Assembly (NCBI RefSeq): GCF_014646015.1
Contig: NZ_BMMQ01000003.1
Coordinates: 1 to 64,000, forward strand
Source of the DNA: Microbacterium nanhaiense
GTDB taxonomy: Bacteria; Actinomycetota; Actinomycetes; Actinomycetales; Microbacteriaceae
Length of the DNA: 64,000 bases
Direction of reading: 5' to 3'
The position numbers and the translations under genes were made by a program. Shown here in pieces: positions 1-64,000 of this stretch (position 1 is its first letter; the number at the start of each line of letters is the position of its first letter). A model generated the notes under the pieces. That model made no database searches. It worked only from the letters and a program-made list of their open reading frames with translations, and was not told where the DNA came from.

Positions 1-57
1 GTTCTGCGCGACCCGGACGACGTCGTCGCGGAACTCCTTCGGGAACGGCCCCGGCAT
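1..57 (-). CDS. IS3-family transposase OrfA, N-terminal fragment running off the window
   Basis: The complement reads MPGPFPKEFRDDVVRVAQN from an ATG at 57. From family knowledge this is the usual N-terminus of the small helix-turn-helix subunit (OrfA) of IS3-type transposases found in Microbacteriaceae. A GGAAGG ribosome-binding site lies eight bases before the ATG on the same strand. Only 19 codons are visible; the rest of the element, including the catalytic OrfB, lies to the left of the window. The element's terminal inverted repeat should fall between about 60 and 95, but I could not define it. It indicates transposition into an already degraded region. Confidence 0.6.
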   Translation of the reverse strand, partial: MPGPFPKEFRDDVVRVAQN

Positions 58-93
58 GATGACATCCTTCCAGGCCAGCCCTCTCGGCTAGCC

Positions 94-207
94 ATGTTTG
101 ATGTCACCAGTTCCTACATCAGACCCCAGGTCACCCAGCTCGCACAGGCGTATACGGCCGCTAGTGGTGATCCTACCGACCTGGCCGACGCGCTCTCGAC
201 GAGCTAA
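94..207 (+). other. Possible gene-tail fragment (37 codons)
   Basis: A short open stretch starting MFDVTSSYIR and ending ALSTS at a TAA. The composition is protein-like and the frame is also open upstream of the ATG, so this could be the 3' end of a gene cut by the neighbouring insertion sequence. It overlaps the 3' end of the decayed integrase on the other strand, which weakens the case. I do not recognise a family and there is no convincing ribosome-binding site. Confidence 0.15.
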
Positions 208-451
208 CACGACTCCGCCCCTCTCGCTGATCTACGGATCGCGGGAGGGGCGGTTCTTCGCGATACGTGGCGAGGGACTCCGCGAGGATGTGGGTCGCGT
301 TGCGTTCGACGGATGCGTGGGAGCGGTCGTAGTAGACGAGTGATCGCGGGTCGGTGTGTCCGGTCGATGCCATGACGTCGCGGTCGGATGCCCCGGCGTC
401 GCGAGAGTTGGTCTCGAGTCTGGTGGAATGAGCTTGTACGGCTAGCGGTGC
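173..451 (-). pseudogene. Tyrosine recombinase (phage-type integrase), C-terminal remnant
   Basis: Read on the minus strand, the frame from 451 to the TAG at 173 encodes the C-terminal catalytic part of a tyrosine recombinase. An HSTR segment matches the HxxR motif. It is followed by SRDAGASDRDVMASTGHTD (the GHxxP-type box) and by SLVYYDRSH, which carries the catalytic tyrosine. A TGA interrupts the frame just upstream of 451, and no N-terminal or core-binding domain is present, so the gene is truncated. It lies about 1.1 kb from the 3' end of tRNA-Phe, a classic integration site, and fits the remnant of an integrative element or prophage. The methionine within the GHxxP region is not a real start. 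Confidence 0.65.
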
Positions 452-540
452 TCATAGCACGTGAAGGTCAAAACTTCCAGACCCCTTGCGTCGCGATCTG
501 CAACCTAGTAATAGGGGCAAGAGTGGCATATGGTGCAACT

Positions 541-864
541 ATGGGCACTTTTCATTACGGGTCGGCTACCGACCTACTTCGCATCAACGATCACGTGCTC
601 GCGCACCTGAAACTCGTCATCACCACCAAGCTTCGCCGGGATGAGAGCTTCACCTTGTCGTGGGTGAAGCCTGAGGCCGACGGCCCCGGCCGGTGCACAC
701 TGTGGGTCCACCCCTCGATGCCGTTCCGGTTCGACTTCGACGATGATGGGCCTGTGCAGATCGATTCTGCGTTGCTTGATGGGCTCGGGGCAGAGTCTTA
801 CACGAGCCGCGGCATCGTCATACCGGCCGATGCTTTCGAACCGTCCCCCGTCGGCGTTTCGTGA
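541..864 (+). CDS. DUF7882 family protein
   Basis: A 107-residue protein starting MGTFHYGS. The pattern DHVLAHLKLVITTKLRR, ESFTLSWVKPE, TLWVHPSMPFRF and a late GIVIP segment is characteristic of the DUF7882 family, a small single-domain family nearly confined to Microbacteriaceae. Its function is unknown. The ATG at 541 gives the canonical MGT start; a further in-frame ATG at 388 would add 51 residues lacking family resemblance. The gene sits alone among mobile-DNA remnants, and its 5' flank (452-540) is more AT-rich than the rest of the window. Family assignment is from sequence resemblance; nothing in the context reveals a role. Confidence 0.8.
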   Translation: MGTFHYGSATDLLRINDHVLAHLKLVITTKLRRDESFTLSWVKPEADGPGRCTLWVHPSMPFRFDFDDDGPVQIDSALLDGLGAESYTSRGIVIPADAFEPSPVGVS

Positions 865-916
865 ACCGACGTGGCTGAGGGCTGATCGGCTGCCGCTGAC
901 TCGTGCACAGCGGCTC

Positions 917-1192
917 TCAGCCGCGGTTCCGCTCCCGCCCTGCCTGCACCCACCGATAGGCGCCCGGCACCTCGAGCAGCGCCCGCACCACAGGCTGCAC
1001 GAAAGGGTCGGCCTCGTGGTAGCCGGCCCAGGTGCCCGCAGCCTCCGCAAGGAGGTCGATGCGCGACACCGAGATCGCTCGCAGCTCGGCGATCAATGCC
1101 GTCGGGTCCTGGTGGTACTGGTGCCGCGAGATCGCGGCCGACAGCGCGATCTCGAGTCGCGTGTCGTCGTCGAGATGATCGCGCGCCATCAT
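917..1192 (-). CDS. Hypothetical protein, second gene of a coupled pair
   Basis: A 91-residue protein with a helical, mixed-charge composition (LDDDTRLEIALSAAISRHQ near the start, LIAELRAISVSRIDLLAEAAG in the middle). I do not recognise the family. Its ATG at 1192 overlaps the stop codon of the preceding zinc-ribbon gene in an ATGA arrangement, so the two are probably translated in a coupled way; a second ATG follows immediately at 1189. No membrane segment or signal peptide is visible. The position between a decayed integrase and a tRNA suggests it belongs to a former integrative element. Confidence 0.6.
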   Translation of the reverse strand: MMARDHLDDDTRLEIALSAAISRHQYHQDPTALIAELRAISVSRIDLLAEAAGTWAGYHEADPFVQPVVRALLEVPGAYRWVQAGRERNRG

Positions 1193-1362
1193 CGTGCCCT
1201 AGGGAAGTCGACGATCGCGTGATCGTGGAGCGGCTTCGGGGCCGGCGTGGGCCACTCGTCCCGGCGCCCGCACGCGGGGCACTCGTCGCCGTGGTCAACG
1301 GTGCGTATCAGCACGCCACAGTCGGGGCAGCGAGGTTGAGCGACGGCGTCCAGGTCGTCCAT
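1189..1362 (-). CDS. Small zinc-ribbon protein (57 residues)
   Basis: An open frame too short for most gene callers, starting MDDLDAVAQPRC at 1362. Four cysteines form two CPxCG knuckles: CPDCG at residues 12-16 and CPACG at 28-32. This is the arrangement of a zinc ribbon that holds one structural zinc and often binds nucleic acid or protein. The remaining tail is short and basic or proline-rich. The TGA at 1191-1189 overlaps the ATG of the downstream gene, an operon-like coupling that supports both genes being real. The function is not known. Confidence 0.6.
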   Translation of the reverse strand: MDDLDAVAQPRCPDCGVLIRTVDHGDECPACGRRDEWPTPAPKPLHDHAIVDFPRAR

Positions 1363-1514
1363 GGGAGAGGGTAGCGCGCGACACGCGGACGAATCGAGCC
1401 AAAAGGAATGGCTACACCTGGCGAGACACCTACGGCGGCGGGTTCGAGTCGGTCGATCCCACCGCGCAATGTGTCGTCAGTCAGGTGATTGATAAACCCC
1501 TGGTCAGGCAAAGC

Positions 1515-1550
1515 AAAACCCCCGCGATGTAGAAGCTACGCGAGGGTTTC
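1515..1550 (-). terminator. Probable intrinsic terminator of tRNA-Phe
   Basis: An imperfect hairpin with AAACCC / GGGTTT outer arms and CGCG inner pairs. On the minus strand it is followed by a T-rich run (GGGTTTTGCTTT). It lies 27 bases after the 3' end of tRNA-Phe, so it most simply ends that transcript. Confidence 0.5.
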
Positions 1551-1576
1551 TGGGATGATTGTAACGATCATCCTTG

Positions 1577-1649
1577 TGGCTCCGACCGGCGTCGATCCGG
1601 TGACCTTTCGATTTTCAGTCGAACGCTCTACCAACTGAGCTACAGAGCC
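1577..1649 (-). tRNA. tRNA-Phe (GAA)
   Basis: The complement folds as a 73-base tRNA. The acceptor GGCTCTG pairs with CGGAGCC, followed by discriminator A. The anticodon loop is CTGAAAA with anticodon GAA. CCA is not encoded. The 3' end faces the mobile-DNA remnants at 1-1550 and is a plausible attachment site. Confidence 0.97.
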
Positions 1650-1669
1650 ATGCGACTTGTATGTCGCAT
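1650..1669. repeat. Small inverted repeat in front of tRNA-Phe
   Basis: Seven-base arms ATGCGAC and GTCGCAT surround a six-base loop directly before the 5' end of tRNA-Phe. It could mark a processing stem in a tRNA-Asp/tRNA-Phe transcript, or be chance. Confidence 0.4.
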
Positions 1670-1676
1670 CCTATGC

Positions 1677-1704
1677 AAAAGGCCTTCTTTCAAGAAAGAA
1701 GGCC
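1677..1704 (-). terminator. Intrinsic terminator between tRNA-Asp and tRNA-Phe
   Basis: A perfect stem with arms GGCCTTCTTTC and GAAAGAAGGCC, two bases apart. On the minus strand it is followed by TTTT. It lies 12 bases past the 3' end of tRNA-Asp and should stop transcription there, implying that tRNA-Phe has its own promoter or relies on read-through. Confidence 0.75.
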
Positions 1705-1716
1705 CCTCACCTAGAG

Positions 1717-1790
1717 CGACCCTGACGGGACTTGAACCCGCGACCTCCGCCGTGACAGGGCGGCACGCTAACCAACTGCGCTACAGGGCC
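1717..1790 (-). tRNA. tRNA-Asp (GTC)
   Basis: A 74-base cloverleaf on the minus strand. Acceptor GGCCCTG pairs with CAGGGTC, discriminator G, and the anticodon loop CTGTCAC carries GTC. CCA is not encoded. Confidence 0.97.
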
Positions 1791-1831
1791 ATAATGTGCT
1801 TTCGCACGATATTCAATTATACGCTTATCAG

Positions 1832-1904
1832 TGACCCCAACGGGATTCGAACCCGTGCTACCGCCGTGAAAGGGCGGCGTCCTAGGCCACTAAACGATGG
1901 GGCC
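1832..1904 (-). tRNA. tRNA-Glu (TTC)
   Basis: A 73-base cloverleaf on the minus strand. Acceptor GGCCCCA pairs with TGGGGTC (one G-T pair), discriminator A, and the anticodon loop CTTTCAC carries TTC. It is the first gene of the three-tRNA cluster; the promoter probably lies at 1905-2000, shared divergently with the M23 gene. Confidence 0.97.
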
Positions 1905-2109
1905 GTCAGTCCTGGTGTTCCTCGCGGCTCACCTGCCAACCCGTTTATCTTAGGCAGACATCGAGACGGATCGCAAAACGGCGGCGCGTCTTGCGGTTTT
2001 CGGGCGTGTCGCGATGGCATGCTGGGACGGCGTGTGCATGTCCGGAAGGGGCCGGTCGGCACCGCAAACGGCAGGGCACCGGATCTCCCGAAAAGTAAGG
2101 CTTGTTAGT

Positions 2110-3663
2110 GTGACGGATGTGAACTCTCTTCCCCCAGAGCGAGCCCCAGAACGCAGCGTCCAGTCCGACGTCCCGTGCGATTGCGCGCCGACCCTTGACG
2201 AACGCCGCAGCCTCTGGGCGCCCATGAGCCGTCGCGGCGCGATCGTCGCGGGCGCTCTCTCCCTCGCCGCAGTCGGCGCCATCAGCGCATTCCGCGGGGT
2301 GGGCGCGGCGCAGGCGGCCATCACCTACAACCCCGACGACTACCCCACGTGGGAGGACGTCGAGCGGGCGCGCAACGACGAGTCCGCGAAGGCGGGCGAG
2401 ATCTCCCGGATCCAGGGGCTCATCACCCAGCTGCAGAACGCCGTCGCCGAGGCGCAGGCCGCCGCGACGCAGGCGGCCGACGACTACTACGCGGCTCAGC
2501 AGGAGTTCTTCGAGGCGGCGCGCCGCGCCGACGAGTTGCAGGCGCAGGCCGACGAACAGTCGGTGAAGGCGAACGACGCCGCGCAGGCCGCCGCGAAGGT
2601 CGCGGCGAAGCTCAGCCGCTCGGGCGGCGACAGCACCGCCTACGACGTGCTGTTCGCGGCATCGGGCGAAGACGCCGACCAGATCCTCGCGCAGCTGGGG
2701 CAGCTGGACAAGCTCGCCGAGCGCAACCAGTCGATCTACGCGGACGCCGTCGCGGCCCGCGACTCCGCGCAGCACCTCACCGATCAGGCGCAGGAGGCGC
2801 GCAAGGAGCGCGACCGGCTGCAGGCGGTCGCCGAGGAGAAGATGGAGATCGCTCGCCAGGCGCAGGCTGCGGCCGAGCAGGCGCTCGCCGATCAGCAGAG
2901 CTACCTGATCACCCTCGAACAGCAGCTCGCCGCTTTGCAGGACAACTCGTCCAAGACGCTCCAGTCCTACAAGGACGGCGTCGCGCAGCGCGAAGCCTAT
3001 GAGGCCGAGCAGCGCCGCCTCGAGGAGGAGCGCCGGCGGAAGGCCGCGGAGGAGGCCGCCCGCCGCGCCGAGGAGGAGCGCAAGCGCCAGGAGGCCGAGC
3101 GCAAGCGGCAGGAAGAGGAGGCGGCCCGCCGCGCCGAGGAGGAGCGGCGGCGCCAGGAGGAGCAGAACCAGGGCCAGCCCGCGGCACCGCCGCCCGCCCC
3201 GAATCCCGCACCGCCCGCGCCTCCGGCGCCCGCGCCCCAGCCGCAGAGCGGTTGGGCTCGCCCCAGCTCCGGATGGCGCACCGCCGGCTACGGTTGGCGC
3301 TCGCAGCTCTGCGGTCCGTCGTACTGCTCGAGCTCGTTCCACGAGGGCGTCGACCTCGCGGCCGGATGCGGCGCCAACATCGTCGCCGCCTCGAGCGGCA
3401 CGGTGGAGTACGCCGGTTACAACGGCGGCTACGGCAACTACATCCGCATCAACCACGGCAACGGCATTGCGACCGGGTACGGGCACATCGTCGACGGCGG
3501 GATCCTCGTCGGATACGGGCAGTACGTGTCGGCGGGCACCGTCATCGCCTACGAGGGCAACACCGGAAACTCCTTCGGGTGCCACCTCCACTTCGAGGTC
3601 TACATCAACGGCGCGACGACGAACCCGATCGACTTCATGGCCGGTAAGGGCATCTCGATCTGA
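2110..3663 (+). CDS. Secreted M23-family metallopeptidase with coiled coil and charged helix
   Basis: A 517-residue murein endopeptidase-like protein. Residues 40-61 (SRRGAIVAGALSLAAVGAIS) form the export signal, with twin arginines hinting at Tat, and AQAA near 67-70 is a likely cleavage site. Next comes an Ala/Gln/Glu coiled coil (about 85-295), then a continuous Glu/Arg/Lys helix (about 297-352), a proline-alanine linker (357-381) and an M23 domain. The zinc ligands are visible as H411 and D415 (HEGVD) and in HLH at 492-494. Coiled coil plus M23 is the RipA/EnvC-like layout of cell-separation factors. I chose GTG 2110; GTG 2119 and ATG 2224 are alternatives. A strong terminator follows. 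Confidence 0.92.
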   Translation: MTDVNSLPPERAPERSVQSDVPCDCAPTLDERRSLWAPMSRRGAIVAGALSLAAVGAISAFRGVGAAQAAITYNPDDYPTWEDVERARNDESAKAGEISRIQGLITQLQNAVAEAQAAATQAADDYYAAQQEFFEAARRADELQAQADEQSVKANDAAQAAAKVAAKLSRSGGDSTAYDVLFAASGEDADQILAQLGQLDKLAERNQSIYADAVAARDSAQHLTDQAQEARKERDRLQAVAEEKMEIARQAQAAAEQALADQQSYLITLEQQLAALQDNSSKTLQSYKDGVAQREAYEAEQRRLEEERRRKAAEEAARRAEEERKRQEAERKRQEEEAARRAEEERRRQEEQNQGQPAAPPPAPNPAPPAPPAPAPQPQSGWARPSSGWRTAGYGWRSQLCGPSYCSSSFHEGVDLAAGCGANIVAASSGTVEYAGYNGGYGNYIRINHGNGIATGYGHIVDGGILVGYGQYVSAGTVIAYEGNTGNSFGCHLHFEVYINGATTNPIDFMAGKGISI

Positions 3664-3683
3664 GCAACGAGCATCTGAGCAAC

Positions 3684-3720
3684 GAGAAGAGGGGCACCCC
3701 ACCGGGGTGCCCCTCTTCTC
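3684..3720. terminator. Bidirectional intrinsic terminator
   Basis: Perfect 17-bp arms (3684-3700 and 3704-3720) around ACC, beginning GAGAAGAGGGGCACCCC. It separates the convergent M23 and ppa genes and can serve both. Confidence 0.85.
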
Positions 3721-3729
3721 GTTACGGCC

Positions 3730-4218
3730 TCAGTGCTGAGCGGCCGCGCGCTCGAAGGCTTCCTTTACGAGGCGCTCGGCCTCCTCGGCGCCGGCCCACT
3801 CGTCGACCTTGACCCACTTGTTCGGCTCGAGGTCCTTGTAGTGCTCGAAGAAGTGCTCGATCTCCTTGCGCTGGAACTCGCCGAGGTCCGACACGTCCTG
3901 GATGTGCTCCCAGCGCGGGTCCTTCGCCAGCACGGCCACGACCTTGTCGTCGCCGCCGGCCTCGTCGCTCATCTTGAGCACGCCGACGGGACGCACCTTG
4001 GCGCCGACACCGGGGTAGACGGAGTGATCCATGACGACGAGCACGTCGAGCGGGTCGCCGTCCTCGCCGAGGGTGTTCTCGAAGAATCCGTAGTCGGTGG
4101 GGTAACCGAAGGTCGTGTAGAGAACGCGGTCGAGGAAGACGCGACCGGTCTCGTGGTCGACCTCGTACTTCACGCGGCTGCCGCGCGGGATCTCGATTAC
4201 TGCATCGTACGCACCCAT
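3730..4218 (-). CDS. ppa: Inorganic pyrophosphatase (family I)
   Basis: A 162-residue cytosolic enzyme that hydrolyses pyrophosphate to two phosphates, pulling biosynthetic reactions forward. The family I signature is clear: IEIPRGSRVKYE near the start, then YPTDYGFFENTLGEDGDPLDVLVV, which holds the D-[SG]-D-P-[ILM]-D metal-binding motif, and a later KDPRW segment. Length matches the soluble bacterial type. An AAGGAG ribosome-binding site precedes the ATG at 4218. It is divergent from tilS; the roughly 60-bp gap holds both promoters. No anomalies. Confidence 0.98.
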   Translation of the reverse strand: MGAYDAVIEIPRGSRVKYEVDHETGRVFLDRVLYTTFGYPTDYGFFENTLGEDGDPLDVLVVMDHSVYPGVGAKVRPVGVLKMSDEAGGDDKVVAVLAKDPRWEHIQDVSDLGEFQRKEIEHFFEHYKDLEPNKWVKVDEWAGAEEAERLVKEAFERAAAQH

Positions 4219-4265
4219 GTCGCTCCTTGAGTTCAGACGGGAGGGGTCAGCGCCACAATAGCCGC

Positions 4266-4271
4266 TACGTT
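4266..4271 (+). promoter_or_regulatory. -10 element of tilS (leaderless)
   Basis: TACGTT ends seven bases before the ATG at 4279, so transcription should begin at or next to the start codon. No ribosome-binding site is present, and this spacing favours ATG 4279 over the TTG at 4270. Confidence 0.5.
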
Positions 4272-4278
4272 GGAACGC

Positions 4279-5271
4279 ATGCTGGATCCCGCCGTCGCAG
4301 ACGTTCGCCGCGCAGTGCGCGAGGCCCTTGCCCCCTTCGCCGACTCGGGCGCGCGCGTGCTCGTCGCCCTGTCCGGCGGCGCAGACTCGCTGGCGCTCGC
4401 CGCGGCGGCGGCCCACGAGGCGCCGAAGGTGGGGCTCGAGGTGGTCTCCGCGACGATCGACCACGGCCTGCAGGACGGATCCGCCGACGTCGCCGAGCGC
4501 GCCGCGGCGCAGGCACGCGAGTTCGGGATCCGCACCGCGCGGGTCGAGCGCGTCGAGGTCGGCACCGCGGGCGGTCCGGAGGCCGCAGCGCGCGAGGCGC
4601 GCTATGCGGCGCTGCGGCGCATCGCCGCGGAGGAGGACGCCGCCGCGGTGCTCGTCGGGCACACGCTCGACGACCAGGCCGAGACGGTGCTGCTGGGGCT
4701 CGCGCGGGGATCCGGATCCGCGAGCCTGTCCGGGATGTCGCCGCACGCGCTCGACGGCGCGGGGCTCGCGTGGATCCGCCCGCTGCTCGCGCTCCGTCGC
4801 GCGACGACGGCCTCGTTCTGCACGGCGTCCGGGATCGATGCCTGGCGCGATCCGCACAACGTCGACGAGCGCTTTTCGCGCGTCCGGGTGCGCGAGCGCG
4901 TGCTGCCCGTGCTCGAGGACGAGCTGGGCCCCGGCATCGCGGAGGCGCTGTGGCGCACCGCGGAGCAGCTCCGCGAGGACGAGGACGCCTTTGCCGACAT
5001 GATCGAGGAGACCATCGAAGACATCGTCGAGCACGCGGAGGCGGGTATCGCGGTGTCCGTCGCGGCGCTGGGCGCGAACCCGCCCTCCCTTCGTCACCGC
5101 ATCATCCGCCACGTCGTCGATGCGGAGTTCGGGGTGAGCCTGTCCCGCGCGCAGACCCTCGAAGTCGCGCGCCTCGTGACCGACTGGCGAGGCCAGGGGC
5201 CCATCGACCTGCCGGGGTGCCAGGCGTCCCGCCGAGGCGGCCTCATCACCTTCTCCGCGGAACGGTCGTGA
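4279..5271 (+). CDS. tilS: tRNA(Ile)-lysidine synthase
   Basis: A 330-residue PP-loop ATPase that attaches lysine to C34 of tRNA-Ile(CAU), changing its codon specificity from AUG to AUA. The PP-loop SGGADS is at residues 32-37, followed by TIDHGLQDGS and the GHTLDDQAETVLLGLARGSG segment typical of TilS. In actinobacteria tilS usually sits directly upstream of hpt and ftsH, as here. The gene holds six GGATCC hexamers, in all three codon phases. The ATG at 4279 is chosen because of the -10 spacing. Confidence 0.95.
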   Translation: MLDPAVADVRRAVREALAPFADSGARVLVALSGGADSLALAAAAAHEAPKVGLEVVSATIDHGLQDGSADVAERAAAQAREFGIRTARVERVEVGTAGGPEAAAREARYAALRRIAAEEDAAAVLVGHTLDDQAETVLLGLARGSGSASLSGMSPHALDGAGLAWIRPLLALRRATTASFCTASGIDAWRDPHNVDERFSRVRVRERVLPVLEDELGPGIAEALWRTAEQLREDEDAFADMIEETIEDIVEHAEAGIAVSVAALGANPPSLRHRIIRHVVDAEFGVSLSRAQTLEVARLVTDWRGQGPIDLPGCQASRRGGLITFSAERS

Positions 5272-5339
5272 CGCGGCCCGTGCGATGGGCGCCTGCGTCC
5301 AGCCGAAGAAATCTTGTGCGTTCGTCGAGCTGTGCCGAA

Positions 5340-5345
5340 TAGGCT
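5340..5345 (+). promoter_or_regulatory. -10 element of hpt (leaderless)
   Basis: TAGGCT ends six bases before ATG 5352, and no Shine-Dalgarno sequence lies between. The hpt mRNA is probably leaderless. Confidence 0.5.
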
Positions 5346-5351
5346 TTCCCC

Positions 5352-5903
5352 ATGCGCGCGGCAGACATCGAAAACGACCTTGACCGAGTCCTCGTCACCG
5401 AGGAGCAGATGCACGACCGGCTTGCGGAGCTCGCGAAGCAGGTCGACGCGGACTATGCGGGCAAAGACATCCTGCTCGTCGGCGTGCTGAAGGGCGCCGT
5501 CATGGTGATGGCCGACTTCGTGCGCCACCTCCAGATCGACGCGCCGATGGACTGGATGGCGGTGTCGAGCTACGGCGCATCGACGAAGTCGAGTGGCGTC
5601 GTGCAGATCCGCAAGGACCTCGATACCCCGCTCGAGGGCAAGCACGTCCTTGTCGTCGAGGACATCATCGACTCGGGCCTCACGCTCAACTGGCTGCTCG
5701 AGCACTTCGAGACCCGCGGCGCGGCCTCGATCGAGGTCCTCGCGGCGCTACGCAAGCCTGACGCGATGAAGGTCGAGATCGACGCGAAGTACGTCGGCTT
5801 CGACATCCCCAGCGACTTCGTCATCGGATACGGCCTCGACTACGCCGAGCGCTACCGGGGTCTGCGCGACGTCGCGGTGCTCGCCCCCCACGTCTACTCC
5901 TGA
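5352..5903 (+). CDS. hpt: Hypoxanthine phosphoribosyltransferase
   Basis: A 183-residue purine-salvage enzyme that converts hypoxanthine (and guanine) plus PRPP to IMP or GMP. The PRPP-binding loop VVEDIIDSGLT lies at residues 101-111. VGVLKGAVMVMADF near residue 43 and the late VIGYGLDYAERYRGLRD segment are typical of bacterial HPRT. Length is normal. It sits between tilS and ftsH in the conserved actinobacterial order, with its own probable promoter. Confidence 0.97.
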   Translation: MRAADIENDLDRVLVTEEQMHDRLAELAKQVDADYAGKDILLVGVLKGAVMVMADFVRHLQIDAPMDWMAVSSYGASTKSSGVVQIRKDLDTPLEGKHVLVVEDIIDSGLTLNWLLEHFETRGAASIEVLAALRKPDAMKVEIDAKYVGFDIPSDFVIGYGLDYAERYRGLRDVAVLAPHVYS

Positions 5904-6005
5904 GCCGCGGCCCGTTCCGCCGTGGGCGAATCTCACGACGGTACATATTCGGCACCGGTAACCTGAAACGACCTGCGCTGGGCCGTGCCCGCGCGTCGAC
6001 CACCA

Positions 6006-6025
6006 GGAGGAGTCGGTTAACCGAC
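6006..6025 (+). promoter_or_regulatory. Shine-Dalgarno followed by a hairpin before ftsH
   Basis: GGAGG at 6006-6010 is about 20 bases from ATG 6031, too far for normal initiation. Between them lies the perfect 14-bp palindrome GTCGGTTAACCGAC (6012-6025). Folding it as a five-pair stem with a TTAA loop would bring the Shine-Dalgarno to a workable distance. It could instead be a protein-binding operator. Confidence 0.5.
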
Positions 6026-6030
6026 GCACT

Positions 6031-8028
<1,998 letters not shown>

Positions 8029-8043
8029 CCCAGGGAGGGCGAG

Positions 8044-8670
8044 ATGGCGGTCGACACGACGCGCGTCGCCGAGCTGACGCGCGAGCTCCTCATCGCGATC
8101 GGAGAGGATCCGGAACGCGCCGGGCTCCGGGAGACCCCCGAGCGCGTCGCGGGCGCGATGGCCGAGCTCTTCGCCGGCATCGGCCAGGACGCCGAGGAGC
8201 CGCTGCGCCGCACGATCGACGTCTCGCGCGGACCGGCGCCCGAGACCGTGCCCACGGGCGCGGTGCTCGTGCGTGACATCGCCTTCCGTTCGGTCTGCGA
8301 GCATCACCTTCTTCCCTTCCAGGGGCGCGCGCACATCGCGTACCTCCCGGGCGAGGCCGTCGTGGGCCTCGGCTCGCTCGCCCGCGTTCTCGACATCTGT
8401 TCGGCGCGGCCGCAGGTGCAGGAGCGCCTGGGCGAGCAGGTCGCCGACGCGATCGAGCACGCACTGAACGCGCGCGGCGTGTTCGTCATGCTCGACGCGG
8501 AGCACGGCTGCCTGCGCACCCGCGGCGAGAAGCGCCCCGACGCCTCGACGGTCACGGTCGCGGCGCGGGGCGAGCTCGCGACCCAGGCCGCGCGCGCCGA
8601 GATGGCGGCGTACATCATCATCGGCGAGCAGAACAAGGCGACGAGCCAGGTGAAGGGCCGGGACGTCTGA
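8044..8670 (+). CDS. folE: GTP cyclohydrolase I
   Basis: A 208-residue enzyme that converts GTP to 7,8-dihydroneopterin triphosphate, the first step of folate synthesis. Zinc ligands are visible as C85 and H88 in CEHHLLPF (85-92) and in the later EHGCLRTRG. LARVLDICSARPQVQERL is a family hallmark. GGGAGG just upstream serves as ribosome-binding site. The stop overlaps the folP start (TGATG), so folE, folP, folB and folK form one translationally coupled unit behind ftsH. Confidence 0.98.
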   Translation: MAVDTTRVAELTRELLIAIGEDPERAGLRETPERVAGAMAELFAGIGQDAEEPLRRTIDVSRGPAPETVPTGAVLVRDIAFRSVCEHHLLPFQGRAHIAYLPGEAVVGLGSLARVLDICSARPQVQERLGEQVADAIEHALNARGVFVMLDAEHGCLRTRGEKRPDASTVTVAARGELATQAARAEMAAYIIIGEQNKATSQVKGRDV

Positions 8671-9464
8671 TGGAGATCATGGGCGTCGTGAACGTCACGC
8701 CGGACTCGTTCAGCGACGGCGGGGAGTTCTTTACGGCGGAGACCGCGGTCGCGCACGGGCACGACCTCGTCGGGCTCGGCGCCACGATCCTCGACGTCGG
8801 CGGCGAGTCGACGCGGCCCGGATCCGAGCCGGTCGGCGCGGAGGAGGAGATCCGCCGGGCGCTGCCCGCGCTCGCGCAGCTCGCCGAGAGCGGATACCGG
8901 ATCAGCGTCGACACCTACCGCGCGGCCGTCGCCGACCGCGCGATCGCCGCGGGTGCGGCCATCGTCAACGACGTCTCGGGCGGCCTCGCGGATCCGGACA
9001 TCCTCCGGGTCGCGGCCGCGGCCGACGCGGAGTTCATCATCGGTCACTGGCGCGGCCCGTCGTCGGACATGTATGCCCGGGCGAGCTACGACCGGATCGG
9101 CGCCGAGGTGGCGGCGGAGCTGGCGCGCCGCGTCGACGCCGCGCTTCGCGCCGGCATCGACGCCGCGAGGATCATCCTGGATCCCGGCATCGGCTTCGCG
9201 AAGTCCGGCGAGCAGAACTGGGCGATGCTGCGCGAACTCGACGCCGTGACCGCCCTCGGCTTTCGCGTACTGATCGGCACCTCGCGCAAGCGCTTTCTCG
9301 ACCGTGCGCTCGGCGATGGTGCCACGCGCGACCGCCGCGACCTGGCCACCGCCGTGACGAGCGTGCTCGCGCGGCAGGCGGGGGCGTGGGGCGTGCGCGT
9401 GCATGACGTCACGGCCACGCGCGATGCGCTCGCCGTGCTCGACGCGTGGGAGGGCGAGAAGTGA
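8670..9464 (+). CDS. folP: Dihydropteroate synthase
   Basis: A 264-residue TIM-barrel enzyme that joins p-aminobenzoate to the pterin pyrophosphate; it is the sulfonamide target. The first signature NVTPDSFSDGG is at residues 8-18, the second is ESTRPGSEPV near residue 49, and a late LIGTSRKRF motif is present. Start and stop are overlapped by folE and folB, respectively. No insertion typical of a resistant variant is obvious, but that cannot be judged from sequence alone. Confidence 0.98.
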   Translation: MEIMGVVNVTPDSFSDGGEFFTAETAVAHGHDLVGLGATILDVGGESTRPGSEPVGAEEEIRRALPALAQLAESGYRISVDTYRAAVADRAIAAGAAIVNDVSGGLADPDILRVAAAADAEFIIGHWRGPSSDMYARASYDRIGAEVAAELARRVDAALRAGIDAARIILDPGIGFAKSGEQNWAMLRELDAVTALGFRVLIGTSRKRFLDRALGDGATRDRRDLATAVTSVLARQAGAWGVRVHDVTATRDALAVLDAWEGEK

Positions 9465-9829
9465 CCGACACCATTACGCTGACGGGGCTCGTGGCCTACG
9501 GTTATCACGGCGTCTTCGAGCACGAGAAGCGCGACGGGCAGGAGTTCACGATCGATGTCTCGCTCGACGTCGACACGCGTCGTGCCGCGGCGAGCGATGA
9601 CATCGCGGACACGGTCCACTACGGCGAGCTCGCGGACGCGGTCGTGCGGATCGTCACGGGCGAGCGCTTCGACCTCATCGAGACCCTCGCCGATCGGCTC
9701 GCGGCAGCCGTCATGGAGGACGAGCGCGTCCTCGCGACCGCGGTGACGGTGCACAAGCCGCACGCGCCCATCCCGCATGCCTTCGCGGACGTCTCGGTGA
9801 CGGCCCGCCGCACCCGGAGCGGCGCGTGA
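9461..9829 (+). CDS. folB: Dihydroneopterin aldolase
   Basis: A 122-residue enzyme that cleaves 7,8-dihydroneopterin to hydroxymethyl-dihydropterin and glycolaldehyde. YGYHGVFEHEKRDGQEF near the N-terminus holds the typical active-site glutamate, and VHYGELA, LIETLADRLA and VHKPHAPIPHAF are family segments. I use GTG 9461 (VTDTITLTG), which overlaps the folP TGA in a GTGA arrangement with GGGAGG upstream; an ATG at 9446 lies inside folP and adds non-homologous residues. Confidence 0.96.
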   Translation: MTDTITLTGLVAYGYHGVFEHEKRDGQEFTIDVSLDVDTRRAAASDDIADTVHYGELADAVVRIVTGERFDLIETLADRLAAAVMEDERVLATAVTVHKPHAPIPHAFADVSVTARRTRSGA

Positions 9830-10293
9830 GCATCGCGGTCGTCGCCCTCGGGTCGAATCTCGGAGACACGTCCGCGACGCTCGATGAGGCGCTCGTCGAC
9901 ATTCGGGCGCTGCCGCTCGTGCGCAGCGTGACGGCATCGACGGTGATCTCCTCGACCGCGATCACCCTGACGGGGCCCGATCCCTCCAAGCCTCGCTATG
10001 CGAACGCCGTCGCGCTCGTCGACACCGACCTCGCGCCCAGCGTCCTGCTCGCAGCGCTCAACGAGATCGAGTCGCGCCACGGTCGCGTGCGCGACGAACG
10101 CTGGGGCGACCGCACCCTCGACCTCGACATCGTCGCTTACGGGACGGTCACGTCGGACGACCCGCGCCTGACCCTGCCGCACCCGCGTGCGCACGAGCGG
10201 GACTTCGTGCTCGACCCGTGGCTCGAGGTGGCGCCCGATGCCGCCCTGCCCGGTCTCGGTCCCGTCGCGCGGATCCGCGAGGGGCTGTCGTGA
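9826..10293 (+). CDS. folK: Hydroxymethyl-dihydropterin pyrophosphokinase
   Basis: A 155-residue kinase that transfers pyrophosphate from ATP to hydroxymethyl-dihydropterin, the step before folP. ALGSNLGD at 7-14 and RTLDLDIVAYG carry the substrate and magnesium contacts, with LPHPRAHERDFVLDPWLEV near the end. It starts at GTG 9826, overlapping the folB stop by four bases, and its own stop overlaps the DUF3180 start in the same way. Confidence 0.97.
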   Translation: MSIAVVALGSNLGDTSATLDEALVDIRALPLVRSVTASTVISSTAITLTGPDPSKPRYANAVALVDTDLAPSVLLAALNEIESRHGRVRDERWGDRTLDLDIVAYGTVTSDDPRLTLPHPRAHERDFVLDPWLEVAPDAALPGLGPVARIREGLS

Positions 10294-10778
10294 AGCGAAC
10301 CTCGCCGCTCACCCTCATCGCCTGCGCCATCATCGGCGCGGCGCTCGGCGCGATCGTCGACGTGGCGTTGACGGCCGCCTCGCGTGCGACCTTCACGCCC
10401 TCCTACATGCTGCCGATCCTGCTCGTGTTGCTCGGCGTGTTCTGCCTGGCCTTCGCCTGGCAGATCCGCCGCGCCGTGCGGGATCCGAAGGCGCCCCGGC
10501 CGGATCCCTTCCGCTCCGTGCGCATCGCGGCGCTCTCGAAGGCGTCGAGCATGCTGGGCGCCGCCTCGGGCGGTTTCGCCCTCGGACTCATCGGGTACGT
10601 GCTCACGCGGCCGGTCTCCCTCGGGCTAGGCTCGATGACAGCGGAGATCGTCACCGCCGTCGGGGGCGCGGCCCTCGTGGTGCTGGCGCTCGTCGCAGAA
10701 CACCTGTGCACCCTCCCGAAGGATCCCGATGAACGAGAATCCGACGCCGGCTCCTCCGGAGCAGAACCGCAATACTGA
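10290..10778 (+). CDS. DUF3180 membrane protein
   Basis: A 162-residue integral membrane protein with about four hydrophobic segments (residues 7-30, 38-58, 84-105, 115-138). DUF3180 proteins follow folK in many actinobacteria; their role is unknown, and position suggests co-expression rather than a part in folate synthesis. GTG 10290 overlaps the folK stop. Its 3' end overlaps the next gene by 50 bases in another frame, a strong sign of a single transcript. Confidence 0.85.
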   Translation: MKRTSPLTLIACAIIGAALGAIVDVALTAASRATFTPSYMLPILLVLLGVFCLAFAWQIRRAVRDPKAPRPDPFRSVRIAALSKASSMLGAASGGFALGLIGYVLTRPVSLGLGSMTAEIVTAVGGAALVVLALVAEHLCTLPKDPDERESDAGSSGAEPQY

Positions 10779-11499
10779 CCCCGCGCTCCCGACCAGCCGC
10801 CGCGAGCTGAGGGCGGAAGCGGCGATCGCGGATCCCCGCCCCGAGCCGGCCGCGCCCCCGGTACCTTCGGACCCGGATCAGGTCGTTGCGTCCGCGCAGC
10901 CGGCCCCACCGGCCGGGCCCGCCGGCGTCTCGCAGCCCGACTTCGGGCCGGCGAACCCGCCGCTCGAGGCACCCGCGCCTCTCGACGAGGGCACCTTCCG
11001 CGCCATTCGCGAGCCCCGCAGGCAGGGCCTCGCCCTCGACGGCACGTGGCACCAGATCTCGACGAAGTACGTCGTCTCCCAGCTCGTGCAGAGCGTGTTC
11101 TGGATCGCGGTCTTCCTGATCGCCGCTGCCGTCGTCTCGTACACCACAGGCGAGGTATGGCCGTGGATCCCGGCGGGTGCGATCACCCTCGTCATCGTCG
11201 TGAGCCTCGTCATTCTGCCGCGGCAGGCACGGGCGCTCGGATACATGCTCCGCGGCGACGACATCGTCTTCCGCAAGGGGATCCTGTGGCAGCGCATGGT
11301 CGCCGTGCCCTACGGCCGCATGCAGCTGATCGACATCACGCACGGCCCGCTCGATCGCATCTTCGGGGTGTCGAAGCTGAAGATGGTGACGGCCGCCGCC
11401 TCGACCGGCGTCGAGATCCCCGGGCTGACCACGGCGGCCGCCGAGGCGCTCCGCGACACCCTCATCGAGGTCGCCGAGACGCGGAGGACGGGGCTGTGA
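10729..11499 (+). CDS. PH-domain (YdbS-like) membrane protein
   Basis: A 256-residue protein. Residues 1-100 are disordered and Pro/Ala-rich; two membrane helices follow (about 116-138 and 146-163), then a bacterial PH domain of the bPH2/YdbS type (about 168-250), with the hallmark DDIVFRKGILWQRMVAVPYGRMQLIDITHGPLDRIFG. It pairs with the larger PH-domain protein downstream, as ydbS and ydbT do in Bacillus. The pair is presumed to work together at the membrane; the exact function is not established. ATG 10729 lies within the preceding gene. Confidence 0.88.
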   Translation: MNENPTPAPPEQNRNTDPALPTSRRELRAEAAIADPRPEPAAPPVPSDPDQVVASAQPAPPAGPAGVSQPDFGPANPPLEAPAPLDEGTFRAIREPRRQGLALDGTWHQISTKYVVSQLVQSVFWIAVFLIAAAVVSYTTGEVWPWIPAGAITLVIVVSLVILPRQARALGYMLRGDDIVFRKGILWQRMVAVPYGRMQLIDITHGPLDRIFGVSKLKMVTAAASTGVEIPGLTTAAAEALRDTLIEVAETRRTGL

Positions 11500-13184
11500 C
11501 GGCGCCCGACCCCGCCTCCCACCCCGGCGGGCCCGCGCCCGCGCCGCACAACGCCGCGGCGGCGCGCGTGCGCGCGCTGATCCTCGACGGCGGATCCAGC
11601 GACCTCGCCGACGGCGAGTGGCACCGCCTGCACCCCTTGACGCCGCTGTTCAAGGGCGGCCTCGTCTTCCTGGTCGTGCTCGGCATCGTCGTCGCGAACC
11701 TGCGCGACCGGCTCATCTACCTCGTGGTCGGGCTGTTCTCCCCGGAGGACCTGTCGTCGGAGATCGTCGTCGACTCCGACGACCCGATCACCCTCGCGAT
11801 CGACTTCGTCGTCGTCAACAACTACGTGGTGCTCGCGCTGCTCGGCGTACTCGCCCTCGTGGTGCTCGTGATCGTGTGCTACTGGCTCGTGTGGCGGTTC
11901 CAGCAGTTCCGCATCACGGCGGAGAACGTCGAGGTGAAGAAGGGCATCATCTTCCGTTCGCAGCGCCGGGCGCCGCTCGACCGCGTGCAGGGCGTGAACC
12001 TGACCCGCCCCTTCCCGGCGCGCCTGATCGGCATGGCGAAGCTCACGCTCGAGGGTGCCGGATCCGGGGCTGACGTCGCCCTCGAATACCTCAACACGAC
12101 GAAGGCCGAGCAGGTGCGCGCCGACATCCTGCGCCTCGCCTCCGGCATCCGGCAGGCGAAGGCCGAGCAACTCGCGCCCGCCGGGCCGCAGTCGATCGGC
12201 GAAACGTTCAGCCGCGGCGTCTCCCACATCGTCGACGGCGTCGATCACGACGATGTGGTTCCGGAGTCGGTGGTGCGGATCCCGCTATGGCGGCTCATCG
12301 GCTCGCAGGCGATCACGGCCGTGCTGTGGGTGCTGTTCTTCCTCATCATGGTCGTGGGCGGCGTCATCGTGCCGATCGCGGTCTTCGCGGACGGACCCGA
12401 CAAGTGGGTCACTCTCGCGATCGCCGCGCTCAGCACCGGAATCCCCTTGACGATCACGGTCGTGGCCGTGGTCTGGGGCGCCCTGCAGAAGGGGTTCCGC
12501 TATTCGATCGCGCCCACGCCGGACGGCGTGCGGATTTCCAGCGGACTCCTGACGACCGTCACCCGCACGCTGCCGCCCGGCCGGATCCACGCCGTCGAGG
12601 TTACGCAGAACCTGCTCTGGCGCCCGTTCGGCTGGTGGAGCGTGCGCATCAACCGCATGGGCGGGCAGACCGACATCCAGCAGAGCAGCGGGCAGAACGC
12701 CGCCGCGGCGACCGTGCTCCCGGTGGGCACGCGCGCCGACGTCGAGCGCGTCGTGGCCCTGCTGCTGCCGGACGCCCCGTCGAACGACGCCCTGTTCGTC
12801 TGGGAACACGGCGTTCTCGGGCCGCAGGCGCAGGATCCGTTCACCACCGTCCCGCGGCGGGCCTTCTTCTGGCACTGGCTGCAGCGACGCCGTCTCGGCG
12901 TGCGCGTGACGAACTATGCGCTCCTGATCCGGCGTGGCCGCCTGGGTCGCCGCCTCGCGATCTTCCCCCTCGCCCGAATCCAGGGGGTGGGCGTGACCCA
13001 GGGCATCCTGGCGCGCGCCCAGGGCCTCGCGCACCTGCGCGTGCACACCGTGCCCGGACCCGTGGCCGGCGAGGTGTCGTCGCTCGACGCCGCGGACGCG
13101 CAGGCGCTCGCGGAGCTCAGCCGGCGCGGCGCGGTCGCGGCGGCCGAGCGCGACCACACCCACCGCTGGGCCTCGGCGTCGTGA
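11496..13184 (+). CDS. PH-domain (YdbT-like) membrane protein
   Basis: A 562-residue multi-pass protein with repeated bPH2 modules. One begins FRITAENVEVKKGIIF, a second YSIAPTPDGVRISSGLL, and a third VRVTNYALLIRRGRLGRR. Each follows a pair of hydrophobic helices. GTG 11496 overlaps the stop of the YdbS-like gene (GTGA), so the two are coupled and probably form a complex. Length and repeat number match YdbT relatives. No enzymatic motif is visible. Confidence 0.88.
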   Translation: MTAPDPASHPGGPAPAPHNAAAARVRALILDGGSSDLADGEWHRLHPLTPLFKGGLVFLVVLGIVVANLRDRLIYLVVGLFSPEDLSSEIVVDSDDPITLAIDFVVVNNYVVLALLGVLALVVLVIVCYWLVWRFQQFRITAENVEVKKGIIFRSQRRAPLDRVQGVNLTRPFPARLIGMAKLTLEGAGSGADVALEYLNTTKAEQVRADILRLASGIRQAKAEQLAPAGPQSIGETFSRGVSHIVDGVDHDDVVPESVVRIPLWRLIGSQAITAVLWVLFFLIMVVGGVIVPIAVFADGPDKWVTLAIAALSTGIPLTITVVAVVWGALQKGFRYSIAPTPDGVRISSGLLTTVTRTLPPGRIHAVEVTQNLLWRPFGWWSVRINRMGGQTDIQQSSGQNAAAATVLPVGTRADVERVVALLLPDAPSNDALFVWEHGVLGPQAQDPFTTVPRRAFFWHWLQRRRLGVRVTNYALLIRRGRLGRRLAIFPLARIQGVGVTQGILARAQGLAHLRVHTVPGPVAGEVSSLDAADAQALAELSRRGAVAAAERDHTHRWASAS

Positions 13185-13888
13185 TGCAGCGCGACGGCCG
13201 CCTCGGCGTCGGGATTATCGGGGCGGGCCGCGTCGGGCCCGTGCTCGGCGCGGCCCTCGCGGGCGCGGGGCATCAGATCACGGGGATCACGAGCGGATCC
13301 GACGACGAACGCGTCGCGGCCGTGCTTCCGGGCGTCGAGATCCTGGGCGCCGCCGAGGTGCTGCGGCGCAGCGAGCTCGTGATCCTGGCTGTGCCGCGCG
13401 ACGAGCTGCCGCAGATCGTCGCGGGCTTCGCCGAGGCCGGGCTGTTCCAGATGGGGCAGCTCGTGCTGCACACCGACGCCGCTCACGGGTACGAGGTGCT
13501 GCGCCCCGCGGCCGAGCTGGGCGCGATTCCGCTCGCCGTCCACCCGGCGATGAGCTTCACGGGCACCTCGATCGACCTGCGCCAGCTCGCCGCGAGCTAT
13601 GCAGCCGTCTCCGCGCCGGGCCCCGTGCTGCCGATCGCGCAGGCGCTCGCGGTCGAGCTCGGCTGCGAGCCCATCGTCGTCGCGGAAGAGGACAGGGTGG
13701 CGTACGCGGAGGCGATCTCGACGGCCACCCTGTTCTCCCGACAGATCGTGCAGCAGTCGACGGGCATCCTGCGCGGCATCGGCGTCGAGAATCCGGGCGG
13801 CTTCCTGTCCGCGCTGGTGCGCTCGACGGTCGATCACGCGCTCTCCGAGGCGAGCCCCGCGATCCCGGACACCCCCGACGATCTCTAG
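13184..13888 (+). CDS. Rossmann-like / DUF2520 protein
   Basis: A 234-residue protein. An N-terminal dinucleotide-binding fold has GAGRVG at residues 13-18, and a C-terminal DUF2520 helical domain contains HPAMSFTG. The family resembles short-chain NAD(P)-dependent reductases such as pyrroline-5-carboxylate or ketopantoate reductases, but its substrate is unknown. In many Micrococcales panC follows this gene before lysS; here lysS comes next and no panC is present. ATG 13184 overlaps the upstream stop (TGATG). Confidence 0.88.
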   Translation: MQRDGRLGVGIIGAGRVGPVLGAALAGAGHQITGITSGSDDERVAAVLPGVEILGAAEVLRRSELVILAVPRDELPQIVAGFAEAGLFQMGQLVLHTDAAHGYEVLRPAAELGAIPLAVHPAMSFTGTSIDLRQLAASYAAVSAPGPVLPIAQALAVELGCEPIVVAEEDRVAYAEAISTATLFSRQIVQQSTGILRGIGVENPGGFLSALVRSTVDHALSEASPAIPDTPDDL

Positions 13889-14004
13889 CGCCCCGCCTCA
13901 CGCGGGGTGCCCCGAGCCGCGACCTCTGGCGGCAGTGGTTCTCAGCGGTCGGGCAATAGGATGGTGCGCGAAGCTTCCGCCCCGACGATCGAGGAACACC
14001 GCGC

Positions 14005-15519
14005 ATGACTGATTCGCCCGAAACCGCCGCCACCCCCGAAGAGGACATCTTCGAGCAGAAGGCCGTGCGTCTGGCGAAGCGTGCGAAGCTCATCGAGCAG
14101 CGCGAGTCGGCCGCCGGTGGGGCGTACCCCGTGACGGTCCCGGTGACGACGACGATCCCCGCGCTCCGCGCCGAATACGGCGAGCTCGAGGCGGGCGCCG
14201 AGACGGGCGTCACCGCCGGCGTCGCCGGCCGCGTCGTTTTCAGTCGCAACACCGGAAAGCTCTGCTTCGCCTCGCTGCAGGCGGGGGATGGATCCCGGAT
14301 CCAGGCGATGGTGTCGCTCGCCAACGTCGGCGACGAGTCGCTCGCGGCCTGGAAGGAGCTCGTCGACCTCGGCGACCACGTCTTCATCTCCGGCGAGATC
14401 ATCTCGAGCCGCCGCGGCGAGCTGTCGATCATGGTCAGCGAGTGGCAGATCGCCGCCAAGGCGATCCTGCCGCTGCCGAACCTCCACTCCGAACTGAACG
14501 AAGAGACCCGGGTGCGCCAGCGCTACCTTGACCTCATCGTGCGCGACCAGGCACGCGAGACCGCCCGCGCGCGCTCGATCGTCATGAAGAGCCTGCGCCA
14601 GACCTTCGAGGACGAGGCGTTCTTCGAGGTCGAGACCCCGATGCTCCAGGTGCAGCCCGGCGGCGCCGCCGCGCGCCCCTTCGTCACCCACTCCAACGCG
14701 TTCGACACCGAGCTGTACATGCGCATCGCGCCGGAGCTCTACCTCAAGCGCGCCGTCGTCGGCGGCATCGACCGGGTGTTCGAGATCAACCGCAACTTCC
14801 GGAACGAGGGCGCCGACTCCACGCACAGCCCGGAGTTCGCGATGCTCGAGGCGTACGAGGCGTACAGCGACTACAACGGCATCGCGGACCTCACCCAGAA
14901 GCTCATCCAGAACGCGGCGCTCGCGGTGCACGGCACCACCCTCGTCACGCACGCCGACGGATCCCAGTACGACCTGGGCGGCGAGTGGGCGCGCATCTCG
15001 ATGTACCCCTCGCTGTCCGAGGCCGCGGGCGTCGAGATCACCCCCGAGACGACGCAGGACGAGCTCGAGGCGCTCGCCGAGAAGAGCGGCGTGGAGGTTC
15101 CCGCGCACGCCACGCACGGCAAGCTCGTCGAGGAGCTGTGGGAGCACTTCGTCGGCGACCACCTGACCGCGCCGACCTTCGTCATGGACTTCCCCGTCGA
15201 CACGAGCCCGCTCGTGCGCGAGCACCGCACCGTCCCCGGCGTCGTCGAGAAGTGGGACCTCTACATCAACGGCTACGAGCAGGCGACCGGATACTCGGAG
15301 CTCGTCGACCCCGTCATCCAGCGCGAACGATTCGTCGAGCAGGCGAAGCTCGCCGACCGCGGCGACGACGAGGCCATGCGCATCGACGAGGACTTCCTGC
15401 GCGCACTCGAGCATGGCATGCCGCCGTCGGGCGGCATGGGCATGGGTATCGACCGCCTGCTGATGAGCCTCACGGGCCTCGGCATCCGCGAGACGATCCT
15501 CTTCCCGCTCGTCAAGTAA
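14005..15519 (+). CDS. lysS: Lysine--tRNA ligase (class II)
   Basis: A 504-residue class II synthetase charging tRNA-Lys. An N-terminal OB-fold that binds the anticodon (about 55-165) is followed by the catalytic domain with motif 2 ([14 protein letters not shown]) and motif 3 ([12 protein letters not shown]) near the C-terminus. Full length. A GAGGAA ribosome-binding site precedes the ATG. A TAGGAT -10 lies about 40 bases upstream, so this gene has a real leader. Its last eight bases overlap the convergent DUF4192 gene. Confidence 0.98.
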
Positions 15520-16645
15520 GACCGTCCGTATCGAGGGAGGCATCCATCCCGGCAGGGTCGAATGCCCAGCCGGGGAGGATGCCTCTGTCGGTCATGGTGC
15601 GAATGAGCGCCGCGAACGAACACCGTTCGTCGATCTCGAGCGCGCGCGCCGCGTATTCGCCGGCGTGCGTGGAGTTGCCGAGCGCCCACGCGAGCCATCC
15701 GCACACCGCCAGGCACGCCGCGAGGTGGGTGCGCGGTGCCCGCGCGGCCAGCGCGCGGCAGAACTCGAGCGCGGCGAGGAGCCTCGGCCTCGGCGGGCGC
15801 AGGCCCTCGCCCGCCAGGCGCACCGGGAAGTCCGGCGACACCGCGGATCCCTCCACCCAGTCGCGCTGCCAGGCGCACGCATGCCGGGCCTCGTCCACGC
15901 CGCCCGTCCACGCCGTGATCATCACGTCGCGCAGCGCGGGGCAGCGCAGGATCCACATCCACAGCGCCGCGCGTGAGGGCGCGAGCTCCGCGCCCGAGAG
16001 GCTCTCGCGGACGGCGAAGAAGGGATCCGCGTCGAAGGCGCGCAGCTCCGCCGCCGCCTCCGCGACGGCCGCATCGGGCCGGAGCCCGTCCCAGATGCGC
16101 CGGAACGGATCCGTCGGCAGCTCCTCGAGCGCGAGGAGCTGCCGCGCGACCTCCTCGCGTTCGTCCGCGGCCGCCCGGGGCACGGCGGACCCCGCGCGCG
16201 CATCGACGGGGAGCGCCGCGCACGGATCCGGATCGGCGTCCGCGAGCTCGGCGAGCGGGCGCAGCAGGGGACGGTCGTAGGCGGTCCATCCGTCGTCTCC
16301 GATGCAGTACTCGCCGGTGATGCGCAGGCCAGCGGCCGCGGCGCGCTCCGCGACGGCGGCAGCGAGCGCCTCGTGCGCGACGCCGCCGCCGTCGAGCGCG
16401 GGGCCGTCGGTCCAGATGGTCGTGACGACGTCCTCCACGTCGGGGACGCGGCGGAGGTAGCCGATCGCGAGCTCCGCCGCGCGATCGACGCCCGCGTCGC
16501 CCGGCAGGTCGATGCGCAGCGCGCCGAGCATCGCGCGCGCGGCCACGGGGACGAGCACCAGGCTTCCCTGAGGGCTGTGGCCGAGCTGGTGGGGGAGCCT
16601 CGCGAGGAGGCGGGCGGCCGAGGTGGGGCGAAGAGTGAGGTTCAT
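15512..16645 (-). CDS. DUF4192 domain protein
   Basis: A 377-residue protein starting [22 protein letters not shown], with [12 protein letters not shown] in the first 35 residues, the signature of DUF4192. The family is widespread in actinobacteria and of unknown function. The C-terminal half ([29 protein letters not shown]) resembles a TPR-like helical hairpin. No signal peptide. GAGGA precedes the ATG at 16645. Its 3' end overlaps lysS by eight bases in convergent orientation with no room for a terminator. Confidence 0.85.
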
Positions 16646-16750
16646 TCCTCGATCCTTCGCCGATCGGGCGCGGCGCGGCGGGTATCCACAGCCCGCGGCC
16701 GCCCGGAGAGGGGTGTGTATAGTTTCAGCCGCGCCACACCTCGCCCCGCG

Positions 16751-16756
16751 TAGACT
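16751..16756 (+). promoter_or_regulatory. -10 element of the small membrane gene (leaderless)
   Basis: TAGACT ends six bases before ATG 16763. No ribosome-binding site lies between. Confidence 0.5.
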
Positions 16757-16762
16757 GGCGTC

Positions 16763-16936
16763 ATGGATCAGTACTGGGTGACGGCTCTGCTCACCATCGC
16801 GCCGACGGTCGTCATCGCGACCCTCTTCTTCTGGATCCTGCGCAACGTGCTGAAGTTCGACCGCACCGAGCGCCGCGTCTACGCGAAGATCGAGGCCGAG
16901 GAGCGCGCGAAGCGCGGGATGGCCCCGCGCGAGTAG
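16763..16936 (+). CDS. Small single-pass membrane protein (57 residues)
   Basis: An open frame too short for most gene callers: MDQYWVTALLTIAPTVVI, then a hydrophobic stretch to about residue 28 and a charged cytoplasmic tail rich in Arg, Lys and Glu ending MAPRE. The layout (short outside, one helix, charged tail) is that of small actinobacterial envelope proteins of unknown function. Support for its reality: a -10 box at leaderless spacing, typical codon use, and a clear gap before cls that would otherwise be empty. Confidence 0.75.
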   Translation: MDQYWVTALLTIAPTVVIATLFFWILRNVLKFDRTERRVYAKIEAEERAKRGMAPRE

Positions 16937-17017
16937 CCCGCGATCCGCGCGGGCGGGCTTGTTGAGGTGAACGGCCTAAGCTGATCTGAGTCGGCACGAT
17001 GCCGGCAAGGAGGATCA

Positions 17018-18478
17018 GTGGACTGGTTTTCGTGGTCGGCCGTGTGGGCCGCCTTCGTCTTCACGCTCGACATGGTGATTCGCATCACCGCGGTGATGTT
17101 CGTGCCGCCCGGGCGCCGGCCGACGTCGGCGATGGCGTGGCTGCTCCTCATCTTCTTCCTGCCGGTGCCCGGCGTGCTGTTCTTCCTGCTCATCGGAAAC
17201 CCCCGCCTGCCGAAGAAGCGTCGCGATATGCAGTCGGCGGTCAATGAGGTGCTCCGCGAATCGAACGAGCATCTCGAGCTGGGGACGCTGCTGCCGAACC
17301 CGCCGGACTGGTTCCGTCAGATCGTGCACATGAACCGTCAGCTCGGCGCGCTCCCGCTGTCCGGCGACAACGGGGCCCGCATCATCTCCGACTACGACGA
17401 GTCGCTCGCGGAGATGGCGGCGGCGATCCGCGGCTCGAAGCACTATGTGCAGGTCGAGTTCTACATCCTGAAGGCGGACGCGGCGACGGACGAGTTCTTC
17501 CGGGCCATGGAGGACGCGGCGGCGCGCGGCGTGCGGGTGCACGTGCTCATGGATCACTGGGCGAACCTGTCGAAGCCGTTGCACCGGCAGACGAAGGAGC
17601 GCCTCGACCGCATGGGCGCGGACTGGCACTTCCTCCTGCCACTGCAGCCGCTCAAGGGCAAGTTCCAGCGTCCCGACCTGCGCAACCACCGCAAGCTCCT
17701 GGTCGTCGACGGCGAGGTGGCGTTCATCGGCTCCCAGAACCTCACGCACGCCTCGTACAACGTTCCCAAGAACATCAAGCGCGGCCTCACCTGGGTCGAC
17801 CTCATGGTGCGCGTCGAGGGCCCCGTGGTGCGCAGCATCGAGGCGGTCTTCCTCACCGACTACTACAGCGAAGTCGGGTCAATCCCGGAGGGCGTCGACC
17901 TGCAGGATCACAAGCCCGGCGCGGACGACTTCGATTGCCAGGTGGTGCCGAGCGGCCCCGGTTTCGAGAGCGAGAACAACCTGCACCTCTTCCTGAGCCT
18001 GCTCTACGCGGCGAAGGAACGCGCGATTCTCGTCAGCCCCTACTTCGTGCCCGACGAGGCGCTCCTGCGCGCGGTCGCCACGGCCTGCAATCGCGGCGTG
18101 CAGGTCGACCTGTTCGTCAGCGAGACGAGCGACCAGGCCATGGTCTATCACGCCCAGCGCAGCTACTACGAGGACCTGCTGCGCATGGGGGTCAACATCT
18201 GGCTCTACAAGTCGCCCTACATCCTGCACACGAAGTCGCTCTCGATCGACGACGAGACGGCCGTGATCGGATCCAGCAACATGGACATGCGCTCGTTCGG
18301 CCTCAACTTCGAGGTGTCGCTCCTCGTGCGCGGTCGCGCATTCGTCGAGCAGCTTCGCGAGGTCGAGGAGGAGTATCGGCGCAACAGCCGCCAGCTGACG
18401 CTCGAGGAGTGGCTGAAGCAGCCGATCCGCTCCCGCGTGCTCGACAACGTCGCGCGGCTCACGAGCGCGCTGCAGTAG
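17018..18478 (+). CDS. cls: Cardiolipin synthase (phospholipase D type)
   Basis: A 486-residue membrane enzyme that condenses phosphatidyl donors into cardiolipin. Two N-terminal membrane helices (about 6-26 and 38-60, with the LIGNPRLPKKRR boundary) precede two HKD catalytic motifs: H224-x-K226 in NHRKLLVVDG and H404-x-K406 in LHTKSLSIDD. Length is normal. GTG 17018 has AAGGAGG seven bases upstream. The convergent lipid kinase follows immediately, so two phospholipid genes sit end to end. Confidence 0.95.
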   Translation: MDWFSWSAVWAAFVFTLDMVIRITAVMFVPPGRRPTSAMAWLLLIFFLPVPGVLFFLLIGNPRLPKKRRDMQSAVNEVLRESNEHLELGTLLPNPPDWFRQIVHMNRQLGALPLSGDNGARIISDYDESLAEMAAAIRGSKHYVQVEFYILKADAATDEFFRAMEDAAARGVRVHVLMDHWANLSKPLHRQTKERLDRMGADWHFLLPLQPLKGKFQRPDLRNHRKLLVVDGEVAFIGSQNLTHASYNVPKNIKRGLTWVDLMVRVEGPVVRSIEAVFLTDYYSEVGSIPEGVDLQDHKPGADDFDCQVVPSGPGFESENNLHLFLSLLYAAKERAILVSPYFVPDEALLRAVATACNRGVQVDLFVSETSDQAMVYHAQRSYYEDLLRMGVNIWLYKSPYILHTKSLSIDDETAVIGSSNMDMRSFGLNFEVSLLVRGRAFVEQLREVEEEYRRNSRQLTLEEWLKQPIRSRVLDNVARLTSALQ

Positions 18479-18481
18479 CGG

Positions 18482-19471
18482 CTATGGGCGCCGCGGCGCG
18501 AGCCGGTGGCCGGCCGGCGCCGCGATCAGCAGGCCGCCCTGGTCGACGCGGCAGCGGATCCGGGCCGCCAGGCCGAACTCGTCGCCGTCGAGCTCGACGG
18601 GCTGGGGGAGCGGGGAGGCCGCCTCCGCCTCCGCCCCCACGAGGTAGCGGATCGAGTGGTTCCGCGCCCTCGCCACGATCCGGCGGCCCATGCGCGACTT
18701 CGCGAGCACCGAGTTGTGCCACCACAGCTTGCGCCACACGGCGAGCCACCCGAAGGGGCCCCGCGCCTCGATCAGCGCCACATCGAGCAGCCCATCGTCG
18801 ACGAGGCCATCGGGAACGAGGTCGATCCCGGCGGGCAGCGCGCCGCAATTGGCGAAGAGCACGCTGTTGACGCGCGCCATCTGCAGGCTCAGCCCGTCCA
18901 TCTGATAGGCGAGGCGGAACGGCTTCGCGCTCGGCAGCGACCGCGCCGCACCGTCGACGTAGGCGACCCAGCCGAGATGCTTCTTCATCCGCGGGTTCGT
19001 CTTCGCGATCATCGCCGCGTCGACGCCCATGCCGGCCATCACGACGAAGGCGTGCGATTCCTGCTCGCCCGAGGGGCGCGTGATCTCGGCGATGCCGATG
19101 TCGATCGGCAGCACATCGCCGTCGAAGGCTGCGCCCACCATCGCCTCATGCCCCGCGAGCGGCAGGAGCAGGTTGCGGGCGAGGAGGTTGCCCGTGCCGC
19201 TCGGCACGATCGCGAGGGGCACCCCGGATCCGCGCATCGCCTCCGCAACCGCGCGGACCGTGCCGTCACCTCCGGCGACGAGCACGACGCTCGCGCCCCG
19301 CAAGATCGCCTCGCGGGTGATGCCCTGCCCGGGATCCTCGACGGTGGTCTCGAGGATCACGGGTTCGGCCCATCCGCTGCGCGCGGAGCGGTTCGTGACG
19401 GAGGCGATGAGCTCGGGCGCGCTCTTGACCTTGACGGGGTTGTAGAGGAGGGCCGCGCGCCTGGCATTCAT
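18482..19471 (-). CDS. Diacylglycerol kinase family lipid kinase
   Basis: A 329-residue kinase of the DagK/YegS fold. The nucleotide loop VAGGDGTVRAVAEAM (GGDGT at 67-71), PSGTGNLLARNL and the late LDGDEF motif are all present. Members phosphorylate diacylglycerol or related lipids; the exact lipid cannot be told from sequence. It converges on cls with only a few bases between. ATG 19471 follows a -10 box at leaderless spacing. Confidence 0.92.
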   Translation of the reverse strand: MNARRAALLYNPVKVKSAPELIASVTNRSARSGWAEPVILETTVEDPGQGITREAILRGASVVLVAGGDGTVRAVAEAMRGSGVPLAIVPSGTGNLLARNLLLPLAGHEAMVGAAFDGDVLPIDIGIAEITRPSGEQESHAFVVMAGMGVDAAMIAKTNPRMKKHLGWVAYVDGAARSLPSAKPFRLAYQMDGLSLQMARVNSVLFANCGALPAGIDLVPDGLVDDGLLDVALIEARGPFGWLAVWRKLWWHNSVLAKSRMGRRIVARARNHSIRYLVGAEAEAASPLPQPVELDGDEFGLAARIRCRVDQGGLLIAAPAGHRLAPRRP

Positions 19472-19477
19472 ACCGTC

Positions 19478-19483
19478 ACTCTA
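19478..19483 (-). promoter_or_regulatory. -10 element of the lipid kinase gene (leaderless)
   Basis: On the minus strand TAGAGT ends six bases before the ATG at 19471. Confidence 0.5.
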
Positions 19484-19542
19484 GGGCGTGCGGGTATCCG
19501 GGGGCCCGTGCCCCTCCTCGCTTCGTTCCAGGCGACACGCCA

Positions 19543-19548
19543 TAGACT
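19543..19548 (+). promoter_or_regulatory. -10 element of serS (leaderless)
   Basis: TAGACT ends six bases before GTG 19555. This decides the GTG start, since no ribosome-binding site is present. Confidence 0.5.
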
Positions 19549-19554
19549 GGACGG

Positions 19555-20826
19555 GTGATCGATCCCGTTCTTCTTCGCGAAAACCCTGAGGCCGTCAAGC
19601 GTTCGCAGATTGCGCGCGGCAACTCGCCCGACACCGTCGACGAGGCGATCGCCGCGGAGGCTTCGCGTCGCGAGGCCCTCAGCGCGTTCGAGGAACTGCG
19701 CGCCGAACAGAACGCGTTCAACAAGGTCGTCTCGAAGGCGCCGAAGGACGAGAAGCCTGCTCTGATCGCCCAGGTCAAGGAGCTCGCGCAGCGCGTGAAG
19801 GACGCGGAGGCCGCGTCGAAGGAGGCCGAAGAGGCGTTCCGCGCGGCGGTCGACAAGATCGAGAACCTCGTCATCGACGGCGTGCCGGAGGGCGGCGAGG
19901 ACGACTTCGTCACGCTGCGCGAGGTCGGCACGATCCCGAGCTTCGATTTCGAACCGCGTGACCACCTCGAGCTCGGCGAGATGCTCGGCGCGATCGACAT
20001 GGAGCGCGGCGCGAAGGTGTCGGGTGCCCGCTTCTACTTCCTCAAGGGCATCGGGGCGCGGCTCGAGCTGGCGCTCATGAACTATGCGCTGAACACGGCG
20101 CTCGAGGAGGGCTTCACGCCCATGATCACGCCGACCCTCGTGCGCCCCGAGATCATGGCGGGCACGGGCTTCCTCGGCAAGCACTCCGACGAGATCTACC
20201 ACCTCGAAGAGGACGACCTGTACCTCGTCGGCACGAGCGAGGTCGCGCTCGCCGGGTACCACAAGGACGAGATCGTCGATCTCGGAGCGGACGGCGCGCT
20301 GAAGTACGCCGGCTGGTCGACCTGCTACCGCCGCGAGGCCGGATCGCACGGCAAGGACACCCGCGGCATCATCCGGGTGCACCAGTTCAACAAGCTCGAG
20401 ATGTTCGTCTACTGCGACCCGGCTGACGCCGAGGCGCAGCACGACAAGCTCATCGCCCTCGAGGAGAAGATGCTCTCGTCGCTGGGCCTCGCGTATCGCG
20501 TGATCGACGTCGCCGCCGGCGATCTCGGATCCAGCGCCGCGCGCAAGTTCGACACGGAGGCCTGGGTCCCGACGCAGGGCGCCTACCGCGAACTCACGTC
20601 GACCTCGAACTGCACCACCTACCAGGCGCGCCGCCTGGGCGTCCGCCACCGCCCCGAGGCGGGCGGGAAGACCCAGGCCGTCGCGACGCTCAACGGCACG
20701 CTCGCCACGACCCGCTGGATCGTCGCGATCCTGGAGACGCACCAGCGCGCCGACGGATCCGTCGCCGTGCCCGAGGTGCTCCGCCCGTACCTCGGCGGCC
20801 TCGAGGTGCTGGAGCCCATCGCGTGA
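19555..20826 (+). CDS. serS: Serine--tRNA ligase
   Basis: A 423-residue class II synthetase. An N-terminal coiled-coil arm that grips the long variable arm of tRNA-Ser spans about 30-100. The catalytic domain has motif 2 ([20 protein letters not shown]) and motif 3 ([16 protein letters not shown]). Full length. The stop overlaps the following HAD gene by four bases. Two tRNA-Ser genes lie within 4 kb downstream. Confidence 0.98.
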
Positions 20827-21683
20827 CGGACACCGTTCTCGACGCCGTGCCGGCGGAAAGCGGGGGCGGCCGCCGCCTCATCGCGCTGGACATCGACGGC
20901 ACCGTGCTCCTCGAGGACGAGTCGCTGAGCCCCGGCGTGGCAGAGGCGGTATCGACGGCCGTCGCCGCCGGGCACATCGTGACCTTCGCGACGGGGCGCA
21001 GCTGGTCGGGGACCCGCAAGGTGGTGGAGTGGCTGGGCATTGCGCCCGAGCTCATCGTCACCGCGAATGGCGCCACGATCATGGCGCGCGACGACGCATC
21101 ACCGGAGGGCTATGTGCGCGACGTCGTCGAGACCTTCGACGCGAGCGAGGTGCTCGCGCAGCTCGAGGTGCAGCTTCCGGAGGCGAACTTCCTCGTCGAG
21201 CTGGGCGACGGAACGCGCCTGTACAACAACTTCGTCGACGACTGGGATCTGTCGGCGCCGAACGCCTTCCACGTCGACATCGACGAGATGAAGGGTCGCG
21301 ACGTCACCCGCATCGTCGTGGTCTCGGACGACCACGCCGGTGACGAGTTCGCGTCGTTCGTCGACCGCATGGGGCTGCACCAGGTGTCCTACGCCGTCGG
21401 CTGGTCGGCGTGGCTCGACATCGCGCCCCAGGGCATCGACAAGTCGACCGCGCTCGAGCAGGTGCGCGAGCGCCTCGGGGTGGATCCGGGCAGCGTCGTC
21501 GTCATCGGCGACGGACGCAACGACATCCAGATGTTCGATTGGGCGCGCGCGGGCGGGGGAGAGGCCGTCGTGATGGGGCAGGCTATCGACGAGGTCCGCG
21601 TGCACGGCACGCGGATGACGAGCACGGTGCAGGAGGGCGGCGTCGCCGAGGCCCTCCTGATGCTCGGTGTCATCGCCCGCTAA
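20823..21683 (+). CDS. HAD-superfamily (Cof-type) phosphatase
   Basis: A 286-residue haloacid-dehalogenase hydrolase. Motif I DIDGT is at residues 23-27 with the nucleophile D23; FATGRSW gives motif [10 protein letters not shown] the motif III lysine, and [13 protein letters not shown] motif IV. The large cap and length fit the Cof/YidA group, which dephosphorylates small sugar or cofactor phosphates; the substrate is unknown. GTG 20823 overlaps the serS stop, and this serS-HAD pairing is conserved in Micrococcales. Confidence 0.92.
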
Positions 21684-21771
21684 GGGATCCTCTACCGGAC
21701 CCCCAGCTGGATCGTGCAGAATCGGCGTCGGCTTCCTCCGCTAGGATTGTTCCGTCCGCGTCACGCGGGCT

Positions 21772-21859
21772 GGGGAGTTGTCCGAGCGGCCGAAGGACCT
21801 GGTCTTGAAAACCAGTAAGCAGAAATGCTTCGTGGGTTCGAATCCCACACTCTCCGCCA
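21772..21859 (+). tRNA. tRNA-Ser (TGA)
   Basis: An 88-base tRNA including an encoded CCA. Acceptor GGGGAGT pairs with ACTCTCC (one G-T pair), discriminator G, anticodon TGA in the loop CTTGAAA, with the long variable arm expected of tRNA-Ser. An LCP-family gene starts only 20 bases after its end. Confidence 0.97.
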
Positions 21860-21878
21860 CATCATCGAAGGACCCCGT

Positions 21879-23129
21879 GTGAGCTATTCCTCGAAGAACG
21901 TTTATCGGGAGCCTTTCGCGCGCCACACCAAGCTGCGCCGGAAGGGCGTCGTCGGAGGGTTCTTCAAGGGACTGGCCTTCGCGCTGTCGGCGGTGCTCGT
22001 GGCGGGCATCGGCGTGGGCGCCTACGCGTACCACGAGTACTTCGGCACGCTGCAGGGCAACTCGGTGATGCTCGCGGGCCAGGAGGTCGGCGCCGACATC
22101 GAGGTGCTGCCCGACGAAGAGGTGAACATCCTCGTCTCCGGCATCGACAAGTGCGAGGCCGAGTGGATCGGTCAGTTCGAGGGCCGCTGCACGGAGGAAA
22201 TGGCCGAGATCCAGGAGAATTCCTACTCCGGCCAGCTCAACGACGTGAACATGCTCGTGCACATCTCGCCCGAGCCGCGGCGCGTTACCGTCATCAGCAT
22301 CCCGCGCGACCTCGTCACGGCGCGCCCCGAGTGCCAGGACATCGACGGGAACCCGACGATGCCCGCCAGCGCCCTGCCCTTCAACGAGGCCTATGGCACC
22401 GGTGGTCTCGCGTGCGTCGCGCTGACCGCGGAGGAGCTGACGGGCTACCACATCGACCACGCGGCGCTCATGACGTGGGGCGGCGTCATCGACGTCACCA
22501 ACGCGATCGGCGGCGTGAACGTCTGCATCGCGCAGCCCATTAAGGACCCGATCCACACCCACCTCGACCTCGAGGCGGGCGAGCACACGCTCGTCGGCGT
22601 GGAGGCGCTGCAGTTCCTCCGCGTGCGGCACGGCGTCGGCGACGGATCCGACCTGTCGCGCATCAGCAACCAGCAGGTGTACATGGGCGCGCTCGTGCGC
22701 AAGCTCGTGAGCGACGAGACGCTGGGCGACCTCGGGGCGCTCCTGCGCCTCGCGAACGCCGTCGTGCACAACGCGACCCTCGATGACGCGCTCGCGAAGC
22801 CGTCGACGATGGTCTCGATCGCGAGCGCCCTGAAGGACGTGCCCACGAGCGAGTACGAGTTCATCCAGTTCCCGTACGTCGACTACGCGCCCAACCCGAA
22901 CAAGGTGGCGCCCGACACCGTGGCGTGGCAGCAGATCAAGGCGGCCCTCGACGCGAACCAGCCGCTGCTCGCGCAGGAGGAGCCCGTCGAGCCGACGGAG
23001 ACTCCGACGGAGGAGCCGGATCCGTTGGCGACCGAGACGCCGGATCCGAACGAGGTTCCGCTGCCGAGCAACATCCGCGGATCCAGCGCGAGCGACGCCA
23101 CCTGCTCGAACAGCGGCTCGATCTTCTGA
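21879..23129 (+). CDS. LCP-family (LytR-CpsA-Psr) protein, first of a tandem pair
   Basis: A 416-residue membrane-anchored phosphotransferase of the type that attaches wall polymers such as teichoic acids or arabinogalactan to peptidoglycan. A short cytoplasmic tail and one membrane helix (about 31-51) precede the external LCP domain. It has the arginine-bearing segments VTVISIPRDL and FLRVRHGVGDGSDLSRISNQQ. A Thr/Pro/Glu-rich stretch follows, and the tail ends in CSNSGSIF. It closely resembles the next gene, so the pair arose by duplication. GTG 21879 is preceded by GAAGGA. It probably shares a transcript with tRNA-Ser(TGA). Confidence 0.93.
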   Translation: MSYSSKNVYREPFARHTKLRRKGVVGGFFKGLAFALSAVLVAGIGVGAYAYHEYFGTLQGNSVMLAGQEVGADIEVLPDEEVNILVSGIDKCEAEWIGQFEGRCTEEMAEIQENSYSGQLNDVNMLVHISPEPRRVTVISIPRDLVTARPECQDIDGNPTMPASALPFNEAYGTGGLACVALTAEELTGYHIDHAALMTWGGVIDVTNAIGGVNVCIAQPIKDPIHTHLDLEAGEHTLVGVEALQFLRVRHGVGDGSDLSRISNQQVYMGALVRKLVSDETLGDLGALLRLANAVVHNATLDDALAKPSTMVSIASALKDVPTSEYEFIQFPYVDYAPNPNKVAPDTVAWQQIKAALDANQPLLAQEEPVEPTETPTEEPDPLATETPDPNEVPLPSNIRGSSASDATCSNSGSIF

Positions 23130-23130
23130 T

Positions 23131-23160
23131 TGGATGGGGGCACGATCGTGCCCCCATCCA
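23131..23160. repeat. Perfect 30-bp palindrome between the two LCP genes
   Basis: Thirteen-base arms TGGATGGGGGCAC and GTGCCCCCATCCA flank a GATC centre, which is itself palindromic. It begins two bases after the first stop codon. The ribosome-binding GGAG of the second gene follows it directly. There is no T-run, so it looks like a processing, stabilising or translational element more than a classic terminator. Confidence 0.85.
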
Positions 23161-23170
23161 GGAGACCCGT

Positions 23171-24409
23171 ATGAGCCAGGTGCCCCTTGCGCGCCACACG
23201 AAGCTGCGACGCCCGAATCCGTTCGTCGGACTTCTGAAGGGCGTCGCCTTCGTGCTCTCGGCGGTTCTCGTCGCCGGCATCGGCGTCGGTGCCTACGCGT
23301 ATCACGAGTACTTCGGCACCCTGCGCGACAACTCCGTCGTGCTGACGGGGCAGGACGTCAACCCGCCGGCCGTCGAGGTGCTGCCGGACGACGACGTCAA
23401 CATCCTCGTGACGGGCGTCGACAAATGCGAGGAGGGCTCGTTCGAGCAGTTCGGCGAACGATGCCCGCCCGAGATGATCGAGCAGCAGAAGAACTCGTAC
23501 GCGAGCCAGCTGAACGACGTGAACATGATCATCCACATCTCGCCGGAGCCGCGGCACGTCACCGTGATCAGTCTGCCGCGCGACCTCATGACGGCGCGGC
23601 CGGCGTGCTACGACGACCACCGCGAGGTGGAGACCCCCGGGGCGAGCATCGCTCAGTTCAACACGGCATACTCCAACGGCGGGCTCGACTGCGTCGCGCG
23701 TTCGGCCTCGGAACTCACCGGCCTCGAGATCGACCACGCCGTGCTCATGACCTGGATCGGCGTGATCGAGATCACCAACGCCATCGGCGGCGTGACCGTG
23801 TGCCTCGAACAGCCGATCCCCTACGACAAGGAGACCGAGCTCGAGCTCAGCGCGGGCGAGCACCCGCTCGTCGGCTACCAGGCGCTGCAGTTCCTGCGCA
23901 CCCGCAAGACGCTGGCGACCGGATCCGATCTCGACCGCATCGGAAACCAGCAGCTCTATATGGGGGCGCTCGTGCGCAAGCTGACGAGCGAGGACACCTT
24001 CGGAGACGTTCCCACGCTGTTGCGGCTCGCGAAGGCCGTCACGGCGAACGCGCAACTCTCGTCCGGCCTCGCCGACCCGATGGCGATGGTCTCGATCGGT
24101 GCGGCCCTGCGCGGAATCCCCGTCGAGGACTACACCTTCATCCAGTTCCCCGCGATGGACGACCCGGCCGACTCCAACCGGCTCCTGCCCGTCATGGACA
24201 CGTGGAACCTCATCGCCGACGCTCTCGCGAAGAATCAGGTCATCGAGCTCGGTGAGGAGGAGCCGACCGAGGAGCCGACGCCGACGGACACGCCGTCGCC
24301 GAGCGTCGAGCCGACGCCCGACGATCGCGTGAGCATTCCCGGCTACCTGCGCGGATCCAACGCCTCGAACATCGCCGGCAACTGCGGCACGCCCGAGGCA
24401 CTGTTCTGA
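23171..24409 (+). CDS. LCP-family (LytR-CpsA-Psr) protein, second of a tandem pair
   Basis: A 412-residue paralogue of the preceding protein. It has the same ARHTKLRR N-terminus, membrane helix (about 20-42), GVGAYAYHEYFGTL boundary and LCP core (VTVISLPRDLMTARP, FLRTRKTLATGSDLDRIGNQQ). It also has a Pro/Thr/Glu-rich segment and a C-terminus ending CGTPEALF. Both copies keep the conserved arginines, so neither looks inactivated. GGAGA lies before ATG 23171. Tandem LCP genes are common where several wall polymers must be ligated. Confidence 0.93.
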   Translation: MSQVPLARHTKLRRPNPFVGLLKGVAFVLSAVLVAGIGVGAYAYHEYFGTLRDNSVVLTGQDVNPPAVEVLPDDDVNILVTGVDKCEEGSFEQFGERCPPEMIEQQKNSYASQLNDVNMIIHISPEPRHVTVISLPRDLMTARPACYDDHREVETPGASIAQFNTAYSNGGLDCVARSASELTGLEIDHAVLMTWIGVIEITNAIGGVTVCLEQPIPYDKETELELSAGEHPLVGYQALQFLRTRKTLATGSDLDRIGNQQLYMGALVRKLTSEDTFGDVPTLLRLAKAVTANAQLSSGLADPMAMVSIGAALRGIPVEDYTFIQFPAMDDPADSNRLLPVMDTWNLIADALAKNQVIELGEEEPTEEPTPTDTPSPSVEPTPDDRVSIPGYLRGSNASNIAGNCGTPEALF

Positions 24410-24478
24410 TCCGTCGATTTCGCGAGGGGTGGGTGCGACATGTACGATAAGATGACATGCGCGCCTCGGCGAGCATGA

Positions 24479-24570
24479 GGAGACGTGCCGGAGCGGCCGA
24501 ACGGACTTCACTGCTAATGAAGGGTTGGGGTTAAACCTAACCGGGGGTTCAAATCCCCCCGTCTCCGCCA
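24479..24570 (+). tRNA. tRNA-Ser (GCT)
   Basis: A 92-base tRNA including an encoded CCA. Acceptor GGAGACG pairs with CGTCTCC, discriminator G, anticodon GCT in the loop CTGCTAA, with a long variable arm. The DUF559 nuclease cassette begins 76 bases beyond its 3' end. Confidence 0.97.
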
Positions 24571-24577
24571 AAATCCC

Positions 24578-24608
24578 GAAATACCCCTGGTTCCCCCGGG
24601 GGTATTTC
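24578..24608 (+). terminator. Terminator of tRNA-Ser (GCT)
   Basis: Stem arms GAAATACCCC and GGGGTATTTC around an 11-base loop, seven bases after the tRNA. The trailing T-run is weak. Confidence 0.65.
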
Positions 24609-24646
24609 TGTGTCTGCGGCCCGCCTCGCCTCCGACGCGCGGCCCC

Positions 24647-24732
24647 GTACACGACGACGCAGATTTTCGGATGACTTGCCGCGTGAACCAGTTTCCGGTG
24701 CCCGGTGGCCGAGAATCTGCGTCGTTGTGTAC
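24647..24732. repeat. 86-bp palindromic unit A, left of the DUF559 gene
   Basis: The unit begins GTACACGACGACGCAGATT and ends with the inverted AATCTGCGTCGTTGTGTAC, arms that differ at one of 19 positions. The 48-bp interior matches the reverse complement of the interior of unit B (25695-25780) at 29 of 48 positions, against 18 of 48 in direct orientation. Units A and B are therefore inverted copies of each other, both 86 bp long, bracketing one gene. The core occurs nowhere else in the window that I could find. Confidence 0.85.
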
Positions 24733-24842
24733 GCGCGCGCCAGTTGTCCACATGCAGGAAATTTGGGCGGCCATCCACAGGGGCCGCGGAATCATGGGGA
24801 AGTCGATCTCGGCGGATTTCTGGGATCCGGCAGTGTCGGTTC

Positions 24843-25730
24843 ATGACGCTCGAAAAGGTCCACCTCAGGTCGCTCTCGTACGCCGATCTCAGAGCCGACG
24901 GGCTGACACGGCGCGGGATCCGGGGCAACATCGACTCCGGCAGCTTGTTTCATGCCCGCCGCGACTACTACGTCGACGGCACGGCGAGCGAGGCCATCAA
25001 GTCGGCCGTCCGCATCGGCGGCCATCTCGACTGCATCTCACTCATGCGCGAGCTCGGCGTCTACGTGCTGGCGACATCAGGTGTTCTGCACGTGCAGATC
25101 CGGTACGGGCGCCACTGGCTGCGTTCGCCTCGATCACGATCGATGCGCCTCGCCGACTCGAAGGCACGGGTTGTCACCCACTGGCGTGCCGATACCGTGG
25201 ACGAGCACTCGACGATCGCGCTCCTTCCACGCGCGCTCGCACAGGCCGTGCTGTGCCAGAGACCCCGGGCCGCGATCGCGACGCTGGATAGCGCGATTCA
25301 TCTGGGGGTGATCGGGCTGGCAGACCTCGACGAGGTGTTCCGGTGGCTTCCGGAGCGGCTGCAGAGACTCCGAAAGTTCGTCGACGGCAGGGCGGAGTCG
25401 GGCCCGGAGACCTTCGCGAGGCTGCTCCTGCGCACCCTTGGATGCTCGATCGAGCTACAGGTCGAGATCGGTGGTGTCGGCCGGGTGGACCTGCTCGTGG
25501 ACGGGTGGATCATCGTCGAATGCGATAGTCGGGCCTTCCACGGCGGGTGGGACCAGCAGTCGAAGGACCGCATGCGCGACCTCGCCGCCGCGGCGCAGGG
25601 CTACGCCACCCTCCGGCCCACCGCGAACCAATTGGTCAACGCCCCGCAACGCTTAACCGACGCCGTTCGAGGCCTCCTCCGCCTCCGCAGCGCCGTACAC
25701 AACGACGCAGATTCTCGCCGCCGTGGCTAG
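24843..25730 (+). CDS. DUF559-type endonuclease with AbiEi-like N-terminal domain
   Basis: A 295-residue protein. Residues 1-60 (LSYADLRADGLTRRGIRGNIDSG at 10-32) resemble the winged-helix DNA-binding domain of AbiEi-type antitoxins. Residues 185-285 are a DUF559 domain with the Vsr-like PD-(D/E)xK core: D216 in GRVDLLVDG and E226-C-D228 in IIVECD. Such proteins are predicted nucleases; no member close to this one has a known target, to my knowledge. The last 12 codons (AVHNDADSRRRG) are made from repeat unit B. A TTGTCCACA resembling a DnaA box lies at 24744. No Shine-Dalgarno is obvious before ATG 24843. Confidence 0.8.
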   Translation: MTLEKVHLRSLSYADLRADGLTRRGIRGNIDSGSLFHARRDYYVDGTASEAIKSAVRIGGHLDCISLMRELGVYVLATSGVLHVQIRYGRHWLRSPRSRSMRLADSKARVVTHWRADTVDEHSTIALLPRALAQAVLCQRPRAAIATLDSAIHLGVIGLADLDEVFRWLPERLQRLRKFVDGRAESGPETFARLLLRTLGCSIELQVEIGGVGRVDLLVDGWIIVECDSRAFHGGWDQQSKDRMRDLAAAAQGYATLRPTANQLVNAPQRLTDAVRGLLRLRSAVHNDADSRRRG

Positions 25731-25780
25731 AGAAATCGATTCTCGCCGCGGATCCTCCAAAAATCTGCGTCGTTGTGTAC
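25695..25780. repeat. 86-bp palindromic unit B, at and beyond the 3' end of the DUF559 gene
   Basis: The unit has perfect 19-bp inverted ends: GTACACAACGACGCAGATT and its complement. It shares length and, in inverted orientation, sequence with unit A. Its first 36 bases are translated as the nuclease C-terminus, including the TAG at 25728. It lies 55 bp from the end of the convergent GNAT gene. Confidence 0.85.
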
Positions 25781-25834
25781 AGGGCGTGCAGGGCGCGCGG
25801 GGTGTGCGGGGTGCGGGACGGGGAACGGCCGGGG

Positions 25835-27407
<1,573 letters not shown>

Positions 27408-28343
27408 CTACTTCGGCGGGCGGCGCTCATCCAAAGGAGAGTGCGTCTCCACCGCCACGATCTGGCCCCCGCGGCGCACGTGCGCGACCGTGAACGAGCC
27501 GGTCGACAGCGAGGCCGCCTCGCGCAGCTCGCGCGAGTAGCCTGTTTGCGTCTGGACCGCGAGCGCCTCCATGAGCGCGGGGATCACGGGCCCGTGCGAG
27601 CAGATCACCACCGGCTTGGCCTTCTCGACGCGCTTGGCGATGATCGCGGCGGGGTCATCCTCGCCGCGCTCCCAGGCGTCCTGGCTGATCGCGTCCTCGG
27701 CGTGCACGCTCTTACCGAGCGCGGCGGCGATCGGCGCGGCCGTCTGCTGGCACCGCGCGGCGGTCGACGCGTACACGCGGCGGATCCCGAAGGCGCGCAG
27801 CGGACCCACCGCCGCCTGCGCCTGTTCGTGGCCGGTCGGCGTGAGCGGGCGGACCGCATCGGTCGACCCGGATCCGGCCTTTCCGTGGCGCATGACGACG
27901 ACCGGGAAGGTATCGAGGCCGCCGGCGTCGATGAGCTGTTCGAAACGGCCGAGCACATCGGTGTCCGCCGGGTAGCTGAGCTTCTCGCGCGCCTCGTCGA
28001 GCGTCATCCACACGATCTCGGAGATCTCGTTGTTCGGTGTGAAGCGCGCCGCCGCGAGGGCGGCCTTCGTCGCCTCGACGGCCCAGTACGCGACGTGCTT
28101 CTTCCTCCCGGAGGGGAGGCGGTACTTGACGGCGCCGAGCGGCGCGCCGAGGACGCCGGCGATGCCGGTCTCCTCGAAGATCTCCCGCACCGCCGCCTCC
28201 GCGAAGGTCTCGCCCGGGTCGAGCTTGCCCTTCGCGAACGACAGGTCGCGGTACTTCCTGCGGCGCACCGCGAGCACGCGCACGCCGTGGCCGTCGCGGC
28301 GCCACACGACGCCGCCCGCCGCGAGTACGGTCTGGCTCGGCAC
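27408..28343 (-). CDS. NUDIX hydrolase fused to a histidine phosphatase (MutT1-like)
   Basis: A 311-residue two-domain protein. The NUDIX box runs through residues 39-61 (GKLDPGETFAEAAVREIFEE). A histidine-phosphatase domain begins at VVVMRHGKAGSGS near residue 165. This is the architecture of mycobacterial MutT1, which hydrolyses 8-oxo-GTP and diadenosine polyphosphates. It starts at GTG 28343 with AGGAGGT upstream, five bases after the ppk stop, a linkage also conserved in actinobacteria. A polyphosphate or nucleotide-related role is inferred from that. Confidence 0.92.
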   Translation of the reverse strand: MPSQTVLAAGGVVWRRDGHGVRVLAVRRRKYRDLSFAKGKLDPGETFAEAAVREIFEETGIAGVLGAPLGAVKYRLPSGRKKHVAYWAVEATKAALAAARFTPNNEISEIVWMTLDEAREKLSYPADTDVLGRFEQLIDAGGLDTFPVVVMRHGKAGSGSTDAVRPLTPTGHEQAQAAVGPLRAFGIRRVYASTAARCQQTAAPIAAALGKSVHAEDAISQDAWERGEDDPAAIIAKRVEKAKPVVICSHGPVIPALMEALAVQTQTGYSRELREAASLSTGSFTVAHVRRGGQIVAVETHSPLDERRPPK

Positions 28344-28348
28344 GCGGG

Positions 28349-30535
28349 TTACCTCCTGGCCACGCGGGCGCGGCGGCGGCGCTGAATCTTCGACATCGTG
28401 GCGTCCTGCACGTCGACGAGCTGCTTGCCGTTCTCGTCGACGTTGTGCCGCTCCCACTGGCCATTCGCGCCGAGGTGCCAGGTGGCCGACTTCTCGTCCA
28501 TCGCGAGGTCGAAGAAGCGCGTCAGCTCGGTGATGTGCGAGGGGCGGGTGATCTGCACGAGAGCCTCGACGCGGCGGTCGAGGTTGCGGTGCATCATGTC
28601 GGCGCTGCCGATGTACATCTCCGTCTTGCCGGCATTGCCGAACGAGAAGATGCGCGAGTGCTCGAGGTAGCGGCCCAGCACGCTGCGCACGCGGATGTTA
28701 TCGCTGACCCCCGGGAGGTCCACGCGGAGGCTGCAGATGCCGCGCACCCACACGTCGACGGGCACGCCGGCCTGCGACGCGCGGTACAGCGCATCGATGA
28801 TCTCCTCGTCGACCATCGAGTTGACCTTGATGCGCACGTGCGCCGGGCGGCCGGCGAGCGCGTTCTGCCGCTCACGCTCGATGAGCTTCAACAGGCCCTT
28901 GCGCAGGTGCCGGGGCGCCGTGAGCAGGCGCTTGAACTTCTTCTCGAGCGCGTATCCGGACAGCTCGTTGAACAGGCGCGTGACGTCCTGGCCGACGACG
29001 GGGTCACAGGTGAACAGCCCGAAGTCCTCGTAGATGCGGCTCGTCTTCGGGTTGTAGTTGCCGGTGCCGACGTGGGTGTAGTGGCGCAACTGGCCGTTCT
29101 CCTCGCGCAGCACGGAGACGATCTTGCAGTGCGTCTTGAGTCCGACGATGCCGTAGACCACGTGCACGCCCGCCTTCTCGAGCACGCGAGCCCACTCGAT
29201 GTTGTTCGCCTCGTCGAAACGGGCCTTCACCTCGACGAGCGCGAGGACCTGCTTGCCGTTCTCGGCGGCGTCGATGAGGGCCTTCACGATGGGGCTGTCG
29301 CCCGAGGTGCGGTACAGGGTCTGCTTGATCGCGAGCACCTGCGGATCGCGCGCGGCCTGCTCGAGGAAGGCCTGCACGCTCGTCGCGAACGACTCGTACG
29401 GGTGGTGCACGAGCACGTCGCCCTGGCGGATCGCGCCGAAGATGTCGGCCTTCGGGTGCTTCGAGTCGCTGTCGACGGGCTGGAAGTCGATGGCCGTTAC
29501 CGGAACGTGCTTGTTGTAGCGCAGCTCCGGACGGTCGACGCGGCCGAGCTCGAAGAGCGCGCGCAGGTCGAGGGGCGCGGGAAGGCGGTAGACCTCCTGC
29601 TCCGAGATCCCGAGCTCGCCCAGCAGGAGATCCAGCGTGACGTCGTCCATGTCCTGCGTGATCTCGAGGCGGATCGGCGGGCCGAAGCGGCGCCGCAGCA
29701 GCTCCTCCTCGAGGGCCTGGATGAGGTTCTCGGTCTCGTCCTCCTCGATCACCATGTCTTCGTTGCGCGTGAGGCGGAAGGCGTGGTGCTGGATGATCTC
29801 CATGCCGGGGAAGAGCTCGTCGAGGTGTTCCGCGATGAGGCTCTCGAGCGCGATCAGGCGCACCGCGTCGCTGTCCGGATCCGCGCTCGGCACGCGGATC
29901 GCGCGGGGCAGCATCGCGGGGACCTTCAGGCGCGCGAACTCCTCGCGGTCGTTGCGGGGATGGCGGATCCGCACCGCGAGGTTCAGCGACAGGCCGGAGA
30001 TATAGGGGAACGGGTGCGCGGGGTCGACTGCGAGCGGCATGAGCACGGGGAACACGTGCTCCTGGAAGTAGGTGTAGAGGCTCTCGCGCTCGGCCTCGTC
30101 GAGCTCGGCCCATTCGACGAATTGGATCTTCTCGGCTGCGAGCTCGTGGCGCAGCTGCTCGTGCCAGACGCGGGCGTGGCGCTCCTGGAGCTCGTGAGCC
30201 TTCTCGCTGATCGCCTCGAGCACCTTCTGCGGCGGTGTGCCGACGTTGCTCGGCACCGCGAGGCCGGTCATGATGCGCCGCTTGAGGCCGGCGACGCGCA
30301 CCATGAAGAATTCGTCGAGGTTGCTGGCGAAGATGGCGAGGAAGTTCGTGCGCTCGAGCAGCGGCACGTTCGGATCCTCGGCGAGCTCGAGCACGCGCTG
30401 GTTGAACGCAAGCCAGCTCAGCTCGCGGTCGAAGTAGCGGTGTTCCGGAAGGTCGGGTGCGTCGACCTCGAAGAGCTCATCGAAGTCGTCGTCTTCGCCG
30501 CTCAAACCTGCATCGACGATTGCGGAGTCGGTCAT
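28349..30535 (-). CDS. ppk: Polyphosphate kinase 1
   Basis: A 728-residue enzyme that reversibly makes polyphosphate from ATP. The N and head domains ([23 protein letters not shown]) are followed by two phospholipase-D-like catalytic domains. One contains [23 protein letters not shown] with GLKTHCK, where the His is the autophosphorylated residue of the family; the other contains [14 protein letters not shown]. Length is normal. ATG 30535 gives [13 protein letters not shown] 30544 adds three residues. An acidic N-terminal tail precedes the catalytic part. The NUDIX gene is in the same operon. Confidence 0.96.
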
Positions 30536-30581
30536 GGGAATCATCCTTACACCCGGGAGGGAAAGCTCACGTGAACAAGTA

Positions 30582-31247
30582 TCACTCGGCGTTATCCGCC
30601 GTGAAACGGTACCCGACGTTTCGCACGGTGCCGATGAGATGGTCCAGATCGCCGAGCTTCGCGCGCAGACGCCGCACGTGCACGTCGACCGTGCGGGTGC
30701 CGCCGAAATAGTCGTAGCCCCACACCTCGCTCAGCAGCTGCTCTCGCGTGAACACGCGTGAGGGGTGCGTGGCGAGGAAGTGCAGGAGCTGGAACTCCTT
30801 GAAGGTGAGGTCGAGCGGCCGGCCGCGCACCTTCGCCGAGTACGACGCCTCGTCGATCGTGATCCCCGAGGTGCTCACCCGCGACGTCTCCTGCTCGGCG
30901 GCGGTCCGCGCCGTCAGCAACCGGATCCGCGCGTCGATCTCGGCGGGACCGGCGCCGGGGAGCACCAGATCGTCGATACCCCAGTCGGGGGAGATCGCGG
31001 CCAGGCCGCCCTCGGTGGCGACGAGGAGGATCGGGGCGACGTGCCCCGCCGTGCGAAGGATCTTGCACAGGGACTTCGCCTGGGCGAGGTCGCGTCGCGC
31101 GTCGACGATGATGACGTCCGCGGCGGGCGCCGACACGAGCGTCGCGGGGGTTGCCGCGAGCGCGGTCACCTGATGGCTGAGGAGTTCGAGCGCAGGAAGA
31201 GGTGCGTCCGACTCGGGAGCTGAGCTCAGGCTGAGTAGATGTGCCAC
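30582..31247 (-). CDS. glnR: GlnR-type orphan response regulator (nitrogen control)
   Basis: A 221-residue OmpR-family regulator. The receiver is atypical: [20 protein letters not shown], then [30 protein letters not shown], which closely matches actinobacterial GlnR. The C-terminal winged helix ([26 protein letters not shown]) binds DNA. GlnR activates or represses ammonium assimilation genes (glnA, amtB, nir), with no partner kinase, and none is adjacent here. GTG 31247 is preceded by GAGGAA, and a TAAGAT box lies about 30 bases upstream. Confidence 0.8.
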
Positions 31248-31351
31248 GCGGATTCCTCTCGTGAGATTCCATCTTATGCGTGTCGTTCACCCGAGTCCGG
31301 CACAATGGAGCTTCAGGCCCCGAGGGACAGGGCGCGTAGGGGAGGGCCGGG

Positions 31352-31708
31352 ATGACGCAGAGTATGGGCAAGGCGCCTCAGGAGCGCGGTGGCATCGTCG
31401 GTCGGGTCGCGCGCAGCCAGGGGCTTCTCCTGCCCTGGTGCATCTCCCTCGTCCTGGCGATCGCCGTCGAGATCTTCGCCCCGCCCTCGCACCGCTGGGA
31501 CGGGTATGCGGCGGCCGCGGGGGTCGCGGTGATCATCACCTTCCTCGTGCAGGTCACGATCGCCCGCGCGGACGGGTTCATCCTGCGCACGTCGACCTCG
31601 GCGCTCGGGAGCGTCCTGATCATCGGCATCGTCTCCTTCGTCGGCGCCCTGTTCGCCGCCTCGGGGGCAGGGTTGTCGCTCTTCCCGTCCGATTTCGGCG
31701 CGAGCTGA
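31352..31708 (+). CDS. Hypothetical membrane protein
   Basis: A 118-residue protein with three hydrophobic helices (about 24-44, 51-71 and 84-107) and a short basic N-terminus. I do not recognise the family. GGAGG lies six bases before ATG 31352. The next gene, also a small membrane protein, begins about 20 bases on but has its own -10 box. Composition and codon use match the surrounding chromosome. Confidence 0.75.
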   Translation: MTQSMGKAPQERGGIVGRVARSQGLLLPWCISLVLAIAVEIFAPPSHRWDGYAAAAGVAVIITFLVQVTIARADGFILRTSTSALGSVLIIGIVSFVGALFAASGAGLSLFPSDFGAS

Positions 31709-31716
31709 GGGCGGCG

Positions 31717-31722
31717 TAGGAT
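31717..31722 (+). promoter_or_regulatory. -10 element of the 44-residue gene (leaderless)
   Basis: TAGGAT ends six bases before ATG 31729. No ribosome-binding site lies between. Confidence 0.5.
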
Positions 31723-31728
31723 AGCGAC

Positions 31729-31863
31729 ATGCTCGAATTTCTTCGTGGTATCGATGTCTTCGCCCTTGAGATGTTCTTCGTGGGGCTGCTCGGTCTCGCG
31801 AGCGTCGCGATCGCGTTCTGCTCGGTCGCGGTGGTCGTGAACCTCTTCCGCGGCCAGAAGTAA
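31729..31863 (+). CDS. Small single-pass membrane protein (44 residues)
   Basis: An open frame too short for most gene callers: MLEFLRGIDVFALEMFFVGL continuing through one long hydrophobic helix (about 13-39) to a basic end NLFRGQK. The -10 box at leaderless spacing, chromosomal codon use and fit into an otherwise empty gap support it. Function unknown; small membrane proteins of this shape recur in Microbacteriaceae at this position in my recollection, which a database search could confirm. Confidence 0.65.
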   Translation: MLEFLRGIDVFALEMFFVGLLGLASVAIAFCSVAVVVNLFRGQK

Positions 31864-31940
31864 CCGCCGCACCTCTCGGGCCGGCCCGCTCAGCGGGATC
31901 CGGCCCTTTTCGCGTGCCCGGCGGATACGCTGGAGGCACC

Positions 31941-32546
31941 ATGATCGAGATCCCCACTGACACCCCCGCCGACCTCGTTCCGCTGTCATGGCTGCTCGGG
32001 GTCTGGGAAGGCACCGGCGTGATCAACTACGCCGCCGGCGACGCCCGTTTCGAGGGCGAGTTCCGGCACCGGGTGAGCTTCAGCCACGACGGCGGGCCGT
32101 TCCTCAACTACGTGGCTACGGCCACTCTGCTTGCGACCCCCGACAAGCCCGAGCAACTGCTCGTCTCCGAGACGGGCTTCTGGCGCCTCGCGCGCCCCGC
32201 ACACGATGCCGCCCCCGGGCCGGGTCTGCTCCCCGCTCTCGGGTCCGAGCCGCAGCGAACCGCCGACGACGTCGAGGAGCTGCGCACGAGCGATGGCGCG
32301 TTCCCGATCGAGGTCGCGCTCAGCCACTCCGACGGCGTGCAGGAGCTGTACGTCGGCGAGATCAACGGCCCGCGGATCCAGATCGGCACCGACGCCGTCG
32401 TGCGCTCCGCGAGCGCGAAGCACTACGGTGCGGCGACGCGAATGTACGGTCTCGTCGGTGGCCGGCTCTTCTGGGTATGGGACATCGCGGCCCTCGGCGG
32501 CGAAATGGCCTCGCACGCGTCCGCCGAACTGGACAAGGTGGCCTGA
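31941..32546 (+). CDS. Nitrobindin-like heme protein (FABP/THAP4 family)
   Basis: A 201-residue beta-barrel protein. GVWEGTG near residue 22 is the GxWxGxG motif of nitrobindins, and the late MASHASAELDKV contains the histidine that ligates heme in the family. Known members bind ferric heme and isomerise peroxynitrite to nitrate, so a protective role against reactive nitrogen is likely. GGAGG precedes ATG 31941. The stop overlaps the ygfZ start (TGATG), so the two are coupled. Confidence 0.9.
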   Translation: MIEIPTDTPADLVPLSWLLGVWEGTGVINYAAGDARFEGEFRHRVSFSHDGGPFLNYVATATLLATPDKPEQLLVSETGFWRLARPAHDAAPGPGLLPALGSEPQRTADDVEELRTSDGAFPIEVALSHSDGVQELYVGEINGPRIQIGTDAVVRSASAKHYGAATRMYGLVGGRLFWVWDIAALGGEMASHASAELDKVA

Positions 32547-33652
32547 TGAATCCCTTCCTGTCACGAGACGGCGTCATCGCCGACGACGCAGGCGTGATCG
32601 CGCACGCGGGTAACCCGGTGAGCGAGCAGCGCCGCCTCGAATCCGGATCCGCGATCGCGCCGCGCGCCGATCGGACGGCGATCCGGCTCACCGGCGCCGA
32701 TCGGAAGAGCTGGCTCGATTCGATCACCTCGCAGGCGCTGACGACGCTCGCGCCGGGCGACAGCACGGAGCTGCTGGTCCTCGACCCGCAGGGCCGAGTG
32801 GAGCACGCGGCGGCGGTCGTCGACGCGGGCGAGGAGCTGTGGCTCATCGTCGACGCGGGCGATGCCGCGCCGCTCGTCAAATGGCTCACGATGATGCGCT
32901 TCCGTGCCGACGTCCAGATCGAGACGCCCGAGGGCGTGCAGGTGATCGGCGCCATGCGCGGCGGCGCCGCCGCCGACGCGCTCGTAGACGCGGCCGTGCG
33001 GGTGGGCGAGGTGCCCGTCGTCTGGGCGGATCCCTGGCCGTCCGTCACCGCCGGCGGCTGGCAGTACGCGGAGGCGGCCGAGCACCCCGGCACCGGCTAC
33101 CACTGGATCGAGGCGGTCGTCGCCGACGCCGCCCCGCTCGCCGATCTGCCGCTTGCCGGATCCCTGGCGGTCGACGCGCTGCGCGTCGCCGCATGGCGGC
33201 CGCGCTGGGCAGCCGAGGTCGACGAGAAGTCGATTCCGCACGAGTCGGACTGGTTGCGCACGGCGGTGCACCTGAACAAGGGCTGCTATCGGGGTCAGGA
33301 GACGGTCGCGAAGGTGCACAACCTCGGTCACCCGCCGCGACGGCTCGCGTTGCTTCACCTCGACGGATCCGATTCGGTCCTCCCGGAGAAGGGCGACGTC
33401 GTCTACGACGGCGATGAGGAGGCGGGCCGCATCACCTCGGCGGTGCGCCACCACGAGCTCGGCCCCGTCGCACTGGCGATCCTCTCGCGCCGTACGCCCG
33501 CGGACAGGGAGCTGGTGGTCGTGGCGGGGGAGGATCGCATCGCGGCGGCCCAGGAGGTCATCGTTCCCGCCGATGCCGGTCGCACGGCCGACATCCCGCG
33601 CCTCACGCGGCTGTCTCGCCGCAAGCAGGTCGACCCGCCGACGGTAGACTAG
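32546..33652 (+). CDS. ygfZ: Folate-binding protein YgfZ
   Basis: A 368-residue GcvT-like protein that uses tetrahydrofolate and supports assembly or repair of some iron-sulfur clusters. The hallmark [12 protein letters not shown] is present in the second half, along with [13 protein letters not shown]. Its cysteine (in KGCY) is the key residue in the family. Coupled to nitrobindin upstream, which fits a shared theme of oxidative and nitrosative protection. The -10 of gpmA lies across its stop codon. Confidence 0.93.
33645..33650 (+). promoter_or_regulatory. -10 element of gpmA (leaderless)
   Basis: TAGACT overlaps the end of ygfZ and ends six bases before ATG 33657. Confidence 0.5.
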
Positions 33653-33656
33653 AAGC

Positions 33657-34397
33657 ATGACGCACACCCTGATCCTGCTCCGCCACGGGCAGAGCGAATG
33701 GAACGAAAAGAACCTGTTCACCGGTTGGGTGGACGTCCGACTCACCGAGCAGGGCCGCAGCGAGGCCAAGCGCGGCGGCGAGCTCCTCGCCGAGCAGGGC
33801 GTGCTGCCCGACGTGCTCTACACCTCGCTCCTCAGCCGCGCCATCCAGACCGCGAACATCGCGCTCGACGCGGCCGACCGCCTCTGGATCCCGGTGAAGC
33901 GCTCGTGGCGCCTCAACGAGCGCCACTACGGTGCGCTCCAGGGCAAGGACAAGGCGCAGACGCTCGCGGAGTTCGGCGAGGAGAAGTTCATGGAGTGGCG
34001 CCGCTCGTTCGACGTTCCGCCGCCCGCGATTGACGCCGACGACGAGTTCGCACAGACGCACGACCCGCGCTATGCCGGTATCGACGGCGAGCTGCCGGCG
34101 ACCGAGTCGCTCGCTCTCGTGATCGACCGCCTGCTGCCCTACTGGGAGAGCGACATCGCCGCCGATCTGCAGGCCGGCAAGACCGTCTTGGTTGCCGCCC
34201 ACGGCAACTCGCTGCGCGCACTCGTGAAGCACCTCGAGGGCATCAGCGACGACGACATCGCGGCGCTGAACATCCCCACGGGCATCCCGCTCGTCTACGA
34301 ACTCGACGACGAGCTGCGCCCCACGGGCCCCGGCCGCTACCTCGACCCCGAGGCCGCCGCCGCCGGCGCCGCGGCGGTCGCGAACCAGGGCAAGTAA
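33657..34397 (+). CDS. gpmA: 2,3-bisphosphoglycerate-dependent phosphoglycerate mutase
   Basis: A 246-residue glycolytic enzyme that interconverts 3- and 2-phosphoglycerate. LRHGQSEWN near residue 8 holds the phosphorylated histidine; [17 protein letters not shown] and [23 protein letters not shown] are further signatures. Full length, with an Ala-rich end. Its own promoter lies in the ygfZ stop region and a perfect terminator follows. In actinobacteria gpmA is typically next to senX3-regX3, as here. Confidence 0.98.
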
Positions 34398-34408
34398 GAG
34401 CTCGCGCG

Positions 34409-34440
34409 AAAATGGGGATCCCCTCGGGGATCCCCATTTT
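34409..34440. terminator. Bidirectional intrinsic terminator
   Basis: Perfect 15-bp arms AAAATGGGGATCCCC and complement around TC, with A-run and T-run at either side. It serves both gpmA and the convergent regX3. Confidence 0.9.
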
Positions 34441-34451
34441 GCGTTGCCGCC

Positions 34452-35135
34452 TCAGCCCTCGAAGCGGTACCCGAGGCCGCGCACGGTGACGAGCATCGTC
34501 GGCTTCGAGGGGGTCTCCTCGATGCGCGAGCGGATGCGCTTGATGTGCACGTCGAGCGTCTTCGTGTCGCCGAAGTAGTCGGATCCCCATACGCGGTCGA
34601 TGAGCTGACCGCGAGTGAGCACGCGACCCGTGTTGCGCATGAGCAGCTCGAGGAGCTCAAACTCCTTGAGGGGCATGCTGATCTGCTCGCCGTCGACCGC
34701 GACCGTGTGGCGGTCGATGTCGAGCGTCACGCGACCGCCCTCGAGCACGTGCTCCTCGTAGTCCTCCTCTGGCTGGGCGGAGCGGCGCAGCACGGCGCGC
34801 ATGCGCGCCAGCAGCTCGCGCGAGGAGTACGGCTTGGTGACGTAGTCGTCGGCGCCCAGCTCGAGCCCCACGACGATGTCCACCTCGGAGTCCTTCGCCG
34901 TGAGCATGACGATCGGCACCTGGCTCGTCGCGCGGATCTGGCGGCAGACCTCCGTGCCCGGGATGCCGGGGAGCATGAGGTCGAGGAGGATCACGTCCGC
35001 GCCCTGTTCCTGGAACAGGCGCAGGGCCTTCTCGCCGTCGTCCGCGATCTCCACCTCGAAGCCCTCGCGGCCGAGCAGGTACGCGAGCGGATCCGCGAGA
35101 TCGGGTTCGTCTTCTACAAGCAGCACACGCGTCAT
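34452..35135 (-). CDS. regX3: Response regulator RegX3 (phosphate)
   Basis: A 227-residue OmpR-type regulator. Phosphoacceptor D52 is in LLDLMLPGIPG, and K101 is in YVTKPYS. The winged helix ends VTVRGLGYRFEG. It partners SenX3 directly upstream, whose stop overlaps its start (ATGA). In actinobacteria this pair senses phosphate limitation and drives pst and phosphatase genes. PhoU, encoded divergently, is its usual negative partner. Confidence 0.95.
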   Translation of the reverse strand: MTRVLLVEDEPDLADPLAYLLGREGFEVEIADDGEKALRLFQEQGADVILLDLMLPGIPGTEVCRQIRATSQVPIVMLTAKDSEVDIVVGLELGADDYVTKPYSSRELLARMRAVLRRSAQPEEDYEEHVLEGGRVTLDIDRHTVAVDGEQISMPLKEFELLELLMRNTGRVLTRGQLIDRVWGSDYFGDTKTLDVHIKRIRSRIEETPSKPTMLVTVRGLGYRFEG

Positions 35136-36352
35136 GCGGGGCTATCCTTTCGCTTCGCCGCACGTTCTGCGGCGCGCTTCTTCTTGTCCTTCAGCTTCTT
35201 TTTCTTCTTGTCGACCTTGACCGGGACGGCGCCCGTCAACGGTCCGCCCACCGGCAGTCGGATCGTGAAGGTCGAGCCCTGCCCTTCGCGCGACCAGAGC
35301 CGGACCTCGCCGCCGTGCCGCTGGATGGCGTGCTTCACGATCGACAGGCCGAGGCCGGTGCCGCCCGTGTGGCGCGAGCGCGCCTGGTCGGCCCGGTAGA
35401 AGCGCTCGAAGATGCGCTTCTGGTCTTCCTCGGAGATGCCGAGGCCCTGATCCGTCACGGCGATTTCCACGATATCCTCGTCCTGCTTCACGCCGATGCC
35501 GACGTGGGAGCCCTCGGGGGAGTATGCGATCGCGTTCGACACGAGGTTGCTGAGCGCTTCGACGAGCACGCGCGCGTCGCCGTGCACGTGCACGCCGTTC
35601 TCGCCGCCCGTGATCAGCTCGACATCGGCCGCCCGCGCCGTCACGAGGTGGGCCTCGACCGTGCGGGCGACGACCTCGTCGATCGAGACGTCGCTAACGT
35701 CGATCAATTCGTCCGCGGCCTGCAGGCGCGAAAGATTCATGATGCGCGCGGTCAGCTGCCCGAGGCGGTCCGCCTCGGCCGACACGCGCTCGGAGAAGTG
35801 CCGAACCTGATCCGGGTCATCGGCCGCCATCACGAGCGCCTCCGCCAGTAGGCCGATCGCGCCGACGGGTGTCTTCAGCTCGTGGCTGGTGTTCTGGATG
35901 AAGTCCTGCCGCATCTGCTGCACGCGCTCCTGCTCGGAGATGTCGCGCACGAAGATCGCGATGAAGTCGTCTCCGATCGCCGCCGCACGGCCGACGACGA
36001 GCCGCGTGTCGTTCGAGACGCGGCTCACGCGGACGCGCATCGTCTGGGCGGGCGAACGGCCGCCCCGTCGCGCCTGCTTCATCAGCTCGCGCAGCTCCTC
36101 CTGCGCGAGGCGGCGGCCGGCCACGACGCCGAGCCAGCGGGAGGAGGGCGACGCGGCGAGAACGATGCCCGATGAGTCCGTCACGACGGCGGCGTCCTCG
36201 AGGACGTCGAGCATCGACGTCACGGCCCGGGGGATCTGCGGATTGGCCGTCTCGGCCGCCCGGGCCCGGAGACGGAACGCGCCGACGAGGACGAGTGTGA
36301 CCAGCGTGCCTATGGCGATCCCGACGAGGAGGGCAAGCAGGGATCCGGGCAT
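35132..36352 (-). CDS. senX3: Sensor histidine kinase SenX3
   Basis: A 406-residue membrane kinase. One N-terminal membrane helix (about 5-25) is followed by a PAS-like domain (about 45-140). The DHp helix has the phosphorylated H157 in NTSHELKTP, and the ATPase domain has ERFYRADQARSRHTGGTGLGL. The last 30 residues form an unusual lysine-rich tail (KKKKKLKDKKKR), not part of the kinase fold. ATG 36352 has a -10 at leaderless spacing; an in-frame opening further upstream shows no family resemblance. Confidence 0.95.
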   Translation of the reverse strand: MPGSLLALLVGIAIGTLVTLVLVGAFRLRARAAETANPQIPRAVTSMLDVLEDAAVVTDSSGIVLAASPSSRWLGVVAGRRLAQEELRELMKQARRGGRSPAQTMRVRVSRVSNDTRLVVGRAAAIGDDFIAIFVRDISEQERVQQMRQDFIQNTSHELKTPVGAIGLLAEALVMAADDPDQVRHFSERVSAEADRLGQLTARIMNLSRLQAADELIDVSDVSIDEVVARTVEAHLVTARAADVELITGGENGVHVHGDARVLVEALSNLVSNAIAYSPEGSHVGIGVKQDEDIVEIAVTDQGLGISEEDQKRIFERFYRADQARSRHTGGTGLGLSIVKHAIQRHGGEVRLWSREGQGSTFTIRLPVGGPLTGAVPVKVDKKKKKLKDKKKRAAERAAKRKDSPA

Positions 36353-36358
36353 AATTCC

Positions 36359-36364
36359 ACAGTA
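36359..36364 (-). promoter_or_regulatory. -10 element of senX3-regX3 (leaderless)
   Basis: On the minus strand TACTGT ends six bases before the ATG at 36352. Confidence 0.5.
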
Positions 36365-36423
36365 CGTGGACGCGAGCTGACACGCTGATGAACTAACGGA
36401 GATCGCGTAGCGGCGCGTCGTGA

Positions 36424-36452
36424 ATTCACCATCGCTCCACTGTCCGTTAACC
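36424..36452 (+). promoter_or_regulatory. Possible PHO-box-like direct repeat before phoU
   Basis: ATTCACC (36424) and GTTAACC (36446) start 22 bp apart, two helical turns. They resemble half-sites of actinobacterial phosphate regulators (GTTCACC-like). Both are imperfect and the usual spacing is 11 bp, so this is tentative. Confidence 0.25.
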
Positions 36453-36532
36453 TTCGGAAGCAAGAATCGGGCTCGCCGCGTGGGGCGCTCGAAGCGTCGC
36501 GCAATCCACGGAGACACGAAAGGGCGCCCAAC

Positions 36533-37210
36533 ATGCGTGAAGTGTTCCACGAGACACTCGAAGACATCCAGAACCGACTGATCGAGATCTCCGAGCTCGT
36601 CGCCGAGGCCATCGAAAAGGCGACACGCGCCTTCGCCACCGGCGACGTCGCGCTCGCCGAAGAGGTCATCGCGAACGACGACCACATCGACCAGCTGGTG
36701 CTCACGACCGACGAGATCGCGATCGAGACCCTCGCGATGCAGCAGCCGGTCGCGCACGACCTGCGCGTGATCGTGTCGGCGCTGCGCGCCAGCGCGTCGC
36801 TCGAGCGCATGGGTGACCTCGCCGACCACATCGCCCAGCTGGTGCGCTCGCGTTACCCGGAGCGCGCGATTCCGCACGGCCTCATGCCCGTGTTCGAGCG
36901 CATGGGTCGCCTCGACGTGCAGGTCGCGCGCACCCTCGCGACGCTGCTGCGCACGCAGGACCTCAAGTACGCGATGGAGATCCGCGACACCGACGACGAG
37001 ATCGACGAGCTGCACGCGAGCGTGTACGAGCGCGTGCTCGGCGAGTCGTTCGGCGGCGAGATCCCGCACGCGATCGACGCGACCCTCGCGAGCCGCTACC
37101 ACGAGCGCTTCGCCGACCACGCCGTCTCGGTCGCGAAGAAGGTCATCTACCTCGCCACCGGCGACTGGTCGGGTGCGTCCGACGACGAGATCGACGAGTC
37201 GAACGACTGA
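36533..37210 (+). CDS. phoU: Phosphate signalling protein PhoU
   Basis: A 225-residue all-helical protein of two PhoU repeats. ERMGDLADHIAQL and the later RYHERFADHAVSVAKKVIYLATG carry the E/DxxxD metal-binding motif that defines PhoU. It dampens SenX3/RegX3 signalling under phosphate sufficiency and links to the Pst transporter, which is not in this window. AAAGGG precedes ATG 36533. Divergent from senX3, with about 180 bp of shared control region. Confidence 0.96.
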   Translation: MREVFHETLEDIQNRLIEISELVAEAIEKATRAFATGDVALAEEVIANDDHIDQLVLTTDEIAIETLAMQQPVAHDLRVIVSALRASASLERMGDLADHIAQLVRSRYPERAIPHGLMPVFERMGRLDVQVARTLATLLRTQDLKYAMEIRDTDDEIDELHASVYERVLGESFGGEIPHAIDATLASRYHERFADHAVSVAKKVIYLATGDWSGASDDEIDESND

Positions 37211-37219
37211 TCGCGTAGC

Positions 37220-37262
37220 GCACGAGAAAGGGGATCCCGTGAGGGGATCCCCTTTCTCGTGC
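37220..37262. terminator. Bidirectional intrinsic terminator
   Basis: Perfect 19-bp arms (37220-37238 and 37244-37262) beginning GCACGAGAAAGGGGATCCC, around a five-base loop. It ends phoU and the convergent lipoprotein gene. Confidence 0.85.
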
Positions 37263-37288
37263 TGTGGCCGAGTTTCTTGTGCGGCGGC

Positions 37289-37807
37289 TCAGTGCTCTTC
37301 GACCATCGACACCGGCGCGCATGCCTCGGCGTCGTACTCGTCGTTCGGAGCGAGCGTGCTGTACTCGGTCAGGCAGTTGCTCAGGACCGGAATGTTGATC
37401 TCCACGCCGTCGGCGTCGCCCGGCTGCGCGTGCACGACGAGCGTCGAGCCGGGGATGGCGTCGATGCCGTCGAGCAGCTCGGGCGCATCCTTCCCGCCGA
37501 GGCTCAGCGTCTCGCCCGCCTTGACCGTGATCGATGCGCTTCCGCCCTCCCAGTCGAGGCCGAGGGTCTGATCGGCGTCGCTGTTGTTCGCGAGCACGGC
37601 GACGAAGTTGCCCTGGCGGCCGTCGGCGTCAGCCACGACCAGCGCGTTGCGGACATCGAGGCCCGGCTCGTCGGTGTGCGGCAGGTTCACGCCGTCGGAA
37701 GCGGTGTACTCGATGGTCGTCGCCTGCTGTGCGACGATTCCACAACCCGTGGCGGTCAGAAGCACGGCGCCGGCAGCGGCGAGGGACGCGATGATGCGCG
37801 ATTTCAC
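37289..37807 (-). CDS. Predicted lipoprotein of unknown function
   Basis: A 172-residue exported lipoprotein. Residues 1-22 form a signal peptide with lipobox LTATGC, the cysteine being the lipidated residue. The mature part is acidic and beta-rich, with two C-terminal cysteines (NCLTEY and EACAP) that could form a disulfide. I do not recognise a functional family. GTG 37807 has GGAGG just upstream. Divergent from carD. Confidence 0.82.
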   Translation of the reverse strand: MKSRIIASLAAAGAVLLTATGCGIVAQQATTIEYTASDGVNLPHTDEPGLDVRNALVVADADGRQGNFVAVLANNSDADQTLGLDWEGGSASITVKAGETLSLGGKDAPELLDGIDAIPGSTLVVHAQPGDADGVEINIPVLSNCLTEYSTLAPNDEYDAEACAPVSMVEEH

Positions 37808-37970
37808 GGATCCTCCAGGTGGTGCGTTTCCCGCGCAGGAGGCGGGCCCACGCCATCCTATCGGGTGCGCCTGAATGCTTCAGCCCGCGGGGAGAGGAGC
37901 GGGCGGCGCGTAATCCTAGTGCACATGGCGCTGTGGTAGACTAGCGGTCGCTGGGAAGGACGTAATCCAT

Positions 37971-38468
37971 ATGCTTTTTGAGGTCGGCGAAACAGTCGTC
38001 TACCCCCACCATGGGGCTGCAACCATCACCGAAGTGAAGACTCGAGTCATCAAAGGCGAGGAGAAGACCTACCTCAAGCTCAACGTGACGCAGGGCGACC
38101 TCGTCATCGAGGTGCCCGCCGAGAACGTCGACCTGGTCGGCGTCCGCGATGTCATTGACGAGGGCGGGCTCAACCAGGTGTTCGAGGTGCTGCAGGCACC
38201 GTTCACCGAGGAGCCCACGAACTGGTCACGCCGCTACAAGGCGAACCTCGAGAAGCTCGCGTCGGGCGATGTGATCAAGGTCAGCGAGGTCGTGCGCGAC
38301 CTCTGGCGCCGCGATCAGGACCGCGGGCTCTCGGCCGGCGAGAAGCGCATGCTCGCGAAGGCCCGACAGGTGCTCGAATCCGAGGTCGCGCTCGCGAAGC
38401 GCGTCTCCGAGGAAGAGGCCGCGAAGATCCTCGACGAGACCCTCGCGCAGGACGTCGCGACGGCCTGA
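37971..38468 (+). CDS. carD: CarD-family RNA polymerase-binding regulator
   Basis: A 165-residue global transcription factor. The N-terminal Tudor-like domain ([20 protein letters not shown]) contacts the polymerase beta subunit, and the helical C-terminal domain with WSRRYKAN stabilises open complexes. In actinobacteria CarD is essential and acts at rRNA and many housekeeping promoters. GAAGGA lies before ATG 37971, with a TAGACT -10 about 35 bases upstream (extended by TGTGG), so this gene has a conventional leader. Confidence 0.96.
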
Positions 38469-38482
38469 GTCTCTCGTCATCA

Positions 38483-38523
38483 GCCGCCCCGCACCGTGCA
38501 TCGGTGCGGGGCGGCTATTTTCT
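38483..38523 (+). terminator. Intrinsic terminator of carD
   Basis: Arms GCCGCCCCGCACCG and complement (38483-38496, 38502-38515), then TATTTTCTT. It ends only about ten bases before the ispDF start codon. Confidence 0.85.
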
Positions 38524-38533
38524 TAGGGTGAGC

Positions 38534-39766
38534 ATGATCGATATCGACACCGCGATCGTCGTCGTCGCAGCGGGAAGCGGTACGCGCCTCGGCGCCGAGG
38601 AGCCCAAGGCCTTCGTCGCGATCGACGAGCACGAGATCCTGCGGCACTGCCTCCGCGGCGTTCTCCGCGCGCGGCCCGCCCAGGTCGTCATCGTCGCGCC
38701 CGCCTCCCACCTCGAAGCGGCGCGCCGGCTCGCGGCGGCGGAGGCCGGATCCGCGATGCACCTGGTGTCGGTTGTCGCCGGCGGGGCGACCCGCCAGCGG
38801 TCGGTCGCGGCGGGGCTCGCCGCGCTGGATCCGCGCGTGCGGACCGTGCTCGTGCACGACGCCGCCCGCGCGCTCACGCCGCCCGCGGTCATCGACCGCG
38901 TCGTAGACACCGTGAGGGAGACGGGCCACGGCGTGCTCCCCGTGCTCGACGTCGTCGACACCATCAAGCGCACCGACGGCGAGTTCGTCACCGCCCATGT
39001 CGACAGGTCGCAGCTCGCCGCGGCGCAGACGCCGCAGGGCTTCCCCCGCGAGGCGCTCGAGGCCGCCTACGCGAGTGCGAGCGCCGACTTCACGGACGAC
39101 ACGGCCGTCGTCGCGGAGGCGGGCCTCCCCGTGCGCCGGGTCGCCGGATCCGAGACCAGCTTCAAGATCACGACGCCCGCCGACCTCGCCCGCGCCCGGG
39201 ACCTCGTACGCCGGGCATCCCGGACGCGGCCGCGACGCGATGACGAGGGGAACACGGACGAGATGCGCGACGACTTCCGCGATGCTCCGCAGCCACTCCT
39301 GCCGCGCGTGGGGATGGGAACGGATGTTCACGCCTTCGGGGGAGAGGGCGACCTCTGGCTCGCGGGGCTGGAATGGCCGGGCGAGCCGGCGCTCTCGGGG
39401 CACTCGGACGGCGACGCCGTCGCACACGCGATCGTCGATGCCGTCCTGGGCGCCGCGGGCCTCGGCGACATCGGGACGCACTTCGGGGTCGACCGGCCGG
39501 AGTTCGCGGGCGCGCACGCGGCCGCATTCCTCGAGGAGACCGCCCGGCTCGTCGCCGCGGCGGGCATGCGGATCGGTAACGTGTCGGTGCAGATGCAGGC
39601 GCAGCGACCGCGCTTCGCGGGCCGCAGGGTGGAGGCGGAGGCGGCGCTCTCCGCGGCGCTCGGCGCGCCGGTGTCGGTATCGGCGACGACGACCGACGGT
39701 CTCGGGTTCACGGGGCGCGCGGAGGGCGTGCAGGTCTTCGCCGTGGCGATGGTCGCGCCCGCGTAG
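38534..39766 (+). CDS. ispDF: Bifunctional IspD-IspF (MEP pathway)
   Basis: A 410-residue fusion of two enzymes of the non-mevalonate isoprenoid pathway. Residues 1-220 are MEP cytidylyltransferase, with the nucleotide loop [17 protein letters not shown] charged linker of about 35 residues leads to IspF from about 258, where GTDVHAF and [14 protein letters not shown] supply the zinc ligands. The reading frame is continuous, without slippage signals. Most actinobacteria carry separate genes; fusions are better known from proteobacteria. ATG 38534 is favoured over GTG 38528 by an AGGG upstream. Confidence 0.95.
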
Positions 39767-39769
39767 TCT
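39764..39769 (+). promoter_or_regulatory. -10 element of cysS (leaderless)
   Basis: TAGTCT overlaps the ispDF stop codon (TAG 39764) and ends six bases before GTG 39776. Confidence 0.5.
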
Positions 39770-39775
39770 TGGTAC

Positions 39776-41161
39776 GTGACTCTTAGGCTGTACGACACCC
39801 GCGCCCAGGCGCTGCGCGAGTTCGCTCCCCTCGACGAGACGAACGTCACGATGTACGTGTGCGGACCGACCGTGCAGTCGGGCCCGCACGTCGGACACCT
39901 TCGCGCCTCGCTCGCGTTCGACCTGCTGCGGCGGTGGCTCGCGTATCGCTACGATCGTGTCACCTTCGTCCGCAACGTCACCGATATCGATGACAAGACT
40001 CTCGCCAACGCGACCGACGCGGAGCCCTGGTGGGCCCTCGCCTACCGCGTGGAGCGCGAGTTCACCGCCGTGAACGACGCGATCGGCATCCTCCCCCCGA
40101 GCTACGAGCCGCGGGCGACCGGATCCATCGAGCAGATGCAGGAGCTCATCGCGCGCCTCATCGAGCGCGGCCATGCATATGCGGCCGCCGGCGACGTCTA
40201 CTTCGACGTGCGGTCGTGGCCCGAGTACGGCGCGCTCACGCGCCAGCGCCCCGAGGAGATGGACCCGGACGGTGATGCGGATCTGCGTGGCAAGCGCGAT
40301 CCGCACGACTTCGCGCTGTGGAAGGCCACCAAGGCGGGGGAGCCCGAGACGGCGTCGTGGCCCTCACCCTGGGGTTCGGGGCGCCCCGGCTGGCACATCG
40401 AGTGCTCCGCCATGTCGCGCCGCTACCTCGGCGACGAGTTCGACATTCACGGCGGCGGTCTCGACCTGCGCTTCCCTCACCACGAGAACGAGCTCGCCCA
40501 GTCATCCGCGGCCGGGCATGCCTTCGCGCGGTACTGGGTGCACAACGGGCTCGTCACCGTGAACGGGCAGAAGATGTCGAAGTCGCTCGGTAACTTCATT
40601 CCGGCGGCCGAGCTGCTCGCGGCGCATCCGGCGCGGGTGGTGCGCTACGCGCTCGCCGCCGCGCACTACCGCTCGAATCTCGATGTGTCCGAACAGGCGC
40701 TCACCGAGGCCGCGAGCGCGCTCGACCGCATTGAGGGCTTCGCCGACCGTGCGCTCCGCGAGCTCGGCGACGCACCGGCGGGCCGGATCCCGGAGGCTTT
40801 CGCGAGCGCCATGGACGACGATCTCGGCGTGCCCCAGGCGCTCGCCGTCGTGCACGAGACCGTCCGCGCGGGGAACACGGCGCTCGACGCGGGCGAGCGC
40901 GAGGCCGCCGCGGGCGCTCTCTCAGCTGTTTTCGGCATGATGGACGTGCTGGGGCTGCCTCTTTCTTCGAGTGCGACGGCATCCTCGGGATCCGCAGACC
41001 GGGCGCTCGGCGCCCTGGTCGACCACCTCCTCGCGCAGCGGCAGACCGCGCGCGCCGAGAAGGACTGGGCAACAGCCGATCGCCTGCGCGACACCTTCGC
41101 GGCGGCCGGCATCACCCTCGAAGACACACCATCCGGAACACATTGGAGCATCGATGGCTAA
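39776..41161 (+). CDS. cysS: Cysteine--tRNA ligase
   Basis: A 461-residue class I synthetase. [19 protein letters not shown] contains a zinc cysteine and the HIGH-like [12 protein letters not shown] and the nearby HHENE give further zinc ligands; KMSKS is at 266-270. The C-terminal helical tRNA-binding part is present. GTG 39776 is set by the -10 spacing. It overlaps rlmB by eight bases, a pairing (cysS-rlmB) widespread in actinobacteria. Confidence 0.97.
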
Positions 41162-42122
41162 GCCAGGACGGCCGGGCGCCGCAAAGGGCAAGAAGGGCGC
41201 GCCCAAGGGTACGGGCGGCAAGAACAAGCGCAGCCTCGCGGGGCGCGGACCGACGCCCAAGGCGGAGGACCGCACGTACCACAAGGCGTACAAGAAGAAG
41301 CAGCTCGCCGAACGCGCCGCGTCGAAGCGGCCGCAGCGCGCAGCGGCGCCGCGTCGCCGTCCCAACGACGACAACGAGTACGTGACGGGCCGCAACAGCG
41401 TGCTCGAGGCGCTGCGGACGAAGATCCCGGCGACGGCGTTCTACATCGCGCAGCGCGTCGAGATGGACGACCGCGTCAAGGAGATGATCTCCCTCGCGAA
41501 GAACCGTGACCTCGCGATCCTCGAGGTCACGCGCCCCGAACTTGACCGCATGGCGGGCTTCGACGGTGTGCACCAGGGCGTCGCGCTGAAGGTTCCGCCC
41601 TACGAGTACCCGCACCCGCAGGACGTTCTGGAGCAGGTCGTCGACCGTGGCGAGACGCCGCTGTTCGTCGCGCTCGACGGTGTGACGGATCCGCGCAACC
41701 TCGGCGCGATCATCCGCTCGACCGCGGCCTTCGGCGGTCACGCCGTGATCATCCCGCAGCGCCGTTCCGCGGGTCTGAACTCGGCCGCGTGGAAGACGAG
41801 CGCGGGCGCGGCCGCCCGGATCCCCGTCGCGATGGCTTCGAACCTCACGTCGACGATCAAGGAGTTCAAGAAGCAGGGCGTGTTCGTGCTCGGCCTCGAC
41901 GGGGGCGGCGATGTGCAGATGCCCGAGATCGAGCTTGCCGACCGTCCGCTCCTGATCGTCATCGGCAGCGAGGGCGAGGGGCTTTCACGCCTCGTCACCG
42001 AGAACTGCGATCAGATCGTGTCGATCCCGATCTCGTCGGCGACGGAATCGCTCAACGCCGGCATCGCCGCGTCGGTCGCGCTCTATCAGATCTCCACCCT
42101 TCGCCAGGCTCAGGGCGAGTAA
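41154..42122 (+). CDS. rlmB: 23S rRNA (guanosine-2'-O)-methyltransferase RlmB
   Basis: A 322-residue SpoU-family methyltransferase that modifies G2251 (E. coli numbering) of 23S rRNA. Residues 1-75 are a Lys/Arg/Gly-rich, disordered extension. The substrate-binding domain begins [12 protein letters not shown], and the SPOUT knot carries [27 protein letters not shown] and [12 protein letters not shown] 41154 lies inside the cysS end. The last codons (LRQAQGE) come from CTTCGCCAGGCTCAGGGCG, which resembles a common actinobacterial dispersed sequence. Confidence 0.95.
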
Positions 42123-42133
42123 CGCGGAAAACA

Positions 42134-42171
42134 CGAAGGGCCTTCCCACTCTCGAGTGGGAAGGCCCTTCG
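42134..42171. terminator. Bidirectional intrinsic terminator
   Basis: Eighteen-base arms beginning CGAAGGGCCTTCCCACTC, nearly contiguous with their complement. It lies between rlmB and the convergent ATPase gene. Confidence 0.85.
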
Positions 42172-42181
42172 CCGTTGCTGC

Positions 42182-43267
42182 TTACTTCAGCGGAAGGCGC
42201 TCACCGGTCGACGCGTCGAACGCGTGCACGCGTGCGGGGTTCGGCGCGATCGTGACGACATCGCCGGCCGTCGGGTGGTCGCGACCGTCAACGCGGACCA
42301 CGACCTCCGTCTCGTCACCGTTGATGACGGCGTTGCCGTAGAGGTAACCGTCCGAACCGAGCTCTTCGACGAGGTTCACCTTGACCTCGAGGCCACCCTC
42401 GGCGGCCGGAACCACCGTGAAGTCCTCGGGGCGCACGCCCACCGTGACCGTGTTGCCCGTCGCTGCCTGGACGTTCTGCACGACCGGCACGACGCGCGAG
42501 CCGATCTGGACGCTGTCGCCCGAGACAGTAGCGGGGAACAGGTTCATGGCGGGCGAACCGATGAAGCCGGCGACGAAGTCGTTCTGCGGCGTCTCGTAGA
42601 GGTCGCGCGGCGTACCGACCTGCTGGAGGATGCCATCCTTCAGCACCGCGATGCGGTCACCCATGGTGAGGGCCTCGGTCTGGTCGTGCGTGACGTACAC
42701 GGTGGTGACACCGAGACGACGCTGCAGCGACGCGATCTGCGTACGGGTCTGCACGCGGAGCTTCGCGTCGAGGTTCGACAGCGGCTCGTCCATGAGGAAC
42801 ACCTGGGGCTCACGGACGATGGCGCGGCCCATCGCGACGCGCTGACGCTGACCACCCGAGAGGGCCTTCGGCTTGCGGTCGAGGTAGGGCTCGAGGTCGA
42901 GGAGCTTCGCAGCCTCTTCCACGCGCTTGTTGCGCTCTTCCTTGTTGACGCCCGCGATCTTGAGCGCGAAGCCCATGTTGTCGCGAACCGTCATGTGGGG
43001 GTAGAGCGCGTAGTTCTGGAACACCATCGCGATGTCGCGGTCCTTCGGCGGAACGTCGGTGACGTCGCGGTCACCGATGCGAATCGCGCCGTCGTTGACC
43101 TCTTCGAGGCCCGCGAGCATGCGAAGCGAAGTCGACTTACCGCAACCCGAGGGGCCCACGAGAACCAGGAACTCGCCGTCGGCGATGTCGAGGTTGAGCT
43201 TGTCAACCGCGGGACGGGTGCCGCCCGGGTAGACACGGGTAGCGTTGTCAAACGTCACAGTTGCCAT
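42182..43267 (-). CDS. ugpC: ABC transporter ATPase, UgpC/MsmX type
   Basis: A 361-residue carbohydrate-importer ATPase. Walker A GPSGCGKS is at 38-45, signature LSGGQRQRVAMGRAI and Walker B VFLMDEPLSNLDAK follow, and a C-terminal TOBE/OB regulatory domain starts near 240. It stands alone with no permease genes nearby, like MsmX or MsiK proteins that energise several sugar importers. It is distinct from the second ATPase at 56235, which belongs to its own operon. GAAGGAG lies before ATG 43267. Confidence 0.9.
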   Translation of the reverse strand: MATVTFDNATRVYPGGTRPAVDKLNLDIADGEFLVLVGPSGCGKSTSLRMLAGLEEVNDGAIRIGDRDVTDVPPKDRDIAMVFQNYALYPHMTVRDNMGFALKIAGVNKEERNKRVEEAAKLLDLEPYLDRKPKALSGGQRQRVAMGRAIVREPQVFLMDEPLSNLDAKLRVQTRTQIASLQRRLGVTTVYVTHDQTEALTMGDRIAVLKDGILQQVGTPRDLYETPQNDFVAGFIGSPAMNLFPATVSGDSVQIGSRVVPVVQNVQAATGNTVTVGVRPEDFTVVPAAEGGLEVKVNLVEELGSDGYLYGNAVINGDETEVVVRVDGRDHPTAGDVVTIAPNPARVHAFDASTGERLPLK

Positions 43268-43444
43268 AACTGCTTCTCCTTCACCGGCAGGTACGTGCCG
43301 GACGATCCTTTGTGAATGAGCGAGGCGCCGAAGCGCTCCGCGCACCCGTCGTTGGGTGCGTGCTCAGTATGTCATACGTTTCGGCCCCGTGCGATTCACA
43401 GGGGGTCTCACTATGATCTCCGGGGTAGCACGAGGGGGCTGTGG

Positions 43445-44275
43445 ATGAGCAACGATGTGAGCAATGAGCGTCGCGACGCCGTGCGGGAGAAGGCCAAGAA
43501 GGTCACCGCGCGGATCCGCCGTCGCAAGATCGCGCGCCGCGCGGCGATCACCGTGGTGATCATCGCCGCCGTGGCGGCGGCGGGATGGTGGGTCTGGAAG
43601 ACCGTGACGCCCGAGCTCGACCGACCCGTCGTCGAGCCCAAGAACCTCACGGGCGACGGCGTCGACATCCTGTCGACGATTCCCGAGGCCGAGCGGCCCG
43701 AGATGGACGAGAACCCGATCGCGATCGACATCTACATCGACTACATGGCACCGGATGCGGGGGTGATCGAGCAGAACCTCGCCCCGCAGATCTACGAGCT
43801 CCTCGACGAGGGCGTCGTCACGGTCGCCTACCACCCGCTCTCGCTCATGCCCAACGAGTCGAACGGCTCGCAGTACTCGACCCGCGCCGCCGCCGCCGCC
43901 ATGTGTGTCGTGTCGGAGCATCCCGAGGCGTTCCGCGCGTTTAACACCGCGCTGTTGTCCGCTCAGCCCGAGATCGGCACCGAGGGGCCGACCGACGAGG
44001 ATCTGGTCGCCGTGGCGGCCGACGCCGGCGCACCGGGTCTCCACGAGTGCATCACGGAGCACACCTACGCGCCGTGGATCGGCGAGGCCACGACCCGTGC
44101 GACGGAGAGCGACCTGCCCGAGACCGACGGAATCCGCGCGACGCAGCCGATTGTTCTCGCTGATCACCAGCAGTACGAGGGTGGCCTCGACGACCCGGCC
44201 GATTTCAGTCAGTTCCTGCTGACGCTACAGAGCGAGCAGTACTACGGTGACGTCGACTCGGGAGATTCCGAGTAG
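43445..44275 (+). CDS. DsbA-fold (thioredoxin-like) membrane protein lacking CxxC
   Basis: A 276-residue protein. A basic cytoplasmic tail and one membrane helix (about 32-52) precede an external DsbA-like domain. Relatives carry a CPxC active site after an IYxDY segment; here the equivalent is DIYIDYMAPDAGVIEQ, with both cysteines replaced. Two other cysteines remain (AAAMCVVSE and LHECITEH). The fold is otherwise recognisable from VAYHPLSLMPN and the FRAFNTALL helix. Disulfide exchange is unlikely; a binding or chaperone role is possible. A TATGAT -10 lies about 30 bases before ATG 43445. Confidence 0.8.
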   Translation: MSNDVSNERRDAVREKAKKVTARIRRRKIARRAAITVVIIAAVAAAGWWVWKTVTPELDRPVVEPKNLTGDGVDILSTIPEAERPEMDENPIAIDIYIDYMAPDAGVIEQNLAPQIYELLDEGVVTVAYHPLSLMPNESNGSQYSTRAAAAAMCVVSEHPEAFRAFNTALLSAQPEIGTEGPTDEDLVAVAADAGAPGLHECITEHTYAPWIGEATTRATESDLPETDGIRATQPIVLADHQQYEGGLDDPADFSQFLLTLQSEQYYGDVDSGDSE

Positions 44276-44302
44276 GCTGTCTCCTGGCCCATTTCGGGCT
44301 GC

Positions 44303-44375
44303 GCCGGCTTAGCTCAGTTGGTAGAGCACCGCTCTTGTAAAGCGGGGGTCGTGGGTTCGAGCCCCTCAGCCGGCA
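44303..44375 (+). tRNA. tRNA-Thr (TGT)
   Basis: A 73-base tRNA. Acceptor GCCGGCT pairs with AGCCGGC, discriminator A, anticodon TGT in CTTGTAA. The T-stem has one T-T mismatch (GTGGG against CCCTC). CCA is not encoded. A protein gene starts four bases after its end. Confidence 0.96.
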
Positions 44376-44379
44376 CCTC

Positions 44380-44919
44380 ATGTACGTCTTCGGTTACGGA
44401 TCCCTCGTCTCGCCGATCAGCGCGGGGCGCACGCTCGGCCGCTACGTAGAGGAGCTCCCGGCGGCGCGCCTGCGCGGGCATCGCCGCGATTGGGGCGTCG
44501 GAGTGCCGCTCGCATTCGACGATGGGACCCGAGCGACGGGCGCCTTCCTCGACGTCCAGCCGGACACCGGCCCCGGATCCGTTGTGCTCGGCACACTGCT
44601 TGCGGTGTCGCCGTCGGAGCTCGTCATGCTGGAGGCTCGCGAGGCGCAGTACGACACCGTCGAGGTGACGGCGGCGATTGAGAGCGAGTCCGTCCTGGCC
44701 GGGCCGGTGTTCGCATTCATGGGTCGCGCCGAGCACAGGGCGGATCCCGATCTGGTGCTCCCGTCGCGTTATCTCGAGCTCGTGACCCTGGCGGTGGCGA
44801 CGCGAGGTGAGGCGTTCGCGGAGGAGTACTGGGCGACCACGGCGCCGACCGATCTCCCGCGTCACGACGGTCCGTATCGCTTCGCGGATCCCATACGGGA
44901 GCGCGCCGCTCGCCCGTGA
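44380..44919 (+). CDS. Gamma-glutamylcyclotransferase-like protein
   Basis: A 179-residue protein with the GGCT-fold start YVFGYGSLV (YGSL at 6-9), which forms the substrate-binding loop. LLAVSPSELVMLEAREAQYD carries the glutamate expected at the active site. The family includes cyclotransferases acting on gamma-glutamyl amines; the substrate is unknown. ATG 44380 lies four bases after tRNA-Thr with no ribosome-binding site, so the mRNA made by tRNA 3' processing would be leaderless. An alternative downstream start is not obvious. Confidence 0.8.
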   Translation: MYVFGYGSLVSPISAGRTLGRYVEELPAARLRGHRRDWGVGVPLAFDDGTRATGAFLDVQPDTGPGSVVLGTLLAVSPSELVMLEAREAQYDTVEVTAAIESESVLAGPVFAFMGRAEHRADPDLVLPSRYLELVTLAVATRGEAFAEEYWATTAPTDLPRHDGPYRFADPIRERAARP

Positions 44920-44964
44920 GGTTGCGAGCGCGCCGGCTACCGCGCTTCGAAGGTTTGAGAACGA

Positions 44965-45000
44965 CGAATGGCCACCCGCCGAGGCGGGTGGCCATTTTCG
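44965..45000. terminator. Bidirectional intrinsic terminator
   Basis: Arms AATGGCCACCCGCC (44967-44980) and GGCGGGTGGCCATT (44983-44996), then TTCG. It lies between the GGCT-like gene and the convergent msrB. Confidence 0.8.
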
Positions 45001-45007
45001 TCGGTGC

Positions 45008-45412
45008 TTACGCCTCGTCGGCGGTGAAGTTCAGCGACAGCGAGTTCATGCAGTAGCGGTCGCCGGTCGGGGTGCCGAAGCCGTCGGGGAAGACGTGGCC
45101 CAGGTGGCCGCCGCACTTCGCGCAGCGCACCTCGGTGCGTTCCATGCCGAGGCTGTTGTCCTCGAGCAGCTGGACCGCGTCGGGGCGGACCGATTCGTAG
45201 AAGCTCGGCCAGCCGCAGTGCGAGTCGAACTTCGTGCCGCTCTTAAACAGCTCGGCCCCACAGGCGGCACAGGTGTAGATGCCGGCGCGGTCCTCATCGA
45301 GGAGCTCGCCCGTCCACGCGCGCTCCGTGCCCTGCTCGCGGAGCACCGCGTACTGCTCGGGAGTGAGCTCAGCGCGCCACTCCTCTTCGGTCTTCTCGAC
45401 GTCGTATCCCAT
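45008..45412 (-). CDS. msrB: Peptide-methionine (R)-S-oxide reductase
   Basis: A 134-residue repair enzyme that reduces methionine-R-sulfoxide in oxidised proteins. Two CxxC pairs (YTCAACG and VRCAKCGGHLGHVF) bind the structural zinc, HCGWPSF follows, and the catalytic cysteine is in GDRYCMNSLSL. Full length. ATG 45412 has a -10 box at leaderless spacing. No msrA is nearby. Confidence 0.97.
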   Translation of the reverse strand: MGYDVEKTEEEWRAELTPEQYAVLREQGTERAWTGELLDEDRAGIYTCAACGAELFKSGTKFDSHCGWPSFYESVRPDAVQLLEDNSLGMERTEVRCAKCGGHLGHVFPDGFGTPTGDRYCMNSLSLNFTADEA

Positions 45413-45418
45413 AACAAC

Positions 45419-45424
45419 AGAGTA
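45419..45424 (-). promoter_or_regulatory. -10 element of msrB (leaderless)
   Basis: On the minus strand TACTCT ends six bases before the ATG at 45412. Confidence 0.5.
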
Positions 45425-45491
45425 CGCCGCGGGCCCAGGAACTATTCCCGCGCCCAGACATTCGACGTAACTCGTCCGGCAGGATGGGGGA

Positions 45492-46442
45492 GTGAGCGAT
45501 GTGGACGATACACGGGCACGGTACGCGCGATTCGCGAGCGACGAGGCGCCCGGGCGCAGCGAGGTCTACCGGCAATGGGCCGAGGGTGTCGCCGCCGACG
45601 AGGAGATCCTCGCGATCCTCGCGCGGCTCCCGTCCCCGCACCGGCAGCCGCCCGTCGTCTTCGCCGTGACCCGCATGCTCGGATCCGGGGAGGGCTCGTA
45701 TGCGGAGTGGGCGAGGTTCGTGCGGAACAACGCCGAGCAGGTGCTCGCCGAGTGCCGGGATCGGTCGACGCAGACCAACGAGCCGCTGCGCTGCGCACCG
45801 TTGACGCTGGCCCTGGCGCGCGTGCGCGGGCCGATCGCGCTGATCGAGGTGGGCGCCTCGGCGGGGCTGTGCCTGTACCCCGACCGCTACACCTATCGCT
45901 ACGGCGACACCGCCGCGCTCGGTTCGGGCGGAGTCGAGCTCGTCACCGAACTGCGCGGAGACGTCTCCGCTCCGACCCGGCTGCCGGAGATCGTGTGGCG
46001 GGCGGGCGTCGACGTTCAGCCCCGCGACGCGCGCGACCCGCGCGACCGCGCGTGGATCTCGGGCCTCGTCTGGCCCGGCGAGACCGAGCGCGCGCGTCGG
46101 ATCGACGCCGCGCTCGACATCGCGGCGGCGGATCCGCCCCTCATGGTGGCGGCCGACGCATCGGAACCCGGCGTGCTCGAGGATCTCGTCGGACGGGCGC
46201 CGAGCGGAGCGACGGTCGTCATCACGACGCCCGGGGTGCTCCCGCACATCCCGCGCGCGGAGCGGGCGCGCCTCATCCGGACGATCGCGGACCTGCCCGC
46301 GCGCTGGATCACGATCGACCACGCGAGCCTTCACGACGCATGGGATCCGGCGCCCGAGGGCGAGCGCGGCTTCCTGCTCGCGCTCGACGGTCGCCCGCTC
46401 GCGGAAGTGGATCCCCTGGGCGGGTGGATCGCGGCCCTGTGA
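45492..46442 (+). CDS. DUF2332 protein
   Basis: A 316-residue protein of the DUF2332 family. It starts with a helical segment (RYARFASDEAPGRSEVYRQWAEG), then NEPLRCAPLTLALARVRGPIALIEVGASAGLCLYPDRY. The GASAGLCLYPDRY stretch resembles the glycine loop of SAM-binding Rossmann folds, so methyltransferase ancestry is possible, though the activity is unknown. GTG 45492 follows a GGGGG stretch. An inverted repeat begins on the last base of its stop codon. Confidence 0.82.
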   Translation: MSDVDDTRARYARFASDEAPGRSEVYRQWAEGVAADEEILAILARLPSPHRQPPVVFAVTRMLGSGEGSYAEWARFVRNNAEQVLAECRDRSTQTNEPLRCAPLTLALARVRGPIALIEVGASAGLCLYPDRYTYRYGDTAALGSGGVELVTELRGDVSAPTRLPEIVWRAGVDVQPRDARDPRDRAWISGLVWPGETERARRIDAALDIAAADPPLMVAADASEPGVLEDLVGRAPSGATVVITTPGVLPHIPRAERARLIRTIADLPARWITIDHASLHDAWDPAPEGERGFLLALDGRPLAEVDPLGGWIAAL

Positions 46443-46464
46443 GCGGTGACTCAGAGTCACCGCT
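46442..46464. promoter_or_regulatory. Perfect inverted repeat, operator-like
   Basis: Arms AGCGGTGACTC and GAGTCACCGCT around a single A. It lies between the DUF2332 stop and the -10 box of the DUF3263 gene, about 14 bases upstream of that box. Its position over the -35 region and lack of a T-run suggest a repressor site more than a terminator. Confidence 0.5.
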
Positions 46465-46477
46465 CAGTGCGGAGGGG

Positions 46478-46483
46478 TAGCGT
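46478..46483 (+). promoter_or_regulatory. -10 element of the DUF3263 gene (leaderless)
   Basis: TAGCGT ends seven bases before ATG 46491. Confidence 0.45.
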
Positions 46484-46490
46484 CGGCACC

Positions 46491-46739
46491 ATGACGGACT
46501 CTCCTCTCGACGAGCGCTCGCGCGCCATCCTCGATTTCGAGGGGGAGTGGCCGGCGCACACGCCGGCGAAGGAAGACGCGATCCGGGCGCGCCTCGACCT
46601 GGAGCCCGCGCGGTACTACCAGCTGCTCGGGCGCCTGACGGAGGATCCCGCCGCGCTGAGCTACGCCCCGATGCTGATCGGGCGCCTGCGACGGATGCGC
46701 GAGAAGGGCACCGCGCGCCGCGCCGATTTGTTGCGCTGA
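46491..46739 (+). CDS. DUF3263 protein
   Basis: An 82-residue protein. LDERSRAILDFEGEWPAHTPAKEDAIRARLDLEPARYYQLLGRL is diagnostic of DUF3263, a small actinobacterial family resembling a helix-turn-helix. Role unknown; DNA binding is possible. In relatives it is adjacent to the LytR_C-domain gene and upstream of groEL, as here. ATG 46491 is preferred over 46446, which lies inside the inverted repeat. Confidence 0.85.
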   Translation: MTDSPLDERSRAILDFEGEWPAHTPAKEDAIRARLDLEPARYYQLLGRLTEDPAALSYAPMLIGRLRRMREKGTARRADLLR

Positions 46740-46768
46740 GCGCGCAGGGGATCCCTCAGGCGCGCCGA

Positions 46769-46774
46769 TACAAT
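46769..46774 (+). promoter_or_regulatory. -10 element of the LytR_C gene (leaderless)
   Basis: TACAAT ends seven bases before ATG 46782. It overlaps the other candidate ATG (46773), which argues for starting at 46782. Confidence 0.5.
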
Positions 46775-46781
46775 GTCCCGG

Positions 46782-47324
46782 ATGCCGAAGCACAATTTTC
46801 CGCGCGACCGCTTCGACGAGATTCCCCGGGATCCGTCGCGGGTCGGCGCTCACCGCGCGCCGCGACCGCGCCTGCGGTGGCTGATCACGCTGCTCTGGTG
46901 GCTCCTCACCGTCGTCTTGCTGACCACCGGCGGCATCTTCGGCTTCCTCGCGTTGTCGAATACGGGAACGATCGAGCCCCCGGCGTCGCCGGCGGCGAGC
47001 GAACCCGCCGACGTGGAGCCCGAACTCGACACCAGCGCGTTCATCGTGGTGCTCAACGGCACCGCGTCGCCCGATGCGGCGAACGCGGTCGAGGCCGAGC
47101 TGCTGGCCGCCGGTTGGGCCGACGATTCGGTCGCGGTGTTCGATTCCAACGCCACCGACTTCGCCACGACGACGGTCTTCTACGTCACCGAGGACGACCG
47201 CGCACGCGCCCTCGGGGTGGCCGAGGCGCTCGGCGGAGCCGAGGTCGCGCAGAACGCGGAGTTCGCGGAACAGAGCGAGGGCGGCTTCACGATCGTGGTC
47301 GGCCTGGACCGCGCGACCGAGTAA
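46782..47324 (+). CDS. LytR C-terminal domain membrane protein
   Basis: A 180-residue protein. A basic tail and one membrane helix (about 33-57, LITLLWWLLTVVLLTTGGIF) precede a Pro/Ala linker and a LytR_C domain (about 85-178). The domain has the repeated pattern FIVVLNGTASPDAANAVEAELLAAGW typical of this wall-associated module. It lacks an LCP catalytic domain. ATG 46782 is chosen from the -10 position; ATG 46773 would add MSR. Likely envelope-bound, function unknown. Confidence 0.85.
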   Translation: MPKHNFPRDRFDEIPRDPSRVGAHRAPRPRLRWLITLLWWLLTVVLLTTGGIFGFLALSNTGTIEPPASPAASEPADVEPELDTSAFIVVLNGTASPDAANAVEAELLAAGWADDSVAVFDSNATDFATTTVFYVTEDDRARALGVAEALGGAEVAQNAEFAEQSEGGFTIVVGLDRATE

Positions 47325-47336
47325 TCTCCTCCGCGG

Positions 47337-47363
47337 TTTGCACTCACAGGGGTCGAGTGCCAG
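47337..47363. promoter_or_regulatory. Upstream CIRCE-like element overlapping the groEL promoter
   Basis: TTTGCACTC, nine bases, GAGTGCCAG: a slightly degenerate HrcA-binding site. A promoter runs through it: -35 TTGCAC at 47338-47343, 17-base spacer, -10 CAGAAT at 47361-47366. Confidence 0.75.
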
Positions 47364-47370
47364 AATGCTT

Positions 47371-49051
<1,681 letters not shown>

Positions 49052-49067
49052 TCCAGCGCTGACTGAC

Positions 49068-49107
49068 GACATCGGCCCCCTCTCCTTCGGGAGAGGGGGC
49101 CGATGTC
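49068..49107. terminator. Bidirectional intrinsic terminator
   Basis: Perfect 18-bp arms (49068-49085, 49090-49107) beginning GACATCGGCCCCCTCTCC around a TTCG tetraloop. It serves groEL and the convergent WXG100 gene. Confidence 0.88.
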
Positions 49108-49111
49108 GTTC

Positions 49112-49399
49112 TCAGCGGAACATGCTGGCGACGTCGTGCTCGACCTGCTGATACCCGTTGCCGGCGATCTCGAGGCGGTGCGCGAGGTTGTTCAAGGCCT
49201 CCTCGACCTGAAGGTGCAGGGCCTGCCATTCGGCGGCGAGCCCCTGGAAGGCCTGCGACGCGGCGCCCTGCCAGCTGCCCTCGAGGTAGTGCACGCGGCC
49301 CATGATGTACGCGACGTCGGCGCGCAATCGTTCGGATCCCTGGGCGACCTCGGATCGGGTGTGCAGGAGGCTGTCGCTGTCGACGGTGAACTGTGCCAT
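49112..49399 (-). CDS. WXG100-family (ESX-type) small protein
   Basis: A 95-residue helical-hairpin protein. The WxG turn is W43-Q44-G45 in LEGSWQGAASQAFQ, between two amphipathic helices. WXG100 proteins are substrates or co-substrates of type VII secretion, usually as dimers. No secretion ATPase (EccC) or partner is nearby in this window, so export must rely on a system elsewhere if it is a true substrate. AAAGGAG lies before ATG 49399. Confidence 0.9.
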   Translation of the reverse strand: MAQFTVDSDSLLHTRSEVAQGSERLRADVAYIMGRVHYLEGSWQGAASQAFQGLAAEWQALHLQVEEALNNLAHRLEIAGNGYQQVEHDVASMFR

Positions 49400-49520
49400 G
49401 GGATGGCTCCTTTCTGGTGGTTGCCACCACGCTAGGAGCCGCGCGCACGGGCCGCTCGCCCGGGCGGCGCGAACGGGGACAACTTCCCGGGAAAAGCGCC
49501 TGTGGACGCGCTGAGCGGTC

Positions 49521-51254
49521 TTAGGCGAGCGGGAACGACACCCGGAAGGTCGCCCCGCCGCCCGGTGTCTCGACGACCTCGACCGTGCCCTCGAGGCGCT
49601 CGACGATCGAGGAGACGATCGCGAGCCCGAGCCCGGATCCACCCGTCTCGCGCGTGCGCGAGGTGTCGGCTCGCCAGAAGCGCTCGAAGATCTTGTCCCG
49701 GATCTCGGCGGGGATGCCCTCGCCGTGGTCGACGACCGCAATCCACCCCATGCGGGTCGCCGGATCGACGCCGACCTCGAGCTCGATGGGGGCGTCCGGG
49801 CCGCTGTAGCGTCGCGCGTTGCCGAGGAGGTTCGCGACGACCTGCTGGATCGGCTCCTCCGCGCCGACGACTATCGGCGGCATGTCGATGGGCTTGCCCT
49901 GCTCGGGATTCGAGAAGTCGACGGCGGGGGCGGCCGGCGGGGCGTCCTCCGACGCCGTCTTGCGCCGCTTGCGGGTGGCGCGGGTGAAGGCGGCCGTGCT
50001 GGTCGTGATGACGTTCAGCAGCCCCGTCGAGGTCTCCTTCTTCTGGACGGGGAGCGGGGCCGTCGGCGCGGGCGGCTCCTCCGTCGCGGGCGAGGCGGTC
50101 TCGTCGGGCAGCACCTGCACCGGTCCCGTGAACGCCTCGAAGGTGGTGTCGATGACCGTGACGGTGCGGCTCGGATCCGCGGCCCGCACGTCGAGCGCGG
50201 CGTCGCTCGCCACCCGGCGCAGATCGACCTCGACGATCTCGAGGGCGCGCCGCTCGTCGAGACGCGCGAGAGAGAGGAGGTCCTCGACCAGGGAGGACAT
50301 GCGCTTGGCCTCCTTCTCGATGCGCTCCATCGCCTTCGCGGTGTCCTCCTCGGTCTGCATCGCGCCCATGCGATACAGCTCGGCATAGCCGCGCACGCTG
50401 ACGAGCGGCGTGCGGAGCTCGTGGCTCGCATCGCCGATGAAGCGGCGCATCTTCACGACCGCGGCGTCGCGCTCGGCGAACGATTCGTCGACCCGATCGA
50501 GCATCGTGTTGATTGCGATCTTGAGGCGACCGACCTCGGTCGTGGGCTCGATCTCCGTGAGGCGCTGGGAGAAATCGCCCTCGGCGATGCTCATCGCGGT
50601 CTCTTCGACCTGGCCCAGCCGTCGGAACGCGAGCGTCACGAGCAGCCGGGTGCCGAGCGCACCGAGGATGAGGGTGATGACCGTCATGGTCGTGAACACC
50701 CCGACGTAGGTACCCACGAAGGAGTCGGCGTCGCCGACGGGTTGCGCGACGAGCTGCGCGTAGAGGGCGTTCGAGTTCTCTCCGGAGACCTCGATGGGGG
50801 CCACCGCCGCGCGGTAATCGGATCCGGTGAGCGCGTGGAGCGTGAACGACGCGTCCTGATTCAGGAACGCGTCCTGCACCTTCAGCGACGTCGGGAAGAC
50901 GGGATAGCGGCGCGAACCCTCGGTGCCTCCCGCGACGGCCGCGAGCTCGCCGTCGGCGTCGTAGATCGCGACGATGTAGTCGGTGCGCGGCGGCGCAGCC
51001 TTCTCATCGAGAACGGGCGCGCCGGTGACCGGGTCGGTCTTGACATCGAAAAGCGTCTCGTAGATGTTGGTGCTCGCGAGCTGCTCGACCGTCGAATCGA
51101 TGTTCGCGCGCAGCATACCCTGCAGCACCGGCAGGGTGCCGATTCCGGCGGCGACGAGCCCGGCCGCGAGTACGCCGACCGTCACTCCGGTGATCTTGGC
51201 CCGCAGACTGATGCGGCGCCACCACCGAGTGAACGGGTCTGTTCGCGCGGCCAG
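49521..51254 (-). CDS. Sensor histidine kinase, apparent CTG start
   Basis: A 577-residue kinase if started at CTG 51254. Two membrane helices bracket an external sensor, then a HAMP domain (LAFRRLGQVEETAMSIAEGDF) and DHp helix with the phosphorylated His in GDASHELRTP. The ATPase domain follows, with FERFWRADTSRTRETGGSGLGL. About 90 Pro/Ala-rich residues are inserted between DHp and the N-box. Between the regulator's stop and GTG 51185 the frame has no ATG, GTG or TTG. Yet RWWRRISLRAKIT, conserved in relatives, is encoded there. GAGGA lies seven bases before the CTG. The minimal alternative is GTG 51185. Confidence 0.85.
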   Translation of the reverse strand: MAARTDPFTRWWRRISLRAKITGVTVGVLAAGLVAAGIGTLPVLQGMLRANIDSTVEQLASTNIYETLFDVKTDPVTGAPVLDEKAAPPRTDYIVAIYDADGELAAVAGGTEGSRRYPVFPTSLKVQDAFLNQDASFTLHALTGSDYRAAVAPIEVSGENSNALYAQLVAQPVGDADSFVGTYVGVFTTMTVITLILGALGTRLLVTLAFRRLGQVEETAMSIAEGDFSQRLTEIEPTTEVGRLKIAINTMLDRVDESFAERDAAVVKMRRFIGDASHELRTPLVSVRGYAELYRMGAMQTEEDTAKAMERIEKEAKRMSSLVEDLLSLARLDERRALEIVEVDLRRVASDAALDVRAADPSRTVTVIDTTFEAFTGPVQVLPDETASPATEEPPAPTAPLPVQKKETSTGLLNVITTSTAAFTRATRKRRKTASEDAPPAAPAVDFSNPEQGKPIDMPPIVVGAEEPIQQVVANLLGNARRYSGPDAPIELEVGVDPATRMGWIAVVDHGEGIPAEIRDKIFERFWRADTSRTRETGGSGLGLAIVSSIVERLEGTVEVVETPGGGATFRVSFPLA

Positions 51255-51269
51255 GGAATCGTCCTCGAA

Positions 51270-51962
51270 CTAGAGCTTGTCGACCTTGAGCATGTATCCG
51301 AAGCCGCGCTTGGTCTGGATCAGAGACTCGGCGGCGTGCGGATCGATCTTGCGACGCAGGTACGAGATGTAGCTCTCGACGATGCCGGCGTCGCCGTTGA
51401 AGTCGTACTCCCAGACGTGGTCGAGGATCTGCGCCTTGCTGAGAACGCGGTTCGGGTTCAGCATGAGGTAGCGCAGGAGCTTGAACTCGGTGGGGCTGAG
51501 GTCAATGGCGGTCTCGCCGACGTAGACGTCGTGCGTGTCCTGGTCCATCGTGAGTTCGCCGGTGCGGATGACGGATTCCTCGTCCTCCGTCTGCATCGTC
51601 CGGCGCAGCACCGCCTGGATGCGGGCGACGATCTCGTCGAGGCTGAAGGGCTTGGTGACGTAGTCGTCGCCGCCGACGTTCAGCCCCTTGATCTTGTCTT
51701 CCGTCTCGTCCTTCGCGGTGAGGAAGATGATCGGTGCCGTGTACCCGGCGTCGCGCAGACGCTTGGTCACGCTGAAACCGTTCATGTCCGGCAGCATCAC
51801 GTCGAGAACGATCAGGTCGGGCTCTTCTTCCAGGACGGCGGAGATCGTCTGGGCACCATTGATGACGGTCCGCACCTGGAATCCTGCGAAACGCAGGCTC
51901 TGCGAGAGCAGGTCACGGATGTTGGGCTCGTCGTCGACTACAAGGATTCGCGCTGCGGTCAT
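51270..51962 (-). CDS. OmpR-family response regulator
   Basis: A 230-residue regulator. Phosphoacceptor D54 is in IVLDVMLPDMNGF, LTAKDETEDK and YVTKPFS follow, and the winged helix ends IQTKRGFGYMLKVDKL. It resembles TcrX/TrcR-type regulators. It is transcribed first, 15 bases before the CTG-start kinase, and its TAG stop is in the same frame as the kinase. The signal sensed is unknown. Confidence 0.93.
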   Translation of the reverse strand: MTAARILVVDDEPNIRDLLSQSLRFAGFQVRTVINGAQTISAVLEEEPDLIVLDVMLPDMNGFSVTKRLRDAGYTAPIIFLTAKDETEDKIKGLNVGGDDYVTKPFSLDEIVARIQAVLRRTMQTEDEESVIRTGELTMDQDTHDVYVGETAIDLSPTEFKLLRYLMLNPNRVLSKAQILDHVWEYDFNGDAGIVESYISYLRRKIDPHAAESLIQTKRGFGYMLKVDKL

Positions 51963-51968
51963 GTCCCC

Positions 51969-51974
51969 ATTATG
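51969..51974 (-). promoter_or_regulatory. -10 element of the two-component operon (leaderless)
   Basis: On the minus strand CATAAT ends six bases before the ATG at 51962. Confidence 0.45.
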
Positions 51975-52025
51975 TCGGGTGTATTGACAGAAGTGGGTGA
52001 TATCCGGACATCGCGCGGTGATCGC

Positions 52026-53123
52026 CTACATGCGGGGCGTCCGCGGCGGGGCCGCCGTGGCCCCCGCACGGAACGACACGGGAAGCATCACGTTCGCGGG
52101 GGATCCGCCGTTCAGGAGCTCGTCGACGAGGCGCCCCGCCTCGCGCCCGCGGCCGCGGAGGGGCTGCTTCACGGTGGTGAGCGGCACATCGAGCCAGGGC
52201 ACCTCGATGCCGTCGAAACCGGTGATCGTGATGTCCCTCGGTACGTCGAGCCCGAGGCTGCGCGCCGCGGTCACGGCGCCCGCCGCGAGGATGTCGTTCT
52301 GGGCGAGGATCGCGCTCGGGGCCTCGCCGAGTGAGAGGAGCGCGCGGGCGGCGGCCGTGCCCGCGGCAGAATCGCGACCCCCGGCCTCGACCCGGAAGGC
52401 ATCCGGGAACACCCGTGCGACGGCCTGGAGGCGACCGCGGATCGTGCCGTTCGTGATCGCCTCGATCCCCTCGAGGATCGGCACGGCGGGCCCGGGGGCC
52501 CGCGTCTCGCCCGGCTGCGTCGTGCGCATGACGACGCCGACGCGCCGGTGCCCGAGTCGCGCGACGTGCTCGGCGATCTGCGTCATCCCGCCCGCGTCGT
52601 CGACCTCGACGAGCGTCACGTCGTCGGCATGCGGGCCCTCGATGCCCACGATGGGCACGCGCCGCGCCCGCACGAGCGGCAGCAGCTGGTCGAACTCCTC
52701 GCCGCGCGTCGCGAACACGACGGCATCGACGGGGAGCGTGCGCAGGGGATCCGGATGGGGGAGAGGGCGCGCCCTGCCGGGCAGCAGGAGCTGGCCGTAC
52801 CCGATCGAGTCGAGCCGCTCCGAGAGACCGTCCATCGTGGCGAGCGCGACGGGGTTCTGGAACGCGAGGCCGACGCGCTCGGCGACGACGATGCCGACGA
52901 TGCCGCTGCGGCCCCTGCGCAGCGAACTCGCGACGGGGTGCGGGCCGTCGTAGCCGAGCGCGTCGGCGGCCGCGAGGATCCGGTCGCGGGTGTCGCCGAG
53001 GACGCGGTCGGAGCCGCGGAAGGCGAGCGACGCGGTCGAGGTCGAAACCCCGGCGCTGGCGGCGACGTCCGCGATCGTGACGCGCCCCGCGCGCCCGCGA
53101 CCGCCCGAAGATGTGGGAGCCAT
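52026..53123 (-). CDS. LacI-family transcriptional repressor
   Basis: A 365-residue regulator. The helix-turn-helix VTIADVAASAGVSTSTASLAFRG (about 15-37) and hinge are followed by a periplasmic-binding-protein-like effector domain. It is divergent from the ABC importer operon at 53288-58756, and two 16-bp palindromes in the gap are good candidates for its operators. One of them overlaps its own promoter, implying autoregulation. The effector is probably the imported substrate or a breakdown product. Confidence 0.92.
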   Translation of the reverse strand: MAPTSSGGRGRAGRVTIADVAASAGVSTSTASLAFRGSDRVLGDTRDRILAAADALGYDGPHPVASSLRRGRSGIVGIVVAERVGLAFQNPVALATMDGLSERLDSIGYGQLLLPGRARPLPHPDPLRTLPVDAVVFATRGEEFDQLLPLVRARRVPIVGIEGPHADDVTLVEVDDAGGMTQIAEHVARLGHRRVGVVMRTTQPGETRAPGPAVPILEGIEAITNGTIRGRLQAVARVFPDAFRVEAGGRDSAAGTAAARALLSLGEAPSAILAQNDILAAGAVTAARSLGLDVPRDITITGFDGIEVPWLDVPLTTVKQPLRGRGREAGRLVDELLNGGSPANVMLPVSFRAGATAAPPRTPRM

Positions 53124-53129
53124 GGGATC

Positions 53130-53135
53130 ACAGTA
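53130..53135 (-). promoter_or_regulatory. -10 element of the lacI-type gene (leaderless)
   Basis: On the minus strand TACTGT ends six bases before the ATG at 53123. Confidence 0.5.
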
Positions 53136-53142
53136 CCCGCAG

Positions 53143-53158
53143 ATCGCAACGTTTCGAT
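53143..53158. promoter_or_regulatory. Candidate LacI operator 1
   Basis: ATCGCAACGTTTCGAT, a 16-bp palindrome with one mismatched pair and a central CG as in LacI-family sites. It covers the -35 region of the repressor gene. Confidence 0.6.
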
Positions 53159-53224
53159 TCGTTCGTCTGCGGCCTCACGAACGGTCACCGTGCGTTCACC
53201 TCGCGGCCACGCGGCGACCGAATC

Positions 53225-53240
53225 ATCGAAACGGTGCGAT
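53225..53240. promoter_or_regulatory. Candidate LacI operator 2
   Basis: ATCGAAACGGTGCGAT, a 16-bp palindrome with two mismatched pairs, sharing the CGTTTCGAT half-site with operator 1. It lies 48 bases before the importer's first gene; the 82-bp offset from operator 1 would allow looping. Confidence 0.55.
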
Positions 53241-53287
53241 GCGGATCGCACCCCCACACCTTCCCCCTCACAAAGGACACGAGCATC

Positions 53288-54448
53288 GTGACTCACAAGC
53301 GTTCCCTCGCGGCGGGCTTCCTCGCCGTGTGCGCCGTCGGCGCCCTCACCGCCTGCGCGCCGGTCGCGGCCACCGGTACCTCTGCCGACGCGTCGTCCGG
53401 CGGCGACGGCACGACCCTCACCGTCTTCATCTCGGGCGACACCAACGTGCAGGACCTCTGGGACAACGGGATCATCCCCGCATACGAGAAGGAGAACCCG
53501 GGGGTCACCGTCAACACGACGATCGACCTTCACGGCGAGCACGACCAGCAGACGGTCGCGAAGCTCACGACCGCGACCGAGGCCGGCGACGACCCGGGCT
53601 ACGACCTCATCGACGCGGGCTTCGTCACCTCCAGCGCGGCGCAGGCCGGCACGCTCCTCGACATCGAGGCGGACACCGTCTCGGGTCTCGCCGACGTCCC
53701 TGAGACGACCGTTGCCGCGGGTCGCGGATACGGGATCCCCTACCGCGCATCCTCGGTGCTGCTCGCCTACGACACCGACACCGTGACCGATGCGCCCGGC
53801 ACCCTGGACGAGCTGCTGCAGTGGATCCAGGACAACCCCGGCGAGTTCGCGTACAACTCGCCCTCGACCGGAGGATCCGGCGGAGCCTTCGTCACCACCG
53901 TGCTCGACAGCTTCCTCACCGCCGACGAGCAGGACGCCCTGCGCACCGAGGTCGACGAGGACATCATGGCGAAGTGGAGCGAGGGCTTCGACCGGCTCAA
54001 GGCCCTCGGCCCCTCGATGTACCAGGAGGGCGTCTACCCCAACGGCAACACCCAGGTGCTCGAGATGCTCGGCTCCGGCGAGATCTCCATGGCTCCCGTC
54101 TGGAGCGACCAGTTCCTCACCTCGCAGCAGAGCGGCCTCATCGGCGAGAACATCGCGTTCACACAGATCGCAGACCCGAGCTTCACGGGTAACGCCTCCT
54201 ACCTCGGGATCCCGAAGACGAGCGACGCGACCGACGCCGCGATCGACCTCGTGAACTTCGTGCTCTCGGCCGAGGGGCAGCAGATCATCGCCGAACAGAT
54301 CTCGGGCTACCCGGTCGTGGATCTGTCGACGCTACCGCAGGACGTGCAGGACCAGTTCGCGGACGCCGACCCGAGCGCCCTCCGCCCCGGCTACTACAGC
54401 GAGGTCGGCGCGGAGATGTCGAACATGTGGGACCAGCTGGTCCCGTGA
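53288..54448 (+). CDS. ABC importer substrate-binding lipoprotein
   Basis: A 386-residue exported lipoprotein. The signal ends in lipobox LTAC with the lipidated cysteine at residue 23. The mature part is a class of extracellular solute-binding proteins close to the putrescine, iron and phosphonate type (TLTVFISGDTNVQDLWDN, then YDLIDAGFVTSS). The ligand cannot be read from sequence; the terminal enzyme of the operon suggests a glycerophosphodiester. GTG 53288 follows AAAGGA. The stop overlaps the permease start. Confidence 0.92.
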   Translation: MTHKRSLAAGFLAVCAVGALTACAPVAATGTSADASSGGDGTTLTVFISGDTNVQDLWDNGIIPAYEKENPGVTVNTTIDLHGEHDQQTVAKLTTATEAGDDPGYDLIDAGFVTSSAAQAGTLLDIEADTVSGLADVPETTVAAGRGYGIPYRASSVLLAYDTDTVTDAPGTLDELLQWIQDNPGEFAYNSPSTGGSGGAFVTTVLDSFLTADEQDALRTEVDEDIMAKWSEGFDRLKALGPSMYQEGVYPNGNTQVLEMLGSGEISMAPVWSDQFLTSQQSGLIGENIAFTQIADPSFTGNASYLGIPKTSDATDAAIDLVNFVLSAEGQQIIAEQISGYPVVDLSTLPQDVQDQFADADPSALRPGYYSEVGAEMSNMWDQLVP

Positions 54449-55410
54449 CCGCGACAGCCCCCGTCGTCGGCGGGGCCCGCGCGCGCCGCGCGCGCCCCGC
54501 CGCCTCGGCGGCCGAGCGACTCGAGAGGCGCCGGCGTCTGACCGGCTTCTCGATGGCGCTCCCGCCCGTCGTGATCATCGCCCTCTTCGTCGGATTCCCC
54601 GTCCTGCTCGCCATCGGTTTCAGCTTCGGCATGACCGGTGGCCTGAACAGCACCTCCGCGGCCATCGGGCAGAACGTCCACGAGGCCGACGGCCTCATCA
54701 CGCTCGACGCGTACCGTCAGCTCTTCGCCGACGCGCGCTTCCCCCGCGACCTGCTCGCCACAATCCTCGTCACGGTTGTCACCACGCTCGTAACGCTCGC
54801 GATCGCGATCGGAATCGCCGTGTTCCTGCGACTGCGCGGCGGGCGGCTCGGCGCGATCCTCGCCGGCCTCGGCGTCGTCCCGATGTTCATCCCCGTCGTG
54901 ATCGCCTCGTGGGCGATCCTGCAGTTCTATTCGGGAACGGGCTTCCTCCGCAGCCTGTTCGCGCAGTGGGGCATCGAGTTCCCGACCTACGGCTTCACCA
55001 TCACGGGCGTCATCATCGCGTCGGTGTGGGTCAACCTGCCGTTCGCGCTCCTCATGGCCACCTCGGGAATGCAGGGCGTGCCCCAGGCCCTCATCGACGC
55101 CGCTCGCGACGCGGGCGCCTCCACCCTGCGGGTGATCCGCACCGTGCTCATCCCGATGGCGGGGATCCCGCTCGTCATCGCCGCGACCTTCACGGCCATC
55201 GGCGTGCTCGGCCAGTTCACGGTGCCGTACTTCGTCGGGCCCAACGCCCCGCAGCAGCTCGGCGTCTCGATCAGCAACCAGTTCCAGTCGTTCAACCAGC
55301 CGCAGCAGGCCGCCGCCCTCGCAGTCGTCGTGTTCGTGCTCGCCTCGGGCGTCGCCGCGCTGTACGTGTGGGCGAACTTCCGCAGCGCCAAGAAAGAGGG
55401 CAAGGTCTGA
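54445..55410 (+). CDS. ABC importer permease, first subunit
   Basis: A 321-residue inner-membrane permease with a basic N-terminus and six predicted helices. The cytoplasmic EAA loop reads ALIDAARDAGASTLRVIRTVLIP, which docks onto the ATPase. GTG 54445 overlaps the binding-protein stop (GTGA), and the next permease begins on the last base of its stop codon. The closest types are PotB- or PhnU-like subunits. Confidence 0.93.
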   Translation: MTATAPVVGGARARRARPAASAAERLERRRRLTGFSMALPPVVIIALFVGFPVLLAIGFSFGMTGGLNSTSAAIGQNVHEADGLITLDAYRQLFADARFPRDLLATILVTVVTTLVTLAIAIGIAVFLRLRGGRLGAILAGLGVVPMFIPVVIASWAILQFYSGTGFLRSLFAQWGIEFPTYGFTITGVIIASVWVNLPFALLMATSGMQGVPQALIDAARDAGASTLRVIRTVLIPMAGIPLVIAATFTAIGVLGQFTVPYFVGPNAPQQLGVSISNQFQSFNQPQQAAALAVVVFVLASGVAALYVWANFRSAKKEGKV

Positions 55411-56228
55411 TGCTCGCCGCCCGCCGCGCCGGAGGGCGCGCGCTCATCGTCATCCTCGTCCTCATCGTCGCGGGGTTCATCCTCGGGCCCCTCGTCTGGC
55501 TCGCCGCGCACGCGTTCGCGACCGAATGGCGCTATCCGAGCCTCCTGCCCTCCGGCCTCACGCTCGACTGGTGGCGCACCGTGTTCGCGGATCCGGGGCT
55601 GTTCTCCTCGATGCGCAACTCGCTGTTCTTCGCCCCCGTGACGGTCCTCGTGTCGGCGATCGTGTGCCTGCCGGCGGCGTACGCGTTCTCGCGCTTCGAC
55701 TTCCCGGGGCGCCGCTTCTTCCTCGTGGGTCTCTTCGCGACCAACGCCTTCCCCAAGATGGGCTTGTTCGTCTCGATGGCGACGATCTTCTACGGGCTGA
55801 ACCTCATGGAGACGACGCTCGGGATCGTGATCGTGCACGTGATCGGCACCGTCGTCTTCATGACCTGGATCCCCGCCGCCGCGTTCAGCGCCGTGCCCCG
55901 CTCGCTCGAGGAGGCCGCGCGCGACGCGGGCGCGGGAAAGCTGCGCGTGTTCCTCACCGTCACGCTCCCGATGGCGCTGCCGGGGATCCTCGTGGCCGCC
56001 GTCATGTCGTTCCTCGCCTCCTTCGACGAGGCGCAGGGCACGTACCTCGTGGGCGCCCCGTCCTATATGACGATGCCCACCGAGATGTATTCGCTCGTCC
56101 TCAACTACCCGACGCAGGTCGCCGCCGTCTTCGCGATCCTGCTCTCCATTCCCTCCGTCGTCCTCCTGCTGCTGACCCGCAAATACATCATGGGCGGGCA
56201 GCTCGCCGAGGGCTTCCAGATCCGGTAG
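55410..56228 (+). CDS. ABC importer permease, second subunit
   Basis: A 272-residue permease with six predicted helices and the EAA loop SLEEAARDAGAGKLRVFLTVTLP. It pairs with the preceding subunit to form the channel. ATG 55410 overlaps the upstream stop (TGATG). The PotC/PhnV-like order binding protein, permease, permease, ATPase is complete in this operon. Confidence 0.93.
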   Translation: MLAARRAGGRALIVILVLIVAGFILGPLVWLAAHAFATEWRYPSLLPSGLTLDWWRTVFADPGLFSSMRNSLFFAPVTVLVSAIVCLPAAYAFSRFDFPGRRFFLVGLFATNAFPKMGLFVSMATIFYGLNLMETTLGIVIVHVIGTVVFMTWIPAAAFSAVPRSLEEAARDAGAGKLRVFLTVTLPMALPGILVAAVMSFLASFDEAQGTYLVGAPSYMTMPTEMYSLVLNYPTQVAAVFAILLSIPSVVLLLLTRKYIMGGQLAEGFQIR

Positions 56229-56234
56229 GACCAC

Positions 56235-57263
56235 ATGAACTCGATGACACCCGGCCTGCGACTCGCGGGCCTCACGAAGATCCTCGGCGGCCGCACGATC
56301 GTTGACGACCTCTCGCTCGATCTCGAGCCCGGCGAGCTCGTATCCCTCCTCGGCCCGTCGGGCTGCGGCAAGACGACGACGCTGCGCATGATCGCCGGCT
56401 TCCTCACCCCCGACGCCGGAACGATCGAGGTACAGGGATCCGACGTCACGGCGCTCGGACCGGAGCGGCGTCCGAGCGCGATGGTGTTCCAGAACTATGC
56501 GCTGTGGCCGCACATGACCGTCGCGAAGAATGTCGCCTACCCGCTGAAGGTCGCCCGCGTGGCGCGCCGCGAGATCGCCGACCGGGTCGCCGAGGTGCTG
56601 GAACTCGTGGGTCTGTCGCACCACGCCGACAGCAGGCCCGCTCAGATCTCGGGCGGCGAGCAGCAACGCGCCTCGCTGGCGCGCGCCCTCGTGCAGCGCC
56701 CGAAGCTACTGCTGCTCGACGAACCCCTCTCCAACCTCGACGCGAAGCTGCGCGTGCGGGTGCGCGAAGAGATCCGCGACATCCAGCAGCGCCTCGGCAT
56801 CACGACGGTGCTCGTGACGCACGACCAGGAGGAGGCGATGGCCGTCAGCGACCGCGTCGCTGTCATGAACGGCGGCCGCATCGAGCAGGTATCCGCGCCC
56901 GCCGAGCTGTACCGCGCACCCGCGACCGAATTCGTCGCGGGGTTCATCGGCTCGAGCAACCGCCTCGCGTCGCCCGACCTCGGGCCGGGCGAGAACGACG
57001 TGCACTGGATGGTGCGGCCCGAGCACGTAGTCCTTGTCCCCGCCGACGAGGGAATCCCCGGGCGCGTGACCCGCGTCCTCCCTCACGGACACTTCGCCGA
57101 GGTGGCCGTCGTTGCGCGCGGCACGGAACTGCGCGCGTACGTGAGCGGCGAGACCCCTGCCGTGGGCGCCGACGTCGGTGTGCGCATCGAGAGCGCACTG
57201 CGTTACGCGAACGGGGTGCTCGACACCCGTTCGCTCGCCCCGATCGAGAGGATCGCCGCGTGA
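56235..57263 (+). CDS. ABC importer ATPase
   Basis: A 342-residue PotA/UgpC-like ATPase. Walker A GPSGCGKTT is at 40-48; the signature is the less common ISGGEQQRASLARAL; Walker B reads LLLLDEPLSNLDAK; a TOBE domain starts near 250. It begins six bases after the permease stop, and its stop overlaps the GDPD-IMPase start. It is dedicated to this operon, unlike the solitary ATPase at 42182. Confidence 0.94.
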   Translation: MNSMTPGLRLAGLTKILGGRTIVDDLSLDLEPGELVSLLGPSGCGKTTTLRMIAGFLTPDAGTIEVQGSDVTALGPERRPSAMVFQNYALWPHMTVAKNVAYPLKVARVARREIADRVAEVLELVGLSHHADSRPAQISGGEQQRASLARALVQRPKLLLLDEPLSNLDAKLRVRVREEIRDIQQRLGITTVLVTHDQEEAMAVSDRVAVMNGGRIEQVSAPAELYRAPATEFVAGFIGSSNRLASPDLGPGENDVHWMVRPEHVVLVPADEGIPGRVTRVLPHGHFAEVAVVARGTELRAYVSGETPAVGADVGVRIESALRYANGVLDTRSLAPIERIAA

Positions 57264-58756
57264 GCCCGCGGTACGTCGCGCACCGCGGCGCCCACTCGGC
57301 CTCCGCGCCAGAGAACACCCTCGCGGCCATCCGGGCGGCGGTGGAACTCGGCGCCGACGTCGTCGAGATCGACGTGCGCGTCACCCGCGACGGCGAGGTC
57401 GTGCTGCTGCACGATGAGACGCTCGAACGGATCTGGGGCGACCCGCGCCGCGTCGCCGAGCTGACTCTCGCCGAGGTGCGCGAGTTCGGCGGCGGCGCTC
57501 GCCGCATCCCCACGCTCGCGGAGGCGCTCGCCGCACTGCGCGGGGCCGGCGTGCCCCTCCTCATCGACATGGACCACGAGGATCCCGCGCTCCCGTCCGT
57601 CGCCGTCGTGCGCGGCGCCGGCGCCGAGAACGACGTCGAGTGGTGCGGCGCGACGCCCGCGATGCGGCTCGTGCGCGCGGCCATGCCGGAGGCCGTGATC
57701 CACCAGGCCTGGTACACGGCCGAGCCGCCGTCGCCCGCCGAGCTCGCCGAGCTCGCGCCGGCGTTCGTCAACGCGCAGCACCTGCTCGTGGGCCCCGCGT
57801 TCCTCGACGCCGTCCACGCCGCCGGGGCGCGCGCCGCGTGCTGGACCGTCGACGATCCCGCGCAGGCAGCGCACCTCGCCGCGCTCGGCGTCGATTCCCT
57901 CACCTCGAACGACCTCGCGTCGGTTCGCGGAGCCGTGGCCGACGAACCGGGCCGGCGCCTCACGATCGTCGAGGAACTCGCCGGCCACGCCGCCGAGATC
58001 GTCGCCCGTGCCCGCCGCGAGGGTGTCGGCACCGTCGACACGAAGACGAGCCCCGCCGATCACGTCACCGAGGTCGACCGCGGCGTCGAGCGCTGGGTGC
58101 GCGCCGTGATCGGGGCGCAGTTCCCCGAGCACGACATGGTCGGCGAGGAGTACGGCGGCGCGTCGTCCGAGGGGCGCCCGTGCTGGTACCTCGACCCCGT
58201 CGACGGCACCGCGAACCTCGCAAACGGGGTTCCCTGGACGAGCTTCTCGCTCGCACTCGTCGAAGACGGTCGCCCCGTCGTCGGGGCCGTGCTCGACCCC
58301 ATCGGGGGCGTGCCGATCGTCGCGGCCGAGGGGCGCGGCGCCTGGCGCGCGGGCGAGCGCCTCGCGATCGCCGACGCCGCCGGTGCGGATCCGCTCTCGG
58401 GCCGCATCGTGATGACGGAGCTCGCGGGCGCCGACCCGTGGCCCGGCTTCGTGCCGCTGCTCGAGGAGCTCGCGGCGCGGCACTGCACGACCCGCGTTCC
58501 CGGATCCGGAACCGCGACGCTCGCCGGCGTCGCGCTCGGCAGGGGCGTCGCCGCGATGGTCCACCGCTATAACCCCATCGACCATGCGGCGGCGATCCTC
58601 GTCGTCGCCGAGGCCGGCGGCGCGGTTCTCGACGACAGGGGATCCGCCACGCTCCGGCCATCGGCCGCACCCGTCTTCACGGGCGCGGTGTCGGCGGCGG
58701 CGGCTCTTGCCGATGCCTACGCGGCGACGAGACCGTCGGCGTCGAGGATCGTGTAG
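57260..58756 (+). CDS. Fused glycerophosphodiester phosphodiesterase and inositol monophosphatase
   Basis: A 498-residue cytosolic two-domain enzyme. Residues 1-235 are a GDPD barrel: H8-R9 (AHRGAHS), E18-N19, the metal pair E36 and D38 in EIDVRVTRDGE, and H51 in LLHDE. Residues 245-490 are an IMPase domain with all four metal ligands: E297 (GEEYG), D312 and D315 (LDPVDGT), and D441 (YNPIDHAAA). No frameshift separates them. The GDPD would cleave an imported glycerophosphodiester and the IMPase could dephosphorylate inositol phosphate. GTG 57260 overlaps the ATPase stop. Its 3' end overlaps the convergent helicase by 40 bases. Confidence 0.92.
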   Translation: MSPRYVAHRGAHSASAPENTLAAIRAAVELGADVVEIDVRVTRDGEVVLLHDETLERIWGDPRRVAELTLAEVREFGGGARRIPTLAEALAALRGAGVPLLIDMDHEDPALPSVAVVRGAGAENDVEWCGATPAMRLVRAAMPEAVIHQAWYTAEPPSPAELAELAPAFVNAQHLLVGPAFLDAVHAAGARAACWTVDDPAQAAHLAALGVDSLTSNDLASVRGAVADEPGRRLTIVEELAGHAAEIVARARREGVGTVDTKTSPADHVTEVDRGVERWVRAVIGAQFPEHDMVGEEYGGASSEGRPCWYLDPVDGTANLANGVPWTSFSLALVEDGRPVVGAVLDPIGGVPIVAAEGRGAWRAGERLAIADAAGADPLSGRIVMTELAGADPWPGFVPLLEELAARHCTTRVPGSGTATLAGVALGRGVAAMVHRYNPIDHAAAILVVAEAGGAVLDDRGSATLRPSAAPVFTGAVSAAAALADAYAATRPSASRIV

Positions 58757-60357
58757 CTGTAGCCCTGCTCCGCGAGGAAGCGCTGGCGGTTCTGCGCGAA
58801 CTCCTGATCGACCGTGTCGCGCGCCACGAGAGTGTAGAAGCTCGCCGTGTGCCCGTTCGACTTCGGACGCAGGAGGCGCCCCAGCCGCTGCGCTTCCTCC
58901 TGGCGGGACCCGAAGGATCCCGACACCTGGATCGCGACGGACGCGTCCGGCAGGTCCACCGAGAAGTTGGCGACCTTCGACACCACGAGCAGGTTCAGCG
59001 ACCCGTCGCGGAACGCCTGGAACAGCTGCTCGCGCTCGTCCACGGGGGTGGATCCCGTGATCTGCGGAGCGCCGAGGCCGTCGCTGAGCTCCTGGAGCTG
59101 GTCGAGGTACTGGCCGATCACGAGGATCTGCTCGCCGCGGTGACGCGCCACGATGTCGCGCACGGCCTCGAGCTTCTCGGGGGCGGTGGCCGCGAGGCGG
59201 TAGCGCTCGTTGTCGGCGGCCGCCGCGTACTCGAGGCGCTCATCGGGCGACAGCTCCACGCGCACCTCGAAGCAGGCGGCGGGCGAGATGTAGCCCTGCT
59301 GCTCGATCTGCTTCCACGGCGCGTCGTAGCGCTTCGGGCCGATCAGGCTGAACACGTCGCCCTCGCGGCCGTCCTCGCGCACGAGCGTGGCGGTAAGACC
59401 CATGCGCCGCCGGGCCTGCAGATCGGCGGTGAGCTTGAACACCGGCGCCGGCAACAGGTGCACCTCGTCGTAGAGGATGAGACCCCAGTCGAGCGCGTCG
59501 AGCACGTCGAGGTGCGCGTAGACGCCCTTCCGCTTCGCGGTGAGGATCTGGTAGGTGGCGATCGTGACGGGCTTGATCTCCTTCACCTGCCCCGAGTACT
59601 CGCCGATCTCGTCCGGCGTCAGCGTCGTGCGCTTCAGGAGCTCGTCGCGCCACTGGCGCGCGGAGACGGTGTTCGTGACGAGGATCAGGGTCGTCGTCTT
59701 GTTCGCGGCCATGGCGCCCGCGCCGACGAGCGTCTTGCCCGCGCCGCAGGGCAGCACGACGACGCCGGATCCGTCCTTCGAGAACGTCTCGACGGCCTCG
59801 CGCTGATACGGCCGCAGCTGCCAGTCGTCCTCGTCGAGCGCGATCTCGTGGGGCGTTCCCGGCGTGTATCCGGCGTGGTCCTCCGCGGGCCAACCCAGCT
59901 TCAGCAGCTCCTGCTTGATCTGTCCGCGCGCCCAGGCGTCGATCACGAAGGTCTCCGGATCCGGATGCCCGATCAGCAGGTTCTGGATCCGCTTGTTCCG
60001 CGCGACCTCGGCCAGCACGGCGCGGTCGGACGAGCGCAGGAGCAGCTCGCCGTCGTCGCCGCGTTCGATCGTCAGCCGGCCGTACCGCCCGACGGTCTCC
60101 CGGAGGTCGAGCGCGACCGACGGGGGCACGGGAAAGCGCGTGTACTGGTCGAGCGTCGCGAGCATGTCGTCGGCGGTGTGCCCGGCCGCGCGCGCGTTCC
60201 ACAGGCCGAGCCGCGTGATGCGGTAGGTGTGGATGTGCTCGGGCGCGCGTTCGAGTTCGGCGAAGACCGCGAGCGCGTGGCGTGCCGCCTCGGCGTCGGG
60301 ATGAGCAACCTCGAGTAGGACCGTGCGGTCACTCTGGACAATCAGCGGGCCGGACAT
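58717..60357 (-). CDS. XPB-type DNA repair helicase
   Basis: A 546-residue superfamily 2 helicase of the bacterial XPB group. An N-terminal damage-recognition-like domain (LIVQSDRTVLLEV) precedes RecA domain 1, with Walker A PCGAGKT (Lys near 208) and a DEVH box (LYDEVHLLPA). RecA domain 2 has FRDGSLNLLVVSKV and QRLGRLLRPK. Mycobacterial XPB unwinds DNA and pairs with a Bax1-like or unknown nuclease; its cellular role remains unclear. ATG 60357 has a -10 eight bases upstream. The helicase-associated protein is encoded just upstream. Confidence 0.95.
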   Translation of the reverse strand: MSGPLIVQSDRTVLLEVAHPDAEAARHALAVFAELERAPEHIHTYRITRLGLWNARAAGHTADDMLATLDQYTRFPVPPSVALDLRETVGRYGRLTIERGDDGELLLRSSDRAVLAEVARNKRIQNLLIGHPDPETFVIDAWARGQIKQELLKLGWPAEDHAGYTPGTPHEIALDEDDWQLRPYQREAVETFSKDGSGVVVLPCGAGKTLVGAGAMAANKTTTLILVTNTVSARQWRDELLKRTTLTPDEIGEYSGQVKEIKPVTIATYQILTAKRKGVYAHLDVLDALDWGLILYDEVHLLPAPVFKLTADLQARRRMGLTATLVREDGREGDVFSLIGPKRYDAPWKQIEQQGYISPAACFEVRVELSPDERLEYAAAADNERYRLAATAPEKLEAVRDIVARHRGEQILVIGQYLDQLQELSDGLGAPQITGSTPVDEREQLFQAFRDGSLNLLVVSKVANFSVDLPDASVAIQVSGSFGSRQEEAQRLGRLLRPKSNGHTASFYTLVARDTVDQEFAQNRQRFLAEQGYSYTILDADGLVAA

Positions 60358-60365
60358 AACCGACA

Positions 60366-60371
60366 AGTCTA
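60366..60371 (-). promoter_or_regulatory. -10 element of the XPB gene (near-leaderless)
   Basis: On the minus strand TAGACT ends eight bases before the ATG at 60357 and partly overlaps the stop of the preceding gene. Confidence 0.4.
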
Positions 60372-62057
60372 CGCGGGCCGCACGGACGCGATCAGGGAGA
60401 GCGGCAGGGTGCGTTCGACATCCGCCGCCGCATCGCGGCCACGGAGTCGGCCCCCGCCGAGCCCGATCGGCTCGAGAACCAGTTCGCGCGTCGCTCCGCC
60501 GGGAAGATTGACGACGATCGCGAGCAGGGTCCTGTCTCGGAGCGCGCCCGCGAGCTCGCGCTCGAGCCAGGCCGACTCGGAGTCGTCGCCCTGATGGGCA
60601 CGCAGCCGCGCGATCAGTTCGCCATAGGGATCCGCCCGTTCGGGGTCGGCGAAGACGCGTTTGCGGCCGGTCGGCACCGCCTCGCCCGAGGAGCTCTCCG
60701 CGACGACGGGGTAGCGCGCCTCCGACAGCGCCCAGAACACGACGTCGCGCGGGGTGCGCGTCGCGAGCGCGTCGCCAGCCGGGGACAGCCCGATTCCCGA
60801 CAGCGACTGGTCGACCGCGAGCGTGCGCAGGAGCGTCGCGTCGGAGCTTCGGACGAGGGTCGTGCGCCCGTCGACGTCCGTCGTGACGCGGACGAGGCCG
60901 TGACGGGCGGCCCCGCGATCGATGAGATAGGAGAGGGGCTGCGGAACGCCGGTGAGCGAGAGGTCTCCGAGGAAGGCTCGAAGGCTGTCGGCGGTCTCGC
61001 CGGAGCTCAGCGCCTGGGCGATCGAGGCCTCCGTGAAGCGGTAGCCGGACGCCTGGGCGCGGCTCTCGCGGACGGCCATTCGGCGCAGGCGCGCGTCGAG
61101 CGCGGGCGCGAGCGGGCCGGGGCTGATCGCGGTGAGGTCGTTCTGCAGGAAGACCCGGTCGACCTCGTGCGGCATGAGTGCCACGAGCGGGCCGGGATCC
61201 GGATCCGAGCCCGCGCGCAGGGGAGCGGCCCATGCCGGCTCGGCGGCCCCCGCCGTGAGCCCCAGGGCTTCGGCCAGCGCCAGCCATTCGGCGGCGCGCG
61301 CGGGCCACGACCGGTCGAGCGGGTAGGCGTCCGGCCACGCATCCAATGGGATCCAGCCGCCGTCGGCGGTGCGCAGCCCCGCGGGAAGCGCGTCGCGCAG
61401 TCGCACCGCGAGCGTGCTCCACCGCTCGGGAGTGGCCAGCGAGAGCCAGTGCTCGCCCGCCTCGGAGACCCCGAGCTGTCGATCCCGGCCTACCAGGAGG
61501 CCCGTGCTCACCGCGATCCTCACGAGGAGGTCCGCCTCCTCCGGCGTCGGCGCGAAGCCCTGCTCCGCGAGGCGCCTCCGCTCCGTCACGCTGAGCGCGC
61601 CCGTGCCGATGCGGCCGAGCGGGGTCTGCGCCGCGTGGATCAGGATGTCCGCGATGCCGCTGAGCGTCGTGAAGGCGCGCTCGGCGGCGCGCGCCGCCCC
61701 GGCCTCGTCGGCCGGTGTCGGCGTGGCGGATCCGCGCGCCGCGACCTCCACGCCGCGGAGGCGCTCGGCGACCGCGGGGAGCGTGCGGCCGTCCGCGTCC
61801 GTCAGGGCGAGGAGCTCACGGGATCCGCCCGCGATGAGATCGGCGAGCTCGTCGCGCCCGAGGCGGGTGAGGGCGGTGTCGATCGAGCCCGGCTCGAGCA
61901 GATACTCGGCGGCATCGAAGAAGTCGCGCCATCCGGTGGCGGGTGCCGCGTGCGGCGCGATGCCGCGGACGCGGAACAGCTCCGAGAGCTCATGATCGCG
62001 TGCGGCGGAGAGCCGCTGGGCGACCACGCGCTGCGCGGTGCTCTCGGGGCGCGTCAC
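60369..62057 (-). CDS. Helicase-associated domain protein (XPB partner)
   Basis: A 562-residue protein of the actinobacterial helicase_C_3 / XPB-associated family. The N-terminal half is helical (ARDHELSELFRVRGI, RLGRDELADLIAGG), and the C-terminal domain begins PLVALMPHEVDRVFLQNDLTAISPG, the family hallmark. It has no Walker motifs. Its constant linkage to XPB suggests a physical or regulatory partnership; no function is proven. GTG 62057 overlaps the preceding stop (GTGA). Confidence 0.88.
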   Translation of the reverse strand: MTRPESTAQRVVAQRLSAARDHELSELFRVRGIAPHAAPATGWRDFFDAAEYLLEPGSIDTALTRLGRDELADLIAGGSRELLALTDADGRTLPAVAERLRGVEVAARGSATPTPADEAGAARAAERAFTTLSGIADILIHAAQTPLGRIGTGALSVTERRRLAEQGFAPTPEEADLLVRIAVSTGLLVGRDRQLGVSEAGEHWLSLATPERWSTLAVRLRDALPAGLRTADGGWIPLDAWPDAYPLDRSWPARAAEWLALAEALGLTAGAAEPAWAAPLRAGSDPDPGPLVALMPHEVDRVFLQNDLTAISPGPLAPALDARLRRMAVRESRAQASGYRFTEASIAQALSSGETADSLRAFLGDLSLTGVPQPLSYLIDRGAARHGLVRVTTDVDGRTTLVRSSDATLLRTLAVDQSLSGIGLSPAGDALATRTPRDVVFWALSEARYPVVAESSSGEAVPTGRKRVFADPERADPYGELIARLRAHQGDDSESAWLERELAGALRDRTLLAIVVNLPGGATRELVLEPIGLGGGRLRGRDAAADVERTLPLSLIASVRPA

Positions 62058-62302
62058 TGCTTGTGGGCCCTGCCCCGTCGCGCGAAGCTCATGACGAGCA
62101 GGACCAAAAGGAGCAAGAAGGCCACGATGGGGCCGTACGCCTGCACGATGATGACAATGGGCCACACGCCTTCGCCGATGATCATCGTCGCGAAGAAGCA
62201 GGCCACCGAGATCAGCAGCAGCCCGAGCGAGGCGAACGCCAAGATCCTGTCGATACGGCGAACCACCGGCGCGCCGTCGTCGTTATTGCTCATCGTGCCC
62301 AC
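62054..62302 (-). CDS. Small two-helix membrane protein
   Basis: An 82-residue protein with two hydrophobic helices (about 19-42 and 46-72) and a basic end RRGRAHKQ. Family not recognised. AGGAAGG lies a few bases before GTG 62302, so I prefer that start to ATG 62293. It is coupled to the XPB-partner gene through a GTGA overlap and heads that operon. It is divergent from the cold-shock gene. Confidence 0.75.
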   Translation of the reverse strand: MGTMSNNDDGAPVVRRIDRILAFASLGLLLISVACFFATMIIGEGVWPIVIIVQAYGPIVAFLLLLVLLVMSFARRGRAHKQ

Positions 62303-62340
62303 GATACCTTCCTTGGCTGTGCGCGGTACCCTGGGATACG

Positions 62341-62366
62341 AGGGATCGCTCGATCCCTTTTTCTTT
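62341..62366 (+). promoter_or_regulatory. Terminator-like hairpin in the leader of the cold-shock gene
   Basis: Arms AGGGATC and GATCCCT around GCTC, then TTTTTCTTT. It stands 30 bases before the ribosome-binding GTGAGG of the cold-shock gene. No plus-strand gene precedes it, so it probably acts within the leader as an attenuator or RNA switch. Confidence 0.6.
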
Positions 62367-62395
62367 GTTGGCAGCAGTTTTCAGTGAGGTGTGCC

Positions 62396-62776
62396 ATGCC
62401 CACCGGCAAGGTCAGGTTCTACGACGAGGAGAAGGGCTTCGGCTTCATCGCCTCCGACGACGGACAGGACGTCTTCCTTCACGCCAGCGCGCTCCCCGAT
62501 GGGGTGACCGTTCGCAAGGGAACGCGCGTCGAGTTCGGCGTGGCGGATGGACGCCGTGGGCCCTCGGCGCTGTCGGTGTCGGTCCTCGACGCGCCGCCGA
62601 GCGCCGTCAAGGCCCAGCGCAAGAGCGCCGACGACATGGCCGTCATCATCGAAGACCTCGTGAAGCTGCTCGACGACATGGGCGGCGACCTGCGGCGCGG
62701 TCGCTACCCCTCGAACTCGCACGCGCGCAAGATCGCGGCCGTGCTCCGGAAGGTCGCTGATGACATCGACGCGTGA
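62396..62776 (+). CDS. Cold-shock domain protein with C-terminal extension
   Basis: A 126-residue protein. The first 65 residues are a cold-shock domain with RNP motifs KGFGFIAS and DVFLHAS, which bind single-stranded RNA or DNA. A further 60 helical residues (VIIEDLVKLLDDMGGDLRRGRYP) distinguish it from ordinary 67-residue Csp proteins. The extended form next to a DUF3027 gene is typical of actinobacteria. ATG 62396. It overlaps the next gene by 17 bases. Confidence 0.93.
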   Translation: MPTGKVRFYDEEKGFGFIASDDGQDVFLHASALPDGVTVRKGTRVEFGVADGRRGPSALSVSVLDAPPSAVKAQRKSADDMAVIIEDLVKLLDDMGGDLRRGRYPSNSHARKIAAVLRKVADDIDA

Positions 62777-63248
62777 CATCGAGGACCGCCTCGACGAATC
62801 TCGGGAGCTGGCCCTCGCCGCGCTGCACGAGGTCACTCCCGCCTCGTCGATCGGCGAGTTCGCCGGACACGAGGCGAGCGACGACGGGGTGACGCTGCTG
62901 CGATTCGAGACGACGCTGCTCGGCTACCCGGGCTGGTTCTGGACGGTCGCGCTCGCGTCGGTCCCCGGATCCGCGCCGACCGTGCTCGAGCTGGAGCTGC
63001 TCCCCGGCGACGGGGCGCTCCTGGCCCCGGACTGGGTGCCGTGGTCGCAGCGCCTCGAGGAGTTCAAGGCGCAGCAGGCGCTGGCGGCGCAGGAAGCGGC
63101 CGAGGGCGATGACGCCGACGACGATGAGGACGACGATCTGGAAGGCGACGACGACGCCGACGAGGCGGGGGAGTACCTCCACGCCGGCGATGTCGACGGC
63201 GTGGACATCGACGAGTTCGACGACGAGGCCGACGACGAGGAAGAGTAG
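62760..63248 (+). CDS. DUF3027 protein with acidic tail
   Basis: A 162-residue protein. Residues 1-105 carry the DUF3027 core, with GYPGWFWTVALA and LLAPDWVPWSQRL. The last 55 residues are almost entirely Asp and Glu with a few Ala and Gly. The family is found beside extended cold-shock genes in actinobacteria; its role is unknown. The acidic tail could mimic nucleic acid or bind basic proteins. ATG 62760 lies within the cold-shock gene, so the two are coupled. Confidence 0.85.
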   Translation: MTSTRDIEDRLDESRELALAALHEVTPASSIGEFAGHEASDDGVTLLRFETTLLGYPGWFWTVALASVPGSAPTVLELELLPGDGALLAPDWVPWSQRLEEFKAQQALAAQEAAEGDDADDDEDDDLEGDDDADEAGEYLHAGDVDGVDIDEFDDEADDEEE

Positions 63249-63265
63249 GCCCCGACGGGCGCGGC

Positions 63266-64000
<735 letters not shown>

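Follow-up and report, generated by a model that had tools for sequence, protein, structure and literature searches.

A nuclease gene flanked by two palindromic units

The window analysed here is a stretch of 64,000 nucleotides from Microbacterium nanhaiense (contig NZ_BMMQ01000003.1, positions 1 to 64,000). It contains an intact gene for a predicted nuclease of 295 residues, flanked by two palindromic units of 86 bp, A and B, and followed by genes for a GNAT acetyltransferase and a class I (W/Y) tRNA synthetase, the latter of which we take to be trpS (Table 1). All four 19-bp inverted ends of the units read GTACACRACGACGCAGATT, with 0 mismatches in every copy; only 0.01 copies of this 19-mer would be expected in the window by chance, which rules out a chance origin. 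When the interiors are compared, unit B equals unit A at 18 of 48 positions directly and at 29 of 48 as the reverse complement. A preliminary description of this DNA had given the four copies, the two unit lengths and these interior counts, as well as a tRNA-Ser(GCT) upstream, and all were confirmed. It had also placed the gene exactly between the units. The gene is flanked by them, but it does not lie strictly between them, because unit B covers its final 36 bases, stop codon included (25695-25730).

Table 1. Coordinates of features at the nuclease locus, numbered from the first base of the window
Feature	Position	Strand	Remarks
tRNA-Ser(GCT), upstream neighbour	24479..24570	+	also present at L043 and L173
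Palindromic unit A, 86 bp	24647..24732	.	arms 24647-24665 and 24714-24732
Centre of unit A	24684..24695	.	where short own-family units have their CCGG-type centre; degenerate here
Nuclease gene, 295 aa	24843..25730	+	intact frame
AbiEi-antitoxin-like DNA-binding part (residues 10-181)	24870..25385	+	predicted fold, 6y8q
Vsr/EDxHD-like nuclease domain (residues 182-284)	25386..25694	+	predicted fold
Palindromic unit B, 86 bp	25695..25780	.	arms 25695-25713 and 25762-25780
Centre of unit B	25732..25743	.	where short own-family units have their CCGG-type centre; degenerate here
GNAT acetyltransferase gene, neighbour	25835..26401	-	GNAT match
Class I (W/Y) tRNA synthetase gene, neighbour	26394..27404	-	class I tRNA synthetase match

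Upstream of the nuclease, at 21825-24409, are two tandem genes that are alike in sequence, the second of which matches LytR_cpsA_psr. A search of 24400-26000 with Rfam gave no RNA family above the gathering score except the tRNA.

The nuclease combines an AbiEi-like part with a Vsr-like domain

The fold predicted for the protein (pLDDT 94.6) joins an AbiEi-antitoxin-like DNA-binding part, which resembles structure 6y8q, to a Vsr/EDxHD-like nuclease domain. Within that domain seven residues, E189, Q206, D216, E226, H233, D242 and R245, are invariant in 83/83 sequences. Pfam searches at E ≤ 0.01 matched 74 of the 83 relatives to REase_MTES_1575 (PF18741), 62 to DUF559 and 40 to AbiEi_4, and the Y1-transposase family was absent among the eight families matched by any of them; the window protein itself scores 24.3 bits against PF18741 (E 3.3e-5), below the curated cut-off of 38.2. 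With PADLOC, up to 55 of the 83 members matched AbiEi models, 11 matched Hhe and 8 matched a homing-endonuclease model. A phage origin was considered and rejected: the window protein had no PHROG match at E ≤ 0.01, and one weak match was obtained among three proteins tried. Homologs (E ≤ 1e-10) were found in 199 of 299 sampled Microbacteriaceae genomes, and the relative in M. sorbitolivorans is 83% identical.

Units are dispersed through the M. nanhaiense genome

In the whole genome (G000; 3.23 Mb, 25 contigs), CGACGCAGATT occurs at 21 places. Twelve units were identified, two beside the nuclease gene and 10 free-standing, with a length of 86 bp in 10 of the 12, 85 bp in one and 98 bp in one. 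The preliminary description had suggested a search for free-standing palindromes while proposing that the gene and its two repeats form a compact element; the 10 free-standing units rule out a one-gene cassette with two terminal inverted repeats, and in its place we find a genome-wide set of sites.

By a simple reading of ORFs, seven of the 10 free-standing units are intergenic, 15 to 62 bp from the nearest ORF, and the reading frame of a gene passes through the other three. These lie in a presumably HrpA-like helicase, between the DEAD and Helicase_C matches (L009), in a protein that we take to be NadB-like, between FAD_binding_2 and Succ_DH_flav_C (L010), and in a flavin-monooxygenase-like protein, within the Pyr_redox_2 match (L012). 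Since these units are in frame, two of them between domains, these proteins may accept the palindrome as an inserted linker.

Across nine 86-bp units, interiors equal that of unit A at 14 to 29 of 48 positions on either strand. Two free-standing units reach 28 of 48, L017 as the reverse complement and L018 directly, and a conserved centre (see below) explains part of this likeness. The earlier reading of units A and B as inverted copies of each other is weak for this reason, although its counts are correct. An extra partial arm adjoins two units, at L013:5939-5953 (GCGTTGTGTACG) and at L020:3990-4004 (GTCGTTATGTAC). Of the other two nuclease paralogs in this genome, L330 is without units and L329 has only a pair with unequal spans, 59 and 77 bp.

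The nuclease family is linked to palindromes across species

The flanks of 139 nuclease loci (111 and 28; 137 after removal of two that repeat a species) were scored for an inverted 13-mer arm, with at most two mismatches within the unit, common to both flanks with at most one mismatch. A matched palindromic arm was present in both flanks at 74 of the 139 loci (72/137), and comparison of sequences thereby shows a linkage of the family to palindromes. Among 19182 mismatched locus pairs, 239 passed the same criterion (1.2%, a figure that includes real shared motifs), and 0 of 139 loci did so when flanks about 0.7-1.5 kb away were used. Exact 9-mer arms are shared by both flanks at 45 of the 111 and 12 of the 28 loci, and among loci from other Actinomycetes families 5 of 21, from four families, pass at no more than one mismatch. 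The remaining 65 loci have no matched arms at the threshold used, and many may lack units; some are threshold misses, since L077/L341 (G137) and L063/L338 (G220) carry the motif on close reading, and at L330, L331, L335, L336, L337 and others no matched arms were seen.

These results bear out two points raised in the preliminary description, whether copies flank nuclease genes of this family and its analogy by which the arrangement, with linked pairs and dispersed copies, resembles that of REP elements and RAYT transposases. The core is not randomly distributed, and the repeats are conserved with the gene rather than the gene being fixed in place without them.

Arm sequences differ strongly from locus to locus, and paralogs within one genome bear different arms, as in G191 (L065, L316, L327), G106 (L048, L075, L334) and G164, where the arms are ACGACGCCAATT at L045, ACAACGCAGTC at L074 and CGCCGGAGATTCG at L332. 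For 50 loci with unambiguous spans, the lengths of the upstream and downstream units differ by 0-1 bp in 35 and by 9-12 bp in 10, and the remaining differences are 19 (two loci), 22, 31 and 36 bp. The gene-proximal edge of the upstream unit lies a median of 105 bp from the start codon (quartiles 91-126).

A trpS-like gene is found in the nearby flank of 43 of the 139 loci, other genera included. The nuclease gene looks to be inherited at a fixed place, judging from this shared neighbourhood, and because the trpS-like gene adjoins it at these 43 loci (the other 96, many of them paralogs, are not placed), a mobile cassette is not favoured.

Two further arrangements were noted. In 11 Microbacterium genomes (G446, G523, G305, G373, G468, G412, G430, G453, G316, G511 and G372) two nuclease paralogs lie about 18-22 kb apart in opposite orientation. 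At L362 (G260) two units stand in a row upstream of the nuclease, the arms being AACTCCTGC in one and AACTCCTGA in the other.

Arms follow the nuclease and change together at fixed positions

A pattern spanning three motif variants was found in 3 of 247 genomes of the genus, G000 (7 perfect copies), G510 (5) and G164 (25), and its reversed control in none of the 247. These are the genomes with the three closest nucleases (100, 83 and 64% identity). The seven copies in G000 have GCAGATT except in one arm, all five in G510 have GCAAATT, and the 16 copies listed of the 25 in G164 have GCCAATT. For the 77 of 162 loci with defined arms, arm similarity covaries with protein identity (r 0.37), and 0 of 2000 permutations gave a value as high.

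The joined flanks of the ten free-standing G000 sites were searched in six relatives, and the sites were aligned. In G510, with its 83%-identical nuclease, a unit is present at all ten. Twelve orthologous pairs were compared, these ten sites and the two units beside the gene at M. sorbitolivorans L043. At arm position 16, G is replaced by A in 18 of the 19 arms that have G, the other arm positions being identical at 406 of 432 and the interiors at 410 of 587 (70%, gaps allowed). With interior divergence taken as the rate of any change, at least 18 of 19 changes at position 16 have a probability of 6e-9. The interiors look inherited, since they are 70% identical at shared positions.

The remaining comparisons were made by eye. 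At L010, L012, L014 and L015, 8 of 8 arms in G164 read GCCAATT, the motif of that genome, and at L009 it has a unit resembling its second motif; no unit was seen in G164 at L013 and L020 (L017 and L019 lie outside the G164 comparison). Arms like ACGACGGCAGAT or ACTACGGCAGAT occur at L012 in G487 and G471, and likewise in G487 at L014, L019 and L020. The concerted change is thus seen in one close species pair and at four sites in a third species. The changed arms match the motif beside each species' own nuclease, and so the protein likely recognises and maintains the units.

Some orthologous sites hold a unit in one species and none in another, and no target-site duplication was readable where occupied and unoccupied sites were compared. 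No recently copied pair of distant units was seen; near-identical units were found only side by side, in G191, where three lie next to each other (G191:C96:254957-255454) in what appears to be a recent local multiplication.

Unit number depends on a cognate nuclease

The pattern AACTCCTGC...GCAGGAGTT was found in 18 of 299 genomes from eight genera, with 148 forward copies; the control pattern gave 0 in the 299 genomes. Dependence on the nuclease was examined, with the G078 cognate protein as the query, in all 15 sampled genomes of g51, g77 and g79, genera selected for the presence of units in several genomes. Eight genomes have a cognate nuclease (43-100% identity), and in the other seven the best hit is 28-34% identical. 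Perfect AACTCCTGC units number 13, 9, 18, 10, 20, 8, 15 and 25 in genomes with the cognate nuclease and 4, 6, 2, 2, 0, 0 and 3 in those without (8-25 versus 0-6; exact one-sided p 1.6e-4 for 8 versus 7 genomes, kinship ignored); because the genomes are related, this amounts to fewer than 15 independent events. Within this sample the counts show that unit number depends on the nuclease. The flanks of 12 nuclease loci from the seven genomes without a cognate contain no AACTCCTGC (two further hits in G277 lie outside this set).

Motif-bearing genomes of the other five genera were inspected individually. G137, with 9 copies, was set aside as a contrary case once the motif was found beside its best nuclease, as a AACTCCTGC unit at the stop codon and a decayed arm upstream. 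Among genomes with 1 copy, that of G260 lies 0.4-0.5 kb upstream of a nuclease, G106 has CTCCTGCAG arms beside one nuclease, and G220 has AACTCATGC arms at a nuclease locus. In G008, also with 1 copy and one of the 18 motif-bearing genomes, neither of the two nuclease loci has AACTCCTGC next to it.

Unit lengths cluster in steps of roughly one DNA turn

Lengths were measured between the outer ends of the 9-mer arms, with 68-98 bp allowed, and 88 of the 148 units are listed. They measure 72-75 bp (32 units), 83-86 bp (55) or 94 bp (1), and none of the 88 measures 76-82 or 87-93 bp. The best length period is about 10.7 bp (R 0.90; null maximum 0.36), and the length classes are about one DNA turn apart. 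Units of the window protein's own family measure 71-72 bp (23 listed) or 84 bp (5 listed), a step of 12 and not 10.5 bp, and the differences of 19 and 36 bp between upstream and downstream units at three loci fit whole turns poorly.

In the 32 listed 84-bp AACTCCTGC units, each arm borders a spacer of about 20 bp that carries little information (0.21 bits), and between the spacers lies a centre near CCCCGgaATtcCGGGG with 0.91 bits per column (shuffled 0.17, maximum 0.27). The 16 listed 73-bp AACTCCTGC units have no conserved centre (0.28 versus 0.20 shuffled, maximum 0.30). Own-family 72-bp units have CCGG at the centre, with 0.60 bits versus 0.17 for shuffled interiors (maximum 0.27) in a set of 25 from G000 (9), G510 (5) and G164 (11) that excludes L013 and L020; the centre of five own-family 84-bp units is like that of the other 84-bp family. 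Pairing between the spacers, assessed in 26 of the 84-bp AACTCCTGC units, is not above the expectation from composition, and a long hairpin is rejected on this ground. Together, the phasing of lengths and the lack of pairing between spacers point to duplex DNA, rather than a hairpin, as the form recognised.

A candidate mechanism and its alternatives

We propose, with a probability of roughly 0.7, that the AbiEi-like/Vsr-like protein binds the arms of the twelve units as a dimer on duplex DNA, cuts or nicks near the centre, and keeps and occasionally copies the units. By analogy with AbiEi and I-Bth0305I (see below), we infer that one AbiEi-like part of the dimer would occupy each inverted arm of the double-stranded DNA and that the two nuclease domains would sit near the centre of the unit, where they would nick or cut. 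This action would probably hold units at their positions and now and then copy them, and it may mobilise them; the upstream unit could act as an operator through which the nuclease gene would regulate itself. Units might persist through a benefit to the cell, through conversion or through copying; that interiors drift while their sites stay put argues against whole units being replaced often.

The AbiEi-like part might instead be a regulator or chromosome-structuring protein, with the units as host-selected operators and a nuclease domain that acts rarely or on foreign DNA. We regard this as unlikely but deserving serious attention. AbiEi represses its own synthesis through inverted repeats (PMC7319586), the upstream unit of our loci sits where an operator could, units keep orthologous positions, and arms track the protein while interiors drift. 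A regulon accounts poorly, however, for the seven nuclease-domain residues invariant in 83/83 relatives and for the range from 8 to 25 perfect copies among genomes with a cognate nuclease, and the 3 of 10 free-standing units in frame inside genes would be odd operators. It is rather improbable that the units are maintained by short-tract conversion of no benefit to the cell, in which cut units are repaired from other units and arms are rewritten in concert. The arms of one genome's units do change together, and units are fewer in genomes without the nuclease, but interiors are not homogenised and are still related between species at each site, so that conversion tracts would have to end within about 20 bp on both sides.

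Defence with self-marking, in which incoming DNA is the target of the nuclease and the units on the chromosome either titrate the enzyme or label the DNA as self, seems very unlikely to us. The PADLOC matches that suggest it (AbiEi in up to 55 of 83 relatives, Hhe in 11, homing endonuclease in 8) are to AbiEi and nuclease folds and not to any complete system; the nearest neighbours are LytR, GNAT and tRNA synthetase genes with no toxin among them, and 43 of 139 loci occupy a fixed place beside trpS. Ordinary bidirectional terminators or hairpins that flank the gene by accident are hardly credible. The arms do fold strongly as single strands, and the seven intergenic units lie within 15-62 bp of an ORF, yet linkage at 74 of 139 loci and covariation already contradict an accident, as do units inside genes, spacer pairing no higher than composition gives, distinct length classes and species-specific arms at orthologous sites.

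If the dimeric nuclease proposed here does maintain these sites, the keeping of genome-wide palindromes by a dedicated nuclease has at least two origins, in enzymes that are not related. The orthologous sites would constitute a natural experiment in how a DNA-binding specificity shifts along with dozens of its sites, and the family would provide a large collection of naturally occurring nucleases paired with their target sites, readable from sequence. A likely biology would also be at hand for a common, little-studied protein family.

Comparison with known systems

REPINs consist of conserved ends around a variable middle. The present system shares with REPtrons its free-standing, dispersed palindrome copies, as in REP/REPIN, an enzyme gene flanked by palindromes, as described for RAYT genes and REP palindromes (PMC3733652), and the coexistence of repeat-specific enzymes in one genome, also reported there for RAYTs. 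Enzyme and site co-evolve here, as RAYT and REP do (PMC8266576). The enzymes differ: an AbiEi-like part with a Vsr/EDxHD-like domain is present here, and no HUH/Y1 transposase of IS200/IS605 type was found. The sites look like helically phased duplex targets rather than tagged hairpins. A GTAG or CGTC tag stands at the foot of the REPtron hairpin; the units read in G000 begin with GTAC.

Similarity to three further groups of proteins was considered. The EDxHD homing endonuclease I-Bth0305I, with which the window protein shares a predicted EDxHD/Vsr-like catalytic fold, forms a dimer on a target of almost 60 bp (PMC3943268). The window nuclease differs in having many sites per genome, in its fusion to an AbiEi-like part and in not residing in an intron; it is a free-standing ORF, and the matches to Rfam in 24400-26000 (E ≤ 1) include no intron family. 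With the AbiE type IV toxin-antitoxin system it shares the AbiEi fold and paired inverted repeats. Binding of AbiEi monomers to paired 23-bp inverted repeats is cooperative and bends the DNA, and these repeats are 3 or 13 bp apart (PMC7319586), compared with about 48 bp between arms here; the nuclease domain is here part of the same protein, and the AbiEii (DUF1814) toxin is absent from the nearest genes, which match LytR_cpsA_psr, GNAT and class I tRNA synthetase. Relatives of the window protein belong to the same nuclease domain family as REase_MTES_1575 (PF18741)/DUF559, which PMC3710099 describes as a Vsr-type REase from Microbacterium testaceum MTES_1575, in two passages that do not mention palindromes.

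The preliminary description knew of no system of this form, and no account of a link between nuclease and palindromes was found among the titles and abstracts returned by full-text searches of an open-access library (subscription papers fall mostly outside it). This would be a nuclease-and-site system of a new kind. It works like a REPtron but is without the HUH/Y1 enzyme that defines one. We think it more likely than not that it represents a second REPIN-like class, widespread in Actinomycetes, in which an AbiEi-fused homing-type nuclease replaces the HUH transposase and each nuclease has its own set of duplex sites, built as arm, phased spacer, centre, phased spacer and arm; orthogonal sets would coexist in one genome, and a whole set would switch its motif in concert with the specificity of its nuclease.
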